Origin: Gammaproteobacteria bacterium
Lineage (GTDB): Bacteria > Pseudomonadota > Gammaproteobacteria > Enterobacterales > Permianibacteraceae
NCBI GenBank assembly: GCA_016182845.1
Contig: JACPFT010000010.1
Span: forward strand, 124,001-188,000
Direction: 5' to 3'
DNA length: 64,000 nucleotides
The notes beneath the pieces were generated by a model. That model did not search any database. It was not told the origin of the DNA and saw only the letters and a program-made list of their open reading frames with translations. The stretch's first letter is position 1, and every line of letters begins with the position of its first letter. This document shows, in pieces, positions 1 through 64,000 of the stretch. The translations under genes and the position numbers were made by a program.

Positions 1-1
1 G

Positions 2-841
2 GCGGGCCTGGTGTTCCAGCACGCCGCCCTCTTTCCCCATCTCTCGGTGCGCGCCAACCTGGACTACGGCTACCGGCGCCGGCCGGCCGGCGCCGCCGGC
101 CCCGAACCGGTGGCCATCATCGACGCCCTGGGCCTGGCCCCTATGCTGGAGCGGCGCCCCGACAGCCTGTCCGGCGGCGAGCGCCAGCGCCTGGCCCTGG
201 GCCGCACCCTCCTGGCCGCGCCGCGCCTCTTGCTCCTGGACGAACCGCTCTCGGCCCTGGACGGGCCGACCCGCCGACAGCTCGCGGACGCGCTCGCCGG
301 CCTGTGCCGCCAGTACGAGCTGACCGCCTTGCTGGTCAGCCATGACGTGGACGAGGCCATGCACTTGGCGAACGATGCCCTGGTCCTGGAGCGGGGCAGG
401 CTCCTGGCCCAGGGTCGGCTCACCGACTTGCTGGCCGACCTGGACTCGCCCCTGAGCGCGGAACCGGATGCCGGCGTGGTCCTGGAGACCCGGGTCGCCG
501 AGCGCCACCAGGCCTGGGGCCTGCTGCGCCTGGAGTTCGCCGGCGGCGCGCTATGGCTGCCGGACGGCGGCCAGGCCCCGGGCCAGGCCTTGCGCGTGCG
601 CCTGCATGCCCGGGACATCAGCCTGGCCCTGAGCCGCCCCGCCGATAGCAGCATCCTCAATATCCTGCCGGCCCGAGTCGAGGCCCTGCGCGAGGACGGC
701 GTGGCGCAGGTGTTGGTGCGCCTGGATTGCGCCGGCCAACCGCTTTTGGCGCGCATCACCAAGAAGTCGGCACAGGACTTGGGGCTAGCCCCGGGCCGCG
801 AAGTCCATGCCCAGATCAAGGGCCTGGCCGTCGTCGCCTGA
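2..841 (+). CDS. modC: Molybdate ABC transporter ATP-binding protein ModC (5' end outside window)
   Basis: This is the ATPase subunit that would power molybdate import at the inner membrane. The reading frame is open to the left edge, so the start and the Walker A motif are missing. Visible in order are the Q-loop region (VFQHAALFPHLSV), the ABC signature LSGGERQRLALGR, Walker B (LLLLDEP), the D-loop (SALD) and the switch histidine (LLVSHD). The last ~65 residues (LNILPARVEAL onwards) look like a MOP/TOBE molybdate-binding domain, which separates ModC from most other ABC ATPases. ModA and ModB would be expected further left. Sulfate/CysA-type transporters are the main alternative, but the C-terminal domain favours ModC. 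Confidence 0.88.
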   Translation, partial: AGLVFQHAALFPHLSVRANLDYGYRRRPAGAAGPEPVAIIDALGLAPMLERRPDSLSGGERQRLALGRTLLAAPRLLLLDEPLSALDGPTRRQLADALAGLCRQYELTALLVSHDVDEAMHLANDALVLERGRLLAQGRLTDLLADLDSPLSAEPDAGVVLETRVAERHQAWGLLRLEFAGGALWLPDGGQAPGQALRVRLHARDISLALSRPADSSILNILPARVEALREDGVAQVLVRLDCAGQPLLARITKKSAQDLGLAPGREVHAQIKGLAVVA

Positions 842-888
842 GCACCGGCTCGGCCGCCAGGCCTCTAGCCATCGGCTAGGCTTGGATC

Positions 889-1368
889 ATGAACATCCTG
901 CTGGTGGTCCTGCTACTCCTGGTCGCCAACGGCAGCCCCCTGCTGTTGGGCCGTGCCCTGCCCGCGCGCTGGCAGCCGGCCCTGGATGGCGGCATGCGCC
1001 TGGCCGATGGCGAGCCCCTGTTCGGCGGCAATAAGACCTGGCCCGGCCTGGCCGCCGCGGTCCTGGCCACCGGCCTGGCCAGCCTCGCCCTGGAACTCGA
1101 TCCCCGCCTAGGTCTGGCCATGGGGGTAGCGGCCATGTTCGGCGATCTCCTGTCCAGTTTCTGCAAGCGCCGCCTGCGCCTGGCCCCCGGCGCCCGGGCG
1201 CCCTTCCTGGATCAGTTGCCGGAATGCCTGCTGCCCACGGCCCTGGCGGTGTGCTGGCTGGGACTCGGTTGGCGCGAATTCCTGCTGGTGCCGCTGCTGT
1301 TCCTGCCGGCCAGCCTGCTGATCCGCCGCCTGCTGCATCGGTTAAGAGCCCAAACCCCTGCTCACTGA
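889..1368 (+). CDS. CarS-like (DUF46) CDP-alcohol synthase family membrane protein
   Basis: This 159-residue membrane protein has about four hydrophobic segments and carries the signature of the CDP-archaeol synthase (CarS/DUF46) family: GNKTWPG near residue 47, then GDLLSSFCKRRL and PGARAPFLDQ around residues 85-108. CarS proteins, like bacterial CdsA, transfer CTP to a lipid phosphate. In archaea the substrate is an unsaturated archaetidic acid; the substrate of bacterial members is not something I can state. It starts 47 bp after modC, and its stop overlaps the convergent phosphoesterase gene by 7 bp. The start ATG has only a weak ribosome binding site. Confidence 0.75.
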   Translation: MNILLVVLLLLVANGSPLLLGRALPARWQPALDGGMRLADGEPLFGGNKTWPGLAAAVLATGLASLALELDPRLGLAMGVAAMFGDLLSSFCKRRLRLAPGARAPFLDQLPECLLPTALAVCWLGLGWREFLLVPLLFLPASLLIRRLLHRLRAQTPAH

Positions 1369-2324
1369 GGCAGTAGACGGTGCAGGGTCACTTCCGGCGG
1401 ACAGGCATAACGCAGGGGTACGATGGAGGAGCCGCAGCCGGCCGAGGTATAGCCCTGGAGTCCGTGATAGCGCCAGGGGCCGCGCGCGTAGCGGCGCGGG
1501 CAATTGGCATTGAGCATGAGGGGCATGCCGCCGGGCAGGCAGATCTGGCCGGCGTGGCTGTGCCCGGCCAGCATCAGATCGAAGCCGGCATGGGCCGCCT
1601 GGCGGTAGAGCTCCGGGGAATGGCTGAGCAGGATGCAGAAGCGCTCGAAATCCAGGTCCACGCAGGCCTTGTCCAGGTTGTCCACCCGGTAGTAATGCGC
1701 ATCGTCGATGCCCACCAGGGCCAGGCGCTCGCCGCCCCGGCTCAAGTACGCGGTCTCGTTGACCAGGACGCGCAGCCCTGAGGCCTCCATGGCCGGCACC
1801 ATGCTCAGGCTGTCGTGGTTGCCGAGGATGGCGTAGATCGGGTCCTTGAGATGCAAGCGCAGCCGGCGCAGCCCGTCCAGGGCCGGCTCCCAGTCGCCTG
1901 CGGTGCGGAAGCGGAAATCGCCGGTCAAGACGCAGGCATCGTAGTCCAGGTCGCGCACGGCCTCGGCCAGGGCATGGGGGAAATCCGGGTGCATGTCCAT
2001 ATGCAGATCGGACAATTGCAGCAGGGTATAGCCGGCGAAGACCGAAGGCAGGCGGGGGCTGAACACCACATGGCGCCGGCAGCGGATGTCCAGGGCATTG
2101 CGCAAGCCGCGCCGGTACAGGCCCGCCGCCTTCAGGCCCAACTCAAGCAGGCGGTGCAGGGCATACCAGTTCTCCGGATGGAACCAGTTCAGACCCTGGC
2201 CGAAGACCCGCGCCGCCTTGTCGGCCTCCAGGCCCAGGCGCTGGCGCACATGCAGGCGCGACACCCGCCCGCCGAAATGCGCGCACAAACGCGATGCCTC
2301 CGCCTCCCGCTCTGCCTGGTCCAT
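1362..2324 (-). CDS. Metallophosphoesterase (YaeI-like)
   Basis: This 320-residue calcineurin-like phosphoesterase shows the full set of metal-binding motifs: LSDLHMD (residues ~104-110), GDFRF, GNHD, LSHSPE and AGHSHAGQ. These bind a two-metal centre that cleaves phosphomonoesters or phosphodiesters. The closest group I recognise is the YaeI/YkuE-type phosphodiesterases. The first ~95 residues precede the catalytic domain, contain no obvious signal peptide, and are of unknown role. GAGGGG lies a few bases before the ATG and supports this start. The substrate cannot be read from the sequence. Confidence 0.85.
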
Positions 2325-2376
2325 GTCGGCCCCTCGATAGCCCCCACCAACCTAAGTATGGCGGAGATTAGCGGCC

Positions 2377-3009
2377 CTAGCCCGGCAGACAGACGCCGGT
2401 CCCGCCCAGGCCGCAATAGCCATCGGGATTCTTGGCCAGGTATTGCTGGTGGTAGTCCTCGGCGAAATAAAACACTGGGGCCGGCAGGATCTCGGTGGTG
2501 ATGCCCCCGTAGCCGCGTTCACCCAGCGCCGCTTGGAAGCGCTCGCGGCTGGCCTCGGCGGCGGCCAGCTGCTCGGGGCCGTGGCAGTAAATTCCCGAGC
2601 GGTACTGGGTGCCGCGATCATTGCCCTGGCCCATGCCCTGGGTCGGGTCGTGGGCCTCCCAGAAGACGCGCAACAAGTCCTCGTAGGCGAGCCGCGCCGG
2701 ATCGAAGACCACGCGCACCACTTCATTGTGGCCGGTCAGGCCGCTGCACACCTCCCGGTAGTTCGGATTCGGCGTCAGACCGCCGGCATAGCCCACCGCC
2801 GTGGTCCACACGCCGGGCAGGCGCCAGAAGCGCTTCTCGGCGCCCCAGAAACAGCCCATGCCGAATAGGGCCAGCTGCATATGCTGCGGATAGGGTCCGG
2901 CTAGGGACGTTCCCAGGACCTCATGGCGCTCGGGCACGGCCAGGCTCTCCGTGCGCCCGGGCAAGGCTTCCCCGAGACGGGGCAGGCGGGACTTATCGAA
3001 ACCGAACAT
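2377..3009 (-). CDS. msrA: Peptide methionine sulfoxide reductase MsrA
   Basis: MsrA reduces methionine-S-sulfoxide in proteins, using thioredoxin as electron donor. The active-site motif GCFWG is present (Cys53 with this start), followed by AEKRFW, GYAGG and the downstream GHNEVV and YHQQYL segments typical of the family. Three in-frame starts are possible. I chose the ATG at 3009 (MFGFDK) because AGGAG lies 7 bases upstream; the ATG at 3015 would leave only one base of spacing. The protein is 210 residues, a normal length for the class with an N-terminal extension. Confidence 0.93.
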
Positions 3010-3079
3010 GGGCATGCTCCTGGTGGGACTGCCTATTGGATGCGCGATGCGGCACCGCGTTGCAGCCAGAAACGACAAA

Positions 3080-3096
3080 GCCGGGCAAGACCCGGC
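3080..3096 (-). terminator. Possible terminator of the chemoreceptor gene
   Basis: GCCGGG and CCCGGC form a 6-bp stem with a 5-base loop. On the minus strand it is followed by TTTGTCGTTT, and it lies 20 bp past the chemoreceptor stop codon. Confidence 0.5.
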
Positions 3097-3116
3097 CTCG
3101 TCACGTCACGCCGCGC

Positions 3117-5141
3117 TCAACGCAGATGGAACTGGCTGGCGATGGCCTTCAACTCGCCGGCCAGGCGCGACAACTCCTTGGACGTGTCGGCATCGTGCTT
3201 GGCGCCTTCCAGGACCGCATGAGTGCTCTCGCGCACGGCCACGGTGTTGCGGTTGATCTCCTCGGCCGTGGCCTGCTGCTCCTCGGCGGCGCTGGCGATC
3301 TGGGTGTTCATGTCGCTGATCCGGCCCACGGCGCCGGTGATGCTGTCCAGGGCACCGCCGGCCTCGTCGGCCTTGTCCACGCCACGCCGCGCCAGTTCCC
3401 GGCCCTCGGCCATGACGCTGACCGCGCGCACGGCGGCATGCTGCAGGCGCTCGATCATGTCCTGGATTTCCTCCGTGGACTTCTGGGTGCGCGAGGCCAG
3501 GGTGCGCACCTCGTCGGCCACCACGGCGAAGCCCCGGCCCTGTTCGCCGGCGCGGGCAGCCTCGATGGCGGCATTGAGGGCCAGGAGATTGGTCTGGCCG
3601 GCGATGTTGCGGATCACGTCCACCACCCCGCCGATGGCCTGGCTGTCGTTGGCCAGACCCTGGATCACCTCCGAGGCATTCTCCACCGCCCTTGCCAGTT
3701 CCTCGATGGCCGCCACGGTGTCCTTGACCACCTGGTTGCCGGCACGGGCCGAGCCGTCCGCGTCCTGGGCGGCGCGCGCCGCCATGTCGGCATTATTGGC
3801 CACCTCGCTGACCGAGGCCGCCATCTGGGTGATGGCCGTGGCCACCTGGTCGGTGTCGTCCTGCTGGGTGGTGATGGCTTTCTGGGCGAAGGCCATGGAG
3901 TCCGCCAGCTGGCCGGAGGCCGCCGCCACCTGATCGGCGGCATCCTGGACGCGATGGATCGAGGCGCCGAAGCCCTGCACCATGTGATTGAAGCTGACGC
4001 CGATCTGGGCCATCTCGTCCTGGGTATAGAGCTTGACCGTGTGGGTCAGATCGCCCCCCGCCACCGCATCGGCAGCCTGGGACAGCCCCTTGATGGCCGC
4101 GCGGATCGAGAAATAGATGCCCGCGTAGAAATAGGCCAGGAGCACCAGGGTGGCGACCAGGATCACGATCATGAGGCTCATGCGCCCCTGACGATTATCG
4201 ATCCTGGCCTTGAGCAATTCGGCGAAGGCATCGTTGACCTGGTCTTCCAGGGCCGTGTAGGCCTTCAGTGTCTGGGTGCCCTGGCTCCAGAACTCGCCCA
4301 CCTGCAGCTTGATCTCGTCGGCATCGAGGATTTCCTTGCGCACCAGGGCGGTGAAGCCCGCCAGGCTGGTGTTGCCGGCGGTGAGCGAGGCGCGCAGGCG
4401 CGCGGCCAGGTCCGGCGACTCGCGCTCCAGCAAGTCCAAGGTGATCTGCAGGCTCTGGCTGGCCTTCTCGGCCGTGTCGACCTGGTTGGTCAGGCGTCCG
4501 TAGGTGTCGCCATCCATGCGCGTCGAGGCGATGACCCCGGCGGCGCTGCCGCGCAGCTGGCCGATGCTGTCCAGGGTTCCCGGCAGGCGCACGGTGATGA
4601 GGTCCATGAGGAAATAGGTGCTGTACTCCGGATCCAGGAGCATGCCCGAGGTGGCCGCCACGTGGTAGGCCAGGCGTATGGTGTCGTCGATCAGGCGGTT
4701 ATGGCCGGCGAAGCTGTCTGCCGGATTGGTGTTGTCGGACTTGGCGCGCAGCTCCTTCCAGCTCTTGCGCAGCTTGCTTAGCTTGTCGCCCACCGAGAAG
4801 GCCTCGTGGAAGCCCTTGTCGGTGGCCTCCACCGCCTCGAAGGCCTGCTCCACTTCCTGGGCGGTGGCGCCCAGCTCGCCGCGCACGGCGGAATCGCCGT
4901 AGAGCAGCCGGTAGGACAGGCCGCGATGCTTGGCGAGGCCCCGGATCAGCGGATAGACCGTGCGCACATAGGCCTGGCCATCCAGCTCCGCCTGGGTGAA
5001 GGCGATCTCGGCACGCACCCCGCCCAGGAGGAAGTAGATCAGCACCACCAGGGGCAGCAGCGCCAGAAAGCCCAGCAGGGCGAATTTCTGCGGGAAGCGC
5101 AGGCGATTGGACAGCAGGATCGCAGGCGAAAAAACCGACAT
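3117..5141 (-). CDS. Methyl-accepting chemotaxis protein
   Basis: This transmembrane chemoreceptor signals to the CheA kinase. It has an N-terminal membrane helix ([20 protein letters not shown]), a mostly helical periplasmic sensor of about 280 residues, a second helix ([15 protein letters not shown]), a HAMP segment and a long coiled-coil signalling domain. The conserved hairpin tip is clear ([20 protein letters not shown], then [15 protein letters not shown]). The sensor resembles helical-bundle sensors of the nitrate/nitrite type only in general form, so no ligand is proposed. I chose the ATG at 5141 over the one at 5159 because GGAG lies 7 bases upstream. There is no CheR-binding pentapeptide at the C terminus. 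Confidence 0.92.
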
Positions 5142-5308
5142 CGAACGACTCCGAAGCATTCGGCCAAAAAGGGGGCGGACTTTGCCTAGAGCATAGCCTA
5201 TGCCAAAGGCTTCACCGCAGGATCACGGCAAAAAGCCATGAAAAACAAGCGATAGGAAACCGACCCAAGGTTTTAGCGCCCTTTGGCGCCTAGGCGCAAG
5301 AAGAATGC

Positions 5309-6187
5309 TCAGAGCACGAGGAAATGGGCGGCCAGGCCCAGGAAGATCGCGAGGCCGAAGCGGTTGTTGGCGAGAAAGGCGGCGAAACAGGCATCCCGTT
5401 CGCGGCGGCGGGACTGCCAGAGCTGGCGGGCGGCGAGGCCGGCGGCGACCAGCAGACCGGCGAAGTAAGGCCAACCAAGCTGCTCCCGCCAGCCGGCCAG
5501 GGCCAGGAGACCCAGCACGGCGCCGTGGCAAAGGCCCACGGCCAGGAGATCGTGGCGGCCGAAGAGAATGGCCGTGGACTTGACTCCGATCCGGAGATCG
5601 TCGTCCCGGTCCACCATGGCGTAGAGCGTGTCATAGGCCACCGCCCAGAGCACGGTGGCGGCGTAGAGCAGCCAGGCCGTGGCATTCACCGACCCCGCCA
5701 CGGCGGCATAGGCCATGGGCACGGCCCAGGCGAAGGCCGCGCCCAGCACGACCTGGGGCCAATGGGTGTAACGCTTCATGAAAGGATAGAGCGCCGCCAG
5801 GGCCGCGCCGACTAAGGAGAGCACGATGGTGTAGGCGTTGAGGGTCAAGACCAGGGCGAAGGCCAATAGACACAAGACCGCGAACAGCCCCAGGGCTTCC
5901 TTGGGTTTGACCCAGCCCATGGGAATGGGCCGGTTCTTCGTGCGCTGCACATGGCCGTCGAAGTCCCGGTCGGCATAGTCGTTGATGACGCAGCCCGCCG
6001 AACGCATCAGAAAGGTTCCGGCCAGGAAAACCAGCAGCTCCTTCAGCGGCGGCATGCCCCTGGCCGCCAGGAACAGGGCCCAGAGCGCCGGCCAGAGCAG
6101 GAGCAGGGTGCCTATGGGCCGATGCACGCGCATCAGCTCGTAGTATGCCCGCCATTTGGACGGGCGGTTCAGGACGGCGTCGCTCAT
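5309..6187 (-). CDS. ubiA: 4-hydroxybenzoate octaprenyltransferase UbiA
   Basis: UbiA joins an all-trans polyprenyl chain to 4-hydroxybenzoate at the inner membrane, the second dedicated step of ubiquinone synthesis. It has seven to nine hydrophobic helices and both aspartate-rich motifs: [12 protein letters not shown] (residues ~68-80, with TKNRP following) and [12 protein letters not shown] with [10 protein letters not shown]. Its length of 292 residues is typical. It lies 15 bp after ubiC in the same direction, so the two were probably transcribed together. The ribosome binding site GGGAG, 6-7 bases before the ATG, falls inside an intergenic repeat. Confidence 0.96.
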
Positions 6188-6237
6188 TCCCCTCTCCCGG
6201 CGCTACGCGCCACCCTCCCCCGCGAGGGGGGAGGGGA
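6188..6237 (-). repeat. GGGGAGGG-type palindromic repeat spanning the ubiC-ubiA junction
   Basis: The block reads CCCCTCTCCC... CCCTCCCCC... GAGGGGGGAGGGG on the plus strand. Related copies lie at 31755-31860, 59119-59156 and 61634-61731. Here it overlaps the last codons of ubiC, the whole ubiC-ubiA gap and the ubiA ribosome binding site. Confidence 0.8.
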
Positions 6238-6805
6238 AAACCGTGTCAGTCTCGTACAGCGGACTCCCCGGCAGGAAGACCTCGGTGACCAGCAGGGGCA
6301 GGTGGCGGATCTCGAACACCGAGCGCCGGGCCCAGAGCCGGCAGGGCGGTGCGTCCAGGCCCTTGATGGCGCGCTGGTAGAGGCGGTGGCGGGCATCCAG
6401 CAGGGCCACTTGCAAGTCCCGGCGCTTCAGGCCCGGCAGCTGGAACAGGACCTGGCCCAGGGGCGTCTCGCCCAGGCGATCCAGGCGCGGGTTCAGGGAT
6501 TCCAGGGTGCGCATGGGGATGAAGCTGCGCCCGAAGATCTGGGCCTCGCCGCCAGCATTCAAATAGATTTCCCGGAGCCAGCCGCGCAACCGCGCCAGCT
6601 CCAGGACCGGCGCCTCGTCGATCCAGGGCTCGCCCAGGACCTCGGTGAGCACGTCCACGCTGATGGGCTTGCCCGTGGCATGGCCCAGGCGCTCGGTGAG
6701 CGAGCCGGCGAAGCCCAGCCAATCGCGTTGGCGCGGATTCAGCTCGGCCCCATCCAGGGATTGCCAGACGGGTGGTTGCAGGGCCAGGGTCAGGAAATGG
6801 CTCAA
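6203..6805 (-). CDS. ubiC: Chorismate pyruvate-lyase UbiC
   Basis: UbiC removes pyruvate from chorismate to give 4-hydroxybenzoate, the ring precursor used by UbiA next door. Family features include LNPRQRDWL-GSLTERL near the N terminus, the basic and acidic positions around YLNAGGEAQIFGRSFIP, and the C-terminal motif ARRSVFE...LLVTEVFLP with the conserved glutamate. The catalytic domain ends near FLPGSPLYE. The last ~12 residues ([11 protein letters not shown]) are translated from a palindromic repeat and are probably not part of the original protein. Confidence 0.92.
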   Translation of the reverse strand: MSHFLTLALQPPVWQSLDGAELNPRQRDWLGFAGSLTERLGHATGKPISVDVLTEVLGEPWIDEAPVLELARLRGWLREIYLNAGGEAQIFGRSFIPMRTLESLNPRLDRLGETPLGQVLFQLPGLKRRDLQVALLDARHRLYQRAIKGLDAPPCRLWARRSVFEIRHLPLLVTEVFLPGSPLYETDTVFPSPLAGEGGA

Positions 6806-6837
6806 CGGCTAACACCATTCAGTTCAGGAAATACCGC

Positions 6838-6924
6838 CGTTCGTCCTGAGCCTGTCGAAGGACGAATGGCGATACCCCTGTAGTTACCATGCCGTTCCTG
6901 GTTCGACAAGCTCACCACGAACGG
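6838..6924. repeat. Two REP-like palindromes (family CGTTCGTCCTGAGCCTGTCG)
   Basis: Copy one (6838-6869) has CGTTCGTCCTGAG and CTGTCGAAGGACGAA; copy two (6901-6924) is the opposite orientation, GTTCGACAAGCTC...ACGAACGG. The family recurs at more than ten intergenic sites in the window. No gene is visible in this 156-bp gap. Confidence 0.85.
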
Positions 6925-6961
6925 CCTTTCGGTATGCGTTCGAGTCAAGGGCAAACTCCGT

Positions 6962-7915
6962 TCACACCAACTGCTCGCCATTCAACTCGTCGAGATAGGC
7001 GCTCACGCCTTCCTCGACGGACTTGAAGGGCGCGTCGTAGCCCGCCGCGCGCAGGGCCGAGATATCCGCCTCGGTGAAGCTCTGGTAGGCGCCCTTCAGG
7101 TGTTCCGGGAAGGGGATGTACTCGATATGGCCGGTCTCGTGCCAGTCCACCACGGCCTGGGCCACGTCCTTGAAAGGCTGGCTGCGGCCGGTGCCCAGGT
7201 TGAAGATCCCGCTCTTGCCGGGGTTATCGAGGAACCACAGCTTGGTGGCCACCAGATCGCCGACGTAGACGAAGTCGCGGCGCTGCTCGCCGTCGCCATA
7301 GCCGTCCGAGCCCTCGAAAAGCTTGCACCAGCCCTGCTCCAGGACCTGGCGGTTGCAGTGAAAGGCCACCGAGGACATGGAGCCCTTGTGCTGCTCGCGG
7401 GGGCCGTAGACATTGAAATAGCGGAAGCCGGCCACCTGCGAATGAGCATGGGGCAGGACGCGGCGCACATGCTGATCGAAGAGCAGCTTGGAATAGCCGT
7501 AGACGTTCAGCGGCTTCTCGTAGGCCGGCTCTTCCTTGAACACCGCGCTGCCGCCGTAGACCGCCGCGCTGGAGGCATAGAGGAAGGGGATGGCCCGATC
7601 CAGGCACCAGTGCAGGAGGACCTTCGAGTACTCGTAGTTGTTGGCCATCATGTAGCGGCCGTCCCACTCCGTGGTCGCCGAACAGGCGCCCTCATGGAAC
7701 ACCGCGTCCACCCGGCCGAAATCGCCGCCGGCGGCGATGCGAGCCAGGAAATCTTCCTTGTCCAGGTAATCGGCGATGGCCAGATCGGCGAGATTGACGA
7801 ACTTGCGGCCATTCTTGAGGTTGTCGACTACGAGGATGTCCGTGCGGCCGCGCGCGTTCAGGGCCTTGACGATATTGGAGCCGATAAAGCCGGCGCCGCC
7901 CGTGACGATGATCAT
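6962..7915 (-). CDS. hldD: ADP-L-glycero-D-manno-heptose 6-epimerase HldD
   Basis: HldD flips C6 of ADP-D-glycero-D-manno-heptose, the final step in making the heptose donor for the lipopolysaccharide inner core. It is an extended SDR enzyme: the NAD(P)-binding motif [10 protein letters not shown] is at residues 5-14, and the catalytic tyrosine-lysine pair is in YGYSKLLFD (residues ~139-147). Conserved stretches such as [17 protein letters not shown] and [19 protein letters not shown] are family hallmarks. The length of 317 residues is usual. It follows hldE in the same direction across a 108-bp gap containing two REP copies. Confidence 0.97.
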
Positions 7916-7930
7916 GATTTGCTCTCCCTC

Positions 7931-8015
7931 CGTTCGTGTTTCGACAGGCTCAACACGAACGGAGAATTCCCCCGGTGACGGACCGTTCGCCCTGAGCCTG
8001 TCGAAGGGCGAACGG
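7931..8015. repeat. Two REP-like palindromes between hldE and hldD
   Basis: CGTTCGTGTTTCGACAGGCT...ACGAACGG (7931-7962) and CGTTCGCCCTGAGCCTGTCG...GCGAACGG (7984-8015) face each other and could form hairpins in an hldE-hldD transcript. Confidence 0.85.
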
Positions 8016-8023
8016 GGACCAGC

Positions 8024-9451
8024 TCACTGGCGCGACTTGATGGTATTGATGATCGCCGTGGTGGACTCGCCCTCCACGAATTGCAGCACTCTCACCTCGC
8101 CGCCCGCGGCCCAAACGGCCTCGGCGCCGGCGATCTGCTCGGGCTTATAGTCGCCGCCCTTGACCAAGACGTCCGGCAGCACGGCGCCGATCAGCCGCGC
8201 CGGCGTGTCCTCGGCGAAGGGCACGACCCAGTCCACGGCGCCCAGGGCGGCCAGGACCTGCATGCGCCGATCGACGGCATTGATGGGCCGGCCCGGGCCC
8301 TTCAGGCGGCTCACCGAGGCATCGGTATTGACCGCCACGATCAGGCGATCGCCCTGTTTGCGCGCGGTTTCCAGGTAGCTGACATGGCCGGCGTGCAGGA
8401 TGTCGAAGCAGCCATTGGTCATGACGATGCGCTCGCCGGCGGCCTTGGCTTCCGCCACGGCGATGAGCAACTGCTCCTCGGAGACCACGCCCATGCCGGT
8501 CTCGTCGTGGCCGGCTAGGGCCCGGCGCAGCTCCGGCGCGGAGACCGTGGCCGTGCCCAGCTTGCCCACCACGATGCCGGCGGCGATATTGGCCAGGGCC
8601 ACGGAGGAGGCCATGTCGTCGCCGGCCGCCAGTGCCGCGGCCAGGGTCGCGATCACCGTGTCGCCGGCACCGGTCACGTCATAGACTTCCCGGGCCAGGG
8701 CCGGCAGATGCAGTTCCGGCATGCCCGGCTTCAAGAGGCTCATGCCCTGCTCGCCGCGGGTCACCAGCAGCGCCTCCCAGCCGTGCTGGGCGATGAGCCT
8801 ATGGCCTCGCTCCACCAGCTCGGCCTCGGTGGCGCAGTGGCCGACCACGGCCTCGAACTCGGAAAGATTGGGCGTGATCAGGGTCGCGCCGGCATAGCGC
8901 GCAAATTCCTTGCCTTTGGGATCCACCAGGACCGGCACGCCCGCCTGGCGTGCCGAAGCGATGAGCTCCGGCGCCCGGTTCAGGGCTCCCTTGGCGTAAT
9001 CGGAGAGAATCACCGCGCCCTGGCCGGCCAGGCCGGACTCGAAACGCCGGGACAGGCCCGCGCCGGCGTCCAGATGGAAACTGTCCTCGAAATCCAGGCG
9101 GATCAGCTGTTGGTGGCGGGACAGGACGCGCAGCTTGAGGATGGTGGGCTTGCCGTCCACGGTCTCGAAATCGCAGGCCACGCCCGCAGCCCCCAGACGC
9201 TCGACCAGGGCGGCGGCGGCCTCGTCGGCGCCGGTCAGGCCCAGCAGCCGGGCCTTGCCGCCCAGGGAGGCGATGTTCAGGGCCACGTTGCCGGCGCCGC
9301 CCGGCCGGTCCTCGATCTGCTCGACCTTGACCACGGGCACCGGCGCCTCGGGGGAGATGCGCGAGGTGGGGCCGTGCCAGTAACGATCCAGCATCACATC
9401 GCCCAGGATCAAGACCCTGGCGTTCTCGAAAGCGGGGAAACGAATCTTCAT
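8024..9451 (-). CDS. hldE: Bifunctional heptose-7-phosphate kinase / heptose-1-phosphate adenylyltransferase HldE
   Basis: HldE phosphorylates D-glycero-beta-D-manno-heptose 7-phosphate at C1 and, after the action of GmhB, transfers AMP from ATP to give ADP-heptose for lipopolysaccharide. Residues ~1-320 form a PfkB-type kinase ending in the motif DVTGAGDT. Residues ~340-475 form a nucleotidyltransferase with [12 protein letters not shown] and the downstream [11 protein letters not shown] chose the ATG at 9451 ([15 protein letters not shown]), giving 475 residues; the longer frame to 9496 adds an unlikely leader. The fused form is typical of Gram-negative proteobacteria. Confidence 0.96.
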
Positions 9452-9744
9452 GAAAGCATGACTCAAACGCGGCGGCGCCTTGCCAAAATGAGCCAAAGCC
9501 GCCGAATGCTGAAAATAATGCCCAATACTATACCCGATTCGGACCCGGACCGCTCGGCGGCCGGGTGGCGCGGCGCCATGCCGCTGCCCCGAAAAGTCTC
9601 ATAATCTGTTACACTTGCCGACTTGCCCGGTCCACCCCCGCCGCATACTCTGCCTGCACAAAACTGGTTTACCTCCATGATATGAGCAGGTCCGAGCACG
9701 ATGGGCGTGGGCGCCTTCCTAGCCAGTAGCCATCAGGTGGCAGC
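9452..9744. other. Divergent intergenic region between hldE and pcm
   Basis: This 293-bp stretch holds no convincing gene. It should contain promoters for both flanking genes. TATAGT on the minus strand (9527-9532) could be a -10 box for hldE, but I see no good partner -35. Confidence 0.4.
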
Positions 9745-10398
9745 ATGAACTTCGAACAAGCCCGTTTCAACATGGTCGAGCAACAGGTCCGTACCTGGAT
9801 GGTGCTCGATCCCCGCGTTCTCGAGTCCTTGAGCAGCGTGCCCCGCGAAGCCTTCGTGCCGGCCGGCCTGCAGAACCTGGCCTTCACCGACACGGCCCTG
9901 CCCCTGGAGCATGGCCAGTTCATGATGCCGCCTCGCGAGGAAGGCCGCCTGGTCCAGGCCTTAAGCCTGAAAAATACGGACACGGTGTTGGAAGTAGGCA
10001 CGGGCAGCGGCTATGTGACCGCCCTCCTGGCCAAGCTCGCCAAGCACGTGTACAGCGTTGATATTTATCCGGATTTCGTCACCCGTGCCGGCGAGGCCCT
10101 GGTCAAGAACGGAATCAATAACGTAACCCTGGAAGTGGCCGACGCCGCGACCGGCTGGGATCATCACGCGCCCTACGACGCCATCGCCATCACCGGCTCC
10201 CTGGAAACGCTGCCCGAAGCGTTCAAGCAGGCCATGAAGATCGGCGGCCGTCTGTTCTGCGTGCTGGGCGACGCCCCGGCCATGCGCGCGACCCTGGTCA
10301 CCCGCACCGGCCAGAACGAGTGGCAGGAAGAGACCTTGTTCGAAACCGTGGTGCCGCGCCTCGTCAACGCACCCCAGAGCTCCGGCTTCCGCTTCTAA
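9745..10398 (+). CDS. Protein-L-isoaspartate O-methyltransferase-like protein
   Basis: This 217-residue SAM-dependent methyltransferase belongs to the PCMT family. The SAM-binding motif I is VLEVGTGSGYVTALLA (residues ~80-95), and the family opening (NMVEQQVRTWMVLD, then VPREAFVP) is clear. True isoaspartate repair enzymes carry a QTISQP-like active-site segment; here the equivalent is GQFMMPPREEGRL, so the reaction may differ from classical Pcm. AGGTGG lies 6 bases before the ATG. It precedes tolC in the same direction with a 252-bp gap that probably contains a separate tolC promoter. Confidence 0.85.
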   Translation: MNFEQARFNMVEQQVRTWMVLDPRVLESLSSVPREAFVPAGLQNLAFTDTALPLEHGQFMMPPREEGRLVQALSLKNTDTVLEVGTGSGYVTALLAKLAKHVYSVDIYPDFVTRAGEALVKNGINNVTLEVADAATGWDHHAPYDAIAITGSLETLPEAFKQAMKIGGRLFCVLGDAPAMRATLVTRTGQNEWQEETLFETVVPRLVNAPQSSGFRF

Positions 10399-10427
10399 GC
10401 GGGCGCTCAGCCAAACGGTTCATCATC

Positions 10428-10455
10428 CCCGGAGCGGCTTCCGCCGTTCCGGGCG
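10428..10455. terminator. GC-rich hairpin after the methyltransferase gene
   Basis: CCCGGA...TCCGGG can pair over a GCGGCTTCCGC core, starting ~30 bp past the stop codon. There is no T-run, so it is a weak terminator candidate. Confidence 0.3.
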
Positions 10456-10482
10456 AACAAGCCCGGCGATAGCGCCATTTGT

Positions 10483-10511
10483 TGAGCGTTTAGACCAAAC
10501 CGAAACGCTCA
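10483..10511. promoter_or_regulatory. Perfect 9-bp inverted repeat upstream of tolC
   Basis: TGAGCGTTT and AAACGCTCA are exact inverted copies separated by 11 bases. The site lies ~65 bp upstream of the sigma-54-like promoter, where enhancer-binding proteins often bind. The bound factor is unknown. Confidence 0.5.
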
Positions 10512-10573
10512 CGGCTTCGTCTCATTACCGGCTACCGCCTGAACTGCGCCGCTTCCGGCTTGATTAACGTGGT

Positions 10574-10590
10574 TAGGCACGCTTTTTGCG
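10574..10590 (+). promoter_or_regulatory. Sigma-54-like promoter before tolC
   Basis: TAGGCACGCTTTTTGCG matches the -24/-12 pattern TGGCACG-N4-TTGC, with exactly 10 bases between the GG and GC dinucleotides. It differs from consensus at the T before GG and after the GC. Transcription would begin ~50 bp before the tolC start codon. CACGC-TTTTT-GCGTG could also fold as a small hairpin, which is the main alternative. Confidence 0.45.
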
Positions 10591-10650
10591 TGTCGCAGTT
10601 TCAACCGCCCCGGCGGACAGTTTTCGGAACTCCAACAAGGTAATGGCGAC

Positions 10651-12006
10651 ATGACCAAGACTCTTCTTAGCCTTTCCATCCTGCTCGGTCTGAGCGTCCA
10701 GGCCCAGGCCGACAGCCTGCTTGACATCTACAACCTGGCCAAGCAGAACGATCCCCAGATCCTCGCCGCCGCCGCCGGCCGCGATGCCGGCCAGGAAGCC
10801 GTGCCGCAGGCGCGTTCGGCCCTGCTGCCGCAGGCGAGCCTGACTGCATCCCGCGAATACAATGATGGCGAGCGCAGCTTCGTCAACTTCAACGACTCCG
10901 GCATTCGCACCATCACGACCACCTCCGATGGCGAAACCGATCTACTCAACCTGCGCATCACCCAGCAGATCTATCACCACGACACCTGGATCGGCCTGTC
11001 CCAGGCCGAGAAGCAGGCTGAACGCGCCAACCTGGACTACCAGGCCGCCCAACAGGGCCTGATCGTGCGCGTGGCCCAGGCCTATTTCGACGTCCTGGCC
11101 GCCGAGGACAATGTGGACTATGCCAAGTCCAACAAGGAGGCCATCGGCCGCCAGCTGGAACAGACCAAGCAGCGCTTCAATGTCGGCCTCATCGCCATCA
11201 CCGATGTGCACGAGGCCCAGGCCCGCTTCGATCAGGCCAATTCCGACGAAATCCTGGCCCAGAACCAGTTGGACACCGCCCACGAGTCCCTGCGCGAAAT
11301 CACCGCCCGCTACCACGACCAGCTGGCCAAGCTGTCCGGCGATATCGCCCTGAACAGCCCGGCCCCGGCCTCCGTGGACGACTGGATCAAGTTCTCCGAA
11401 TCCCAGAATCCCGCGCTGTCAGCCCAACAATTGGCCACCGACGTGGCACGCGAAGAAGTCAAACGCCGCAGCGCCGGGCATCTCCCGAGCGTTGACCTCA
11501 TCGCCAACCACACGGATTCGGACACCGATTCGGACAGCAAGATCGGCAGTGCCTCCCGCTTCCCCTCCGACAGCAGCTTCGAGGATACCAGCCTAACCGT
11601 ACAGGTGAGCGTGCCCCTGTTCTCCGGCGGCCGCACCAGCTCCACGGTCCGCGAAGGCGAGTCCCTCTTCCAACAGTCCCAGCAACAGCTGGAACAGCGC
11701 CACCGCGCCGTGGTCAAGGACACCAAGAACGCCTACCTGGGCGTCAACGCCTCCATCGCCGGCGTCAAGGCCCTGCAGCAGGCCGTGGTGTCCAGCCAGT
11801 CGGCCCTGGAAGCGACTCAGGCCGGTTTCGAGGTGGGAACCCGCACCATCGTCGACGTGCTGGACTCGACCCGCGCTCTGTACCTGGCCCAGCGCAACCT
11901 GGCCCAGGCCAAGTACAACTACCTGCTGAACGGCCTGCGCCTGAAGCAGGCCGGCGGCATCCTCAAGGAAGACGATCTGGCGGCGGTGAACAGCCTGCTG
12001 CGCTGA
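10651..12006 (+). CDS. tolC: TolC-family outer membrane efflux channel
   Basis: TolC forms the trimeric outer-membrane and periplasmic tunnel used by type I secretion and multidrug efflux pumps. A signal peptide is clear (residues 1-20, ending VQAQA). Two outer-membrane efflux repeats follow: an N-terminal half beginning LLDIYNLAKQNDPQI and a C-terminal half with SLTVQVSVPLFSGGRTSSTV and the closing VGTRTIVDVLDSTRALYLAQRNLAQAKYNYLLNGLRLKQAGG, all standard TolC features. Its 451 residues are a usual size. No partner pump genes are present nearby. A strong terminator follows at 12121-12147. Confidence 0.95.
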   Translation: MTKTLLSLSILLGLSVQAQADSLLDIYNLAKQNDPQILAAAAGRDAGQEAVPQARSALLPQASLTASREYNDGERSFVNFNDSGIRTITTTSDGETDLLNLRITQQIYHHDTWIGLSQAEKQAERANLDYQAAQQGLIVRVAQAYFDVLAAEDNVDYAKSNKEAIGRQLEQTKQRFNVGLIAITDVHEAQARFDQANSDEILAQNQLDTAHESLREITARYHDQLAKLSGDIALNSPAPASVDDWIKFSESQNPALSAQQLATDVAREEVKRRSAGHLPSVDLIANHTDSDTDSDSKIGSASRFPSDSSFEDTSLTVQVSVPLFSGGRTSSTVREGESLFQQSQQQLEQRHRAVVKDTKNAYLGVNASIAGVKALQQAVVSSQSALEATQAGFEVGTRTIVDVLDSTRALYLAQRNLAQAKYNYLLNGLRLKQAGGILKEDDLAAVNSLLR

Positions 12007-12055
12007 TGATTCCCCGCTGTAGCTGGGCTGCGGCGGACCCAAGCCGCGTTCCGGT

Positions 12056-12112
12056 GTAGGTCCCGCTTCAGCGGGACTCGACCCGCCAGCGTCCGACTGA
12101 AGTCGGACCTAC
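12056..12112. repeat. Two GTAGGTCC(C/G)...GGAC palindromic repeats after tolC
   Basis: 12056-12077 is GTAGGTCCCGCTTCAGCGGG plus AC; 12091-12112 is an inverted relative (GTCCGACTGAAGTCGGACCT plus AC). Further copies lie at 15631-15686 and 18851-18909. Confidence 0.85.
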
Positions 12113-12120
12113 GGACTGAA

Positions 12121-12147
12121 ACAAAACGCGCCACCGGCGCGTTTTGT
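12121..12147. terminator. Strong terminator between convergent tolC and cupredoxin genes
   Basis: ACAAAACGCGCC and GGCGCGTTTTGT form a perfect 12-bp stem with a 3-base loop. A-run and T-run at the two sides make it able to work in both directions. Confidence 0.85.
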
Positions 12148-12184
12148 GCTTTCGCGAACCCGAAAGGCGCAATCCGCCAAGACC

Positions 12185-12823
12185 TTAGCCCCCTCCACTG
12201 CGCGTCACCACCCACCTTCCCTTGGGCACCCCACCCTTGCTGATGCTCACGGTCTGGCTCTCGCCGCGCTTGAGCTTGACGGTCAGCGGATCGTAATAGG
12301 GGATCAGCAGGCTGAAGGCCTCGACGCCTTCCGGCACCGCATCCAGGCGAAAGAACACCGCGGCCGGTTCGGCGGGCTTGGCGCCGCGCTCCGGCGCCAG
12401 CTTGAGCACCTGGTAGTGGGCGCTGCGGATATTGGCGATATAGGACTCCATGTAGGGATGGATGGCGCAGCCGACGCGCACCACCGTGTCCTCGGGCCAA
12501 TCGGTCTTGACCTGGACCGTGCGCCCGGTGGGCATCAGGCCCACGTCGAAGCGGGTCTGGGTCTGGTAGTGGTTGGCGAAGATATTGTGTCTGGCCTTGT
12601 CGGAATTCTTGAAGCTCACCTCGCCGCCCACCGAGGCCGCCACCATCCGCTCGGTGAACTCCCGGTTCATCTGGTCCACGGTGGCGGGAGCCGGTTGGGC
12701 GCCCGGCTCCCGGGCGTAGACCACGGCGGCGAAGGGCTGCGCGCCGTCGAACTCCAAGCGCCCGGACAGGGTATCGGCCTCAGCCGAGGCGGCCAGGAAC
12801 AGCAGACTGAACAGCGCGCGCAT
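12185..12823 (-). CDS. Exported cupredoxin-like protein (methylamine-utilisation/plastocyanin type)
   Basis: This 212-residue protein has a signal peptide (residues 1-17, ending AEA) and a blue-copper-like domain. The ligand set of a type 1 copper site can be read as His in KARHNIF and Cys-His-Met in GCAIHPYMESYI. The remaining ~80 residues form an uncharacterised beta-rich C-terminal region. Its start lies 11 bp after the globin gene, with AAGGAG as ribosome binding site, so both belong to one transcript. It probably transfers electrons or binds copper in the periplasm; its partner is not identified. Proteins of this kind are often annotated as methylamine utilisation proteins, but no methylamine genes are nearby. 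Confidence 0.75.
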   Translation of the reverse strand: MRALFSLLFLAASAEADTLSGRLEFDGAQPFAAVVYAREPGAQPAPATVDQMNREFTERMVAASVGGEVSFKNSDKARHNIFANHYQTQTRFDVGLMPTGRTVQVKTDWPEDTVVRVGCAIHPYMESYIANIRSAHYQVLKLAPERGAKPAEPAAVFFRLDAVPEGVEAFSLLIPYYDPLTVKLKRGESQTVSISKGGVPKGRWVVTRSGGG

Positions 12824-12834
12824 GGCCTTGCTCC

Positions 12835-13257
12835 TTAGTGTTCGACGATATCGCCCTTCATGGGACCCAGCGCGCCCAGGAGCTGATCCTGGGCGGGCTT
12901 CGGCACCTGGTGATCGTCCATGGCCTTGACCAGGTCCTCCACTAGGGCATTGAAATGGCTCTCGCGGATCTGCAGGCCGGCATGCACCGACTCCATGTCG
13001 CCGCCCTCGTACTTGCAGGGGCCGCCGGAGGCCTGGCAGATCTGGTTGGTGAGCTGGCTTTGCAGATGTTTGAGATCGGTCTTGGCGAAGAAATGCACGA
13101 TGCGCTTATCGGCGGCCACGTGCTGGATGAAGGTCCCCACCACCTGGTCGATGCCGGCGGTCTGGCCTAGCTGGTCGTAGAGGCTGGCGGGCGGGGCTTT
13201 CTGGGCGGCACAGGCTGAGAGCAGGGCAGCGGCAAGCAGGGACAGGACGAGACGCAT
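12835..13257 (-). CDS. Truncated haemoglobin lipoprotein (group I)
   Basis: This 140-residue protein begins with a lipoprotein signal (LLSAC, lipid-bearing Cys16) followed by a group I truncated globin. The family opening SLYDQLGQTAGIDQVV is present, and the proximal haem-binding histidine is in GLQIRESHFNALVEDL. At the B10 position, where tyrosine is usual (FY...), the sequence reads FI, so ligand binding may differ from classical members. Most truncated globins are cytoplasmic; this one should be anchored to a membrane and face the periplasm. It forms an operon with the cupredoxin downstream. Binding of O2 or NO is likely, but the role is unknown. Confidence 0.85.
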   Translation of the reverse strand: MRLVLSLLAAALLSACAAQKAPPASLYDQLGQTAGIDQVVGTFIQHVAADKRIVHFFAKTDLKHLQSQLTNQICQASGGPCKYEGGDMESVHAGLQIRESHFNALVEDLVKAMDDHQVPKPAQDQLLGALGPMKGDIVEH

Positions 13258-13325
13258 GGCGGATCCTCAAGAAGTTGGCTGACCGAGGCTATACGCAGTC
13301 TAGTCCACTCCCGGATGCATGCCGC

Positions 13326-14579
13326 TCAGAAAGTCTTGTCGACGAGCTCCAGCAGGCGTGCCAGGGCGCCGCGATTGGCCTCGACTACGCCAAGAGCCGC
13401 CGCGCCGGCCGCCTCACGGGCCTCCGGTTCCGCCAGCCAGGCCCCCACCGCCTCGGCCAGCTCGGCGGCATCCGCGACGCGGCGCAGGCCCCCGGCCGCC
13501 GCCAGCTGGCGGGCGATATCGGCGAAATTGAAGTCATGGGGACCGGACAGACAGGGCAGGCCCAAGGCCGCCGGCTCCAGGAAGTTATGCCCGCCCACCG
13601 GCACCAGGGAGCCGCCCACGAAGGCCAGGTCCGCCGCGCCGTACATGATCAGCAGCTCGCCCAGGGTGTCGCCCAGGTAAACGCTGGTGTCCGGACCGAC
13701 GGCCTCGCCGGCGCTGCGCCGGGCGACGCGCTCGCCCTGCGTCGCGCACAGCGCCGCCACTTCCCCGAAGCGTTCCGGATGGCGCGGCACCAGGATCAGC
13801 AGGGCCTGGGGGAAGCGGGCACGCAGGGCGCGGTGAGCGGCGAGCACGCTCTCGTCCTCGCCCCGGTGGGTACTGGCGGCGATCCAGACAGGCCGGGCGC
13901 CGAAACCGGCACGCAGACCCGCCGCCGCCCCGCGCAGCGCCTCGGGAATGCTCAGGTCGAACTTGATGGAACCGGTGACGGTCACGCGCTCCGCCGGCAG
14001 GCCCAAGTCCAGGAAACGCCGGGCATCGTCCTCGTGCTGGGCGGCGACCCGGCTCAGGCAGGCCAGCATGGGCTTTGTCAGGGCCGAGAAGCGCGCATAG
14101 CCCCGCGCCGAGCGCGCCGAGAGCCGGGCATTGGCCAGGACCACGGGAATGCCGCGCGCGGCGCAGGCATGCAGGGTATTGGGCCAGAGTTCGGTTTCCA
14201 TGACGAGACAAGCCTTAGGCTGGATCCGCCGGAGAAAGGCCGACAGGCACCAGGGCAGATCATAGGGCGCGTAGACATGGAACACCGAATCGCCCAAGGC
14301 CTGGCGCACCCGCTCCGAGCCGGTGGGCGTAGTGGTGGTGACGGTGATGGGCAGCTCGGGGTAGCGGGCCTGCAGGGCCTTGATCAGGGGCAGGGCGGCG
14401 ATGGTCTCGCCCAGGGACACCGCATGCACCCAGATGCCGCCGGGCCGCGCGCCGGCGAACTGCCCGAAGCGTTCCGCCCAGCGCGCCCGGTAGGCGGGCG
14501 AGCGCCGGCCCTTCCACCACAGGCGCAGGAGCACCACGGGCAGCAACAGCTGGAAACAAAAAGTGTAGAGGAACCGCAT
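13326..14579 (-). CDS. waaA: 3-deoxy-D-manno-octulosonic acid transferase WaaA (KdtA)
   Basis: WaaA adds Kdo residues from CMP-Kdo to lipid IVA at the inner membrane, linking lipid A to the core. The 417-residue protein has an N-terminal membrane anchor (LYTFCFQLLLPVVLLRLWW), the GT30 domain opening with IWVHAVSLGE, and the C-terminal GT-B half with ASTHRGEDE and GGHNFLEPAALG. It complements the heptose genes hldD and hldE a few kilobases away. It is transcribed divergently from the GYF/AIM24 gene across an 80-bp region with a perfect palindrome. Confidence 0.96.
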   Translation of the reverse strand: MRFLYTFCFQLLLPVVLLRLWWKGRRSPAYRARWAERFGQFAGARPGGIWVHAVSLGETIAALPLIKALQARYPELPITVTTTTPTGSERVRQALGDSVFHVYAPYDLPWCLSAFLRRIQPKACLVMETELWPNTLHACAARGIPVVLANARLSARSARGYARFSALTKPMLACLSRVAAQHEDDARRFLDLGLPAERVTVTGSIKFDLSIPEALRGAAAGLRAGFGARPVWIAASTHRGEDESVLAAHRALRARFPQALLILVPRHPERFGEVAALCATQGERVARRSAGEAVGPDTSVYLGDTLGELLIMYGAADLAFVGGSLVPVGGHNFLEPAALGLPCLSGPHDFNFADIARQLAAAGGLRRVADAAELAEAVGAWLAEPEAREAAGAAALGVVEANRGALARLLELVDKTF

Positions 14580-14605
14580 ACTTGGCGGGCCGATCCGGCA
14601 AAACC

Positions 14606-14621
14606 GCTATGCTAGCATAGC
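14606..14621. promoter_or_regulatory. Perfect 16-bp palindrome in the waaA divergent promoter region
   Basis: GCTATGCTAGCATAGC is fully self-complementary. It holds TATGCT on both strands, which could serve as overlapping -10 boxes for waaA and its divergent neighbour, or as an operator. It lies 27 bp before the waaA start and 39 bp before the other start. Confidence 0.5.
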
Positions 14622-14659
14622 CCTCACCCTCGTACGCCGTTCAGGAAAAGGAGACCCCC

Positions 14660-15634
14660 ATGAGCGACTGGTATCTGCTGATCAACGGTCAACAGCTTGG
14701 CCCCTTCGACCGCCACGACGCGGCGGCCCGTGCCGCCGAACACCCCGAAGCCCTGGCCTGGCGCCCCGGCTTCGCCAACTGGGTACCGGCCGCGCGCCTG
14801 GACGAGCTCTCGCACGGCCCGGTGCAACTGCCGCCGCCCCCGCCCAGCGGTGGGCGCAGCCAGGCCCATGAGATCGACTTCCAGATCGTGGGCAGCGAGA
14901 TGCAGTACGTGGAGATCGAGCTGGATCCGGGCGAGTCGGCCATCTCCGAGGCCGGCTCCATGATGTACAAGGACAAGTCCGTGGGCATGGCCACCCTGTT
15001 CGGCGACGGCTCGGAATCCGGCCTGATGGGCAAGCTCTTCGGCGCCGGCAAGCGCCTGATCACCGGCGAGTCCCTGTTCACCACGGTGTTCACCCACGAG
15101 GGGTCGGGCAAGGCCCATGTGGCCTTCGCCGCGCCCTATCCCGGCAACGTCATCCCCGTGGATCTCCAGCAGCTGGGCGGCACGCTCATCTGCCAGAAGG
15201 ACGCCTTCCTGGCCGCCGCCAAGGGCGTGTCCATCGGCATCCACTTCCAGAAGCGCGTGCTCACCGCCCTGTTCGGCGGCGAGGGCTTCATCATGCAGAA
15301 ACTCGAGGGCGACGGCCTGGTCTTCCTCCATGCCGGCGGTACGGTGACCTGCCGCGAGCTCAAAACCGGCGAGGAACTGCACGTGGATACCGGCTGCCTG
15401 GTGGCCATGGACCCCTCCGTGGACTTCGATCTGGTGACCGTGGGCGGCATCAAGTCCATGATCTTCGGCGGCGAGGGCGTGTTCCTGGCCCGGCTGCGCG
15501 GTCCCGGCACGGTGTGGCTGCAGTCCCTGCCCTTCTCGCGCCTGGCCGGCCGCATGATGGCCGCCGCCGTCAAGCCGGGCGGCAAGGATGAAGGCTCGCT
15601 CCTGGGCAATCTGTTGATGGGCGACCGGTCGTAG
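14660..15634 (+). CDS. GYF_2-AIM24 (TIGR00266) fusion protein
   Basis: This 324-residue cytoplasmic protein has two parts. Residues ~1-55 (WYLLINGQQLGPFDRHDAAARA...WRPGFANWVPA) match the GYF_2 fold, a small domain often fused to membrane or prenylation-related proteins. After a proline-rich linker (PPPPPPSGG), residues ~75-310 are the AIM24/TIGR00266 beta-sandwich domain, with MQYVEIELDPGESAISEAGSMMY and the glycine-rich GGIKSMIFGGEGVFLARLRGPG. No catalytic residues are known for this family and I propose no function. AAGGAG lies 7 bases before the ATG. Confidence 0.82.
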   Translation: MSDWYLLINGQQLGPFDRHDAAARAAEHPEALAWRPGFANWVPAARLDELSHGPVQLPPPPPSGGRSQAHEIDFQIVGSEMQYVEIELDPGESAISEAGSMMYKDKSVGMATLFGDGSESGLMGKLFGAGKRLITGESLFTTVFTHEGSGKAHVAFAAPYPGNVIPVDLQQLGGTLICQKDAFLAAAKGVSIGIHFQKRVLTALFGGEGFIMQKLEGDGLVFLHAGGTVTCRELKTGEELHVDTGCLVAMDPSVDFDLVTVGGIKSMIFGGEGVFLARLRGPGTVWLQSLPFSRLAGRMMAAAVKPGGKDEGSLLGNLLMGDRS

Positions 15635-15686
15635 GTCCCGCTTCAGCGGGACAGTGCGTGTATTGTCCCGCTGAAGCGGGACCTAC
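15631..15686. repeat. Inverted pair of GTAGGTCCCGCTTCAGCGGG repeats
   Basis: Two exact inverted copies (15631-15652 and 15665-15686) with a 12-base loop could form a 22-bp stem. The first begins 3 bp before the end of the AIM24 gene, so it supplies that gene's stop codon, and the hairpin could end its transcript. Confidence 0.85.
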
Positions 15687-15785
15687 GTCGGACCGGCCTC
15701 ATTATCGGTTCTACGCTCTAGCCGGCCCCGGCATCTATCGCCATAACGAAATGGTCCAAGACCGGGGCACAGCGGGCGGAGCATA

Positions 15786-16682
15786 GTGCGGCTTTTGCAC
15801 GCGAGCCGCGCCATGCCCACCCGCTTCCCGAAAACCATCGTCATCCTCGGCGGCGCCGGGCGCATGGGCCGGCGCTTCGGCGCCTGGCTGGCCGGCCTGG
15901 GCCATACGGTCCATGCCCTGGACCAAGACAACGCCCGGGAGGCGCCGGCCCTGCTGGCTCGGGCCCACTGCGCCCTCCTGGCCCTGCCCATAGACCAAAC
16001 CGAGGCCTTGATCGGGCAGTACGCGCCCCTCCTGCCCGACACCGCCCTGCTCGCCGATCTGACCAGCCTCAAGCGCCGGCCCCTGGCCGCCATGCTCGCC
16101 GCCCATCCCGGCCCGGTCCTGGGCCTGCACCCCATGTTCGGCCCCTCCCTCGCCGAGGCGGCCGGCCAGCGCATCGTGGTCTGCGCCGGACGCGATGCGC
16201 ATGCCTCGGCCTGGCTGTTGGAGGACTTGCAGGCCCTGGGTGCGCAACTGGTCCACGCCGAGGCCGAGGAGCACGACCGCATGATGGCCGTGGTCCAGGC
16301 CGTGCGCCATTTCGTCACCCTGGCCCTGGGCAGCTTCCTCGCCGAGGAGGGCATAGACATCGCCCGCTCCCTGGACTTCGCGAGCCCCGTCTACCGCCTG
16401 GAGATCGACATGGTCTCCCGATTGTTCGCCCAGGATGCCGGGCTGTACGCCGACATCCTCCTGGCCGATCCGGAGCGCCAGGCCCTGATCGGCCGCCTGG
16501 CCGAGCATTACACCGGCCTCGCCGCGCTCGTCGGCCAGGGCGACCGCACAGGCCTGTGCCGGCGCTTAGCGGCGACGGGCGGGTATTTCGCCGGCGAGGC
16601 GGATCGGGCCATGGCGGAGAGCGATGCCCTGATCGCGGTCCTGGCGGCGCGCATGGCCGGGGAAAATCCCCGCCAGCCTTGA
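15786..16682 (+). CDS. Prephenate dehydrogenase (TyrA-type)
   Basis: This NAD-dependent enzyme of the TyrA family oxidatively decarboxylates prephenate in tyrosine synthesis. The dinucleotide-binding motif VILGGAGRMGRRFG is near the N terminus. The family segments LLADLTSLKRRPLAAM, GLHPMFGPS and AEEHDRMMAVVQAVRHF follow. It resembles the dehydrogenase half of the E. coli T-protein but has no chorismate mutase domain. Two starts are possible: GTG at 15786, with GGAG 4-5 bases upstream, or ATG at 15813 (MPTRFPKT) without a good site. I used the GTG; the proteins are 298 or 289 residues. Confidence 0.8.
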   Translation: MRLLHASRAMPTRFPKTIVILGGAGRMGRRFGAWLAGLGHTVHALDQDNAREAPALLARAHCALLALPIDQTEALIGQYAPLLPDTALLADLTSLKRRPLAAMLAAHPGPVLGLHPMFGPSLAEAAGQRIVVCAGRDAHASAWLLEDLQALGAQLVHAEAEEHDRMMAVVQAVRHFVTLALGSFLAEEGIDIARSLDFASPVYRLEIDMVSRLFAQDAGLYADILLADPERQALIGRLAEHYTGLAALVGQGDRTGLCRRLAATGGYFAGEADRAMAESDALIAVLAARMAGENPRQP

Positions 16683-16724
16683 TCGCCGTCAAGTGCCAGG
16701 GCGGCAAGGCCATAGCTCGCAAAG

Positions 16725-16741
16725 ATGATAAGCGTTATCAT
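16725..16741. promoter_or_regulatory. Fur box before the P19 operon
   Basis: ATGATAAGCGTTATCAT is a perfect 7-3-7 palindrome. Against the Fur 7-1-7 consensus TGATAATNATTATCA it matches 12 of 14 defined positions. It ends 32 bp before the P19 start codon, where bound Fur would block transcription under iron-replete conditions. Confidence 0.75.
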
Positions 16742-16773
16742 TTGCACTCTCATCCCCTTACCTGGCCAATCCC

Positions 16774-17319
16774 ATGAACAAGAACCTCACCCGCCTCCTG
16801 CCCCTGGCCGGCCTGCTGGCCGCCACCACCGCCGCCGCCGTCGAGTACCCCATCGGCACGCCCGAACAGCGTTTCGGCATGGAAATCGCCGCCGTCTACC
16901 TGCAGCCGATCCGGATGGAGCCGGAGGGCATGATGAAACCGGCCGAACAGAGCGACGTGCACCTGGAAGCCGATATCCGCGCCCTGGACATCAATGGCAA
17001 CGGCTTCGCCGAGGGCGAGTGGATTCCCTATCTGAAGGTGGAATTCGAAGTGACCAAGGCCGGCGGCGAGAAGGTCGCGTCCGGCGACTTCATGCCCATG
17101 GTCGCCAACGACGGCCCCCATTACGGCGACAACGTCAAGCTGGCCGGCTATGGCCAGTACCACGTCAAGTACACCATCTCCCCGCCCAGCACCGGTGCCC
17201 ACGGCGCCCATTTCGGCCGCCATACCGACCGCCTGACCGGCGTGCGTCCCTGGTTCGCGCCCTTCACCGTGGAATGGGACTTCATCTATTCCGGTATCGG
17301 CAAGAAGGGCGGGTACTGA
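16774..17319 (+). CDS. P19/FetP-type periplasmic iron (copper)-binding protein
   Basis: This 181-residue exported protein (signal peptide 1-22, ending TTAAA) belongs to the P19/Tp34/FetP family. These periplasmic dimers bind Cu(II) and Fe and help ferrous or ferric iron uptake. Family positions are visible: MEPEGMM, the SDVHLEADIRA segment with a histidine and acidic ligands, PHYGDNVKL-GQYHVKYTI, and the C-terminal RHTDRLTGV. It is the first gene after a Fur box and is followed after 2 bp by a porin gene. In FtrABCD and FetMP systems the P19 protein works with an FTR1 or FetM permease; none is in this operon. Confidence 0.88.
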   Translation: MNKNLTRLLPLAGLLAATTAAAVEYPIGTPEQRFGMEIAAVYLQPIRMEPEGMMKPAEQSDVHLEADIRALDINGNGFAEGEWIPYLKVEFEVTKAGGEKVASGDFMPMVANDGPHYGDNVKLAGYGQYHVKYTISPPSTGAHGAHFGRHTDRLTGVRPWFAPFTVEWDFIYSGIGKKGGY

Positions 17320-17321
17320 GC

Positions 17322-18842
17322 ATGAGCTTCCGCCGCACTGCCCTGGCGCTCAGCCTGGCCGCTGCCTTCAGCACCGGCGCCCAGGCCGCCCCGAACGACG
17401 AACTCTCCACCCTCAAGGCCGAACTGGCCAAGCTCCTGGCCCGCGTAGAGCAGCTGGAAGCCCGCAACACCCAGCTGGAACAGGCCCAGGCCGAGACAGC
17501 AGCCGCGCTCGACGAGCCGACCATCTCCGCCGTGGAGCCTCCGGTCGCCTCGCGCCTGAAGGCCGTGGAATCCCAGGCCAATAGCCAGAAGAAGGCCTCC
17601 AAGCTGGCCGAATCCCTGGAAGGCATCGAAGTGGGTGCCGGCCTGACCCTGGTGGCCCAGGACGCCTCGGGCATCGCCTCCAACCCGGACAACCCTTCCG
17701 GAGACGACGGCGCTTTCAACTACCGCGCCGATCTGGACGTGACCGTGCCGCTCGACTCCCTGGGCAATGCCTCCGAGTCCAAGCTCTACGGCCAGTTCCG
17801 CATCGGCCAGGGCCGGGGCATCGAGGAGCTGGGCAATGGCTTCGCCTCGCCCAATGCCACCACCTTCCAGCGCCCCGGCAGCGAGGACTCGGACTCCACC
17901 GTGCTCCTGGCCCAGGCCTGGTACCAGGTAGACCTGCCCCTGCCCCTGGGCGGCAACCCGGACCTGTCCCGCGAACACCTGGAGTTCACGGTCGGCAAGA
18001 TGGACCCCTTCGCCTTCTTCGACGGCAATGCCATCGCCGACGACGAGACCAGCCGCTTCATGAACCAGGCCTTCGTGCACAACCCGCTGCTGGACGTGGG
18101 CGGCGACATCGGCGTGGACGAGTTCGGCTTCACCCCGGGCCTGCGCCTGGCCTATGTCAGCGAAACCCGGAAGCCGGAAACCTACGGCATCTCCCTGGGC
18201 GTGTTCGGTTCCGGCGAGGGCGCCAGCTACAAGGACAGCCTGCAATCGCCCCTGGTCCTGGTCCAGGCCGAGACCACCCAGTTCCTCTTCGACGGCCTGC
18301 GCGGCAACTACCGGCTCTACGCCTGGCAGAACGGCCGGGGCGAGGAGTTCGTGACCGGACCGGATACCCTGGTGAGCCTGCCGGACGGCAGCGAACTGGT
18401 CCTGGCCGAGGGCGAGCCCCTGCAGAAAACCCATCGCGGCCTGGGCCTGTCGGTGGACCAACAGCTGCACGACTACACGACGGTCTTCGCCCGCTACGGC
18501 AAACAGCTGGACGGCAAGAGCCGCTTCGACCAGGCACTGACCCTGGGCGCCGAGTTCGGCGGCTCCTACTGGAACCGCGGCGCCGATGCCCTGGGACTGG
18601 CCCTCGGCTGGCTCCAGGTCTCCGACGAGTTCCAGGACGCCAGCCGCGCCGACGAGTCCGGCGAGCTGGCCCATGGTTACGAAGCTTCCGGCAGCGAGCA
18701 GATTGGCGAGCTGTACTACCGCTACTTCGTCAACGGCAATCTGGCCCTCTCGCCCAACTTCCAGTACATTCGCCGTCCCGGCGGCGACGCGGATGCGGAC
18801 GATGTGCGTGCCGTGGGCCTGCGGGCGCAGCTGGATTATTGA
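17322..18842 (+). CDS. Outer membrane porin (carbohydrate-selective OprB-like) of the P19 operon
   Basis: This 506-residue protein has a signal peptide (1-22, ending GAQA), a short coiled coil (NDELSTLKAELAKLLARVEQLEARNTQLEQ, residues ~25-60) and a long beta-rich region ending in LRAQLDY, with the terminal aromatic residue expected of an outer-membrane barrel. Segments such as EFTVGKMDPFAFFDGNAIADDETSRFMNQAF and GNLALSPNFQYIRRPGGD resemble OprB-type porins, whose known members pass sugars. It starts 2 bp after the P19 stop, so the two are translated together. A role as gateway for the metal handled by P19 is inference. The same frame is open far upstream through P19, but that is a shadow, not a fusion. 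Confidence 0.82.
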   Translation: MSFRRTALALSLAAAFSTGAQAAPNDELSTLKAELAKLLARVEQLEARNTQLEQAQAETAAALDEPTISAVEPPVASRLKAVESQANSQKKASKLAESLEGIEVGAGLTLVAQDASGIASNPDNPSGDDGAFNYRADLDVTVPLDSLGNASESKLYGQFRIGQGRGIEELGNGFASPNATTFQRPGSEDSDSTVLLAQAWYQVDLPLPLGGNPDLSREHLEFTVGKMDPFAFFDGNAIADDETSRFMNQAFVHNPLLDVGGDIGVDEFGFTPGLRLAYVSETRKPETYGISLGVFGSGEGASYKDSLQSPLVLVQAETTQFLFDGLRGNYRLYAWQNGRGEEFVTGPDTLVSLPDGSELVLAEGEPLQKTHRGLGLSVDQQLHDYTTVFARYGKQLDGKSRFDQALTLGAEFGGSYWNRGADALGLALGWLQVSDEFQDASRADESGELAHGYEASGSEQIGELYYRYFVNGNLALSPNFQYIRRPGGDADADDVRAVGLRAQLDY

Positions 18843-18850
18843 CGCAGCTT

Positions 18851-18909
18851 GTCCCGCTGAAGCGGGACCTACGGGTAATCAGCCCTCGTAGGTCCGGCTT
18901 CAGCCGGAC
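18851..18909. repeat. Inverted pair of GTAGGTCC-type repeats between porin and cupredoxin
   Basis: 18851-18872 (GTCCCGCTGAAGCGGGACCT plus AC) and 18888-18909 (GTAGGTCCGGCTTCAGCCGG plus AC) are convergent copies with a 15-base spacer. The hairpin could reduce readthrough to the cupredoxin gene. Confidence 0.85.
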
Positions 18910-18933
18910 AGCTTCCCAACAGAGGCAATCACG

Positions 18934-19266
18934 ATGATCCGGAAACTGCTGGCACTTTGCCTGACCATGCTCCTCCCCCTCGCCGCCCTTGCCGATGGCG
19001 AAGTGGTCGAACGCCTGATCGTCATCAAGAACGGCCGTTTCGAACCGGCCATCGTGGAAGTCCCGGCCGGGAAGAAGATCCGCCTGGTGGTGCGCAACGA
19101 GGGCCCCGGCCCGGAAGAGTTCGAGAGCACGCCCCTGCGCAAGGAGACCGTATTGGCCGAGGGCGTGACCCGCAAGGTGATCATCGCCCCCCAGGACCCG
19201 GGCGAGTACGCGTTCTTCGGCGAGTTCCACATGGACACGGCGAAGGGCAAGCTGGTGGTGAAATAA
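18934..19266 (+). CDS. Periplasmic cupredoxin-like protein (FtrB type)
   Basis: This 110-residue exported protein (signal peptide 1-20, ending AALA) has a single cupredoxin-like domain. It shows the pattern found in the small partner of P19 systems: EEFES, then LRKETV, and GEFHMDTAKGKLVV at the end. It lacks the cysteine of a classical type 1 copper site, as other members of this subgroup do. In FtrABCD systems the equivalent protein (FtrB) is proposed to oxidise or pass iron to the permease. Its place between the porin and the polyferredoxin supports the same system. Confidence 0.82.
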   Translation: MIRKLLALCLTMLLPLAALADGEVVERLIVIKNGRFEPAIVEVPAGKKIRLVVRNEGPGPEEFESTPLRKETVLAEGVTRKVIIAPQDPGEYAFFGEFHMDTAKGKLVVK

Positions 19267-19273
19267 CCCCACC

Positions 19274-19320
19274 CGTTCGTCCTGAGTAGCCGCCAAGGGC
19301 GGCGTATCGAAGGACAAAGG
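19274..19320. repeat. Long-form REP-like repeat
   Basis: CGTTCGTCCTGAG-TAGCCGCC-AAGG-GCGGCGTA-TCGAAGGACAAAGG, an extended palindrome of the CGTTCGTCCTGAG family with an inner stem. It fills the 56-bp gap before the polyferredoxin gene. Confidence 0.8.
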
Positions 19321-19322
19321 GG

Positions 19323-20765
19323 ATGGCACTCGATGCATCGAACAAACCCATGAACCAAGCCATCATCCTCCAGGTCCCCGCCGGCGGGCCGGAAGACAGC
19401 CAAGCATCCGAGTCGCGCTGGCGCCGTGCCTTAGGCCAGCTCGGCGATGCCATGGCCCGCCACAAGGGCGTGATCGTCGGCCTGCAATGGCTCGTCGTCC
19501 TGGTCTATTTCAGCCTGGTGGCCATTCCCGCCTTCCTGGACCTGCCCGACGAGGACGCGCGCATCCTCACGAACCTGACCCTCTTCGCCCAGTTCCTGTT
19601 CTGGGGCATCTGGTGGCCCTTCGCCATGCTGTCCATGATGCTCATGGGCCGGGCCTGGTGCGGCGTGCTCTGCCCGGAGGGCGCCCTCTCGGAATGGGTG
19701 AGCCGGCATGGCCTCAATCGCGCCATCCCGCGCTGGCTGCGCTGGGGCGGCTGGCCCTTCGTGTCCTTCGGCCTCACCACCGTCATCGGCCAGCTCACCA
19801 GCATCTACCAATACCCCAAACCGGTCTTCCTGATCCTGGGCGGCTCCACCGCCGCAGCCCTGGTCGTCGGCCTGCTCTATGGGCGGGGCGTGCGCGTCTG
19901 GTGCCGCTACCTCTGCCCGGCCAACGGCGTCTTCCAGCTCCTGGCGCGCATCGCCCCGGTGCATTTCGCCGTCTCGGAAGCGCGCTGGAATGCCGCGCCG
20001 CGCCTGCCCGCCGTCAACTGCCCGCCCTTGCTCGACGTCAAGCGCCAGGCCGGCACCGGCGCCTGCCACAACTGCGGCCGCTGCTCGGGCCACCGCGAGG
20101 CCGTGCGCCTGACGCCCCGCTCGCCCTGGTCGGAAATCCTGGGCCTCAAGCTCGACAAGGCGGCGCGCTGGGAAGTCCTGACCCTGGCCTACGGCGTCCT
20201 GGGCATCGCCATGGGCGCCTTCCAGTGGTCGGCCAGCCCCTGGTACGTGCAACTCAAATCCCGGATCGCCGAGGCCGCCATCGCCCAGGGACAGCTCTGG
20301 CTGCTCGCCGACAACGCCCCCTGGTGGCTGCTCACCCACTACCCGGAAGTCAATGACGTCTTCACCTGGCTGGACGGCCTGGCCATCCTGCTCTACATCG
20401 GCGCCGAGACCCTGGTCCTGGGCACGGCCCTGCTGCTGGGCGCACGCCTCGCCGGGCTCGCCGCCGGTTTCGGCGCCAGCTGGCGCCGCCTGGCCTATGC
20501 CTACACGCCGCTGGCCGGCATCTCGGTCTTCCTGGGTCTATCCATGACCACCATCAGCCTGCTGGCTCCCGAAGGCGTCAATCTGGCCTGGGTCTCGCCG
20601 ACACGTGCCGCGCTGCTGCTGCTCGCAGCCCTGGCCGGCCTGCACCTGTCCCTGCGCATCCTGTCCGGCACGCCCTGGGCACGGCGCCTGCCGACCCTGC
20701 TCGCCCTGAGCCTGGGCGCGGCCCCGGTGTTCCTGGCCTGGGCCTACCAGTTCTGGTGGTGGTGA
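19323..20765 (+). CDS. Membrane polyferredoxin (FtrD/NosR-C-terminal type)
   Basis: This 480-residue protein has eight or nine predicted membrane helices and cysteine clusters facing one side: WCGVLCPEG, VWCRYLCPANG and CHNCGRCSGHREAV, resembling FtrD, NapH and the C-terminal part of NosR. Such proteins pass electrons across the inner membrane. The last cluster has CxxCxxC but not the usual fourth cysteine followed by proline, so that iron-sulfur site is atypical. The C-terminal half (residues ~280-480) adds five membrane helices without known motifs. In FtrABCD systems the equivalent subunit takes part in iron reduction or oxidation coupled to FTR1 transport. Confidence 0.8.
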   Translation: MALDASNKPMNQAIILQVPAGGPEDSQASESRWRRALGQLGDAMARHKGVIVGLQWLVVLVYFSLVAIPAFLDLPDEDARILTNLTLFAQFLFWGIWWPFAMLSMMLMGRAWCGVLCPEGALSEWVSRHGLNRAIPRWLRWGGWPFVSFGLTTVIGQLTSIYQYPKPVFLILGGSTAAALVVGLLYGRGVRVWCRYLCPANGVFQLLARIAPVHFAVSEARWNAAPRLPAVNCPPLLDVKRQAGTGACHNCGRCSGHREAVRLTPRSPWSEILGLKLDKAARWEVLTLAYGVLGIAMGAFQWSASPWYVQLKSRIAEAAIAQGQLWLLADNAPWWLLTHYPEVNDVFTWLDGLAILLYIGAETLVLGTALLLGARLAGLAAGFGASWRRLAYAYTPLAGISVFLGLSMTTISLLAPEGVNLAWVSPTRAALLLLAALAGLHLSLRILSGTPWARRLPTLLALSLGAAPVFLAWAYQFWWW

Positions 20766-20777
20766 AAACCGGGATTC

Positions 20778-20913
20778 GCCGCCAAGGCGCCAAGGAAGAA
20801 AGCCAGCTCATATAGCCTTCCCGACACGGACCGCGACGAGAAATTCTTTGTGGCCTTCGCGGCCTTTGCGGTAAAACCCCGTCTTTCCTTGGCGTTCTTG
20901 GCGCCTTGGCGGC
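20778..20913. repeat. MITE-like element with CGCCAAGGCGCCAAG ends
   Basis: GCCGCCAAGGCGCCAAG (20778-20794) and CTTGGCGCCTTGGCGGC (20897-20913) are exact 17-bp inverted repeats bounding a 136-bp non-coding element. A related element lies at 60364-60554. It occupies most of the 176-bp gap before panE. Confidence 0.75.
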
Positions 20914-20941
20914 CCATCTTCTTTCTCCCACGAGGTCTAGC

Positions 20942-21913
20942 GTGAAAGTCTGCATCTACGGCGCCGGCGCCATCGGCATTTTCTTCGGCCAACGCCTCGC
21001 GAAGGCCGGCTGCACGGTCTCCGCCGTGGCCCGGGGCGAGACCCTGAAAGCCCTGACGGAGCAAGGCCTGCGCGTCAAGGATACCCAAGGCCTGAGCACG
21101 GCCCCGGTTCAAGCGAGCGCCGACCCGGCCGAGCTGGGCGTGCAGGATCTGGTCATCCTAGCCGTCAAGGGCCAGTCCCTGCCGAGCATCGCTGGGCAGA
21201 TCGCCCCGCTCATCGGCCCGGACACCGTCGTGCTCAGCGCCATGAACGGCCTGCCCTGGTGGTTCTTCCAGGGTTTCGGCGGCGCCTACGCCGGCGCGCA
21301 GCTCAAGAGCGTGGATCCGGAAGGGCAGATCGCCGCCGCCATCCCCGCCGACCGGGTGCTGGGCTCGGTGATCCATATGAGCTGCCAACACCCGGAGCCG
21401 GGCCTGTCCAAGCATGTGATGGGTCTAGGCCTCATCCTCGGCGAGCCGAATGGCAGCATAAGCCCGCGCCTGGAGCGCGTCGCCGATGCCTTCCGCAGCG
21501 CCGGCTTCGAGGTTTCCTTGAGCGAGCAGATCCAGAAGGACATCTGGTACAAGCTCTGGGGCAATATGACCATGAACCCCATCTCGGCCCTGACCGGCGC
21601 CACCGCCGATCGCATCCTCGACGAGCCCCAGACCAAGGCCTTCTGCCTCCAGGTCATGGCCGAGGCCGCCGCCATCGGCGCCGCCATCGGCAGCCCCATC
21701 GCCCAGTCCGGCGAGGACCGCATGGCGGTCACGCGCAAGCTAGGCGCCTTCAAGACCTCCATGCTGCAAGACGCCGAAGCCGGCCGCCGCCTGGAAGTCG
21801 AGCCCCTGGTGGGCGCCGTCCAGGAAATCGGCCGGATGACCGGCATCCCCACCCCCTACACCGACATCCTGCTGGGCCTGACCCGGCTCAAGGACCAGAG
21901 CCTCGCCGGCTGA
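20942..21913 (+). CDS. 2-dehydropantoate 2-reductase (ApbA/PanE)
   Basis: This NADPH-dependent enzyme reduces ketopantoate to pantoate in pantothenate synthesis. It opens with the nucleotide-binding motif CIYGAGAIGIFFG, and carries the family segments VLSAMNGLPWWFFQG, the catalytic-lysine region SEQIQKDIWYKLWGNMTMNPISALTGAT, and LEVEPLVGAVQEIGRMTGIPTPYTD at the C terminus. I chose GTG at 20942 (VKVCIYGAG), with GAGG 7 bases upstream; the frame extending to 20906 runs into a repeat. ApbA/PanE paralogues with other 2-keto acid substrates exist, so pantoate synthesis is likely but not proven. Confidence 0.85.
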   Translation: MKVCIYGAGAIGIFFGQRLAKAGCTVSAVARGETLKALTEQGLRVKDTQGLSTAPVQASADPAELGVQDLVILAVKGQSLPSIAGQIAPLIGPDTVVLSAMNGLPWWFFQGFGGAYAGAQLKSVDPEGQIAAAIPADRVLGSVIHMSCQHPEPGLSKHVMGLGLILGEPNGSISPRLERVADAFRSAGFEVSLSEQIQKDIWYKLWGNMTMNPISALTGATADRILDEPQTKAFCLQVMAEAAAIGAAIGSPIAQSGEDRMAVTRKLGAFKTSMLQDAEAGRRLEVEPLVGAVQEIGRMTGIPTPYTDILLGLTRLKDQSLAG

Positions 21914-21924
21914 CGGAGACCGCC

Positions 21925-22425
21925 ATGAAGACCCTGCTCGCCCTCGCCCTCGCCGCCGCCTTCGGCACGGCCCAGGCCGCCTGCCCGCCGGCCGCCATCC
22001 ATGTCCTACGCCATGCCGAAAAGGATCTGAGCAATCCCGCCGACAAGAACCCGCCCTTGAGCCCCGCCGGCCAGGCTCGCGCCCAAAAGCTCGCCGACGC
22101 CTTCCGCGGCGTCCGCGTCGATGCCATCTACACCACGGACTTCCGCCGCACCCGCGCCACGGTCGCGCCCCTGGCCAGCCAGGCGCGGCTGGCTCCCGCC
22201 ATCTACGACCCGCGAGACCCCAAGGTCTTCGCCGGCAAGCTCCGGCACGAGCACTGCGGCCAGACCGTGGTCGTCGCCGGCCATTCCAACACCGTGCCGG
22301 CCCTGCTCACCGCCCTGGGCGCCGGGCCGCGCCCGGAAATCCCGGAGAGCCGCTACGGCGATCGCTACAGCTTGCGCTTCCCGGACGGCAAGCCCGCGCT
22401 CGAGGCGGGGCGCTACGGCGACTGA
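21925..22425 (+). CDS. Secreted histidine phosphatase family protein
   Basis: This 166-residue protein has a signal peptide (1-19, ending AQAA) and the phosphoglycerate-mutase/histidine-phosphatase fold. The catalytic histidine is in the motif VLRHAEK (an RHA variant of RHG), and the second histidine is in VVVAGHSNTVP. The acidic region TTDFRRTRAT fits the fold. It starts 11 bp after panE and is probably cotranscribed. The substrate is unknown; a periplasmic phosphatase is the safe call. SixA-like cytoplasmic proteins lack the signal peptide. Confidence 0.82.
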   Translation: MKTLLALALAAAFGTAQAACPPAAIHVLRHAEKDLSNPADKNPPLSPAGQARAQKLADAFRGVRVDAIYTTDFRRTRATVAPLASQARLAPAIYDPRDPKVFAGKLRHEHCGQTVVVAGHSNTVPALLTALGAGPRPEIPESRYGDRYSLRFPDGKPALEAGRYGD

Positions 22426-22515
22426 GACCCCCACCGCGCTTGGTCGGTCCAGTCGCCCCGCCCACAGCCGCCGGCGTCGTATTACACTAGGCGCCTTTTC
22501 AGCGGAGGACCTGCC

Positions 22516-23301
22516 ATGAAACTCGATCTACGCGGCAAGCACGCCCTGGTCTGCGGCGCTAGCCAGGGCATAGGCCGGGCCTGTGCCCTGGAGCTGGCGG
22601 CCCTGGGCGCCGATGTCACGGTGTTCGGCCGCAATGCCGACAGCCTCGCCGCCGTGCGCGCCGAGCTGGACACGGCACTCGGTCAGGCGCATGGCCTGCT
22701 GGTCGCCGACTTCAACGACAACGCCGCCGTGAAACGCGCCGCCGAGGAGCTCGTCCTCGCCAAGCCCGTGCACATCCTGGTCAACAACACCGGCGGCCCG
22801 GCCCCCGGCCCGGCCCACACCGCCGAGCCCGCCGCATTCCTGGCCGCCTTCAGCCAGCATCTGATCAACAACCAGAACCTGGTGCAGACCCTCCTGCCCG
22901 GCATGAAGGCCGCCGGCTACGGCCGCGTCATCAATGTCATCTCCACCTCGGTGAAGCAGCCGATCCCCAACCTGGGCGTGTCCAACACCGTGCGCGGCGC
23001 CGTCGCCAGCTGGGCCAAGACCCTGGCCGGCGAGCTGGGCCGCTTCGGCATCACCGTCAACAACGTCCTGCCGGGCGCCACCGACACCGCGCGCCTGGCC
23101 GCCATCATCGCCAATAAATCGGCCAAGACCGGCAAGAGCCCGGACGAAGTGATCGAAGAGGAGAAGAGCGGCATCCCGGTGGGCCGCTTCGCGCAGCCCG
23201 AGGAATTTGCCTATGCCGTGGCCTTCCTGGCCAGCCCCTCGGCGGCCTATATCACCGGCATCAACCTGCCGGTGGACGGCGGGCGCACGCTCTGCCTCTA
23301 A
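22516..23301 (+). CDS. SDR-family oxidoreductase with altered active site
   Basis: This 261-residue Rossmann-fold protein has the cofactor motif GASQGIG (residues 14-20) and NNTGG. The catalytic serine is retained in VISTSVKQ. The expected YxxxK pair is not: aligned by length against ordinary SDRs, Tyr is replaced by Ser156 and Lys by Arg160 (segment NLGVSNTVRGAV). The C-terminal PVDGGRTL closing is normal. GGAGG lies 7 bases before the ATG. It may use a different chemistry or have lost dehydrogenase activity. It is often annotated as a FabG-like 3-oxoacyl reductase, which this active site does not support. Confidence 0.85.
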   Translation: MKLDLRGKHALVCGASQGIGRACALELAALGADVTVFGRNADSLAAVRAELDTALGQAHGLLVADFNDNAAVKRAAEELVLAKPVHILVNNTGGPAPGPAHTAEPAAFLAAFSQHLINNQNLVQTLLPGMKAAGYGRVINVISTSVKQPIPNLGVSNTVRGAVASWAKTLAGELGRFGITVNNVLPGATDTARLAAIIANKSAKTGKSPDEVIEEEKSGIPVGRFAQPEEFAYAVAFLASPSAAYITGINLPVDGGRTLCL

Positions 23302-23313
23302 GCGGTACCGGAC

Positions 23314-24171
23314 TCAGGAGCAGCTGACCGGTTCCGCCGGAATCAACGTCGTCTTCTCCTGCATCACGCAAGCCGCCTCTCTGCCCCGGGACCAGGCGAG
23401 GAACTCCGCCACGCGCGCCCCGGCCTTGCGGGGCACGTAGAGGTATAGCTCGCGCAGGAAGGGATAGCCTGTGCGGCTGGCCAGCGCCTGCTCCGGCGTC
23501 GTGCAGGCGCCGCCCTTGTCCTCGGCCAGGCACAGCGCCTTGACCCTGTCGCTCTTGAGATAGGCCCCATAACCGATGGCACAGGGCTGGCCGGCGATGG
23601 CCTCGACTACGTCCTTGGCGCTCTTCTTGGCGCGGGCCAGCTTCAGGCCATGGGGGGCCTTGAGCAGGCTGGCGAAATCGCCCTGAGTGCCCGAGCCGTC
23701 GGGGCGGCCGATCAACTCGATGCGTCCGGAGGCGCAGCCCGGCACCCGCAGCTTCAGCTCGTCCCATTTCTTGATCCGCCCGCCCTCGCCGAAGATCTCC
23801 CGCAGCTCGGCGACGCTCATGCCCGCCAGGGGATTGTCCGGGTGCACGAAGACGCTGAGCGCATCCAGGCCCACCACGCGCGCTTCCAGCTCGACGGCGA
23901 TGCCCTTCAGGGTCTCCACCTCCACCGGGGAAATGGGGCGGCTGGAGGCCACCAGATCGGCCTGCCCCAGGCTCATGGCGCGGAAGCCGCTGCCCGAACC
24001 GTCGCCGGAGACCGACAACGCGACCTGGGGATTCTGCTTGGCATAGACCGCGGCCCAGGCTTGCAAGGCGGGCTTCAGGGTCGAGGACCCGGACACCTGG
24101 ATGGATTCACCGGCGATGGCCGAGTGCATTAAGGACATGCCGAGCAGGGCGGCAACGAGAGTCGATTTCAT
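23314..24171 (-). CDS. PstS-like phosphate-binding protein
   Basis: This 285-residue exported protein has a signal peptide (ending SAIA) and the PstS-type binding fold: IQVSGSSTLKPALQAW, SGDGSGSGFRAMSLGQADLVASSRP and GRPDGSGTQGDF are the phosphate-binding loops. The C terminus holds several cysteines. No permease genes pstCAB accompany it, so it may be an orphan binding protein or serve a distant transporter. The frame opens with TTG at 24192, but ATG at 24171 with GGAAG upstream is the better start. It faces the SDR gene convergently, 12 bp away. Confidence 0.8.
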   Translation of the reverse strand: MKSTLVAALLGMSLMHSAIAGESIQVSGSSTLKPALQAWAAVYAKQNPQVALSVSGDGSGSGFRAMSLGQADLVASSRPISPVEVETLKGIAVELEARVVGLDALSVFVHPDNPLAGMSVAELREIFGEGGRIKKWDELKLRVPGCASGRIELIGRPDGSGTQGDFASLLKAPHGLKLARAKKSAKDVVEAIAGQPCAIGYGAYLKSDRVKALCLAEDKGGACTTPEQALASRTGYPFLRELYLYVPRKAGARVAEFLAWSRGREAACVMQEKTTLIPAEPVSCS

Positions 24172-24281
24172 AAACTTCCACACACGATCCAAGGAGACTG
24201 GGCCATGCCCCGCGACGCCGGAGCGGCCCCCAAAACAGCGGCCGGCATTCTATCTCCCTCCGTTCAATTTAGGGTCCGCTC

Positions 24282-24303
24282 TTGTCACAAATGCGTCACA
24301 TTT
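24282..24303. promoter_or_regulatory. Weak Pho-box-like direct repeat
   Basis: TTGTCACAAAT and GCGTCACATTT are 11-bp direct repeats (7 of 11 identical) with the GTCA core of PhoB sites. It lies between the divergent PstS-like and dehydrogenase genes, in the plus orientation, which is opposite to the PstS-like gene. The assignment is uncertain. Confidence 0.25.
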
Positions 24304-24383
24304 CCATCCGTCGCCTTCCATGCCCGGGCATTCCCAGCGGGCGCGAACTCAGCCATCATGTTGCCCCTGCGTCCCGCTCGAGA

Positions 24384-25835
24384 ATGTCCGCCATGCAAAC
24401 CCTCGCCAATTTCATCCAAGGCCGATACCAGGAGCCGGTCGGCGGCGCCTATCTGGACAATGTCGAACCGGCCACCGGCCAGGTCTATGGGCGCATTCCC
24501 GATTCCGACGCCCGCGATCTGGAGCTGGCCGTGGCCGCCGCCGAGGCGGCCCTGCCGGCCTGGAAGGCCATGAGCATCGAGGCCCGCGCCAAGATCCTGT
24601 ACACCATCGCCGAGGGCATCGAGCTGCGCCTGGACGAACTGGCCTTCGCCGAGAGCGTGGACAATGGCAAGCCCGTGAGTCTGGCCCGCAGCCTGGACAT
24701 TCCCCGCGCCGCCAGCAACTTCCGCTTCTTCGCCCAGGCCATCACCCAGTACGCCAGCGAGGCCCATAGCATGGGCGAAGACGGGGTCAACTACACCCTG
24801 CGCGACCCCATCGGCATCGTCGGCTGCATCTCGCCCTGGAACCTGCCGCTCTACCTCTTCACCTGGAAGATCGCACCGGCCCTGGCCGCCGGGAACTGCG
24901 TCATCGCCAAGCCCTCGGAGGTCACGCCGGCCACGGCGGCCCTGCTCGGCGAGATCTGCACGGACGCCGGCCTGCCGGCGGGCGTCTTGGCCATCGTGCA
25001 CGGCGTGGGCGGCCGGATCGGCCGCGCCCTGGTCGAGCATCCCAAGGTCAAGGCCATCTCCTTCACCGGCGGCACCGCCACCGGCGCCGAGATTGCCCGG
25101 GTCGCCGCCCCGGCCTTCAAGAAGCTGTCCCTGGAACTGGGCGGCAAGAACCCCACCCTGGTGTTCGCCGACTGCGCTTACGAGAAGACCCTGGACGGCG
25201 TCCTGCGCGCCGCCTTCGCCAACCAGGGCCAGATCTGCCTCTGCGGCTCCCGCATCTTCGTCGAACGCCCGCTCTACGAACGCTTCAAGGCCGATTTCGT
25301 GGCCCGCGCCGCCGCCCGCCGCCTCGGCGATCCCCTGGAAACGGCCACCGAGCACGGCGCCCTGGTATCCGAGGCCCATCTCGCCAAGGTCCTGTCCTAT
25401 GTGGAGCTGGCCAAGGCCGAGGGCGGGCGCGTGCTCACCGGCGGCGAGCGGGTCCGGCCCGAAGGCCGCTGCGCCGAAGGCTATTTCCTGCCGCCCACGG
25501 TGATCGAGGGCCTGCCCTTCGACTGCCGGGTCAACCAGGAGGAGATCTTCGGACCGGTGGCGACGCTCATGCCCTTCGACAGCGAAGAAGAAGTCTTGGG
25601 CATGGCCAACAGCGTGCGCTACGGCCTGGCGGCCTCGGTGTGGACGGAAAACCTGAGCCGGGCCCACCGCGTCGCCAAGCGCCTGGAAGCCGGCGTGGTT
25701 TGGCTGAACTGCTGGTTGCTCAGGGACTTGCGCACGCCCTTCGGCGGCGTCAAGGACTCCGGCGTCGGCCGCGAGGGCGGCTTCGAGGCCCTGCGCTTCT
25801 TTACCGAAGCCAAGAACGTCTGTATAAAATACTGA
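24384..25835 (+). CDS. amnC: 2-aminomuconate 6-semialdehyde dehydrogenase
   Basis: This 483-residue aldehyde dehydrogenase oxidises 2-aminomuconate 6-semialdehyde to 2-aminomuconate with NAD. Motifs include SPWNLPLYLFTWKIAPALAAGN, the catalytic glutamate in LELGGKNP and the catalytic cysteine in NQGQICLCGSR, all typical of the hydroxymuconic/aminomuconic semialdehyde group. It is the first gene of the kynurenine operon and matches the product of the decarboxylase encoded 2 kb downstream. Starts at 24384 and 24393 are both possible and neither has a strong ribosome binding site. The related 2-hydroxymuconic semialdehyde dehydrogenase is excluded mainly by context. Confidence 0.88.
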   Translation: MSAMQTLANFIQGRYQEPVGGAYLDNVEPATGQVYGRIPDSDARDLELAVAAAEAALPAWKAMSIEARAKILYTIAEGIELRLDELAFAESVDNGKPVSLARSLDIPRAASNFRFFAQAITQYASEAHSMGEDGVNYTLRDPIGIVGCISPWNLPLYLFTWKIAPALAAGNCVIAKPSEVTPATAALLGEICTDAGLPAGVLAIVHGVGGRIGRALVEHPKVKAISFTGGTATGAEIARVAAPAFKKLSLELGGKNPTLVFADCAYEKTLDGVLRAAFANQGQICLCGSRIFVERPLYERFKADFVARAAARRLGDPLETATEHGALVSEAHLAKVLSYVELAKAEGGRVLTGGERVRPEGRCAEGYFLPPTVIEGLPFDCRVNQEEIFGPVATLMPFDSEEEVLGMANSVRYGLAASVWTENLSRAHRVAKRLEAGVVWLNCWLLRDLRTPFGGVKDSGVGREGGFEALRFFTEAKNVCIKY

Positions 25836-25852
25836 CCGAATACCACCCAGCC

Positions 25853-25883
25853 CGTTCGTCCCGAGCCTGTCGAAGGACGAACG
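25853..25883. repeat. REP-like palindrome after amnC
   Basis: CGTTCGTCCCGAGCCTGTCG followed by AAGGACGAACGG, a nearly perfect palindrome of the CGTTCGTCCTGAG family. Confidence 0.85.
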
Positions 25884-25889
25884 GAACCC

Positions 25890-26009
25890 GTGCAGCGACC
25901 CAGACAGCCGGCCATGATCGACAACATCGGTAAGCGCCCCAAGCCTGCAGACAAATCCTCCGGGGCGATCTTCGCCAGCCCGGCCGGCTGCAAGCACATC
26001 TTCCGCTAA
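25890..26009 (+). CDS. Possible small basic peptide gene in the kynurenine operon
   Basis: An open frame of 39 codons (GTG start 25890) or 31 codons (ATG start 25914) lies between amnC and amnD. The shorter product begins MIDNIGKRPKPADKSSG and ends AIFASPAGCKHIFR. It is strongly basic, has one cysteine close to the C terminus, and most third codon positions are G or C like the neighbours. No clear ribosome binding site precedes the ATG; a weak GGA precedes the GTG. I do not recognise it. It could be a real small protein or chance, since GC-rich DNA has many open frames. Confidence 0.3.
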   Translation: MQRPRQPAMIDNIGKRPKPADKSSGAIFASPAGCKHIFR

Positions 26010-26104
26010 GCCCTCCCGCTCCGGGACGCCTTCTGCGTCCTCTGCCCGCCATCGCGCGGGCTTTCGGCCTATTCTCATTTCTCAGCATTCACAAGGATCG
26101 CGCC

Positions 26105-26527
26105 ATGAGCCAATCCACGTCCATCGAGTCCAAGAAGGCCCCGGAACCGGTCGGCCACTACCCCCACGCCCGCCGCGTCGGCAATCTCCTGTTCCTGTCC
26201 GGCGTCGGTCCGCGCCAGCGCGGCACGAAAGCGATTCCCGGCGTCACCCTGGGCGAGGACGGCTCCATCGCCGGCTATGACATCGAGGCCCAGTGCCGCT
26301 CGGTCTTCGACAATGTGCGCACCATCCTGGAAGACGCCGGCGCCCGCTGGGATCAGCTCGTGGACGTCACGGTGTTCCTGACCAATATGAAGGACGATTT
26401 CCCGGTCTATAACCGGCTCTGGGCCGAGTATTTCGGCGTCAACCCGCCCTGCCGCACCACCGTGGAAATCAACTGCCTGCCCACGCCTATCGCCATCGAG
26501 CTCAAGTGCATCGCGGCGCTGGATTGA
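26105..26527 (+). CDS. amnD: 2-aminomuconate deaminase (RidA family)
   Basis: AmnD releases ammonia from 2-aminomuconate to give 4-oxalocrotonate. The 140-residue protein belongs to the RidA/YjgF family, with GNLLFLSGVGPRQRG and a C-terminal CRTTVEINCLPTPIAIELKCIA holding the conserved arginine and glutamate positions. The N-terminal extension and the RVGNLLFLSG-GPR pattern match the aminomuconate-deaminase branch rather than general RidA. AAGGA lies 7 bases before the ATG. Its location after the semialdehyde dehydrogenase fits the pathway order. Confidence 0.85.
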   Translation: MSQSTSIESKKAPEPVGHYPHARRVGNLLFLSGVGPRQRGTKAIPGVTLGEDGSIAGYDIEAQCRSVFDNVRTILEDAGARWDQLVDVTVFLTNMKDDFPVYNRLWAEYFGVNPPCRTTVEINCLPTPIAIELKCIAALD

Positions 26528-26550
26528 GCCAGGCGGAACACTGTCGCACC

Positions 26551-26631
26551 CGTTCGCCCTGAGCCTGTCGAAGGGCGAATCATCGCTTCCACACCACGCC
26601 ATTCATGCTTCGACAAGCTCAGCACGAACGG
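26551..26631. repeat. Two opposed REP-like palindromes between amnD and the dioxygenase gene
   Basis: CGTTCGCCCTGAGCCTGTCG...GGGCGAAT (26551-26580) and ATTCATGCTTCGACAAGCTC...ACGAACGG (26601-26631) fill most of the 156-bp gap and could form hairpins within the operon transcript. Confidence 0.85.
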
Positions 26632-26683
26632 CTTCATTGACAGAACCGGACCTCAGGGCCGGAAATCTGCGAGGGAGTACACA

Positions 26684-27202
26684 ATGTTCGACAAAGCCCT
26701 TAACCTCCAGCAATGGATCGACGAGCACCGCCATCTGCTCAAACCGCCGGTGTGCAATAAAAAAGTCTTCGAGCAGGACGACTTCATCGTCATGGTCGTG
26801 GGCGGACCCAATTCTCGAAAGGACTACCACGTGGAGCACGGTCCGGAATTCTTCCACCAGCTGGAAGGCGAGATGGTCCTGCGCACCATCCAGGCGGGTA
26901 AGCGCGTGGACGTGACCATCAAGGCCGGCGAAATCTTCTACCTGCCGCCCCATATTCCCCATTCGCCCCAGCGCCTAGGCGAAGGCATCGGCCTGGTGGT
27001 TGAGCGCAAGCGCCTGGAGCATGAGCTGGACGGCCTGCAATGGTATTGCGAGTCCTGCGATCAACTGCTCTACGAGGAATTCTTCCCCCTGAAGAATATC
27101 GAGACCGATTTCGGCGCGGTGTTCGAACGATTCTTCGGCAGCGCGGAACACCGGACCTGCAAACTCTGCGGGGCGGTGATGGAAGCGCCGGAGAAGAAAT
27201 GA
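26684..27202 (+). CDS. nbaC: 3-hydroxyanthranilate 3,4-dioxygenase
   Basis: This iron-dependent cupin enzyme opens the ring of 3-hydroxyanthranilate to 2-amino-3-carboxymuconate semialdehyde. All key positions of the bacterial enzyme are present with even spacing: substrate arginines R45 and R97, and iron ligands H49, E55 and H93. Two CxxC pairs (C122/C125 and C159/C162) form the rubredoxin-like second iron site found in bacterial and fungal forms. The 172-residue length is standard. GAGGGAG precedes the ATG. Its stop overlaps the start of the decarboxylase gene. Confidence 0.97.
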
Positions 27203-28230
27203 TGCTCAAGATCGACATCCACACCCATATCCTGCCGGAAAACTGGCCGGATTTACGCGAGCGCTACGGCTACGGCGGCTTCGTGCAGCTCGAGCACTGC
27301 GGCTGCAATACCGCGCGCATGCTAATCGACGGGAAATTCTTCCGCGAGATCGAGAGCAATTGCTGGGACCCGGAGAGGCGCATCCGCGAATACCAGGCCC
27401 ACGACTGCCAGGTGCAGGTCCTGTCCACCGTGCCGGTGATGTTCAATTACTGGGCCAAGCCCGAACATACCTACGATCTGGCCAAGATCCTCAACGACCA
27501 TATCGCCGGCGTCGTCGCCAAGCACCCCAAGCATTTCGTCGGCCTGGGCACCCTGCCCATGCAGGACGCCGCGCTGGCGATCAAGGAGCTGGAACGCTGC
27601 GTCAAGGAACTGGGCATGCCCGGCGTGCAGATCGGTTCCAATATCAATGGCATGAACCTGGATGCGCCGGAGCTCTTTCCCATCTTCGAAGCGGCGGAAA
27701 AACTCGGCGCCTGCATCTTCGTGCATCCCTGGGAAATGCTCGGCAAGGACCGAACTGCGAAATACTGGATGCCCTGGCTGGTGGGCATGCCGGCGGAGAC
27801 GACGCTCGCCATCTGCTCGGTGGTGTTTTCCGGTCTGCTCAATAAATTGCCGAACTTGCGCATCGCCTTCGCCCACGGCGGCGGCACCTTTCCCTCCACC
27901 ATAGGCCGCATCGCCCACGGCTACGAGGCGAGACCCGATCTCTGCGCCCAGGACAATCCCGTCAACCCGCGCGAATACCTGTCGAAGATTTACTACGACT
28001 CTCTGGTCCACGACCCGGATTATTTCCGTTTCTTCGTCGACAAGGTCGGCGCGGATCGCATCGCCCTGGGCACCGACTACCCCTTCCCCCTGGGCGAGTT
28101 GAAACCCGGAGAACTGATCGAGTCCATGGGCTTCGATGCGGAAAAGCAGGCGCGCCTGCTGCACGGCACGGCCCTGGAGTGGCTCAATCTGCCCAAGGAG
28201 CGCTTTCTTCCCATGGAGAAACCCGTATGA
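27199..28230 (+). CDS. nbaD: 2-amino-3-carboxymuconate-6-semialdehyde decarboxylase (ACMSD)
   Basis: ACMSD is a zinc amidohydrolase-fold enzyme that decarboxylates ACMS to 2-aminomuconate semialdehyde, turning the pathway from NAD precursor synthesis to full breakdown. The metal site HTH is at residues 8-10. Further ligand regions are [20 protein letters not shown] and the aspartate in [10 protein letters not shown]. The start ATG at 27199 overlaps the dioxygenase stop (ATGA), with GGAG 6 bases upstream; a second ATG follows directly. The 343 residues are typical. Confidence 0.95.
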
Positions 28231-29054
28231 GCTTTCACGGTGAATTTGTGATTGGCGGCAGCCGCTACCGCGTGGATTTCGCCAAGGCCCTGGATATCGC
28301 CATCGCCCTGGATTTTTCGGGGACCCAGCCCAACCACTTCGGAGCGGCCCCGGCCACCATGGAGCCCATGCGCGCCGGCGGCTTCGTCGGCGACACGGCC
28401 CAGGGTGGCTCCTGCAATGTGCCGGAAATCCGCCTCAATCCCCATTGCAACGGCACCCACACCGAGAGCCTGGCCCATATCGCCCATAACGCGGCGCCGG
28501 TGCACCTGGCTCTCACCCAGAGCCTGCATCCGGGCGTATTGGTGAGTCTGGTTCCGGTGGCCTCCGAGGCTTGCGCGGAAGCCTATCTGCCGGCCCATCA
28601 GCCCGGCGACCGCCTGATCACCCGCGCCGCCCTGGAACAGGCCCTGGCCGACTATGCCGATGCCCAACTCAAGGCCCTGGTGATCCGCAGCCTGCCCAAT
28701 TCCCGGGACAAGCTCGGCTTCCGCTACGGCGAGGACGGTTTTCCGCCGTTCTTGAGCCTCCCCGCCATGGCCTATCTGCTGGAACGCGGCGTCGAGCACC
28801 TGCTCGTCGATTTCCCCTCCGTGGACAAGATGTATGACGAGGGTTATCTGGAAGTGCATCACCGCTTCTGGAATATCCCCGAACGCGCCCATCTGGCCGG
28901 CCCCGAGGCCTTGAGCCACAAATCCATCACCGAGCTGGTCTTCGTGCCCGATACCATCGCCGACGGTTTCTATCTCGTCGAGCTGTCCATCCCCGCCTTT
29001 TTGCTGGACGCCGCCCCCTCGCGTCCGCGCCTGTATGCCCTGGAGATCTGCTGA
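28227..29054 (+). CDS. Cyclase-family protein, probable kynurenine formamidase
   Basis: This 275-residue protein belongs to the cyclase/KynB superfamily of metal-dependent hydrolases. The family metal motif HxGTHxDxPxH appears here as NPHCNGTHTESLAHIAHN, with Glu in place of Asp, and later IRSLPNSRDK and LLVDFPSVDKM correspond to the second half of the active site. Bacterial KynB proteins are usually near 210 residues, so this one is longer. Its start overlaps the decarboxylase stop (ATGA) and its stop overlaps the kynureninase start, so it is clearly part of the operon. N-formylkynurenine hydrolysis is the most likely role by context. Confidence 0.72.
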   Translation: MSFHGEFVIGGSRYRVDFAKALDIAIALDFSGTQPNHFGAAPATMEPMRAGGFVGDTAQGGSCNVPEIRLNPHCNGTHTESLAHIAHNAAPVHLALTQSLHPGVLVSLVPVASEACAEAYLPAHQPGDRLITRAALEQALADYADAQLKALVIRSLPNSRDKLGFRYGEDGFPPFLSLPAMAYLLERGVEHLLVDFPSVDKMYDEGYLEVHHRFWNIPERAHLAGPEALSHKSITELVFVPDTIADGFYLVELSIPAFLLDAAPSRPRLYALEIC

Positions 29055-30325
29055 TGTTGAACCTAAGCCTTGAGCACGCCCTGAGCCTGGATTCCGCCGA
29101 CCCGCTGCGCGGTTTCCGCGACCAGTTCCATATTCCGAAAACTGCCGCCGGAAAAGACGAGATCTATTTCTGCGGCAATTCCTTAGGCTTGCAACCCAAG
29201 CGCACGGCCGACTATGTGGGCGAATTGCTGACCGACTGGCAGAACCTGGGCGTACGCGGCCATTTCGAGCCCAAACACGCCTGGCTGCCCTACCACGAAT
29301 TCCTCACCGACCCCATGGCGAAGCTGGTCGGCGCGCAGAACAATGAAGTCGTCACCATGAATTCCCTGACGGCGAACCTGCATCTGATGATGGTCAGCTT
29401 CTACCGCCCGACCGCCACGCGCTACAAGATCCTCATCGAAGACCACGCCTTCCCCTCCGACACCTATGCCGTGGCGTCCCAGCTGAAACTGCACGGCCAC
29501 GATCCGCGCGAGGCCATGCTCACCATCAAACCGCGCGAAGGCGAGGAGCTGATCCGCGCCGAGGATCTGTACGCGCTCATCGAGCGCGAGGGCGAGAGCA
29601 TCGCCCTGATCCTCCTGCCGGGCGTGCAGTACTATACCGGTCAGGTCATGGATTTTGCGGAGATCACGCGCCTCGGCCACTCCAAGGGTTGCATGGTCGG
29701 ATTCGATCTGGCCCATGCCGTGGGCAATATCGAACTGAAACTGCACGACTGGGACGTGGATTTCGCCTGCTGGTGCACTTACAAATACCTGAACTCCGGC
29801 CCGGGTTCGGTGGCCGGCTGCTTCGTGCATGAACGTCATGCCACGAATCGCGACCTCCCGCGCTTCGCCGGCTGGTGGGGTCATGACAAGTCCACCCGCT
29901 TCCAGATGGGCCCGGATTTCCAGGCCATCCCCACCGCCGAAGGCTGGCAGCTGTCCAACCCGCCGGTCCTGTCCCTGGCCGCCATCCGCGCCTCCTTGGA
30001 CGTGTTCACGGAAGCGGGCGGCATGCGTCCCCTGCGCGAAAAGGCCGAAAAGCTCACCGGCTATCTGGAGGCCCTGCTGAAAGCCGAGTGCGGCTCGCAT
30101 ATCGCCATCATCACCCCGGAATCCCCGGCGGAACGTGGCTGCCAGCTGTCCCTGACCGTCGCCAGCGATCAGATGAGCGGCAAGGTCCTGCACGAGAAAA
30201 TGGAAGCGGCCGGCATCACCTGCGACTGGCGCGAACCGAATGTCATCCGCGTGGCGCCGACCCCGCTCTACAACTCCTATGCCGACGCCTGGCATTTCGT
30301 CGACATTCTCAAGGGACTGCTGTGA
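29054..30325 (+). CDS. kynU: Kynureninase
   Basis: KynU is a PLP enzyme that cleaves 3-hydroxykynurenine (and kynurenine) to 3-hydroxyanthranilate and alanine. The 423-residue protein shows FCGNSLGLQPK near the N terminus, VVTMNSLTANLHLMMVSFY, the PLP aspartate in GFDLAHAVGN and the PLP lysine in WCTYKYLNSGPG, then FAGWWGHDKSTRFQM. All are hallmarks of kynureninase. The start overlaps the previous stop by one base, and its own stop overlaps the next start, so translation is coupled along the operon. Confidence 0.97.
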   Translation: MLNLSLEHALSLDSADPLRGFRDQFHIPKTAAGKDEIYFCGNSLGLQPKRTADYVGELLTDWQNLGVRGHFEPKHAWLPYHEFLTDPMAKLVGAQNNEVVTMNSLTANLHLMMVSFYRPTATRYKILIEDHAFPSDTYAVASQLKLHGHDPREAMLTIKPREGEELIRAEDLYALIEREGESIALILLPGVQYYTGQVMDFAEITRLGHSKGCMVGFDLAHAVGNIELKLHDWDVDFACWCTYKYLNSGPGSVAGCFVHERHATNRDLPRFAGWWGHDKSTRFQMGPDFQAIPTAEGWQLSNPPVLSLAAIRASLDVFTEAGGMRPLREKAEKLTGYLEALLKAECGSHIAIITPESPAERGCQLSLTVASDQMSGKVLHEKMEAAGITCDWREPNVIRVAPTPLYNSYADAWHFVDILKGLL

Positions 30326-31662
30326 TGGAAAAGAAAGCAATTACGCTCATCGGCGCGGGCCTGGCAGGCTCTCTGCTGGGCATCTTCCTGGCCCGCAAGG
30401 GTTATGCCGTCACGATTTACGAGCGCCGCCCGGATATGCGCAAGACCGCCATCTCCGCCGGCCGCTCCATCAATCTGGCCCTGGCCAATCGCGGCATCGC
30501 GGCGCTCGAAGAAATCGGCCTGATGGACGAGATCCGCAAGGTGCTGCTCCCCATGGCCGGGCGCATGCTCCACGACGAGGCCGGCAATACCCAGTATTTC
30601 TCCTACGGCCAGCGACCCGAGGAAGTGATTTATTCCGTATCGCGCGGCGGGCTGAATTGCGTGCTCATGGATCTGGCCGAGCGCGAGGGCGTGACCATCG
30701 AATTCGGCCGGAATTGCCGCGACGTGGATTTTTCCGCCCGGACCGTCTCGCTCCTGGATGAAACGACGCAAACCCTGCGCGACGTCGGTTTCGACACCTT
30801 GATCGGCACCGACGGCAGCGCCTCCGCCGTGCGCGCCGCCATCCAGCGCGAAACCAACGGTTCCTGCCGCGAGGAACCCCTGTCCCATGGCTACAAGGAA
30901 CTGTGCATCCAGCCGGGACCCAATGGCGAATTCCGCCTGGAGAAAAACGCACTGCATATCTGGCCGCGCGGCGAGTTTATGCTCATTGCGCTACCGAATC
31001 CCGACGGCACGTTCACCCTCACCCTATTCCTGCCCAACGAAGGCCCGGAAAGCTTCGCGAGCCTGGGCAGCGCGGAGGCCGTGCGCGCCTTCTTCGAAAA
31101 ATACTTCGCCGACACCCTGCCCCTGCTGCCCGACCTGGAACTGCAGTTCCTGGGCAATCCCCTGGGCCATCTGGCCACCGTGCGCTCCGAGCCCTGGCAC
31201 TACCGGGATCTGGCCCTGGTCCTCGGCGATGCCGCCCATGCCATCGTGCCCTTCCACGGCCAGGGCATGAACTGTGCCTTCGAGGACGTCTCCGCGCTCA
31301 ACGAATGCCAAAACGGCGAAGCCGGCTGGGAAGCGGTGTTCGAGCAGTTCTTCGCCCTGCGCAAGCCCAATGCCGAAGCCATCGCCGACATGGCCCTGGA
31401 AAACTACGTGGAAATGCGCGCCACCGTACGAGATCCGAAATTCGGCCTGAAGAAGCAACTGTCCTTCGAGCTGGAAAATCGCCACAGCCCGCGCTTTATC
31501 CCGCGGTACTCCATGGTCATGTTCCACCGCCTGCCCTATGCCGAGGCCAGGCGGCGCGGGGCGATCCAGGAGGAGATATTGAATGTGCTGGTGGAAGGCG
31601 TGGATACCGTCGAACGGGTGGATTTTGCGTTGGCGGAGAGCTTGATTGGGGAGAGGTTGTAA
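30325..31662 (+). CDS. kmo: Kynurenine 3-monooxygenase
   Basis: KMO is an FAD- and NADPH-dependent hydroxylase that converts kynurenine to 3-hydroxykynurenine. The 445-residue protein begins with the FAD motif LIGAGLAGSLLGIFLARKG and has TAISAGRSINLALANRG, the DG motif in LIGTDGSASAVR, and GDAAHAIVPFHGQGMNCAFED, all family signatures. The C-terminal region lacks a clear membrane anchor, as in other bacterial forms. It is the last gene of the operon; its final codons use more TTG and AT-rich triplets than the neighbouring housekeeping genes. Confidence 0.97.
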   Translation: MEKKAITLIGAGLAGSLLGIFLARKGYAVTIYERRPDMRKTAISAGRSINLALANRGIAALEEIGLMDEIRKVLLPMAGRMLHDEAGNTQYFSYGQRPEEVIYSVSRGGLNCVLMDLAEREGVTIEFGRNCRDVDFSARTVSLLDETTQTLRDVGFDTLIGTDGSASAVRAAIQRETNGSCREEPLSHGYKELCIQPGPNGEFRLEKNALHIWPRGEFMLIALPNPDGTFTLTLFLPNEGPESFASLGSAEAVRAFFEKYFADTLPLLPDLELQFLGNPLGHLATVRSEPWHYRDLALVLGDAAHAIVPFHGQGMNCAFEDVSALNECQNGEAGWEAVFEQFFALRKPNAEAIADMALENYVEMRATVRDPKFGLKKQLSFELENRHSPRFIPRYSMVMFHRLPYAEARRRGAIQEEILNVLVEGVDTVERVDFALAESLIGERL

Positions 31663-31754
31663 GTAACGAACCCTAGGGCTGAATAGCGCAGCGTATTCCG
31701 CCGATATTCCCGGTTTGCCCTGCGATGCTCGGCGGCGCCTGGGGGCCCGGACGA

Positions 31755-31860
31755 CCCTCTCCCCAACCCCTCTCCCGAAATGGGAGAGGGGCTTTAAGAG
31801 GCACGCGTTGCGCGTCGATCCAGTCCCCTCCCCCTTGACGGGGGAGGGTTAGGGAGAGGT
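31755..31860. repeat. Pair of CCCTCTCCC/CCCTCCCCC palindromes
   Basis: 31755-31793 has CCCTCTCCCC...CTCTCCCGAAATGGGAGAGG and 31823-31860 has CCCCTCCCCCTTGACGGGGG with AGGG. Both belong to the family found at the ubiC-ubiA junction. Confidence 0.8.
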
Positions 31861-31869
31861 TGTACTTCG

Positions 31870-32130
31870 AGTGCCCTGTGCGGCGCCGAGCGCTGGAAGC
31901 CGAAGCGGAAGCAGCCCGAAGGGGTGCCTCATGGATGAGGCACTTCCGGCCTGGGGACAGGGATGTCCTCCTGGCCGGAACCCGCTTTGGCTGAAGCGCG
32001 CAGGGGACCCGCGTAGCGGGCGCTGCACCGGGCTGCATTTCTTTGGTTACTTTCTTTGGGCAGGCACGCAAAGCAAACGAAGTTTCAGCGCAGCTCAAGT
32101 AACTCGCCCGCCGGGGCGAGACCCAGCCTG
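31870..32130. repeat. Decayed long intergenic repeat (TTTCTTTGGTTACTTTCTTT type)
   Basis: The core TTTCTTTGGTTACTTTCTTT is followed by AAAGCAAACGAAG and AGTAACTCGCCCGCCGG. Intact versions, common in proteobacterial genomes, pair GGTTACTTT with AAAGTAAC; here the second arm is degraded to CAAGTAAC. Confidence 0.6.
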
Positions 32131-32233
32131 CCCCACTCTCTCCCAAGCGTCCTTGGGAATCTTAATGCCCAGCGGTCATCCGCTGGGCGTATAGGGGACG
32201 ACGTGTATGACGCAATATCGGTGCAGCTCCTGC

Positions 32234-32305
32234 GATACGCCGCCTCCCGGCGGCTACTCAGGACAAACGGAGTATTGCTCGCCCTTCGACAAGCTCAGCG
32301 AACGG
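32234..32305. repeat. Long- and short-form REP-like repeats
   Basis: CGATACGCCGCCTCCCGGCG with GCTACTCAGGACAAACGG (32234-32270), then CCCTTCGACAAGCTCAGCGA with ACGG (32283-32306). Confidence 0.75.
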
Positions 32306-32447
32306 AAGCCTGGTGATGGCTTTCCATGGCTTCCGACCGGCCCCCGCCAATGTTCTGTAACATTTCACTGGATGAAAATCGTTCATTGAGCTGCTACACC
32401 TTGAACGCGCCTCGTATCGGCTCAAATCCTCACCAGGAGTTTCAGCA

Positions 32448-33128
32448 ATGACCGCTTTACAGAAAGCCGGGGCCTACGCCGCCCTGTTCCAGGCCCTGGC
32501 CTATGTCCTCGGTTTCGCCGGCATGGCGACCCTGCTCAATCCCGGCGATACGGCGAGCCTGACCGGGATGCAGAAGATGGTCTTCTTCCTGGAGCGCAAG
32601 GCCTGGTTCGAGGCCTGGAGTTTCACGATTTATATCGCCTTTGCTCCCGCCTTGGTGATTCTGGCCGTGGCGCTGCACGAGCGTTTGAAGGCGCGCGCGC
32701 CGGAGCTGATGAAGCTCGCCACGCCCTTTGCCCTGATCTGGGCGGGCCTTATCCTGGCCAGCGGCATGATCACCATCCTGGGCACGGAGGCCGTGGCCAA
32801 GTTCTACACCGAGGACCCGGCGCAGGCGCTCACGATCTGGCGCAGCCTCGCCGTCGTCAGCGAGGCCCTGGGGGGCGGCGTGGAGCTGGTGGGCGGGGTG
32901 TGGGTTCTGCTGGTCTGCGCGGCGTCGCGGCGCGGGGCGCAGTTGCCCAAGGCCCTGGATTATCTCGGCCTCGGGATAGGCGTGGCGGGTGTATTGTCCG
33001 TGATTCCGACGCTCAAGGATCTGGTGGCCCTGTTCGGGATTGGACAGATTTTCTGGTTCGCGGGCCTGGCGGTGGTGATGTGGCGCCCGATGGGAACGCC
33101 CGCGCTGGCGGCGGAAGCGGTCGGTTGA
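32448..33128 (+). CDS. Uncharacterised integral membrane protein (six helices)
   Basis: This 226-residue protein has about six hydrophobic segments: YAALFQALAYVLGFAGMATLL, WSFTIYIAFAPALVILAVAL, ATPFALIWAGLILASGMITIL, a segment near GGGVELVGGVWVLLVCAA, LGLGIGVAGVLSVIP and FGIGQIFWFAGLAVVMW. The layout resembles small DUF4386-type membrane proteins, but the match is only general. AGGAG lies 8 bases before the ATG. It follows a repeat-filled gap and no neighbour suggests a function. Confidence 0.75.
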   Translation: MTALQKAGAYAALFQALAYVLGFAGMATLLNPGDTASLTGMQKMVFFLERKAWFEAWSFTIYIAFAPALVILAVALHERLKARAPELMKLATPFALIWAGLILASGMITILGTEAVAKFYTEDPAQALTIWRSLAVVSEALGGGVELVGGVWVLLVCAASRRGAQLPKALDYLGLGIGVAGVLSVIPTLKDLVALFGIGQIFWFAGLAVVMWRPMGTPALAAEAVG

Positions 33129-33328
33129 GACCTAGTGGTCCATGCGGGGTGCCTACCTCAGCCGAACCGCATTGACATCGATGGCCGCGCCGACTAAGCC
33201 ATAGTTCGATACGGCGGCTCACCCCGGCGCCGGAAGGCGCGGTGTTCTGCCTATGTAAGGCGACCTGCACCTCTCCGTGGGGCAGGCGTGCCAGGCCATC
33301 TCTCTGGACAAACACAAGGAGCGTTACC

Positions 33329-33814
33329 ATGCCGACGCCGCTGGAAAACTTTATCGCCGAGGCGATGCAATCGCCCAAGACCTTCTGCCTCGACGGCAGG
33401 CGGCTCGCCGTGGGCACGGACAAGGCCGGCTTCTCGCCCCTGTTGGAGGGCGTCAAGTGGGTGAGTTCGGTGAGCGCCAATGTCGAGGATCTGGGCACAG
33501 AATGGGTAATGTTGCCGCTTTGCTTCAGCTATCACCTGGTGTTGACGAAGGCGAGCTGGTCCGAGGAAGGCAATTTGAGCTGGATTAAATCCACCGTCAC
33601 CGGCGGGGATGCGCCGAATCTATGCCACGTGTTCCACGACAAGGCGGCGGAGGCGCTAGACAACGGGTCGGGGAAATGCTCGTTGGAACGCTTTCGGAGC
33701 GATTACCGGGGCCAGAGAAACGCGACCTTCAAGGAACTGGAAATCATCCTCGCCGCCGGCTACACCAAGGTGACCGATGTCGGCCGGCCCGGGCATGCGA
33801 TCCTGTGGCGGTAA
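33329..33814 (+). CDS. Hypothetical protein
   Basis: This 161-residue soluble protein has no motif I recognise. It begins MPTPLENFIAEAMQSPKTF, contains three cysteines (FCLDGRR, PLCFSY, NLCHVFH and GKCSLE give four in all), and has no signal peptide or membrane segment. AAGGAG lies 8 bases before the ATG and decides the start, although the frame is open further upstream. The preceding 200 bp (33129-33328) show nothing identifiable apart from a GC-rich hairpin near 33225. It sits in a short accessory stretch next to a small cupin gene on the other strand. Confidence 0.65.
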   Translation: MPTPLENFIAEAMQSPKTFCLDGRRLAVGTDKAGFSPLLEGVKWVSSVSANVEDLGTEWVMLPLCFSYHLVLTKASWSEEGNLSWIKSTVTGGDAPNLCHVFHDKAAEALDNGSGKCSLERFRSDYRGQRNATFKELEIILAAGYTKVTDVGRPGHAILWR

Positions 33815-33833
33815 TGGCGCGGTCCGCCCACGT

Positions 33834-34205
33834 TCAAGATTTCGCGGCGATCACATAGAGCTTGCGCACGGTCTCCAAGGTCTCCCACACGCCTTCGAAA
33901 CCGCCGGGGATCACGAAGGCGTCGCCGGCCTTGAATTCCTTGTACTGTCCTTGGGAGTCATGGAGCCGGAAGCGGCCCTGGACGATGTAGCAGAATTCGT
34001 CCTCGTTCTGGTCGTAGAACACCTTCCAGGCCCCCGGTTCGCACTCCCAGACGCCGGACCAGAAGCGTTCCTTTTCGTCCGTGTAGTGGTTCCAGGTTTG
34101 ACGCTGGGGATTGCCCTTGACCAGGCGTTCGGGCTTGGGGAAGTCGATGACGCCCTCGGTCCGGGCGTCGGCGAAGGACACGAGATCGGCGATGATCTTG
34201 GGCAT
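33834..34205 (-). CDS. Small cupin-domain protein (cupin_3/DUF861)
   Basis: This 123-residue protein is a single cupin. The second half carries KVFYDQNEDEFCYIVQGRFRLHDSQG and AGDAFVIPGGFEGVWETLETVRKLYVI, the DUF861/ureidoglycine-aminohydrolase-like pattern. The usual metal-binding histidines of cupin motif 1 are not present in standard form. GAGGAG lies 7 bases before the ATG. Function is unknown; such proteins are commonly found beside amino-acid or polyamine catabolic genes, and the kynurenine operon lies 2 kb away, which is only suggestive. Confidence 0.82.
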   Translation of the reverse strand: MPKIIADLVSFADARTEGVIDFPKPERLVKGNPQRQTWNHYTDEKERFWSGVWECEPGAWKVFYDQNEDEFCYIVQGRFRLHDSQGQYKEFKAGDAFVIPGGFEGVWETLETVRKLYVIAAKS

Positions 34206-34265
34206 GGGCGGCTCCTCAAGAAAATGCTCCGCGGTTGGCCATACCCGGCAGCCTGGAAACCGCTC

Positions 34266-34310
34266 ATCCTTCGATACGGGACTCTGCGAGTCCCTACTCA
34301 GGACGAACGG
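34266..34310. repeat. Long-form REP-like repeat
   Basis: CATCCTTCGATACGGGACTC-TGCG-AGTCCCTACTCAGGACGAACGG; outer arms match the CGTTCGTCCTGAG family and an inner GGGACTC/GAGTCCC stem is present. Confidence 0.85.
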
Positions 34311-34351
34311 TTTCTAAGGGTTCCCGGGCTCGGCGACACGATCCATCCGGA

Positions 34352-36382
34352 TTACTTCTTCGTCCACTTGTCCAGCCAGGCCAGCACTTCGTTATGCCAC
34401 TGAATGGAATTATTCGGTTTCAAAATCCAGTGATTCTCGTCCGGGAAATACAGGAACTTGGAGGGTACGTTGCGGCGCTGCAGGGCGGTGAAGGTGGCGA
34501 TGCCCTGCTCCACGGGGATGCGGTAATCGAGCTGGCCGTGGATCACCAGCATGGGGGTTTTCCATTCGCCCACGTAGCGGATCGGGTTCCAGGTGGAGTA
34601 TTCCTCGGGCTTGTCGTAATGGGGGCCTAGCTGTTCCCATTCCGGGAACCAGAGTTCCTCGGTGGAATAATAGAAGGTGCGCTGATCGAAGATGCCCGCG
34701 TGGTTGACCAGGCATTTGAAGCGGTCCTTCCACTGGCCGGCGATCCAGTTGGTCATGTAGCCGCCGTAGGAACCGCCCAGGGCGCAGGCGCGGTTGCCGT
34801 CCAGGAAGCCGTATTGTTTGGCGGCGGCGGCCAGGCCTTTTTGCAGGTCCTCCAGCGGCGCGCCGCCCCAGTTGCCCTGGATGGAGTCGGTGAATTTCTG
34901 ACCGTAGCCCACCGAGCCGTGGAAATCGATGGCGACGACGGCATAGCCGGCGCCGGCGTAGATCTGGGGATTCCAGCGGTATTGCCAGTAATTGGACAGG
35001 CTGGACTGGGGACCGCCGTGGATCAGGAAGGCGACCGGGTATTTCTTTCCGGAGCTGTAGTCGGCGGGGCGGACGACATAGCCGTGCACGAGCTCGCCCT
35101 TGGCTCCCTCGAATTCGAATTGCTCGGCCTTGCCCAGCTTGAGCTTGGCATCGCCATGGACGCGGGTCAGGCGGCCGTGCTTGCCCTTGTCGTAGGCGTA
35201 GAGTTCGGTGGGATTTTCCAGATCGTCCCAGCCATAGACCACGCGCTCCTCGCCGACGGAAATGCCGGTGACCGTGCCCTCGGCGACCAGCTTGCGCACG
35301 CCGCCGTCTTCCCGATCGATGAGGAACAGGGGTTTCTGGCCGGTGTCCCGGGCCGTGACATACAGGCTGTCGCCCTCGGCGTCGAAGGCCAACTCCTCCA
35401 CGGAGCGGTCCCAGTCGGCGGCGAGATCGCGGGTCTTCCCTAAGCGCAGATCGCGTAGGCGGATATGGAAGCGATCGGCCTCGTAACCGGGGCGGTCCAT
35501 GGCCTTCCAGGCCAGATAGCGGCCGTCCGGGGAAACCACGGGCTGGGCGTCCCAGGCCTTGTTGTCGCCGGAGAGGTTCTTGGGCCGCGCGCTGCCGTCG
35601 ATGGGCGCCTGGTGGATGTCGAAATTGGTCGACCAGGGTTCCTCGCGGCCGGCCAGGCGCACGGAGAAATACACGGTCTTGCCGTCGGGGCTGATAGTGT
35701 AGTCCTCGTTGCCGCCCTGGGGCTTGCTGGGCGTGTCGCCGTCCAGGCCGCGCATCAGGTCGACGGGATTATTGGCCTTGCCGTTCTTGTCCAGGCTCAA
35801 GGAAAACAAATGGGAACGCAGGCCGTCCTCGAAAGCATCCCAGTGGCGCAGGAACAGGCGGTCGAAGGCTTGGCCGCTGGCCTTGGACTTGGCGCCGTTT
35901 TCCATGCGCTTCTGGGTACAGGCCAGGTCCTGGCAATCCGGGTGGACCTCCAGGCTGACCACCAGGCGCTCGCCCTTGGCGGGCAGCTGGAAGCTTCCCA
36001 CGTCCAGGGACAGGTCGGTGACCTGGCGGGCCTCGCCGCCGGCCAGCGGCAGGCGCCAGACCTGGGAACTGCCGCTGCGGGTGGACAGGAAGTACAGCCA
36101 TTGGCCGTCGGCGGACCAGCGGGCGGCATGGTCGTTGCCGGCATCGCTGGTGAGCGGGCGGCGGGTCTTGGTCTTGAATTCGTAGAGCCAGAGGTCGGTG
36201 CGGCCCTTGTTGGCCTCCATGTCGGTCTCGCGCTGGGTGAAGACCACGAGGCTGCCGTCTGGGGAGAGCTGGGGCTCGGAGAGGCGCTTGAGCTGGACCA
36301 GTTCCTTGATGGTGAGGGCGGAAGCCGGGAGGGAGAAGGCCAGGGAAAGGCCTAAGGCGGTCAGGGACTTGGCGATGCGCAT
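34352..36382 (-). CDS. S9-family prolyl oligopeptidase / acylaminoacyl peptidase
   Basis: This 676-residue exported peptidase has a signal peptide (1-22, LGLSLAFSLPASA), a WD40-like beta-propeller (residues ~35-400) and a C-terminal alpha/beta-hydrolase domain. The nucleophile serine is in LGGSYGGYMTNW, the aspartate in HGQLDYRIP and the histidine in DENHWI, giving a complete catalytic triad. The family cleaves short peptides after proline or releases acyl-amino acids. Its periplasmic location suggests nutrient peptide processing. There are no operon partners: a REP copy lies on each side. Confidence 0.92.
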   Translation of the reverse strand: MRIAKSLTALGLSLAFSLPASALTIKELVQLKRLSEPQLSPDGSLVVFTQRETDMEANKGRTDLWLYEFKTKTRRPLTSDAGNDHAARWSADGQWLYFLSTRSGSSQVWRLPLAGGEARQVTDLSLDVGSFQLPAKGERLVVSLEVHPDCQDLACTQKRMENGAKSKASGQAFDRLFLRHWDAFEDGLRSHLFSLSLDKNGKANNPVDLMRGLDGDTPSKPQGGNEDYTISPDGKTVYFSVRLAGREEPWSTNFDIHQAPIDGSARPKNLSGDNKAWDAQPVVSPDGRYLAWKAMDRPGYEADRFHIRLRDLRLGKTRDLAADWDRSVEELAFDAEGDSLYVTARDTGQKPLFLIDREDGGVRKLVAEGTVTGISVGEERVVYGWDDLENPTELYAYDKGKHGRLTRVHGDAKLKLGKAEQFEFEGAKGELVHGYVVRPADYSSGKKYPVAFLIHGGPQSSLSNYWQYRWNPQIYAGAGYAVVAIDFHGSVGYGQKFTDSIQGNWGGAPLEDLQKGLAAAAKQYGFLDGNRACALGGSYGGYMTNWIAGQWKDRFKCLVNHAGIFDQRTFYYSTEELWFPEWEQLGPHYDKPEEYSTWNPIRYVGEWKTPMLVIHGQLDYRIPVEQGIATFTALQRRNVPSKFLYFPDENHWILKPNNSIQWHNEVLAWLDKWTKK

Positions 36383-36477
36383 GCGGCTACCCGTCGGGAA
36401 AGGCGTAAACGGGCCATGATACGGGAAAACCCGGGGGCTTCAATGGTGGAATTACCACGCGCTCCGCATCGAACACC

Positions 36478-36519
36478 CCTTCGATACGGCCGCTGAGGCG
36501 GCCTACTCAGGGCGAACGG
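36478..36519. repeat. Long-form REP-like repeat
   Basis: CCCTTCGATACGGCCGCTGA-GGCGGCC-TACTCAGGGCGAACGG, with an inner GGCCGC/GCGGCC stem. It fills the gap between the S9 peptidase and ogt genes. Confidence 0.85.
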
Positions 36520-36540
36520 ATTCTTGTTTCAGCCCGATAC

Positions 36541-37050
36541 TCAGGCGAACAAGCGCCCCTGTTCCACGCCTTGCCAGCCTTCCAGGCGCAGCAGGTATTC
36601 CTTGGCGGCGAGGCCGCCGGCATAGCCGGTCAGGCTGCCGTCGCGGCCTATGACCCGGTGGCAGGGCACGATGATGCCGATGGGGTTGGCGCCATTGGCC
36701 GCCCCGACCGCACGCATGGCGCTGGGCCGGCCGATGCGCGCCGCCAGGCCCGCATAGCTCTCGGTGGCGCCATAGGGGATCTCGCAGAGGGCCTGCCACA
36801 CCTGGCGCTGAAATTCCGTGCCGCGCGGCGCCAGACGCAGTTCGAAGCGGGTCAGCCTGCCGGCGAAATAGGCATCCAGCTGGCGGCAGGCCTCATCGAA
36901 TGCCTCTGGCGCGTGCACCCAGTCCTCGTAGGGCAGGCGCAGGCCGTCGCCCCGCATATGCATATAGCGCAGGCCCTCCTCGTCGCCGGCCAGCAGCAGC
37001 GGGCCTAGGGGGCTGTCGTGATGGCGGTAGTGCAGCGGTCGAAGGTTCAT
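36541..37050 (-). CDS. ogt: Methylated-DNA-protein cysteine methyltransferase
   Basis: This 169-residue suicide enzyme removes methyl groups from O6-methylguanine by transfer to its own cysteine. The active-site motif [10 protein letters not shown] is present with Cys130, preceded by the winged-helix segment [32 protein letters not shown] lies 7 bases before the ATG. The start overlaps the stop of the EamA transporter gene by 4 bp, so they are translationally coupled. It complements the Ada/AlkA-type gene two genes upstream. Confidence 0.95.
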
Positions 37051-37949
37051 GGTTTCGCTCCGGAAGCTTGGGGCAGGGCCGCAGCGCCGAATTTCAGCAG
37101 TCCGGTGGCGAGCGCCGTGCCCAGGAGGATGATGGCGCCGGCGGCGAGCATGCGCCCGCTGACCGGCTCGTCCAGGAACAGCACGCCCCAGACCGCCGCG
37201 AACACCGGCACCAGGAAGGTGACGGTGATGGCCTTGGCCGGGCCGACGTTGGCGATCAGGCGGAAGAACAGCACATAGGCAAGGCCCGTGCAGCCCAGGC
37301 CCAGGGCCGCCACGGCCAGCCAGGCCTTGGCCGAGGGCTGGGCCTCCGGCCACCAGTACGCGGCGGCGGGCAGGAGGGCGAGGCAGGCGGCCAGCTGGCT
37401 GCCGGCGGCCACGGCCAGGGAGTTCACGCCGGTCAGCTTGCGCTTGGTGTAGCTGGCGCCGAGCCCGTAGCACAGGGCTGCGGCGAGCACGGCCAGGACC
37501 GCCCAGCCGCTGCCGCCGGCCTTGAAGGACACGCCGCCCATGACCAGCACGGCGACGCCGACCACGCCCAAGGCTAGGCCGGCGATGCGGCCCCGGTTCA
37601 GGGTCTCGCCCAGCCAGAGATAGGCCACCAGGGCGCCCCAGAGCGGGGTCGTGGCATTGAGCAGGGCGGCGAAACCGGCGGTCAAGGATAGGGCGGCATA
37701 GGCGAACAGACAGAACGGCAGGGCCGAGTTGATGAGGCCGACCACGGCGATGCGTCCGGCATGGGCCCGTGCCGCCCCCAGGCCGCCGCGCCAGGCCAGC
37801 ACCGGCATCAAACAGGCGGCGGCGATGCCCACGCGCAGCACGACCATGACCGGCGGTGGGAATTCCGGCGCGGCGACGCGCATGAACAGGAAGGACCCGC
37901 CCCAGAGCGCGGCCAAGAGCAATAAATCCACGACATCGCGCAAGCGCAT
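37047..37949 (-). CDS. EamA-family (DMT) transporter
   Basis: This 300-residue inner-membrane protein has ten predicted helices arranged as two EamA repeats: [17 protein letters not shown] opens the first, and [22 protein letters not shown] opens the second, closing with [18 protein letters not shown]. Such carriers export amino acids or metabolites; the substrate is not known. GAGGTG lies 6 bases before the ATG. It sits between the Ada/AlkA-type gene (17 bp gap) and ogt (4-bp overlap), an unusual place for an exporter. Confidence 0.88.
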
Positions 37950-37966
37950 CGTTACACCTCGTAAAG

Positions 37967-39457
37967 TCAAATTTCGTAGGAATTCCATAAATACACGGCG
38001 GCATAGGCCCGCCAGGGTCGCCAGGCCTCGGCACGGGCTTGTAGCTGCCCTGCCGTGGGCGGGTTCTCGCCCCAGGCCCGGGACTTGAGCAGGCCCAAGT
38101 CCGAGGCCGGGAAGGCATCCGGTTCGCCGAAGGCGCGCAGGGCGATGTATTCGGCGGTCCAGGGCCCCAGGCCCGGCAGGGCACGCAGTTCGGCGACCAG
38201 GCGCTCCACGCCCTGATCGGCGGCGAGCACCAGGGAAGCGTCGGCGACCCGCGCCGCGAAGCCGCGCAAGGCCTCGGCGCGCTTGCCGGGCATGCCGATC
38301 CCGGCCAGCTCGGCCTGCGCCAGGGCCTCGGGCCGGGGAAACAGCCGGGTCGGTGCGCCCTCGGGCGCCGCCTCCAGAACCTCGCCATAGCGGTCCACCA
38401 GCCGGCCGACGACGGTGACCGCCGCCTTGACCGTGACCTGCTGGCCGACGATGGCCCGCACCGCCTGCTCGAAGGCATCGAAGGCGCAAGGCAGGCGCAG
38501 TCCCGGCGTCGCGGCGAGCAGGGGCGCCAGGGCCGGGTCGGCGGCCAGCTGCCCGGCGATGACGCCCGGCTCGGCGTCCAGGTCGAACTGGCGGCGCACC
38601 CGCGCCACGACCTGGGCCAGGACCGGCAGGGCCGAGGCGCTGACGGTAAGTTCCAGCACCGGCTCGCCGTCCAGGGGCCGCACGGCATACCAGCCGCAAT
38701 GGCCAGCCAAGCGGAAGCTGCGGGCATAGCGCCGTGGCTCCAGCACTTCCACGCCGGGCAGGGCGCGCAGGGCGAAATGCCCGTGGAACTGCTCCCAGCG
38801 CCAGGGCTCGCGGTAGGGCAGGCGCAGCCGGCAGACGCCGGCATCGGGCACAATCTCGGAAGACAGGGCCTTGCGGCGCAGGCTGCCGGGCGTGCGTCCG
38901 TAGCTCTCCTGGAAGGCGGCGTTGAAGCGGCGCAGGCTGCCGAAGCCGGCGGCCTCGGCGATGGCGGGCATGCTCAAGGCCGTCTCGTCCAGGAGGCGCT
39001 TGGCCAGATGCAGGCGCCGGGTCTTGGCCACCGCGCTGGGCGATGCGCCGACCTGGGCCTCGAAGAGCTTGCGCAGATAGCGCTCGCCGACACCGAGCCG
39101 GGTGGCCAGGACCTCCAGGGAGCCCTCGTCCAGGGCGCCCTCGTCGATCAGGCGCAGGGCCCGCGCCACGGTGGCGCCGGTGCCGGCCCAGGCCGGGGTG
39201 CCCGGCGCGGTCTCCGGCCGGCAGCGCAGACAGGGCCGGAAGCCGGCGGCCTCGGCGGCGGCGGCCGTGGCGTAGAAACGCACGTTCTTGGCCAAGGGCG
39301 GCTGCACCGGGCAGACGGGCCGGCAGTAGATCTTGGTGGAGGTGACGGCGATGAAGAAACGGCCGTCGAAGCGGGCGTCGCGGGTCTGGCGCGCCCGCTC
39401 GCAGACTTCCGGATCGAGGTGGAAGGCCAGCAGCGGGGGGAGTTCATGTGTGCTCAT
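37967..39457 (-). CDS. Ada-AlkA fusion: AraC-type regulator with 3-methyladenine glycosylase domain
   Basis: This 496-residue protein combines four parts: an N-terminal Ada zinc domain ([14 protein letters not shown] and [10 protein letters not shown], four cysteines, one expected to accept methyl groups from phosphotriesters), an AraC helix-turn-helix (residues ~90-190, [16 protein letters not shown]), an AlkA N-terminal domain, and a HhH-GPD glycosylase domain with [16 protein letters not shown] and [29 protein letters not shown] carrying the catalytic aspartate. It probably senses and repairs alkylation damage and controls the genes downstream. I chose the ATG at 39457 ([10 protein letters not shown]); the frame extends to 39544. 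Confidence 0.9.
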
Positions 39458-39560
39458 GGCGGCACGATACGCCAGGGGCCATGCCCCTGTCTCGCCGGAT
39501 TCGGCCCTGATGGCGGAGAATCTCTGGATGGTCTCATGGGTCATTCAACGCAGCGAAGAG

Positions 39561-39602
39561 CCCTTCGATACGCCGCCTTTGGGCGGCTACTCAGGGCGAA
39601 CG
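39561..39602. repeat. Long-form REP-like repeat
   Basis: CCCTTCGATACGCCGCCTTT-GGGCGGC-TACTCAGGGCGAACGG, with an inner GCCGCC/GGCGGC stem. Confidence 0.85.
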
Positions 39603-39636
39603 GTTTCCGCAAGCCCATGGCGCATTGCCGCCCAGG

Positions 39637-39676
39637 GAATGGCGGGTTACGACCTTCGGCCTAACCCGCCCTACGG
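39637..39676. repeat. GGCGGGTTA/TAACCCGCC palindrome overlapping a gene end
   Basis: GGCGGGTTA (39641-39649) and TAACCCGCC (39662-39670) form a hairpin. The right arm supplies the last codons and stop of the GGDEF-EAL gene. A relative lies at 53657-53689. Confidence 0.8.
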
Positions 39677-42600
39677 GTTTCATCGGCCTCCAGGCGCAGC
39701 GCGAAGGCGTCCGGATTCTCCGGGGGACTGAACAGATAGCCCTGGGCCAGATCGCAGCGGTTGCGCTTCAGGAATTCCAGCTGATCCTCGTTTTCCACGC
39801 CCTCGGCGATGACGGCGAGACCTAGCGTGTGGCCTATGCCGATGATGGCACTGACCAGGGAGGCATCGTCGCCGGTCGTCGACAGGCTGTGGATGAAGGA
39901 GCGGTCGATCTTCAGATCGTCGAGCGGGAAACGGTGCAGATAGCTCAGGGAGGAATAGCCGGTGCCGAAGTCGTCGACGGCGATGCGGAAACCCAGGCGG
40001 CGCAGTTCCGACAGGTTCTCGCGCACCGCGTGCTCGTCCAGGAGCAGGGCCGACTCGGTCAACTCCAGCTGCAGCCAGTCCACCGGCAGGCGGTATTCGG
40101 TCAGGAGCGAGAACAGCTGGTGCGGCAGCTCCGGCCGGGAGAACTGCCGGGCATCCAGGTTGATGGCGATGGGCACGGGCTTGAGGCCCGCATCCTCCCA
40201 GGCGCGCAGCTGCCGGCAGGCCTCGCGCATCACCCAGGCGGAGATGGCGGTGATGAGACCGCGCTCCTCGGCGATGGGGATGAAGCGGTCCGGGCTGATG
40301 ATGCCGCCGCCCGGGCGGTGCCAGCGCACCAGGGCCTCGGCGCCCACCAGGGCCTGGTCCGTCAGGCGCACCTTGGGCTGGTAGACCAGGCGCAGCTCGT
40401 CCTGGTCCAGGGCCCGGCGCAGATCGTTCTCGACGCGCAGGGTCTCGCTGGCCTCCTCGCTCATGTCGGCGCTATAGGCCTGCCAGCAATTGCGGCCCCG
40501 GGCCTTGGCCCGGTACATGGCCGTGTCGGCATTGCGGATCAGGGTCTCGGCGCTGAGCCCGTCCCGGGGGTAGAGCGCGAGACCGATGCTGGGCGTCACG
40601 CCCAGCTCGTGCTCGGCCAGGCTGAAGGGCGGCACGAAGGCGGCGAGAATCTTCTCCACCACGTGCTCGGCGTCGTCGGCATGCTCCAGATAGGGCAGGA
40701 TCACGACGAACTCGTCGCCCCCCAGGCGGCCCAGGGTGTCCACCTTGCGCAGGCAATGGGCCAGACGGCGGCTGGCCTGGACCAGGAGCTCGTCGCCCAG
40801 GGTGTGGCCCAGGGAGTCGTTGATGGTCTTGAAACGGTCGAGATCGATGAACAGCACACCCACCGCCTGGGTCATGCGCTCGCCGGCGGCCATGGCCTGG
40901 AGGATGCGGTCGTGAATCAGGCTGCGGTTGGGTAACCCGGTCAGGGCATCGTGAGTCGCCATGTGCACGATGCGCGCTTCCTGGAGCTTGCGCTCGGTGA
41001 CGTCCACATTGACGCCGGTGATGCGTGCCGGCTTGCCGTTCTCGCAATAGCTGACCTGGCCGTAGGAGTTGATGTGGCGCACCGTGCCGTCCGGCCAGAG
41101 AATGCGGAACTCCAGCTCGCCGTGCACGACCTGTCCGTCGGTGGCGGCCTTGAGCCAGGCCTTGACCTTGGGCCAGTCCTCGGGGTGTATGCGCTCGCGC
41201 CAATGCTGGAAGGCCACGGACGGCTCGACGCGGCCATAGCCGTACATATGGAACATCTGTTCGTCCCATTCCAACTTGCCGCTGAGCACATCGTAGTCCC
41301 AGACCCCGATGAAGGCCGCCTGGGCCGCCAGGGTCAGCTTCTCGGAGACGTGCTTCAAGGCCGTCTCGCGGCTCTTGCGCTCGGCAACTTCCTGCTCCAG
41401 CTCCACGGTGCGGGCCTGGAGATGGGCGTCGCGCAACACCAGGGTGCGCTCCATGTGGCGCATGGCGCTGGCCAGGCGCTCGATCTCGTCGTCCAGGCCC
41501 GAGGAAGGCAGGTCCAGGGCATGGCCGTCGGCGACGCGGCGGGTCGCCGCCATCAGCCGGGCCAGGGGCTTGGCCACTTCCCGCTGCAGGATGAAGCTCA
41601 GGGCCAGGACGGTGAGCACCAGGCCCAGCAAGGCCGCGCCCAGGGTGGCCTGGGCCAGGGTCAGGGCCTCGGCGCGCACCAGCTTGGCCGGGTAGAGCGT
41701 CACGAAACGCCAGCCCGGCCCCTCGAAGCGCGACACAGCCAGATAATAGCGCCCGTCCGGGGTAAGCCGCGCCTGCTCGCCGGCATCGGCCTGCTCGGTC
41801 ATAGCGTCGATGGCGGCCAGGAGCGGATCGTGCAGCTGGTGCAGATTCAGCTTGCCGCCCGCCGCCGAGATCTTCTCCTTGAGCTCGGGATGCAGGATCA
41901 GCTCGTCGTTGGCATTGAGGATCAGGTTGTAGCTGCCCGGCAGGTCCGGGTTAGCCGTACGGCCCAGGAGTTTGTCGATGGTGAAATCGATGGCGCAGTA
42001 GCTGATGCGCTCTCCCAGATCCTCGATCATCGTGGACACGGTGAGCATCCAGGTCTTCACGAAGGGATCCTGGTAGACCGGCCCCCAGCGCGCGTCCAGG
42101 CGTTTCTGTTCGGCCATGCTGAGCGGCGACATGGTGTGCATGACGCCGCCGGGCAGGAAGTCCTTGGGTTTCACCAACTCGCCGTAATTGGCGAGGGTGG
42201 ACATGATCACCTCGCCGTCGGCATGGCGATGGCAGAACACGGTCTGGTAGCTGGCGATATAGCGCGGACCCAGGCGTCCCAGGCTGTCGGCGGCGGCGAC
42301 GATGAAGCGCTTGGCGCCCTCGTCCCAGGGCGGCGGACTCATCACCAGGTCGAACTGGCCCTGCTTCAGGGCCGCCGCCGTGGGCAGGAAGATGGGCCCA
42401 GGCGCCTGGGACCCGTAGCGCCGCTCGAACTCGGCCGGGATATCGCGGGGCAGGGACAGCTGGCCCAGGAGCACTTCCCGCACCAGGCGCAGATCGTTCT
42501 CCACGGCCCGGAAGGCCGCGCTTTCCGTCGCCGCGCGGCCGGTATTGACCTGGCCGATGGTGGCCCTCACCCGCTCCTCGGCCTGGCCGTAGCTATGCCA

Positions 42601-42714
42601 GTACACGAAGGCGGTGAGCAGCAGGGTCACGCCGCTCAAGGCCAGCACGATCCGCCACATCAGACGGCGGGCCAGGGCTTGGGTCGGCGCGGCGGCGTGC
42701 TCGGTATCGGGCAT
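39661..42714 (-). CDS. Membrane c-di-GMP protein: sensor-HAMP-PAS-GGDEF-EAL
   Basis: This 1017-residue protein has a membrane helix near the N terminus (WRIVLALSGVTLLLTAFVYW), a ~300-residue periplasmic sensor resembling double-Cache domains, a second helix (TLGAALLGLVLTVLALSFIL), HAMP, a PAS_3-type domain (WDYDVLSGKLEWDEQMFHMYG), a GGDEF domain and an EAL domain. The cyclase motif RLGGDEFVVI and the phosphodiesterase motif EALVRW are both intact, so it may make or break c-di-GMP. ATG at 42714 is preferred to TTG at 42723. The last five residues (TRRAG) come from an intergenic repeat. Confidence 0.93.
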   Translation of the reverse strand: MPDTEHAAAPTQALARRLMWRIVLALSGVTLLLTAFVYWHSYGQAEERVRATIGQVNTGRAATESAAFRAVENDLRLVREVLLGQLSLPRDIPAEFERRYGSQAPGPIFLPTAAALKQGQFDLVMSPPPWDEGAKRFIVAAADSLGRLGPRYIASYQTVFCHRHADGEVIMSTLANYGELVKPKDFLPGGVMHTMSPLSMAEQKRLDARWGPVYQDPFVKTWMLTVSTMIEDLGERISYCAIDFTIDKLLGRTANPDLPGSYNLILNANDELILHPELKEKISAAGGKLNLHQLHDPLLAAIDAMTEQADAGEQARLTPDGRYYLAVSRFEGPGWRFVTLYPAKLVRAEALTLAQATLGAALLGLVLTVLALSFILQREVAKPLARLMAATRRVADGHALDLPSSGLDDEIERLASAMRHMERTLVLRDAHLQARTVELEQEVAERKSRETALKHVSEKLTLAAQAAFIGVWDYDVLSGKLEWDEQMFHMYGYGRVEPSVAFQHWRERIHPEDWPKVKAWLKAATDGQVVHGELEFRILWPDGTVRHINSYGQVSYCENGKPARITGVNVDVTERKLQEARIVHMATHDALTGLPNRSLIHDRILQAMAAGERMTQAVGVLFIDLDRFKTINDSLGHTLGDELLVQASRRLAHCLRKVDTLGRLGGDEFVVILPYLEHADDAEHVVEKILAAFVPPFSLAEHELGVTPSIGLALYPRDGLSAETLIRNADTAMYRAKARGRNCWQAYSADMSEEASETLRVENDLRRALDQDELRLVYQPKVRLTDQALVGAEALVRWHRPGGGIISPDRFIPIAEERGLITAISAWVMREACRQLRAWEDAGLKPVPIAINLDARQFSRPELPHQLFSLLTEYRLPVDWLQLELTESALLLDEHAVRENLSELRRLGFRIAVDDFGTGYSSLSYLHRFPLDDLKIDRSFIHSLSTTGDDASLVSAIIGIGHTLGLAVIAEGVENEDQLEFLKRNRCDLAQGYLFSPPENPDAFALRLEADETRRAG

Positions 42715-42855
42715 TACGGTCAACAGCCCCTCGACTCGCTCAAACGAAAGCGCGGCCCGACCTGTCTGCGACGGGTTTGGGTCGGCGTTATTTTCTGACA
42801 GTATAGACAGTTACAGAAAAACGACTTCCCGCCATCTCGCATTCCAGGAGCCACC

Positions 42856-44640
42856 ATGCGCAGCCGCTTTTGCCTCTCTCTGATCGCCCTGAGCCTCGCC
42901 GCAGGCCTGGGCCATGCCCTGCCCGCCCTGGCCGAGAGCACGCCGCCCGCGCCTCCGGTGAGTGCCGCCGCCTCGCCCTTCGCCTCCCTGACCGAAGCGT
43001 TCCTCGACGCCTACTGGCGGCAGAACCCGGATTACGCCGTCGGCGTCGGCTATTACCGTTACGCCGATCGCCTGCGCGCACCCGATGCCCAATACCGGGC
43101 CGAGCAGCTGCGCTTCGGCGCGGACTGGCTGAAGCGCTTCGCCGCCCTGGACGAGACCAAGCTCGACGCCGGCGCCAAGACCGATCTGGCCCTGATCCGC
43201 GCCCAACTGGAAGCCGGCCGCTGGTACTTGGAAACCTTCAAGTCCTGGCAATGGGACCCGTCCCAGTACAATGTCGCCGAGCCCATCGCCCTCCTGCTCA
43301 ACACCGAGTACGCGCCCCTGCCCGAGCGCCTGGCCACGGTCAGCCTGCGCCTGGCCCAGGTGCCGGCCTATTACGCCGCCGCCCAAGGCAATATCCAGGA
43401 GCCGACCCGCGAGCACACGGCGCTGGCCATCCAGCAGAGCGAGGGCACCTTGAGCGTCTTGTCCGAGGACCTGCTCAAACAGGCCGAAACGGCCGGCCTG
43501 ACGCTCGAGGCGCGTCAGACCCTGGGCAAGAACCTGGCCGCCGCCCAGGAGGCGGTGCGCGGCTATATCGCCTTCCTGAAGACACTGGACGCCAAGCTCG
43601 CCCAAGGCGGTGCCCGCGACTTCCGTATCGGCAAGGCGCTTTACGAACCGAAGTTTCAGCGCGACATCCAGGCGGGCATGAGCGCCGAGCAGCTCTACCA
43701 GCGCGCGCTCGAGGAGAAAGAGCGGCTGCATGCCCATATGGACACGCTCGCCGACCAGCTCTGGTCCAAGTACATGAAAGACCAGGCCAAGCCCGCCGAC
43801 CGCCTGGACAAGATCGGCCAGCTGATCAAGACCCTGTCCGCCGACCACGTGGCCGCCGAGCAGTTCTTCCCGGAGATCAAGAAGCAGATCCCGGTCCTGG
43901 AAGCCTGGGTGCGCGACAAGAAACTGATGGAGCTGGATCCCAGCCGGCCCCTGGTGGTGCGCGAGACCCCGGAATACATGCGCGGCATCGCCGGCGCCTC
44001 CATCAGCGCCCCCGGCCCCTACGACCCCAAGGCCAATACCTATTACAACGTCACGCCCCTGGACGGTTACGACGCCTCCCAGGCCGAGTCCTATTTGCGC
44101 GAATACAACCGCTGGATCCTGCAGGTTCTGAACATCCACGAGGCCGTGCCCGGCCATTACGTGCAGCTGCTCTATTCCAATAAATCGCCCTCGCGCATCA
44201 AGAGCCTGTTCGGCAATGGCGCCATGGTGGAGGGCTGGGCGGTGTACAGCGAACGCATGATGCTGGAGTCGGGCTATGGCGGCGACACGCCGGAGATGTG
44301 GCTGATGTACTCGAAATGGAATCTGCGCGTGGTCTGCAATTCCATCCTCGACTACGGCGTGCATGTCCTCGGCATGAGCGAGGCCGATGCCCTCAAGCTG
44401 CTCACCCGCGAGGCCTTCCAGTCGGAAACCGAGGCCAAGGGCAAGTGGCGGCGCGTGCAGCTGACCTCGGTCCAGCTCACCAGCTATTTCACCGGCTATG
44501 CCGAGATCTACGATTTCCGCGAACAGCTGAAGAAGCAACAGGGCAAGGACTTCGATCTCAAGGCCTTCCACGAGCGTTTCCTGAGCTTCGGCAGCGCGCC
44601 GGTGAGCATGATCAAGGGCTTGATGACGGCACAGCCGTAA
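42856..44640 (+). CDS. DUF885 family exported peptidase-like protein
   Basis: This 594-residue protein has a signal peptide (1-26, ending PALA) and belongs to the DUF885 family. It carries HEAVPGHYVQ followed ~35 residues later by VEGWAVYSE, resembling a zinc-metalloprotease site in which the histidines and a distant glutamate bind the metal. The spacing differs from standard HExxH because three residues separate HE from GH. The family is predicted to be peptidases; the substrate is unknown. AGGAG lies 6 bases before the ATG. It lies between two c-di-GMP genes, divergent from the first. Confidence 0.88.
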   Translation: MRSRFCLSLIALSLAAGLGHALPALAESTPPAPPVSAAASPFASLTEAFLDAYWRQNPDYAVGVGYYRYADRLRAPDAQYRAEQLRFGADWLKRFAALDETKLDAGAKTDLALIRAQLEAGRWYLETFKSWQWDPSQYNVAEPIALLLNTEYAPLPERLATVSLRLAQVPAYYAAAQGNIQEPTREHTALAIQQSEGTLSVLSEDLLKQAETAGLTLEARQTLGKNLAAAQEAVRGYIAFLKTLDAKLAQGGARDFRIGKALYEPKFQRDIQAGMSAEQLYQRALEEKERLHAHMDTLADQLWSKYMKDQAKPADRLDKIGQLIKTLSADHVAAEQFFPEIKKQIPVLEAWVRDKKLMELDPSRPLVVRETPEYMRGIAGASISAPGPYDPKANTYYNVTPLDGYDASQAESYLREYNRWILQVLNIHEAVPGHYVQLLYSNKSPSRIKSLFGNGAMVEGWAVYSERMMLESGYGGDTPEMWLMYSKWNLRVVCNSILDYGVHVLGMSEADALKLLTREAFQSETEAKGKWRRVQLTSVQLTSYFTGYAEIYDFREQLKKQQGKDFDLKAFHERFLSFGSAPVSMIKGLMTAQP

Positions 44641-44709
44641 ACTGCAACTAAACTCAGATAGGCGGTGCCCCGCACCGCCCTCATGCGAGCCAGAAGGATC
44701 CCCTCACCC

Positions 44710-45966
44710 ATGCCCAAGCTGCGCATCCCCATCGCCGAACTGCAGGTCGGCATGTACATCGAGCTGGATCTCGGCTGGAACGACCACCCCTTTTTGTTCA
44801 GCGCCTTCAAGCTCAAGCAGGACAAGCAGATCCGCATCCTGCGCGGCCTGGGGCTGACCGAGATCACCGTCGACCCGGATCGCAGCGACGTGCCGGTGCG
44901 CGTCGCGCCGCCGCCCCAGGCGCCCGGCCCCGACGAGAGCGAGCTCCAGGAAAACCCGGCGGTCGTCGAGAAGGCCGAGCGCATGGCCCAGCTCAAGCAG
45001 CGCCGCGAAGGCATGGCCCGCTGCGAAAAGAGCTACCGCAAGTCCATGGAAGCGGTGAAGAACCTGATGAAGAACCTGGGCTCGCGCCCGATCCAGGCCG
45101 TGGAGGAGGCCGAGATCCTGATCAACGACATGGTCAAGACCATGCTCGGCGAGGGCGACGTGGTCCTGCATTTGATGAACGAGAAGGCCCAGGACGAGAG
45201 CAGCTACTACCACATGCTCAATGTCTCGGTCCTGGGCATGATGCTGGCCCGCCACGCGGGCATGCCCGCCGAGGACATCAAGGACGTGGGCATGGGCGCC
45301 CTGTTCCACGACATCGGCAAGCAGAAGATCCCCAGCCAGATCCTGCGCAAGAAGGAACCGCTCAACCGCGCCGAACAGGCCTTCTTCGAGCAGCATCCGC
45401 AATACGGCCGGGACATGGCGGAGACCCTGCCGACCCTTTCCGCCAATGCCCGCGACATCATCGGCCAGCACCACGAGGCTCAGAACGGCACCGGCTATCC
45501 CAAGGGCCTGCAAGGCGCTCAAATCAACCGGCTGGCCGGGCTCATCGCCATCGTCAATGCCTATGACAACCTGGTGAATCCCCTGGATCCGGAGCACGCG
45601 CTCACGCCCCACGAGGCCCTCTCGGTCCTGTTCAAGGAACGCCAGGCCCAGTTCAATCCGGAGCTGCTGGCCCTGTTCGTCAAGAACATGGGGGTGTTCC
45701 CGCCAGGCACGGTCGTGCAGCTGTCCAATGCCGCCATCGGCATGGTCATCTCCATCAATCCCAGCGCCCTGCTACACCCCCGCGTCCTGCTCTACAACCC
45801 GGAAGTGCCCAAGACCGAGGCCATCATCTTCGACCTGGCCGACGACAAGGACGTGGTGATCACCGCCAGCCTGCGACCGGGCAAGCTGGCGCCGGAAGTC
45901 TATGACTACCTGAGCCCGCGCACGCGCATCAGCTACTACATGGACAAGGATCCCCAGAAGAAATAG
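44710..45966 (+). CDS. HD-GYP phosphodiesterase with DUF3391 N-terminal domain
   Basis: This 418-residue cytoplasmic protein probably hydrolyses c-di-GMP. The N-terminal ~100 residues (LRIPIAELQVGMYIELDLGW) match DUF3391. The HD-GYP domain follows with MGALFHDIGKQKIP (HD) and QHHEAQNGTGYPKGL (HHExxNGxGYP). Metal-binding positions appear intact. I chose ATG at 44710 because the protein then opens with the conserved LRIPI...GMYI segment; the frame extends to 44665. It follows the DUF885 gene by 69 bp and is closed by a strong hairpin terminator. Confidence 0.92.
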   Translation: MPKLRIPIAELQVGMYIELDLGWNDHPFLFSAFKLKQDKQIRILRGLGLTEITVDPDRSDVPVRVAPPPQAPGPDESELQENPAVVEKAERMAQLKQRREGMARCEKSYRKSMEAVKNLMKNLGSRPIQAVEEAEILINDMVKTMLGEGDVVLHLMNEKAQDESSYYHMLNVSVLGMMLARHAGMPAEDIKDVGMGALFHDIGKQKIPSQILRKKEPLNRAEQAFFEQHPQYGRDMAETLPTLSANARDIIGQHHEAQNGTGYPKGLQGAQINRLAGLIAIVNAYDNLVNPLDPEHALTPHEALSVLFKERQAQFNPELLALFVKNMGVFPPGTVVQLSNAAIGMVISINPSALLHPRVLLYNPEVPKTEAIIFDLADDKDVVITASLRPGKLAPEVYDYLSPRTRISYYMDKDPQKK

Positions 45967-45983
45967 GCCTCTCCTGCAACGAA

Positions 45984-46008
45984 CAAGGGCGCCGCGAAGG
46001 CGCCCTTG
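45984..46008. terminator. Bidirectional terminator between HD-GYP and aminopeptidase genes
   Basis: CAAGGGCGCC and GGCGCCCTTG form a perfect 10-bp stem with a GCGAA loop, placed between two convergent genes. Confidence 0.8.
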
Positions 46009-46024
46009 TCGTTTCGGCCGGCCC

Positions 46025-48790
46025 TTACTTGGCCAGGACCTGACCGCCGCCCGAGGGCAGGCTCAGCGCCGGCTGCCTGGCTACCAGGGCCTGGCACTGG
46101 GCTATGGCCTCCAGGGCCGACGCCGTCGGGCGCTCGTAGCCGGGCAGGTCCTTGCCGTGGGCCGCAGCGAACTGCTGCAGGCGCTCGCGCTCCGCCTTCG
46201 TGCAGAAGCCCTCGAAAACCGCGGCCATGCCGTCGCGGGCGCCAGCGCTGACCAGGGGCAGGACCTTGGCGAACTTCTGGTCCAGCCATTCCAGATGGGC
46301 CGGGGCGACTTCCGCGCCATGGGCCGGCGCGAACAGCAACATCATGCGTTCGTTGCTGCGTATGCCCTTGTCCAGGGCCAGCTCGTGGGCATAAGCCAGG
46401 AGCGCCGGCTCGCGCACCATGGCGATGGCGCCGACCAGCCGGCCGCGCAGCACGCCGTCGTCGGTCTTGGCCAAGAGGGTCTTGGCGTGCTTGAGGAAGG
46501 CCTCGCCATGGACCAGGGCGGCGGCCACGGTGGACTGCCCGGCAAAATCGCTGGGCACGGCGTCCTTGTGCCACTGGCCGTCGCCGCCGAAGCCGGTATA
46601 GGCCTTGCCCCAGTCCGCCAGCCGCTTGAGTTCGGTGGGCTGCATCATGTCGAAGGCCAGGAAGCCGCTCAGCATGACGCGGGCGCGGCGGGTATCGGCG
46701 GAATCCTCGTCCTTGGGTTCCGTGCCCAGCTGGTTCAGCAGGGGACGGTACTGGCTGGCCAGCCAATCGGACAATCGGGCGCGCTCCTCCGGCTTGGCCA
46801 CCCGCTCCAGCATCAGGGTCATGTCGTCGGTGGACATGCTCCAGACTTCCTTGGCCGGATGGGCGGCCAGGGCCGGCACGGCGGCCAGGTAGGTGTTCTG
46901 GTCGATCTGCCCGGCACGCCAGGCCGCCGACAGGCTGCTGGCGGCGTCGATGGCCTCGGCCTTGGACAGGGACTGGAGCTGGGCCATCAGGCCGGCCTGA
47001 GCTTGGGCATCCAGCTGCCAACGGTAGTAACCGGCGCCGCCGGCATTGGGCATCACCGCATCCGGGCAGCGCGCCAGGTCCATGGCCAGCTCGCCCTGTC
47101 CGTCCTTGAGCAGGCTGCAGGCCTGCGTCGCCTTGCCGTCGATATAGGCGGCGGCGCAGAAGGGCACGCCCCAGAGCGGCTTATCCTTGAACTCGGTGCC
47201 CAGCGGCTGGTAGCGGGCCTGGCTAAGCGTGAGGGACAGCTTGCCGTCCTGGCATTCGCTCTTCACCGACACCAGGGGCAGGCCGTTGTAGCGCAGATAC
47301 GAATCCAGGGCCGCCTTCAGCTCCGGCTTGCCGGCGGCATCGGCGACGCTGGCGATGAACTCCTCGGCCGAGGCATTGCCGTAGGCGTACTGCTTCATAT
47401 AGGCGCGCACGCCCTTCTGGAAGGCATCGCTGCCCAGGAACTGCTCGAACATGTTGAGCACGCCGCCGCCCTTGCTGTAGGTCATGCCGTCGAAGGCGCC
47501 GCTGATGTCCTCGTCGCGGGTAATGTCCTGGCGGATGGACCGCTGGTTGGGGCGGGCATCCTCGCCCATGGCCCAGAGCGCGCCCTGCTGGGTGGCGCTG
47601 GCCAGATCGTATTCCGGATAGGCGCCCTGGGCAGTCTTGTTGCCCATCCAGGTGGCAAAGGCCTCGTTCAACCAGATATCGGTCCACCAGCGCATGGTCA
47701 CCAGATCGCCGAACCATTGATGGGCCAGTTCATGGGCATTGACCGAGATCAGGCTGCGTTTCTGGGACACCGAGGCGCTGTCGTCGATCAGCAGCAGGGT
47801 GTCGCGGAAGGTGATGGCGCCCGGGTTCTCCATGGCGCCGGCGGCGAAGTCGGGCACGGCCAGGAGATCCAGCTTGCCGAAGGGATAGGCGATGCCGAAA
47901 TACTGCTCCAGGTTCTCCACCAGCTGGGCCGTGGTGTCCAGGGCGAATTTCAGCTTCTCGCCCTGGCCCTTGGCGGCCACGCCGCGCAAGGCGATGGGCT
48001 TATCGCGCAGGCTGTTGGCAGCGATGGGCGTGCCCTCGACGATATCGAAATCGCCCACGGCGAAGGCCGCCAGGTAGGTGGAGATGCGCGGCGTCTCGGC
48101 GAAGCGCAGGCGCTTCATGCCCTTGTCCAGTTTTTCCTCGCCGATTTGAGCGGTGTTGGCCACGGCCTTGTGCTCGTCCTTGATGACCAGGCTCAGGGCG
48201 AAGCTGGCCTTGAAGCCCGGCTCGTCGAAGGCCGGGAAGGCGCGGCGGGCGTCGATGGACTCGAACTGGGTGAAGGCATAGGGCTGGCCGGCATAATCGG
48301 CGCGGTACAGGCCCTCGTTGGTGTGGTTGAAGGGCGCGTCGTACTCGAAGCGCAGGCTCAACTCGCCGGCCGGCAGTTCCTGCGGGAAACTCAGCTCGGC
48401 CAGGCCCGTGGGGCTCAGGTTCTGCCACTCGCCCTTGAGGACCGTGCCGTCCTTGAGCCAAGCCTCGGCCTTGTTGATCTTTAGCTCGCGGCCATGCAGG
48501 CGCAGGGACTTGCTGGCCTGGTCCAGGGTCACGGCGATCTGAGCCTTGCCCGAGAAACGTTCCTCGCCGGGCACGACGGTCAGCTCCAGCTCGTAGCGGG
48601 AGGGTCGGACCTTCTCGTCCAGGCGCGAGGTGGGAGTTTGCACGCCGGCGGAGACGGTCGCCGTGCCGGAGGCCTGGGCCAGGCCGACGCCGCCCGCCGG
48701 CTCCGAAACCTGGTTGCAGGCCGTCAGGGCCAGACCGCTGGCCAAGGCGACAGCCACCGCCAGACCGCTACGCCGAAATCCACGCTTCAT
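46025..48790 (-). CDS. M1-family aminopeptidase lipoprotein (PepN-like)
   Basis: This 921-residue zinc aminopeptidase trims N-terminal residues from peptides. It begins with a lipoprotein signal (GLALTACNQ, Cys25), so unlike cytoplasmic PepN it should be anchored in the envelope. The substrate motif GAMENPGAI and zinc site HELAHQWFGDLV, with the distant glutamate in WLNEAFATW, are intact. The C-terminal ~350 residues form the ERAP1-like helical domain. I chose ATG at 48790 with GGAGAG just upstream; the frame is open to 48925. Together with the S9 and DUF885 proteins it suggests an active extracytoplasmic peptide-degrading capacity. Confidence 0.93.
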   Translation of the reverse strand: MKRGFRRSGLAVAVALASGLALTACNQVSEPAGGVGLAQASGTATVSAGVQTPTSRLDEKVRPSRYELELTVVPGEERFSGKAQIAVTLDQASKSLRLHGRELKINKAEAWLKDGTVLKGEWQNLSPTGLAELSFPQELPAGELSLRFEYDAPFNHTNEGLYRADYAGQPYAFTQFESIDARRAFPAFDEPGFKASFALSLVIKDEHKAVANTAQIGEEKLDKGMKRLRFAETPRISTYLAAFAVGDFDIVEGTPIAANSLRDKPIALRGVAAKGQGEKLKFALDTTAQLVENLEQYFGIAYPFGKLDLLAVPDFAAGAMENPGAITFRDTLLLIDDSASVSQKRSLISVNAHELAHQWFGDLVTMRWWTDIWLNEAFATWMGNKTAQGAYPEYDLASATQQGALWAMGEDARPNQRSIRQDITRDEDISGAFDGMTYSKGGGVLNMFEQFLGSDAFQKGVRAYMKQYAYGNASAEEFIASVADAAGKPELKAALDSYLRYNGLPLVSVKSECQDGKLSLTLSQARYQPLGTEFKDKPLWGVPFCAAAYIDGKATQACSLLKDGQGELAMDLARCPDAVMPNAGGAGYYRWQLDAQAQAGLMAQLQSLSKAEAIDAASSLSAAWRAGQIDQNTYLAAVPALAAHPAKEVWSMSTDDMTLMLERVAKPEERARLSDWLASQYRPLLNQLGTEPKDEDSADTRRARVMLSGFLAFDMMQPTELKRLADWGKAYTGFGGDGQWHKDAVPSDFAGQSTVAAALVHGEAFLKHAKTLLAKTDDGVLRGRLVGAIAMVREPALLAYAHELALDKGIRSNERMMLLFAPAHGAEVAPAHLEWLDQKFAKVLPLVSAGARDGMAAVFEGFCTKAERERLQQFAAAHGKDLPGYERPTASALEAIAQCQALVARQPALSLPSGGGQVLAK

Positions 48791-48890
48791 CGCTCTCTCC
48801 AGTCGTTGTTCTAAACGCGTTGTTCTAAACGGGCAAAAGCGTCGAGGGTAACCAAAGTCGGGGGCGCTGGCGAGCGGCGGACAAGAATGC

Positions 48891-49886
48891 TTACAAAACC
48901 CGGGGCCCGGCCAGCCAGCGGCCATGGCAGAGGCCCAGCAAGGCCAGGTGGATCAGGGCGGCCATGCCCAGGATGCCGTCCCAGTCCGCCGGCCTGGCCA
49001 GGCCCGCGAAGCCGAGGGAGGCCATGGCCAGCATCAGGGCATACTCGCTTAAGACCACCCGGCGCTTGGACCAGCCGGCGCGTACCAGGCGCTGGTAATA
49101 GTGTTGGGCATGAGCCTCCCAGACCCGTTCCCGGCGCCAGATCCGCTTGACCAGGGTCAGGCTGGCATCGACCCAGAAGGGCGAGAAAATCAGGAGGGGC
49201 AGCCGCCAGTCCAGGCCCAGCTCCAGGCCCCAGAGCGCGCCCGTGGCCACGCAGAAGCCGAGGGAGGCGGAACCGACATCGCCCATGAACAGCCGGGCCG
49301 GCGGGAAGTTCAGGACCAGGAAGCCGGCCACGGCGGCAGCGGCCCAGAGCCAGAACCGGGCATAGTCCGGCGCCCCCAGCCAGGCCCCGGCCAGGCCCAG
49401 GCTGGCGAAGCCGAGCACGGCCATGCCGCCGGCGAAGCCGTCCATGCCGTCCATGAAGTTGTAGAGGTTGATCAGCCAGAGGCAGGCCAGCAGGCCAAAG
49501 CCCCAGGCCAAGGCGGCCGGCAGCATCGGCAGCGCCGGCGCCAGGCCCCCGCCGAAATCCCAGAGCAGCAGGACCGAGGCCCCCGCCTGGGCCAGGAGGC
49601 GCAGGCCGGCGGGCACATGCTCGATGTCGTCGCGCCAAGATACGGCGGCCAGGAGCGCCAAGCCCGCCAGCCACAGGCCCGGCGCCCGCCCGCTCAACCA
49701 ATAGGCCAGCCCGGCGGCCAGGATCAGGGGCACGAAGGCCAGGCCCCCGCCGCGCGGGATGGGCCGGTCGTGCATGGAGCGATGGTTGGGCTGGTCCAGT
49801 ACCGCGCCCAGGCGGCCAGGCCGACTCAGGTAGAGGCAGAGCCCATAGGCCAGGGCGAAAGCCAGCAGGGGCAACAGCCAGTTCAT
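48891..49886 (-). CDS. WecA/MraY-family glycosyl-1-phosphate transferase
   Basis: This 331-residue inner-membrane enzyme has about ten helices and transfers a sugar-1-phosphate from a UDP-sugar to undecaprenyl phosphate, starting O-antigen or exopolysaccharide synthesis. Motifs are DQPNHRSMHDRPIPRGGG, WRDDIEH, NLYNFMDGMDGFAGG and FPPARLFMGDVGSASLG, which are the magnesium and substrate sites of the family; the later HHH-type segment reads EAHAQHYYQRLVR. Its start overlaps the epimerase stop by 4 bp. Such epimerase-transferase pairs (as in WbpL/WbpV-like systems) are common in O-antigen loci. Confidence 0.92.
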   Translation of the reverse strand: MNWLLPLLAFALAYGLCLYLSRPGRLGAVLDQPNHRSMHDRPIPRGGGLAFVPLILAAGLAYWLSGRAPGLWLAGLALLAAVSWRDDIEHVPAGLRLLAQAGASVLLLWDFGGGLAPALPMLPAALAWGFGLLACLWLINLYNFMDGMDGFAGGMAVLGFASLGLAGAWLGAPDYARFWLWAAAAVAGFLVLNFPPARLFMGDVGSASLGFCVATGALWGLELGLDWRLPLLIFSPFWVDASLTLVKRIWRRERVWEAHAQHYYQRLVRAGWSKRRVVLSEYALMLAMASLGFAGLARPADWDGILGMAALIHLALLGLCHGRWLAGPRVL

Positions 49887-50854
49887 AAGCCCTCCCGACG
49901 CGCACCATCCACCATGGCCGGTAGCAGGCTCTCCAAGGTGTCGGCCGGCCGCCAGTCTAGGCATTCCCGGGCCAGAGCGTTGTCGTATTCGGCGTTGCCA
50001 GACAGGACCTTCCAGGCCTGGCGGTCGAAAGGCAGGGGCCGGCCCAGGGCCCTGCCCAGCAGCGTGCCCAGGGCCGCGGCACCGGCGCAGAGCGCCGCCG
50101 GAGGACGCAGGACCGGCTCGCCCGAGCCCGCCACCCGGCGCAAGGCGGTTTCGATGCGGCTCGTGGAATAGACCTCGCCGTCGGTGACCAAGAGGCGTCG
50201 GCCCACGGCCTGATCGCGGACCGTGGCCGCCCACAGACTCTGGAGCAGATCGGCCGTGCCGATCAGGGAACGGCGATTGGCCAGGCGCGGCAGGGGCGGC
50301 AGCCGGCCGCGCAGGGCCAGGTCCAGCATCAGCCCCAGGTTGCCGGCCACGCCGGGGCCGTAGACCAGGGGCGGACGCAGGACCACCGCCGGCAAGCCGT
50401 CCTGGGCCAGGATACCGTCCTCGGCCGCGCGCTTGGTGCGGCCATAGGGCGTGTCCGGCGCCAGGGTCGAGCTCTCGTCCTGGCAGGAGTCGCTGTCGCC
50501 CATGGCCTTGGCCGTGCTCAGGAACACGAAACGGGACACGCCCGCCGAGGCGGCGGCGCGGCCTAAGGCCAGAGAGCCGTCGCGGTTGATGCGCTCATGG
50601 GCCTCGGCGGCCGCGCCGCGCACATGGGCGAGGCCCGCCAGATGCCAGACCGCCTCCCTGCCGGCGCAGGCGGCCTTGAGGCTCTGGGGCGCGGCCAAAT
50701 CCCCGGCCACCACCTCGACGCCCGCCTCGGCCCAAGCCGCCGGCACCGCCTCCGGCCGCCGCGCCAGGACGCGCAGGGCATGGCCTCGCGCCAAGAGGAA
50801 GGGTACGGCCTGGCGGCCGATGAAGCCGCCGGCGCCGGTGAGCAGGATGCGCAT
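49883..50854 (-). CDS. NAD-dependent sugar-nucleotide epimerase
   Basis: This 323-residue extended SDR protein has the cofactor motif TGAGGFIGRQ (residues 6-15) and the catalytic pair in PYGRTKRAAED, with the serine in FVFLSTAKAMG. It resembles UDP-glucose/GlcNAc 4-epimerases of the WbpV type that make UDP-FucNAc or UDP-QuiNAc precursors. It is translationally coupled to the transferase gene downstream, which supports supply of the first sugar for a lipid-linked glycan. An ATG 12 bases or more upstream is possible, but MRILLTGAGG is the natural start. Confidence 0.88.
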   Translation of the reverse strand: MRILLTGAGGFIGRQAVPFLLARGHALRVLARRPEAVPAAWAEAGVEVVAGDLAAPQSLKAACAGREAVWHLAGLAHVRGAAAEAHERINRDGSLALGRAAASAGVSRFVFLSTAKAMGDSDSCQDESSTLAPDTPYGRTKRAAEDGILAQDGLPAVVLRPPLVYGPGVAGNLGLMLDLALRGRLPPLPRLANRRSLIGTADLLQSLWAATVRDQAVGRRLLVTDGEVYSTSRIETALRRVAGSGEPVLRPPAALCAGAAALGTLLGRALGRPLPFDRQAWKVLSGNAEYDNALARECLDWRPADTLESLLPAMVDGARREGL

Positions 50855-50913
50855 GAGCGAGCTCGCTAGGCAAAACGCGCATTCTATCCGCTTCGGCGTG
50901 GGGTGGGTTGGCC

Positions 50914-50934
50914 GAAGAGCCCTTCGATACGCGC
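50914..50934. repeat. Truncated REP-like repeat at the end of the LysR gene
   Basis: GAAGAGCCCTTCGATACGCG is the left half of a long-form REP. It stops at the LysR stop codon (50935); the right half is absent. Confidence 0.65.
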
Positions 50935-51825
50935 CTACCCCGCCGCCAAAAACCGCAACAGCTGCGCCGCCGGGGCGCTCAAGACAGCGTCCTGGCGCAC
51001 CGCCAGCATGAGCTCGCGCACGGCCCAGGCGTCGGCGAGGGGCCGCAGGGTCGTGCCGGGCGGCAGCTGGGGCTCGGCGCCTTCCGGCAGGATGCACACG
51101 CCCACGCCGGCCGCCACCAACCGGCCCAGGGTACCGAAGCCCATGGCCTCGGCGCGAACGCGCAGGGGCACTTGCAGGATCGCCGCCATGCGCTCCAGGA
51201 AATGCCGCAGGGAGGAGCCGGCGGGCGGCAGGACCAGGGCGGCTTCGGCCAGCTCGGCGAAGGCCACGGACTCCCGCCCGGCCCATTCATGGCCGGGCGG
51301 CAGGGCCAGGACCAGGCGGTCGCGGCGGAAGGGCAGGAGGCTCAGGGCCGCGTGGGCGTAGTGCCCGTCGATGACCGCCAGCTCCGCCCGGCCCTGCAGC
51401 ACGGCGTCCATGGCCTCCTGGCTGCTGCCCTCGTGCAGCTCGAGATCCACCATGGGCCAGTCGGCCAGGAAGCGGCCCAGCAGATCCGGCAGGACCGAGC
51501 CGGCGCCGGTGACATTGGCGTGCACGCGCAGGGCGATGCGCCCGGCGTGGGCCAGCAGATCCATGGCCTGCTGGGCCTCCTCGGCGCCGCGCTGCAGGCG
51601 CAGGGCGTGCTCGATGAACAGCCGCCCGGCCGGCGTCGGCGCCATGCCCTGGGCGCCGCGCCGGAACAGCGCCAGGCCCAGGCGCTGCTCCAGGAGGCGC
51701 AGGCGGCTGCTGGCCGCCGACAGGGCCAGGGGCAGGCTGGCGGCGGCCTTGCCCAGGCTGCCCTCCCGGGCCAGGGCGGCCACCAGGCGCAGATCGGGCA
51801 GATCGAAACGGGGAAGGCGGCTCAT
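50935..51825 (-). CDS. LysR-family transcriptional regulator
   Basis: This 296-residue regulator has an N-terminal winged helix-turn-helix (LPDLRLVAALAREGSLGKAAASLPLALSAASSRLRLLEQRLGLALF) and a C-terminal effector-binding domain of the periplasmic-binding-protein type. I chose ATG at 51825 with AGGAC upstream rather than the longer frame to 51954, which would overlap the divergent gene. It lies back to back with an EamA exporter gene, 97 bp apart. That is the classical layout for a LysR protein that controls its divergent neighbour; the effector is unknown. Confidence 0.93.
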   Translation of the reverse strand: MSRLPRFDLPDLRLVAALAREGSLGKAAASLPLALSAASSRLRLLEQRLGLALFRRGAQGMAPTPAGRLFIEHALRLQRGAEEAQQAMDLLAHAGRIALRVHANVTGAGSVLPDLLGRFLADWPMVDLELHEGSSQEAMDAVLQGRAELAVIDGHYAHAALSLLPFRRDRLVLALPPGHEWAGRESVAFAELAEAALVLPPAGSSLRHFLERMAAILQVPLRVRAEAMGFGTLGRLVAAGVGVCILPEGAEPQLPPGTTLRPLADAWAVRELMLAVRQDAVLSAPAAQLLRFLAAG

Positions 51826-51922
51826 CTCAGTCCTACCCTTCGCGGATCGCGAAGGCTCATGGGGAAAGCGAGCATAGCACTCGCGAGGGCTGCGCCGCCA
51901 AAATGCCGCCCTCTTGCCCGCC

Positions 51923-52885
51923 ATGTCCGAGAACGCCATGTACGACTCCAGCACCGACTTCGCCGCCCACGAAAGCCTGGCCTCCCCCTTCGCCCGCCTG
52001 AACCGGCTCGCACGGCGCGCCTACACCGATGGCCGCAGCCTGGCCGTGGCCGCCGCGGCCGCCGCCTCGCTCAAGGCCGTGCTGGTCAAACTGGCCTATG
52101 CCGCCAGTTCCATCACGCCCTTAAGCCTGCTCAATCTGCGCATGCTCTTCTCCCTGCCCTTCTTCTGGCTCTTGTTCCGGCGCGGCAGCACGCCCCTGAC
52201 GCTCCGGCATTACGGCCTCCTGGCCCTGATGGGCTTCCTGGGCTATTACCTGTCCAGCCTCACCGACTTCATCGGCCTGCAATGGGTGTCGGCGGGCCTG
52301 GAACGCTTGATCCTGTTCACCTACCCCAGCATCGTGTTCTTCCTGGAAGTCCTGACCCGGCGCGCGCGCCTGAGCCGCGCCTCCGCCAGCGCCATCGCCC
52401 TGAGCTACCTGGGCCTGGCCCTGGCCTTCGGCCACGATCTGCAACTGGGCCGTAGCGAGCTGGTCTGGCTGGGCGCCGCCTGGATCGGCGCCAGCGCCCT
52501 GGCCTACGGCCTCTACCATGTGGGCGCCGCCAGCCTCATCCGCGAGATCGGCGCCAGCCGCTATGCCGGCGGCGTCGGCCTCGCCGCCAGCCTGATGCTC
52601 TTCGCCCACGGCGCCCTGGCCGAGCCCTTCGCCGGCTATCTGAGTCTGCCCCCGGAAGTCTTCGGCTACGCCCTGCTCATGGCCTTGCTCTGCACGGTCC
52701 TGCCCTCCTGGCTGGCGGCCCGCGCCATGGCCCGCATCGGCGCCACGGCCACCGCCACCATCGGCAGCCTGGGCCCCGTCCTGACCATCGCCCTGGGCTG
52801 GGTGGTCCTGGCCGAACCCTTCTCCTGGCTGCAGCTGGGCGGCATGGCCCTGGTGGTAGGGGGGATACTGCGCTTGAAGCACTGA
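51923..52885 (+). CDS. EamA-family (DMT) transporter divergent from LysR
   Basis: This 320-residue inner-membrane protein has a ~40-residue hydrophilic N terminus and ten predicted helices in two EamA repeats, the second beginning near LVWLGAAWIGASALAYGLYHVGAA and closing with GATATATIGSLGPVLTIALGWVVLAEPFSWLQLGG. Such carriers usually export amino acids or related metabolites. ATG at 51923 is preferred to TTG at 51914. The divergent LysR gene is its probable regulator. Confidence 0.88.
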   Translation: MSENAMYDSSTDFAAHESLASPFARLNRLARRAYTDGRSLAVAAAAAASLKAVLVKLAYAASSITPLSLLNLRMLFSLPFFWLLFRRGSTPLTLRHYGLLALMGFLGYYLSSLTDFIGLQWVSAGLERLILFTYPSIVFFLEVLTRRARLSRASASAIALSYLGLALAFGHDLQLGRSELVWLGAAWIGASALAYGLYHVGAASLIREIGASRYAGGVGLAASLMLFAHGALAEPFAGYLSLPPEVFGYALLMALLCTVLPSWLAARAMARIGATATATIGSLGPVLTIALGWVVLAEPFSWLQLGGMALVVGGILRLKH

Positions 52886-52978
52886 GCGGAAGGCGCGGCT
52901 CAAACTATCGGCACGGCTCCCGCGTCAGGTGGGTAAGGCGAGGCACGGGGCTTCGCCGCCCCACGATAAGGAACCGCC

Positions 52979-53593
52979 ATGAATATCCGCCTCGGCCTGC
53001 TCCTGGCCATCGCCCTGCCCCTCGCCGCCTGCGCATCCGACCGGTATGCCGAAAGCCACTCCCCTCGGCTCAGCCAGCTCGCCAGCCAGCCGGGCTTCTC
53101 CTACGCCGTGGTGGCCAAAGGCGGCGACACCAAGATGGGCTCGGGCCGCATCGAGGACTGGAAGCGTGTCCGGCACCACAAAGCGGCCCCGAAGGGGGAG
53201 TACCTGTGGTTCGTGCAAGGCGGCCTGGACTACGTGGTCACCGATGCCGCCGTCATCGCTCAAGCGCGCGCCGCCATGCGGCCCATGCTCGAGCTGGGCG
53301 AGCGCATGAACGAGGTAGGGGAGCGCATGAGCGAGCACGGCGAGACGCTGGACCAGTACGGCGCGGTCCTGGCCGAACGCGACCGGCGCGAGGCCGCCGA
53401 ACCGTCGCCGACCGAGGATGCGGCGGCCGAGGCGCGCCTGGAGGAAGCCAGCGAGGCCATGAGCGCCTTGAGCAAGGACATGGAAGCCCTGAACGAGCGC
53501 CACGAGCGAGCCGCCGCCGAGACCGAAGCGCAGATACATGCCCTCACCCGGGAGGCGCTGGCGGCAGGCCAGGCGAAGCCGCTGCCGCGCTGA
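52979..53593 (+). CDS. Hypothetical coiled-coil lipoprotein
   Basis: This 204-residue protein begins with a lipoprotein signal (ALPLAACASD, Cys19). A short folded region (residues ~30-95, FSYAVVAKGGDTKMGSGRIEDW and GEYLWFVQGGLDYVVTDAA) is followed by a charged helical region (residues ~100-195) rich in Glu, Ala and Arg, likely a coiled coil. I do not recognise the family. Envelope attachment with a helical extension suggests a structural or scaffold role, but this is inference. AAGGA lies 6 bases before the ATG. Confidence 0.75.
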   Translation: MNIRLGLLLAIALPLAACASDRYAESHSPRLSQLASQPGFSYAVVAKGGDTKMGSGRIEDWKRVRHHKAAPKGEYLWFVQGGLDYVVTDAAVIAQARAAMRPMLELGERMNEVGERMSEHGETLDQYGAVLAERDRREAAEPSPTEDAAAEARLEEASEAMSALSKDMEALNERHERAAAETEAQIHALTREALAAGQAKPLPR

Positions 53594-53656
53594 GCGGCAA
53601 GGCCATCACGCTTGGGGCCGGGCGGACTAAGCTGCGTCGAGCGCTGGTTAACGAAG

Positions 53657-53689
53657 ATGGCGGGTTACGCTGCGCTAACCCGCCCTACG
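53657..53689. repeat. GGCGGGTTA/TAACCCGCC palindrome
   Basis: GGCGGGTTA (53659-53667) and TAACCCGCC (53676-53684) form a 9-bp stem, followed by CTACG, the same family as 39637-39676. Confidence 0.8.
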
Positions 53690-53705
53690 AGTCCCGTCAT
53701 CGCCG

Positions 53706-54296
53706 CTACCGGGTCCCGTGCTGTTCCCGGTTCAGCTGCTTCTGCGGTTCGGATTTCTTGAGCAGGACGTAGAGCGCGCCCTCGCCGCCGTCGCGGCGGC
53801 TGGCGGAGTGGAAGGCCAGGACCTCGGGCAGGTCCCTGAGCCATTGATTGACATAGCTTTTCAGCCAGGCCGGCCGGGCCGCCAGCTCGCCCCGGCCGTG
53901 CAGGACCATGACGCAGCGCAGGCCCAGGCGCCGGCTGTTCTGGACGAAGTCCCAGAGCTCGCGGCGCGCCTCCTCGACGGTCATGCGGTGCAGATCCAGG
54001 CGCACTTGGGGCTCGTACTGGCCCAGGCGCAGCTTGCGCCAGACGCCCAGCTGGATGCCCGGGCGCATGAAGGCCAGGGCCTCGTGGGGAGCTACCCGCT
54101 CCGGTTCTCGCAGGGACAGGGTGTTGGCGTCCCGCTTCAGCTCGGCGAGCGCGGCCGCGCGGCGCGCCAGCTGGGCCTCGCTGGGCCCGGTGTGCTCCGC
54201 CTCCGAGGCGATCTTGTCGCTGGGAGCCAGGGGCGTCACGCCCTTCAGTTCCCTGGCCAGTAATTCCAAATCGTCCACGCGCACCGCCGCCGCCAC
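53706..54296 (-). CDS. Smr-domain protein (SmrA/YfcN-like)
   Basis: This 196-residue protein has an Smr domain at its C terminus: LDLHRMTVEEARREL, CVMVLHGRGELAARP and LPEVLAFHSASRRDGGEGALYVLLK. Smr domains act as nucleases on DNA or RNA in mismatch repair and ribosome rescue. The N-terminal ~95 residues are a charged linker. The frame is closed by a stop directly before the GTG at 54296, so the start is this GTG or one a few codons later. The exact substrate in this small bacterial group is not known to me. Confidence 0.85.
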   Translation of the reverse strand: MAAAVRVDDLELLARELKGVTPLAPSDKIASEAEHTGPSEAQLARRAAALAELKRDANTLSLREPERVAPHEALAFMRPGIQLGVWRKLRLGQYEPQVRLDLHRMTVEEARRELWDFVQNSRRLGLRCVMVLHGRGELAARPAWLKSYVNQWLRDLPEVLAFHSASRRDGGEGALYVLLKKSEPQKQLNREQHGTR

Positions 54297-54397
54297 CTCA
54301 GACCACGATCTTCCCGCCCGCCGCCGTTCCGGTCAAGTCGCCTGGCGGTGCACCGGACATGGCTAATACTAAGAGGAATCCCCGCCGGAGCATGGCC

Positions 54398-55546
54398 ATG
54401 CGCACCCTGTCCACCTGCACCCGCCTCGACGATCCCTACCGGGCCGGCCTGGCCCTGGGCACCGCGCTACGGCCCGTCGCCCCGGAGGTCGTCTTTCTGT
54501 TCAGTACCGTGCACTACGGCCAGCCGCCGGAACTGCTGGAAGGCCTGTACGACGGCCTGGACAACGAATCCGTCCTGGTCATCGGCAATAGCGGCGACGG
54601 CTTCTACGAAAGCGGCGAGGTCAGCGATCACGGCGTGGCGGCCCTGGGCCTGAACGGCGAGGGGCGATTGCGCTTCCGCCTGGCGACGGAAGCCAGTCTC
54701 GGCGAGGACCCGGAAGGCGCGGCACGGCGCGCCTGGGCCAGCCTACAGTCCGGCGGCGAGAAGCCGGCCCTGGTCTTCCTGGCCGCCGATTTCCGTACCG
54801 ACGCGACGCGCATCGAGGCCGTGCTCCACGACGAGATCGACGTGCCGGTGGTGGGAGGCCTGGCCGCCGACGACAACCGCATGCAGAACTGCCTGGTTTT
54901 CGCCGGTCGGCAGATGCTAGACGACAGCCTGGTGATGCTGGGCGTCTACGGCCCCCTGCGCTTCGAGATCGCCATCGGCAATTCGCTCTCTCCGGTGGGC
55001 CGGGCCGGGCTCATCGAGGCGGCGGAGGGCACCAGCCTGAACCGGATCGACGGCCTGTCCGCCGCCGATTTCGTCGAGCGCGAAACCGGCAAGCCGGTCC
55101 TGGAAAGCGACCGGGGCATCGTCACCCTGAGCATCGCCAACCCGGAGCGCCCGGGCGAGAAGCGCCTTCGCTCCATCATGCGCCACGCCGCCGACGCCGA
55201 GGGCAGTATCAGCCTCTACGGCGGCATCGAGACCGGCAAGAGCGTGCGCGTCTGCCGTGCCCATCCGGCGGACCTGATCGCCGAGGTCCAGGCCATCGCC
55301 GAACGCGCGACCCAGCTGGATTTCGCCCCCAAGGCCGCCCTGATCGTGTCCTGCGTCGGGCGCAAATGGCTGCTCAACGAGCAGATCGAGCACGAGGTCC
55401 GCGAGCTGAGCCAGAGCCTGGGCCGGCGCCTGCCCCTGGCCGGCTACCCGTCCTTCGGCGAGATCGGCCCGCTCAAGGACGAATGGGGTTACACCCCGAA
55501 CCTGTTCCATAACATGACCTATGTGCTGTTGCTGCTCGGCGATTGA
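54398..55546 (+). CDS. FIST-domain sensory protein
   Basis: This 382-residue protein has a FIST N domain (residues ~1-190, VLVIGNSGDGFYESGEVSDHGVAALGL) and a FIST C domain (residues ~200-370, ending LPLAGYPSFGEIGPLKDEWGYTPNLFHNMTYVLLLLGD). FIST domains are thought to bind small ligands such as amino acids and sit with signalling proteins. It has no signal peptide or membrane segment. ATG at 54398 is chosen because GGAG lies 7 bases upstream; ATG at 54392 would leave one base. The histidine kinase gene starts 12 bp after its stop, so the pair is an operon and the protein probably feeds that kinase. Confidence 0.9.
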   Translation: MRTLSTCTRLDDPYRAGLALGTALRPVAPEVVFLFSTVHYGQPPELLEGLYDGLDNESVLVIGNSGDGFYESGEVSDHGVAALGLNGEGRLRFRLATEASLGEDPEGAARRAWASLQSGGEKPALVFLAADFRTDATRIEAVLHDEIDVPVVGGLAADDNRMQNCLVFAGRQMLDDSLVMLGVYGPLRFEIAIGNSLSPVGRAGLIEAAEGTSLNRIDGLSAADFVERETGKPVLESDRGIVTLSIANPERPGEKRLRSIMRHAADAEGSISLYGGIETGKSVRVCRAHPADLIAEVQAIAERATQLDFAPKAALIVSCVGRKWLLNEQIEHEVRELSQSLGRRLPLAGYPSFGEIGPLKDEWGYTPNLFHNMTYVLLLLGD

Positions 55547-55558
55547 ACGTCCGTCCGC

Positions 55559-56782
55559 ATGAGCATCCACTTCTTCAGCCTGGTGAGCCCGCCGCCGCCG
55601 GGCTTCGACACCGGCCCGGTGCGCAAGCGCGAGCTCCTGTCCGGCGCCCTGGCCCTCTACGTCCTGCGCGTGGCGGACGCCGAGGCCCTGCTGCCGGATT
55701 TCCGCGCCCGGGTCCAGGGCATCCTGCTCACCCCGGCGGCGCAATACGCCTGCCAGCGCCTGGGCGGCGGCCTGTGGCAGGTCGAGCTGCCCGCCGCCTA
55801 CCTCCCCCAGTTGCGCGAAATCCTGGAACTGCCCCTCCGACTCCTGGAGGAACAGGGCCAGAACCGCGCCCTGGCCGTGGAACAGACCCTCAACATCACC
55901 CGCTTGCGCGGCGAGCTGCAACTGACCCGGGAGGACTACAACCGCATCACCGCCAAGCTGCATACCCAGGTCAGCGATCTCGTGCATATGCAGGAACTCC
56001 TCCGCCAGCAACTGGACGAGCAGCTGCGCGACAAGGCCGCCCTGGCCGACAGCGAGGCGCACTTGCGCAAGCTGGCCGACAACCTGCAGCGCTCCAACAC
56101 CGACCTGCAGCGCTTCGCCTACGTGGCCTCCCATGACCTGCAGGAACCCCTGCGCGCCGTGGCCGGCTGCGTGCGCCTGCTGCAACAACTCTACGAGCCG
56201 CAGCTGGATGCCCGCGCCCACGAACTGATCAGCCACGCCATCGCCGGCGCCTTGCGCATGCAGACCCTGATCAACGATTTGCTGAGCTTTTCCCGGGTGG
56301 AAAGCCGGGGCAAGGCCTTCGCCGCCATCCCCATGCAACGCGTCCTGGACGCGGCCCTGGCCAATCTGAGCGCGGCCCGCGACGAAGCCCAGGCGCAGAT
56401 TTCCCAGGACTTGAACCTGCCCACGGTGCAGGGCGACGAGGGCCAGCTGGTGCAGCTGCTGCAGAATCTCATCGGCAATGCCATCAAGTACCGGGGCGAC
56501 AAGCCGCCGGAAATCCATTTCGGCTTCCGGGACTCGGGTGAGGACTACGAGTTCTTCGTCAGCGACCGGGGCATAGGCATAGAGCCGAAATACTTCGACA
56601 AGATCTTCGTGATCTTCCAGCGCCTGCACACCCGCGAGGAATACCCCGGGACTGGCGTCGGCCTGGCCATCTGCCAGCGCGTCGTGGACCGCCACCAGGG
56701 GCGGCTATGGGTGGAGTCGACGCCTGGCCAGGGCACGAGCTTCCGCTTCACCCTGCCCAAGCGGCCTGAGCCCCTGACTTAA
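55559..56782 (+). CDS. Soluble sensor histidine kinase (FIST partner)
   Basis: This 407-residue kinase has no membrane segments. Residues 1-~95 form an uncharacterised N-terminal region, followed by a long coiled coil (~96-180). The phosphorylation site is His192 in VASHDLQEPLRAV, and the ATP-binding domain has NLIGNAIKYRG, DRGIGIEPKYFDKIF and GTGVGLAIC, as in phytochrome-type kinases. No response regulator lies nearby. The FIST gene directly upstream is the probable input. The stop codon shares TTAA with the convergent pyruvyl-transferase gene. Confidence 0.92.
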   Translation: MSIHFFSLVSPPPPGFDTGPVRKRELLSGALALYVLRVADAEALLPDFRARVQGILLTPAAQYACQRLGGGLWQVELPAAYLPQLREILELPLRLLEEQGQNRALAVEQTLNITRLRGELQLTREDYNRITAKLHTQVSDLVHMQELLRQQLDEQLRDKAALADSEAHLRKLADNLQRSNTDLQRFAYVASHDLQEPLRAVAGCVRLLQQLYEPQLDARAHELISHAIAGALRMQTLINDLLSFSRVESRGKAFAAIPMQRVLDAALANLSAARDEAQAQISQDLNLPTVQGDEGQLVQLLQNLIGNAIKYRGDKPPEIHFGFRDSGEDYEFFVSDRGIGIEPKYFDKIFVIFQRLHTREEYPGTGVGLAICQRVVDRHQGRLWVESTPGQGTSFRFTLPKRPEPLT

Positions 56783-57807
56783 GTAGCGTGCCAGCTGCGC
56801 TCGTAGGCGGCCAGCTTGGGAGAGAGCATGCCCACTGGCAGAGGCAGGAGCGGCCGCCCGAAGTCTCTAGCCAGGATGCGCGCGTGCAGGCTGGTGGCGA
56901 AGAGTGCCGAACACGCGGCGATCAAGGCGGAGATCTCCCAGATATTCAGGGAAGGAAACAGCCAGGCCGGTTGGGCCAGGCGCGCCATCAGCCGCCGGTA
57001 CGGCGCCTCGTCGTCATGCCAGGGCGCGGCGCCGGCCCTGAACAGAACGATGGGCAAGGCCTTCTCGGCGAGTCCGGCCGCTATCAACGCCAGCTCGGCG
57101 TCGCTCTCGTATTGGGCGGCGAACTGCACGGCCAGGAAGCCGCCGGGGAAACGCCGCCGACATTCGCCCAGCAGGGCGCCATCCCGCGCCGCCTCGATGC
57201 GCGCACGCGCGGTCGGCGGGAGATTCTCCACCGGGTCCGGCTCCAGGGCCGGCTGCAAGCCCAGGCGGGCCAATGCCGCTTGGCTGTGCTTATCCCGCAC
57301 GCTCAAGCTAGTGGCCCCGGCCAGTGCCGTGCGCGCGTAGTCGCGAAGCTCCGGCGCAAGTTCGTCCACTTCCACACCGCCCAGGCTCCGGTAATGGCGC
57401 AGAGTCCCCGGCGGCAAGGCCTCGGCCCCCAGCAGATACGGCAGCGGCCTCGCCGTCCCCAGCCGAGCACGTGCATAAGCCTCGCGCCCGGGTTCGGCGT
57501 CATGGGCGTGAATCTCCGCGTCGGCGACGGCCTGCTCCTGCACCATGACCCACGCATCCCAGGCCGTGGTCGTGAGAACTTCGCCGCCCACCTGCAAGAC
57601 CTCGATCGGCGCCCGTCTCCGGCCAGCGGCCAGAAGCTCGGCCAGGCTCCGCACCACCGGCCCGCCGTAGGGGCGCATATCGCGGCTCACCAGCCCGGCA
57701 TGGCACATGGGACGCGGAAAGGCTTCCACCGCCGCCACTTCCGCCAGCAGCAGATCGCCCAGGTTGTGGCGGTCGAAGGCGCCGAAGAGGATCAGGGGAT
57801 GGGACAT
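56779..57807 (-). CDS. Polysaccharide pyruvyl transferase family protein
   Basis: This 342-residue protein starts with PLILFGAFDRHNLGDLLLAEV, the nucleotide-sugar-like fold opening of the CsaB/pyruvyl-transferase family, and ends with the conserved ALFATSLHARILARDFGRPLLPL, including SLHARI, the family signature. Members add pyruvate ketals to cell-surface polysaccharides or act on related glycans. ATG at 57807 (MSHPLILFG) is chosen over the frame start at 57855. It is downstream of fba but separated from it by a strong terminator, so it probably has its own promoter. Confidence 0.82.
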   Translation of the reverse strand: MSHPLILFGAFDRHNLGDLLLAEVAAVEAFPRPMCHAGLVSRDMRPYGGPVVRSLAELLAAGRRRAPIEVLQVGGEVLTTTAWDAWVMVQEQAVADAEIHAHDAEPGREAYARARLGTARPLPYLLGAEALPPGTLRHYRSLGGVEVDELAPELRDYARTALAGATSLSVRDKHSQAALARLGLQPALEPDPVENLPPTARARIEAARDGALLGECRRRFPGGFLAVQFAAQYESDAELALIAAGLAEKALPIVLFRAGAAPWHDDEAPYRRLMARLAQPAWLFPSLNIWEISALIAACSALFATSLHARILARDFGRPLLPLPVGMLSPKLAAYERSWHAT

Positions 57808-57851
57808 GGAAGGCCCGGCCGGCAGAGATACCGCCAGTATGGGCCGGAAAA

Positions 57852-57880
57852 ACAAAAAGGGCGGAAACCGCCCTTTTTGT
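57852..57880. terminator. Strong terminator after fba
   Basis: ACAAAAAGGGCGG and CCGCCCTTTTTGT form a perfect 13-bp stem with an AAA loop; on the minus strand the stem ends in a T-run. It lies 40 bp past the fba stop. Confidence 0.9.
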
Positions 57881-57901
57881 CAGCGAAGGTGAATCTTTCA
57901 G

Positions 57902-57943
57902 TTCACCTTTTGAGCAAGCTCAATTCACCTTCTGAGCAAGCTC
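57902..57943. repeat. 20-bp tandem duplication at the 3' end of fba
   Basis: TTCACCTT(T/C)TGAGCAAGCTC occurs at 57902-57921 and 57924-57943 with one mismatch. It repeats the last codons of fba (ELAQKVN), leaving a spare copy after the stop. Confidence 0.85.
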
Positions 57944-58984
57944 GCCCTTGGCATAGCGGCCCGCCATGGTTTCCAGGTTCAAGGCGCGCAGCTTGGAGGC
58001 TTGTCCTGCGCAGCCGAAGGCCAGGTAGCGGTCGTGGCAGATGCCCTGCATGGCCTTCTGGGCGGCGGCCAGGTACTTGCGCGGGTCGAATTCCTTGGGG
58101 TTCTCGGCCAGGAACTTGCGGGTCGCGCCGGTGGCGGCCATGCGCAGATCGGTGTCGATATTGACTTTGCGCACGCCGTGCTTGATGGCTTCCTGGATCT
58201 CCGCGACCGGCACGCCATAGGTCTGGCCCATGGCGCCGCCATAGGTGTTGATGATCTCCAGCCATTCCTGGGGCACCGAGGAGGAGCCGTGCATCACCAG
58301 ATGGGTGTTGGGAATGCGAGCGTGGATTTCCTTGACCCGGTGGATGGCCAGGGTGTCGCCTGTCGGCGGGCGGGTGAACTTGTAGGCGCCGTGGCTGGTG
58401 CCGATGGCGATGGCCAGGGCATCGACACCGGTGTCCTTCACGAAGCTGGCGGCCTCGTCGACGCTGGTCAGCAGCTGGGAATGATCGAGCACGCCCTCGG
58501 CGCCGTGGCCGTCCTCCTCGCCCATCATGCCGGTCTCCAGCGACCCCAGGCAGCCAATCTCGCCTTCCACGGACACGCCGCAGGCATGGGCCATCTCCAC
58601 GACCTGGCGGGTGACGCGCACGTTGTAGGCGTAGTCGGTGGGGGTCTTGCCGTCCTCGCCCAGGGAGCCGTCCATCATCACCGAGGAGAAGCCCATCTGG
58701 ATGGAACGCTGGCACACTGCCGGGCTGACGCCGTGGTCCTGGTGCATGACCACCGGGATATGGGGCCATTCCTCGATGGCGGCCAGGATCAGGTGGCGCA
58801 GGAAGGCGGAGCCGGCGTATTTGCGGGCGCCGGCCGAGGCCTGGATGATGACCGGAGAATCGGTCTCGTGGGCGGCGTCCATGACGGCGCGCATCTGTTC
58901 CAGGTTGTTGACGTTGAAGGCCGGCACGCCGTAGCCGTTCTCGGCGGCGTGGTCCAGCAGCTGGCGCAATGAGATAAGAGCCAT
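57920..58984 (-). CDS. fba: Class II fructose-1,6-bisphosphate aldolase
   Basis: This zinc enzyme splits fructose 1,6-bisphosphate to dihydroxyacetone phosphate and glyceraldehyde 3-phosphate, and works in reverse in gluconeogenesis and carbon fixation. The 354-residue protein carries [11 protein letters not shown] with the catalytic aspartate and zinc histidine, [24 protein letters not shown], and [10 protein letters not shown]. It is the CbbA/long class II type. GGAG lies 8 bases before the ATG. It is the last gene of the tkt-gap-pgk-fba series; pyruvate kinase, which often lies between pgk and fba, is absent. Confidence 0.97.
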
Positions 58985-58995
58985 GTGGGTTCTCC

Positions 58996-59108
58996 GTAGC
59001 CTGGGTTAGACCGCACGGCGGTCGTAACCCGGGTGGTTTCAATCCAGAGTCGTTAATGCTTCGGGGCGGGTCATCCCGGGTTACGGCCTTCGGCCTAACC
59101 CAGGCTAC
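58996..59108. repeat. 113-bp palindromic element between pgk and fba
   Basis: GTAGCCTGGGTTAG (58996-59009) and CTAACCCAGGCTAC (59095-59108) are exact inverted ends, with inner GTAACCCGGG/CCCGGGTTAC arms. The element fills most of the upstream region of fba. Confidence 0.85.
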
Positions 59109-59118
59109 GCGCCTCCGG

Positions 59119-59156
59119 CCCCTCTCCCCTCGCGGGAGAGGGGGAGGGGGGAGGGG
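59119..59156. repeat. CCCTCTCCC-type palindrome
   Basis: CCCCTCTCCCCTCGCGGGAG with AGGGGGAGGGGGG follows directly after the previous element and ends at the pgk stop codon region. Confidence 0.8.
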
Positions 59157-59163
59157 ACGAGAA

Positions 59164-60339
59164 TCAAGCCCCGCGCGTCTCCAAGATCGCGACCGCCGGC
59201 AGTTCCTTGCCTTCCAGGAACTCCAGGAAGGCGCCGCCGCCGGTGGAAATATAGGACACATCCGAGGCGATGCCGTACTTGTCCACTGCCGCCAGGGTAT
59301 CACCGCCACCGGCGATGGAGAAGGCGGCGGAGGCGGCGATGGCCAGGCTCATGGCCTGGGTGCCCGCGCCGAACTGGTCGAACTCGAAGACACCGACCGG
59401 GCCGTTCCAGACGATGGTGCCGGCCTTGGCCAGGTATTCGGCGAACAGGGCCGAGGTCTTGGGGCCCACGTCGAAGATCATGTCGTCGTCGGCCACGTCG
59501 GCCACGTCCTTGAGCGTGGCCACGGCGTTCGGCGCGAACTCCTTGCCCACCACCACGTCCAGGGGCAGGGGGATGCAGCCGCCCTTGGCCTGGGCGGCTT
59601 CCATGAGACGACGGGCTTCATCGACCAGCTCGGCTTCGTAGAGGCTCTTGCCGACGTTGTAGCCGGCGGCCTTGAGGAAGGTGTTGGCGATGCCGCCGCC
59701 GACGATCAGTTGATCGACCTTGGTGGACAGGGAGTCCAGGACGGTGAGCTTGGTGGAGACCTTGGAGCCGCCGACGATGGCCACCAGGGGCCGGGCCGGG
59801 GCCTTCAGGGCCTTGCCCAGGGCATCCAGCTCGGCCGCCAGCAGCGGGCCGGCACAGGCGATTTTCGCGAACTTGGCGACGCCATGGGTCGTGGCCTCGG
59901 CGCGGTGGGCCGTGCCGAAGGCGTCGTTGACATAGACCTCGCAGAGCGCCGCGTACTTCTGGGCCAGCTCGTCCTTGTTCTTCTTTTCGCCCGGATTGCA
60001 GCGGCAGTTCTCCAGCACGACGACTTCGCCGGCATTCACCTCGACGCCATCCAGGTAGTCCGCCACCAGGCGCACCGGCACATCCAGGCGCGCGCGCAGC
60101 CACTCGACCACGGGCGCCAGCGAGTCCTCGGGCTTGAATTCGCCCTCGCTGGGACGGCCCAGGTGGGAGATGACCATGAGCTTGGCGCCCTTGGCCAGGG
60201 CCAGCTGGATGGTGGGCAGGGAGGCGACGAGGCGGGCATCGGAGGTGATGACGCCATCCTTGAGGGGCACGTTCAGATCTTCGCGGATCAAGACGCGCTT
60301 ACCGGCCAGATCCAGATCGCTCATTTTGATAACGGACAT
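59164..60339 (-). CDS. pgk: Phosphoglycerate kinase
   Basis: Pgk transfers phosphate from 1,3-bisphosphoglycerate to ADP in glycolysis. The 391-residue protein has the substrate-binding opening [13 protein letters not shown] and [11 protein letters not shown], and the nucleotide domain with [23 protein letters not shown] and the C-terminal [32 protein letters not shown] precedes the ATG. It is separated from gap by 230 bp of nested repeats and from fba by 179 bp of repeats, so readthrough from tkt is uncertain. Confidence 0.98.
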
Positions 60340-60363
60340 GATGCGTTCCTTGAGAAGAAGTTG

Positions 60364-60554
60364 ACCGCCAAGACGCGAAGAACGCCAAGTTTGGAGGAGA
60401 GAACGAATGCGACCATTACCTGGATGAGGGCCGCAGGCCGGAATCCGGGAAAACCACGGAACGGCGAATGGAAAACCCGGATTCCGCTACCGCTTCATCC
60501 GGGCTACGTTCTCTCTTCTTCTTTTTCCCTTGGCGTTCTTGGCGCCTTGGCGGT
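60364..60554. repeat. MITE-like element with a nested palindrome between gap and pgk
   Basis: ACCGCCAAGACGCGAAGAAC and, 26 bp in all, its inverted partner at 60529-60554 (24 of 26 identical) bound a 191-bp element related to 20778-20913. Inside, GGCCGGAATCCGGG and CCCGGATTCCGCT with GGGCTACG (60430-60508) form a second, independent palindrome. Confidence 0.75.
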
Positions 60555-60569
60555 TAATAAATCTTGGCC

Positions 60570-61583
60570 TTACTTCGCCGCGAACATCGCCGCGGCGGTG
60601 TTCAGCATCTGCACGGAAAAGCCCCACTCGTTGTCGTACCAGGCCAGGACCTTGACCAGGCGGCCGGAGACCTTGGTCTGGGTCGAGTCGAAGATCGAGG
60701 CGCGCGGGTCGTGGTTGAAGTCGATGGACACCAGAGGCTGGGTGTTATAGCCCAAGACGCCCTTGAGCGGGCCGGTCTCGGCGGCGGCCTTCACCAGGGC
60801 ATTGACCTCGTCCTTGGTGGTGTCGCGCTTGGCGACGAAGGACAGGTCCACGACGGAGACGTTCTGGGTCGGCACGCGCATGGCGAAGCCGTCCAGCTTG
60901 CCGGCCAGCTCGGGCAGCACCAGGCCCACGGCCTTGGCGGCGCCGGTCTTGGTGGGGATGATGTTCTGGGCGGCGGCGCGGGCGCGACGCAGATCCTTGT
61001 GGTGGCCGTCGACGATGTTCTGGTCGTTGGTGTAGGCATGGATGGTGGTCATCAGGCCGGACTCGATGCCGATGGCGTCCTGCAGGGGCTTGACCATGGG
61101 GGCCAGGCAGTTGGTGGTGCAGGAGGCATTGGACACCACGGTCATGTCCGAGCGCAGCAGCTCGTGGTTGACGCCGTAGACGATGGTGGCGTCCACGCCC
61201 TCGCCGCCCGGAGCGGAGATCAGGACCTTCTTGACCGTGCCGCGGATGTGCTGGCTGGCGGCTTCCTTGGAGGTGAACTTGCCGGTGCATTCGAACACCA
61301 CGTCGACGCCCATCTCGCTCCAGGGAATGGTGGCGGGGTTGCGGTCGGCGAAGACGCGGATCTTGTCGCCGTTGACGATGATGTGGTTCTCGTCGTGGCT
61401 CACCTCGGCCGGGAAGCGGCCGTGAGCGGAGTCATGGGCCGTGAAGAAGGCCTCGTCGGCGATGGGATGGCTGGTGTTGATGGCGACGACCTGGATCTCG
61501 TCGCGGCGACCCAGCTCATAAATCGCGCGCAGGACCATACGGCCGATGCGGCCATAACCATTGATACCAACCTTGATCGCCAT
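60570..61583 (-). CDS. gap: Glyceraldehyde-3-phosphate dehydrogenase (type I)
   Basis: Gap oxidises glyceraldehyde 3-phosphate with NAD and phosphate. The 337-residue protein begins [16 protein letters not shown] and has the active-site segment [12 protein letters not shown] with the catalytic cysteine, followed by [10 protein letters not shown], the [11 protein letters not shown] region and WYDNEWGFS at the C terminus. Aspartate-type NAD selectivity cannot be settled by eye. I chose ATG at 61583 with GGAG 8 bases upstream; the longer frame to 61685 reads through a repeat. Confidence 0.98.
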
Positions 61584-61633
61584 TGCCTTGTCTCCGATAA
61601 AACAGCAAGTCGTAAAAAAACCAGTCTCTTTGC

Positions 61634-61731
61634 TCCCTCTCCCCTGGCGGGAGAGGGTTGGGGAGAGGGGGACGCGCGGCGGCATCCTCTTACCCCTCTC
61701 CCTAGCCCTCCCCCACGAGGGGGGAGGGGAC
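61634..61731. repeat. Two CCCTCTCCC-type palindromes between tkt and gap
   Basis: 61634-61670 (CCCTCTCCCCTGGCGGGAGA with GGG) and 61692-61731 (CCCCTCTCCCTAGCCCTCCC with GAGGGGGGAGGGG) lie back to back in the 154-bp gap, close to the tkt stop codon. Confidence 0.85.
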
Positions 61732-61737
61732 AGGAAC

Positions 61738-63735
61738 TTAACCCAGTAGTTCTTTCGCCTTGGCGGCCACCGCGTCCGCGGTGAAGCCGAACAGCTTGAA
61801 GAGCTGATCCGCCGGGGCCGATTCGCCGAAGCTCTTCATGCCGATCACGGCGCCGTCCAGGCCCACGTACTTGTACCAGCCGTCGCCCTGGGCGGCTTCG
61901 ATGGCGATGCGCTGGGTCACGGCGCGGGGCAGCACGGACTCGCGGTAGGCGGCATCCTGGGCCTCGAAAACTTCCACGCAGGGCATGGACACGACGCGCA
62001 CCCGGCGGCCTTCGCCGGCGAGGAGCTTGGCGGCGTCCATGGCCAGGGCCACTTCCGAACCCGTGGCGATGAGGATCAGCTCGGGCTGGCCCTTAGCATC
62101 GCTCAGGACATAGCCGCCCTTATTGACCTGGGCCAAGGTTTCGGCCTCGCGGTGTTGATGCGGCAGGGCCTGGCGCGAGAAGCACAGGGCGCTGGGGCCG
62201 TCGGCGCGCTGGATGGCGCAGGCCCAGGCCACTGCGGACTCCACGGCATCGCAGGGGCGCCAGACATTCAGATTGGGCGTGGCGCGCAGGGAGGGGATCT
62301 GCTCCACCGGCTGGTGGGTGGGGCCGTCCTCGCCCAGGCCGATGGAATCGTGGGTGTAGACATAGATGACGCGCTGCTTCATCAGGGCCGACATGCGCAC
62401 GGCGTTGCAGGCGTATTCCATGAACATCAGGAAGGTGCCGCCGTAGGGCACGAAGCCGCCGTGCAGAGCCAGGCCGTTCATGATCGCCGACATGCCGAAC
62501 TCGCGCACGCCGTAGTAGACGTAGTTGCCGCCCGGGTTCTCGGGGGTCAGGCCGTTGCAGCCCTTCCACAGGGTCAGGTTGGAGCCGGCCAGATCGGCCG
62601 AGCCGCCCAGGAGTTCCGGCAGCAGGGGGCCATAGGCATTGAGGGCATTCTCCGAGGCCTTGCGCGTGGCCAGCTTCTCGGCTTTCTCATGCACGGCGGC
62701 GATATAGGCCTCGGCCTTCTCGGCGAAGTCCGCCGGCAGCTCGCCCGTCATGCGGCGCACGAACTCGGCGGCCAGCTCGGGGAAGGCGGCCTGGTAGGCG
62801 GCGAAACGCTGGTGCCACTCGCCCTGCCACTCGGCGCCCTTGGCCTTCTTGTCCCAGGCGGCATAGACGCTGTCCGGCACGTGGAAGGGGGCGTGGGGCC
62901 AACCCAGTTTCTCGCGGGCGGCGGCGATCTCGGCATCGCCCAGAGGCGCGCCGTGGCAGTCGTGGCCGCCCTGCTTGTTGGGGGCGCCGAAGCCGATGAT
63001 GGTCTTGCAGCAGATCAGGGTCGGGCGTTCGGTTTCCGCGCGGGCGGTGTCGATGGCCATCTTGATCTCGTGGGGGTCATGGCCGTCCACATTGGGGATG
63101 ACCTGCCAGCCATAGGCCTCGAAGCGCTTGGGCGTGTCGTCGGTGAACCAGCCTTCCACATGGCCGTCGATGGAGATGCCGTTGTCGTCGTAGAAGGCGA
63201 TGAGCTTGCCCAGGCCCAAGGTGCCCGCCAGGGAGCAGACCTCGTGGGAGATGCCTTCCATCAGGCAGCCGTCGCCCAGGAAGACATAGGTGTGATGGTC
63301 GACGATGGCATGGCCGGGGCGGTTGAACTGGGCGGCTAGGGTCTGTTCGGCGATGGCCATGCCCACGGCATTGGCGATGCCCTGGCCCAGGGGGCCGGTG
63401 GTGGTCTCCACGCCCGGGGTGTAGCCGTATTCCGGGTGGCCGGGGGTACGCGAATGCAGCTGGCGGAACTGCTTGAGATCCTCGATGCCCAGATCGAAGC
63501 CGGTCAGGTGCAGCAGGGAATAAACCAGCATGGAGCCGTGACCGTTGGACATGACGAAACGGTCGCGATTGGCCCAGGTCGGATCATTGGGGTTGACGCG
63601 GATATAGTCGTTCCACAAGACTTCGGCGATGTCGGCCATGCCCATGGGCGCGCCCGGATGTCCGGAATTGGCTTTCTGGACCGCGTCCATGGACAGGGCG
63701 CGGATGGCATTGGCAAGCTCGAAACGGCTCGGCAT
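61738..63735 (-). CDS. tkt: Transketolase
   Basis: Transketolase moves two-carbon units between sugar phosphates in the pentose phosphate pathway and, where present, the Calvin cycle, using thiamine diphosphate. The 665-residue protein has [37 protein letters not shown], the thiamine motif [13 protein letters not shown]...FYDDNGIS, and the transketolase signature [23 protein letters not shown] chose ATG at 63735 with GAGGA upstream; the frame is open to 63843 through a palindromic region. It is the first gene of the tkt-gap-pgk-fba series. Confidence 0.98.
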
Positions 63736-63765
63736 GGCGTTCCTCGATGGGCAGGCTGGAATAAA

Positions 63766-63941
63766 CCTAGAAAAAGCAGTCGGCCCCAACTGCGGTCGCC
63801 TAGAGCTTGAATCTGTACAGGATTTTTGAAAAATTCGCCTCACCGTAGAGCTGGCTACTGCTTTCGTCGAATTTTTCCAAAATCCTGCGCATCTTCGGCG
63901 CCCTAGACGCCCTCGCTACGGGGTCGGCTGCTTCTTCTAGG
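63766..63941. repeat. 176-bp imperfect palindrome upstream of tkt
   Basis: Outer arms: 63766-63787 begins CCTAGAAAAAGCAGTCGGCC and 63920-63941 is its inverted partner (19 of 22 match). Inner arms: CAGGATTTTTGAAAAATTCG (63818-63837) and CGAATTTTTCCAAAATCCTG (63868-63887), 19 of 20 match. The whole element could fold into one long hairpin ending 30 bp before the tkt start codon. It may be a MITE-like repeat or a structured leader. No gene is seen in the remaining bases to the window edge. Confidence 0.75.
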
Positions 63942-64000
63942 ATGAAGGGCGCATATTTTCGCCTAATTGCCGCTCTGCGGCAAACGCCATTGCTCAGTCT

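Follow-up and report, generated by a model that had tools for sequence, protein, structure and literature searches.

What is the long palindrome that lies directly upstream of the transketolase gene tkt? The window, our term for the whole 64,000-nucleotide stretch of DNA analysed here, closes with a minus-strand run of genes, tkt-gap-pgk (gap and pgk were identified from their translations), and the palindrome occupies the space between tkt, whose ATG is at 63735, and a divergent frame that lies mostly outside the window. An earlier note, made from the sequence alone, had described an imperfect palindrome of 176 bp with two nested pairs of arms, ending 30 bp before the transketolase start, and had proposed that it was either a MITE or a structured leader RNA. 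The description proved accurate. Its coordinates, 63766–63941, coincide with the termini set by comparison with relatives (CC at 63766, GG at 63941), the spacing to the tkt ATG is as described, and both pairs of arms are present in what folds as one hairpin. An inverted-repeat scan placed the inner arms at 63809–63837 and 63868–63896 (29 nt, 83% complementary, 30 nt apart). Folded as a single hairpin, a 212-nt stretch reached –91.3 kcal/mol, compared with –58.9 ± 4.2 kcal/mol in 200 dinucleotide shuffles (z –7.8; 0/200 as good). This shuffle test, together with the copies in other genomes described below, rules out a chance palindrome. The element is non-coding; the frames that overlap it, which either cross it or extend beyond it, are there by chance. 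At gathering thresholds Rfam gave 0 matches in the window; weak matches to eukaryotic miRNAs and to Phe_leader fell below the gathering scores and were taken as noise. Other inverted repeats lie within the same gene run: one of a different type between tkt and gap (61635–61728; 36-nt arms, 83% complementary, CCCTCTCCCC...), and one between gap and pgk (60361–60557; 29-nt arms, 90% complementary, CGCCAAGACGC-type, 139 nt apart).

Table 1. Features of the palindromic element and the adjoining tkt region (coordinates are positions in the window).
Feature	Coordinates	Strand	Remarks
Element, probable MITE copy, 176 bp	63766–63941	–	Strand on which the family fold is better kept (tkt mRNA strand); from fold and comparison with relatives
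tkt, transketolase	61738–63735	–	Probable leader contains the element
Left terminal inverted repeat	63766–63783	+	CCTAGAAAAAGCAGTCGG
Right terminal inverted repeat	63924–63941	–	CCTAGAAGAAGCAGCCGA on the minus strand
Decayed 5-bp target duplication, left copy	63761–63765	none	ATAAA on +
Decayed 5-bp target duplication, right copy	63942–63946	none	ATGAA on +; 4/5 match
Conserved internal loop, side one	63787–63794	–	CAACTGCG on +; family CTACTGCG
Conserved internal loop, side two	63912–63920	–	CTCGCTACG on +; CGTAGCGAG on –
Conserved 2x2 step	63812–63813	–	TC on +, GA on –; partner 63892–63893
Apical stem-loop	63845–63858	–	GTAG...CTAC; covarying in the family
Putative tkt –10 box	63955–63960	–	GAAAAT; position conserved in relatives; not called by consensus promoter scan
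Possible –35 box	63978–63983	–	TTGCCG, upstream of GAAAAT by 17 bases; by-eye reading, weak

The many scattered copies that the earlier note had thought a search of the same genome would reveal in a mobile repeat did not appear. The 3.8-Mb genome holds one full copy, and the four other places that matched at E ≤ 1 span only 17–39 bp (E 0.18–0.34). Among 99 sampled relatives, a long match was found in the own genome only, and seven others had matches of 18–23 bp. Other copies were found in other genera. A blastn search of plasmid records returned a relative on a Legionella adelaidensis plasmid record (93% covered, 70% identical, E 1e-8), located between a peptidoglycan-recognition gene and hspQ, and this copy, used as a query, matched 10 of 369 genomes of the class at E ≤ 0.001, some by short matches only. 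We built a covariance model (R1) from eight copies (alignment A2). R1 had matches at E ≤ 0.01 in 41 of the 369 class genomes, and in 23 genomes, the own included, the best match reached E ≤ 1e-15; 17 genomes had five to seven among the matches listed and nine had seven each, where about seven candidates were scored per genome and one palindrome could be listed on both strands. A second covariance model in the opposite orientation (R2) matched 2 of 394 sampled genomes of the order (the own genome, and G1084 weakly) and 14 of 398 sampled genomes of the phylum, mostly weakly; such large-scale model searches ran under stricter filters, at which weak matches are lost. The window copy is thus a stray within its order as sampled. 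The earlier note had held that absence from close relatives, with no other copies, would mark a chance or recent local event. The rule would have misled, because the relatives of the element lie mostly in other orders.

Several dispersed copies per host, as expected of a MITE, were found in other hosts and not in the window's genome, with its one copy, so that it is the family, and not the lone window copy, that we file as a MITE with evidence of spread. A crude ORF caller placed 66 of 73 copies between genes, and the window copy belongs to the other seven, since a chance open frame lies over it. The genes beside the copies show no clear orientation preference. Neither phage records nor E. coli records contained a match to the element, and a phage origin was rejected: the exact 18-mer of the ends occurs in three viral contigs, each time inside a coding frame and without an R1 match. 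There are also copies of 62–96 bp that have both ends and little interior (L144:1468–1538 in Legionella adelaidensis, L233, L234, L235 and L236).

To describe the ends, we reduced 184 two-strand matches to 94 best-strand rows, leaving out duplicates and L179 and L203, which are cut at contig ends. An end filter (CCT/AGG) and the exclusion of all rows of G369, G382, G434, G347 and G424 left 71 rows; among the 23 dropped rows are genuine members, for example L163 and L220. The resulting 71 distinct copies, from 24 genomes, start with CCTA and finish with TAGG, and their shared ends are not an independent result because the copies were partly chosen by CCT/AGG ends. They are flanked by 5-bp sequences of the form WTNAW, which are identical in 46/71 copies and at least 4/5 alike in 69/71, whereas shuffling the partners gave a mean of 6.9 exact repeats and a maximum of 18 in 2000 shuffles. 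Identical flanking repeats of 4, 6, 7 or 8 bp were found in 0/71 copies. A 3-bp TNA duplication had been our first reading, which became 5-bp WTNAW once the next base proved complementary. In 15 host genomes the end pattern CCTARA-N5-CAGTTG had 413 matches, compared with 11 for the reversed control. Two observations on the window copy count against assigning it to an IS1380-type MITE: its duplication, ATAAA/ATGAA, agrees at 4/5 positions, and the own genome has 0 exact matches to the end pattern.

Because the CC ends and the 5-bp duplication suggested IS1380, we tested insertion sequences of this type as the mobiliser. PF13701 transposases were found in nine of 15 genomes tested; the own genome and five of the 14 other MITE-bearing genomes gave no PF13701 match, which counts against this assignment. 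The search returned 27 PF13701 loci, of which 18 were scanned for ends and two had ends on both sides. These two, L263 (in G286) and L267 (in G256), carry CCTARA-N5-CAGTT(G/A) at both ends, 1.69–1.70 kb apart, enclosing frames of 520 and 524 aa whose proteins are 47% identical, and they provide, in other genomes, the autonomous element with the same ends that is sought for a MITE. The best NCBIfam match of both transposases is NF033539 IS1380 (E 3e-35 and 5e-38). Both transposases exceed the PF13701 cut-off. Their NF033539 scores, 121.6 and 130.9 bits, lie below the NCBI IS1380 cut-off of 180, which weighs against the assignment, as do the decayed flanking repeats read from the sequence (2/5 for L263 and 4/5 for L267). 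The insertion sequence of G256 and a MITE in that genome are identical over all 19 terminal bases (21 including two flank bases). Beyond the ends, the interiors of L263 and L267 hardly resemble that of the MITE, which is thus not a simple deletion of either. For 20 single ends in G373 and G361, we looked for a second end at a distance and through the ORF list and found no adjoining insertion sequence; in five of these 20 cases the stretch extends no further than about 250 bp from the end.

Two members of the IS1380 family offer a comparison. An excerpt of PMC7864471 gives ISEcp1 the ends CCTAGATTCTACGT/ACGTGGAATTTAGG and a 5-bp repeat, and IS1247 is placed in the IS1380 family, with 1672 bp and a 5-bp repeat, in an excerpt of PMC3281130. 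The window family resembles them in ends that start with CCTA, in its 5-bp target duplication, in a matching insertion sequence of about 1.7 kb and in transposases whose best match is NF033539 and that exceed the PF13701 cut-off. It differs from them in that the element is geneless, its ends have a CAGTTG-like inner half in place of ACGT, and the matching transposases score below the NCBI IS1380 cut-off. We conclude, with a probability of roughly 0.9, that the palindrome is an old and apparently immobile copy of an IS1380-type MITE whose family has been moved by IS1380-type transposases. In proposing a MITE the earlier note was right in kind (inverted ends, 5-bp duplication, dispersed copies elsewhere and a matching insertion sequence). 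Given its 4/5 duplication and a genome without a PF13701 transposase, the window copy is an orphan.

How does this copy bear on tkt? Upstream of the gene, a GAMAATA block is common to the own sequence and five of the six relatives shown, followed by GCGCC in some. The block is intact in the window, with 13 bases between GAAAAT and the element, and the alignment with the upstream region of relatives extends past the insertion point (CGCCC-TTCAT-TCC in the own sequence, CGCCC-TTGAT-TTT in G001). A consensus promoter scan called no promoter at tkt. If GAAAAT is read as a –10 box, the tkt transcript would carry the hairpin; the element closely follows a conserved promoter-like site and probably makes up the larger part of the tkt leader. 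The Shine-Dalgarno region lies outside the hairpin and is predicted to be somewhat less paired than in a joined leader without the element. At the tkt-side end of the element there is a terminator-like stem with a T-run, which could compete with the main hairpin.

Two other accounts of the element must be set against the IS1380-type MITE. It could be a structured leader RNA that evolved in place and regulates tkt, an account favored by the fact that the element lies within what is probably the tkt leader, its mRNA strand being the one that folds better in the family, and by the terminator-like stem with its T-run. As a conserved regulator of tkt it is rejected: among the tkt loci of 29 relatives the sole match is at chance level (45 bp, E 0.5), and 80 tkt loci of other bacteria gave no match up to E 1. 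The copies found elsewhere adjoin unrelated genes and are flanked by 5-bp duplications, and the own copy lacks most of the strand bias described below, so a leader RNA evolved in place is highly improbable. What stands of the earlier note's leader alternative is the physical place of the element, probably within the tkt leader; conserved control of tkt does not. Alternatively, the element could be a MITE that depends on a different class of transposase (IS5-type, for instance, with a short TNA duplication) whose IS1380-like ends are shared by chance. Such an origin would fit the five of 14 hosts, besides the own, that have MITEs and no detected PF13701 gene, and it would fit transposases in L263 and L267 that score under the IS1380 cut-off. 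Against it stand two independent insertion sequences with CCTARA-N5-CAGTT(G/A) at both ends, a duplication of 5 bp and not 3, and the agreement with the ISEcp1 ends as given in the excerpt of PMC7864471, and we consider it very unlikely.

Nor does the family coincide with the other palindromic repeats that we compared. REP elements and REPINs are intergenic palindromes present in many copies, and the REP/RAYT system produces no target duplication; the window family differs from them in its 5-bp duplication and DDE-type partner, and the target duplication rules REP/RAYT out. In Coxiella burnetii, an excerpt of PMC5896051 describes QMITE2 as a hairpin-forming element of about 190 bp with terminal inverted repeats, found in intergenic or 3' regions, with variable repeats of 7–11 bp, and QMITE1 as having repeats of 2–4 bp. 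QMITE2 is like the window family in its similar size, its hairpin and its terminal inverted repeats. The repeats of 7–11 bp and 2–4 bp set QMITE2 and QMITE1 apart from the 5-bp WTNAW found here, a distinction made by published description and not by sequence, and QMITE2 was ruled out because, among lengths of 4–8 bp, only 5-bp repeats occur. Among the open-access PMC papers listed, judged by titles and the starts of abstracts, none dealt with this MITE family; the excerpts of PMC10969869 make no mention of IS1380.

On the IS1380-type reading, the history of the locus would run as follows. After horizontal arrival of the element, an IS1380-type transposase would have inserted it at a TTCAT/TTTAT-like site shortly after the tkt transcription start. 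The copy, now an orphan, would account for the bulk of the tkt 5' leader, and the main hairpin would not include the Shine-Dalgarno region.

What is unusual about the family is that the folded shape as a whole, and not the ends alone, seems to be preserved. We examined the pairing of the interior in alignment A3, which has 46 copies from 45 chosen loci and, being fitted to the R1 structure, leans towards it. In A3, 88.7% of cells pair and 49/67 pairs have changes on both sides. Double-change cells number 525, compared with 174 in shuffles (0/500 shuffles as high), and sliding the partners by one column lowered pairing to 45–46%. MAFFT alignments gave 36/67 such pairs in eight copies and 50/67 in 24 copies with more varied ends, most of which had been found by R1. 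In the apical region the GTAG/CTAC stem covaries, and TCAC/GTGA is mostly invariant and 80% paired; an apical pseudoknot joining the two was rejected since the connecting loops look too short, and we treat the stems as alternatives.

The mispairs are unequal between strands. On the R1 strand, A-C mispairs outnumber G-T mispairs 210 to 72, and with one copy per genome 87 to 32 (30 pairs versus 9, one-sided p 0.0005), so the opposite strand, which in the window is the tkt mRNA strand, keeps more pairs, as G-U. Folding agrees. In the 60 of 71 copies with a length of 175–192, the reverse strand folds better in 58/60 with RNA parameters (mean difference 19.8 kcal/mol) and in 60/60 with DNA parameters (mean 8.9); RNA and single-stranded DNA are not separable by these data. 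The strand itself can be set independently of folding, the loop motifs occurring in order on the R1 strand in 57/60 copies and on the other strand in 0/60. Among rows outside this strand test 30/34 have the same sign, and some of them are hairpins with other interiors, which counts against a preference peculiar to the family. Constant on the favored strand are the internal loop CGTAGCGAG/CGCAGTAG, the GA/GA step and the apical GTAG/CTAC hairpin with its covarying stem. The window copy runs against the family trend, with nine G-T and zero A-C mispairs on the R1 strand: counted one copy per genome, A-C exceeds G-T in 19/21, with one tie and the window copy alone reversed. The folding energies of its two strands are just 5 kcal/mol apart. 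Most of the strand bias is gone from this copy, and its reversed mispairs and small strand difference fit an orphan drifting without its transposase.

A whole stem preserved by paired changes, a strand preference and a conserved loop would together imply that the folded form has a function, and the folded single strand (RNA, or single-stranded DNA in transposition or replication) itself seems, from these sequence comparisons, to be under selection. The main rival of a selected single-stranded module is palindrome repair or a duplex-bound site: paired changes, and this caveat counts against selection, could arise without it when palindromes are corrected by template switching, and the constant loop could be a site in duplex DNA bound by the transposase or a host protein. 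We give this rival a substantial chance, a little short of even. The 62–96 bp deleted copies keep only the ends, which argues that not every copy needs the interior to move, and the window copy lacks a bias of the family's kind. Symmetric repair, however, does not predict the inequality of A-C and G-T mispairs, and the loop remains unpaired and constant where the adjoining stems change.

The same loop also occurs in hairpins with quite different ends. R1 and R2 matched loop-bearing hairpins of this kind in G382, G369 and G434 (CCCGCATTTCTCAC-like ends), G347, G424, G607 and G610; the one in G610, which is outside the class (L286:1501–1682), has the CGTAGCGAG/CGCAGTAG loop and completely different ends, and the G424 hairpin matches sX9 (RF02228) above the gathering score. 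An excerpt of PMC9029176 tabulates sX9 among the 20 most prevalent sRNAs of bacteria; that excerpt and one of a second paper name sX9 and give no description of it. The sX9 matches in G211, G424 and G327 lie in hairpins of about 160 bp that contain the CGTAGCGAG/CGCAGTAG loop, as in the window family, and are recovered by R2. In G211 and G424, with several per genome, the sX9 match is one side of such a hairpin (L304, L305, L308, L310, L311, L312 and L313). R2 recovered 8/8 sX9 loci supplied; in this test L306 lay below the sX9 cut-off, and L307 (G002, weak, without such a loop) and L309 were not included. Unlike the window family, the sX9-containing hairpins have other stems and ACATAGCG-like inverted ends (ACATAGCG...CGCTATGT), and the window element has no sX9 match: the own genome gave 0 sX9 matches, and L131, the locus that holds the window element, gave none. 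The sX9 model matches the strand opposite to the favored one, which counts against a common favored strand. Even so, sX9 annotations may mark repeated, perhaps mobile, hairpins.

Further hairpin families were seen alongside these. Hairpins of 165–172 bp and of 241–258 bp occur that have similar ends and other interiors. A second family, of about 170 bp, has the same IS1380-type ends and another interior (..TCACCTTGTTGGTGA..) and occurs in several genera (L285, L288, L289, L292, L294, L171 and L176). A third, of 242–245 bp, is made up of branched, GC-rich hairpins that have CCTARAAACGGCAGTTG- or CCTAAAAACCTCAGTTG-type ends (L224 and L225 in G373, L297 in G697). In G382, a nearly perfect 122-bp palindrome (L230:1618–1739, TTATCCGAAGATTGCTCCGG...) adjoins a GC-rich member of the loop family.

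Tentatively, and with more doubt than confidence, we suggest that these hairpins may form a Proteobacterial superfamily of mobile elements whose constant unit is a folded single-stranded module (CGUAGCGAG/CGCAGUAG loop, GA/GA step and apical hairpin) and not the end recognised by a transposase. Lineages would then differ in their terminal repeats, sX9 would be one side of such a hairpin, and some host or mobile factor in control of spread, silencing or replication would recognise the module as RNA or single-stranded DNA. The window copy would be a member lodged in the tkt leader, its strand preference on the way to being lost.

Where the window is concerned, this amounts to a modest result: an orphan insertion with a possible effect on the transketolase leader. 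The comparison also suggests that sX9 is, in at least three genomes, part of a repeated hairpin, so that some sites annotated as sX9 may not be sRNA genes in their own right. MITEs are commonly regarded as remnants that are known by their ends, whereas here paired changes preserve the entire stem in many genera, one strand is favored and hairpins with unrelated ends have the loop in common, which together point to selection on a folded nucleic acid carried within a mobile element.
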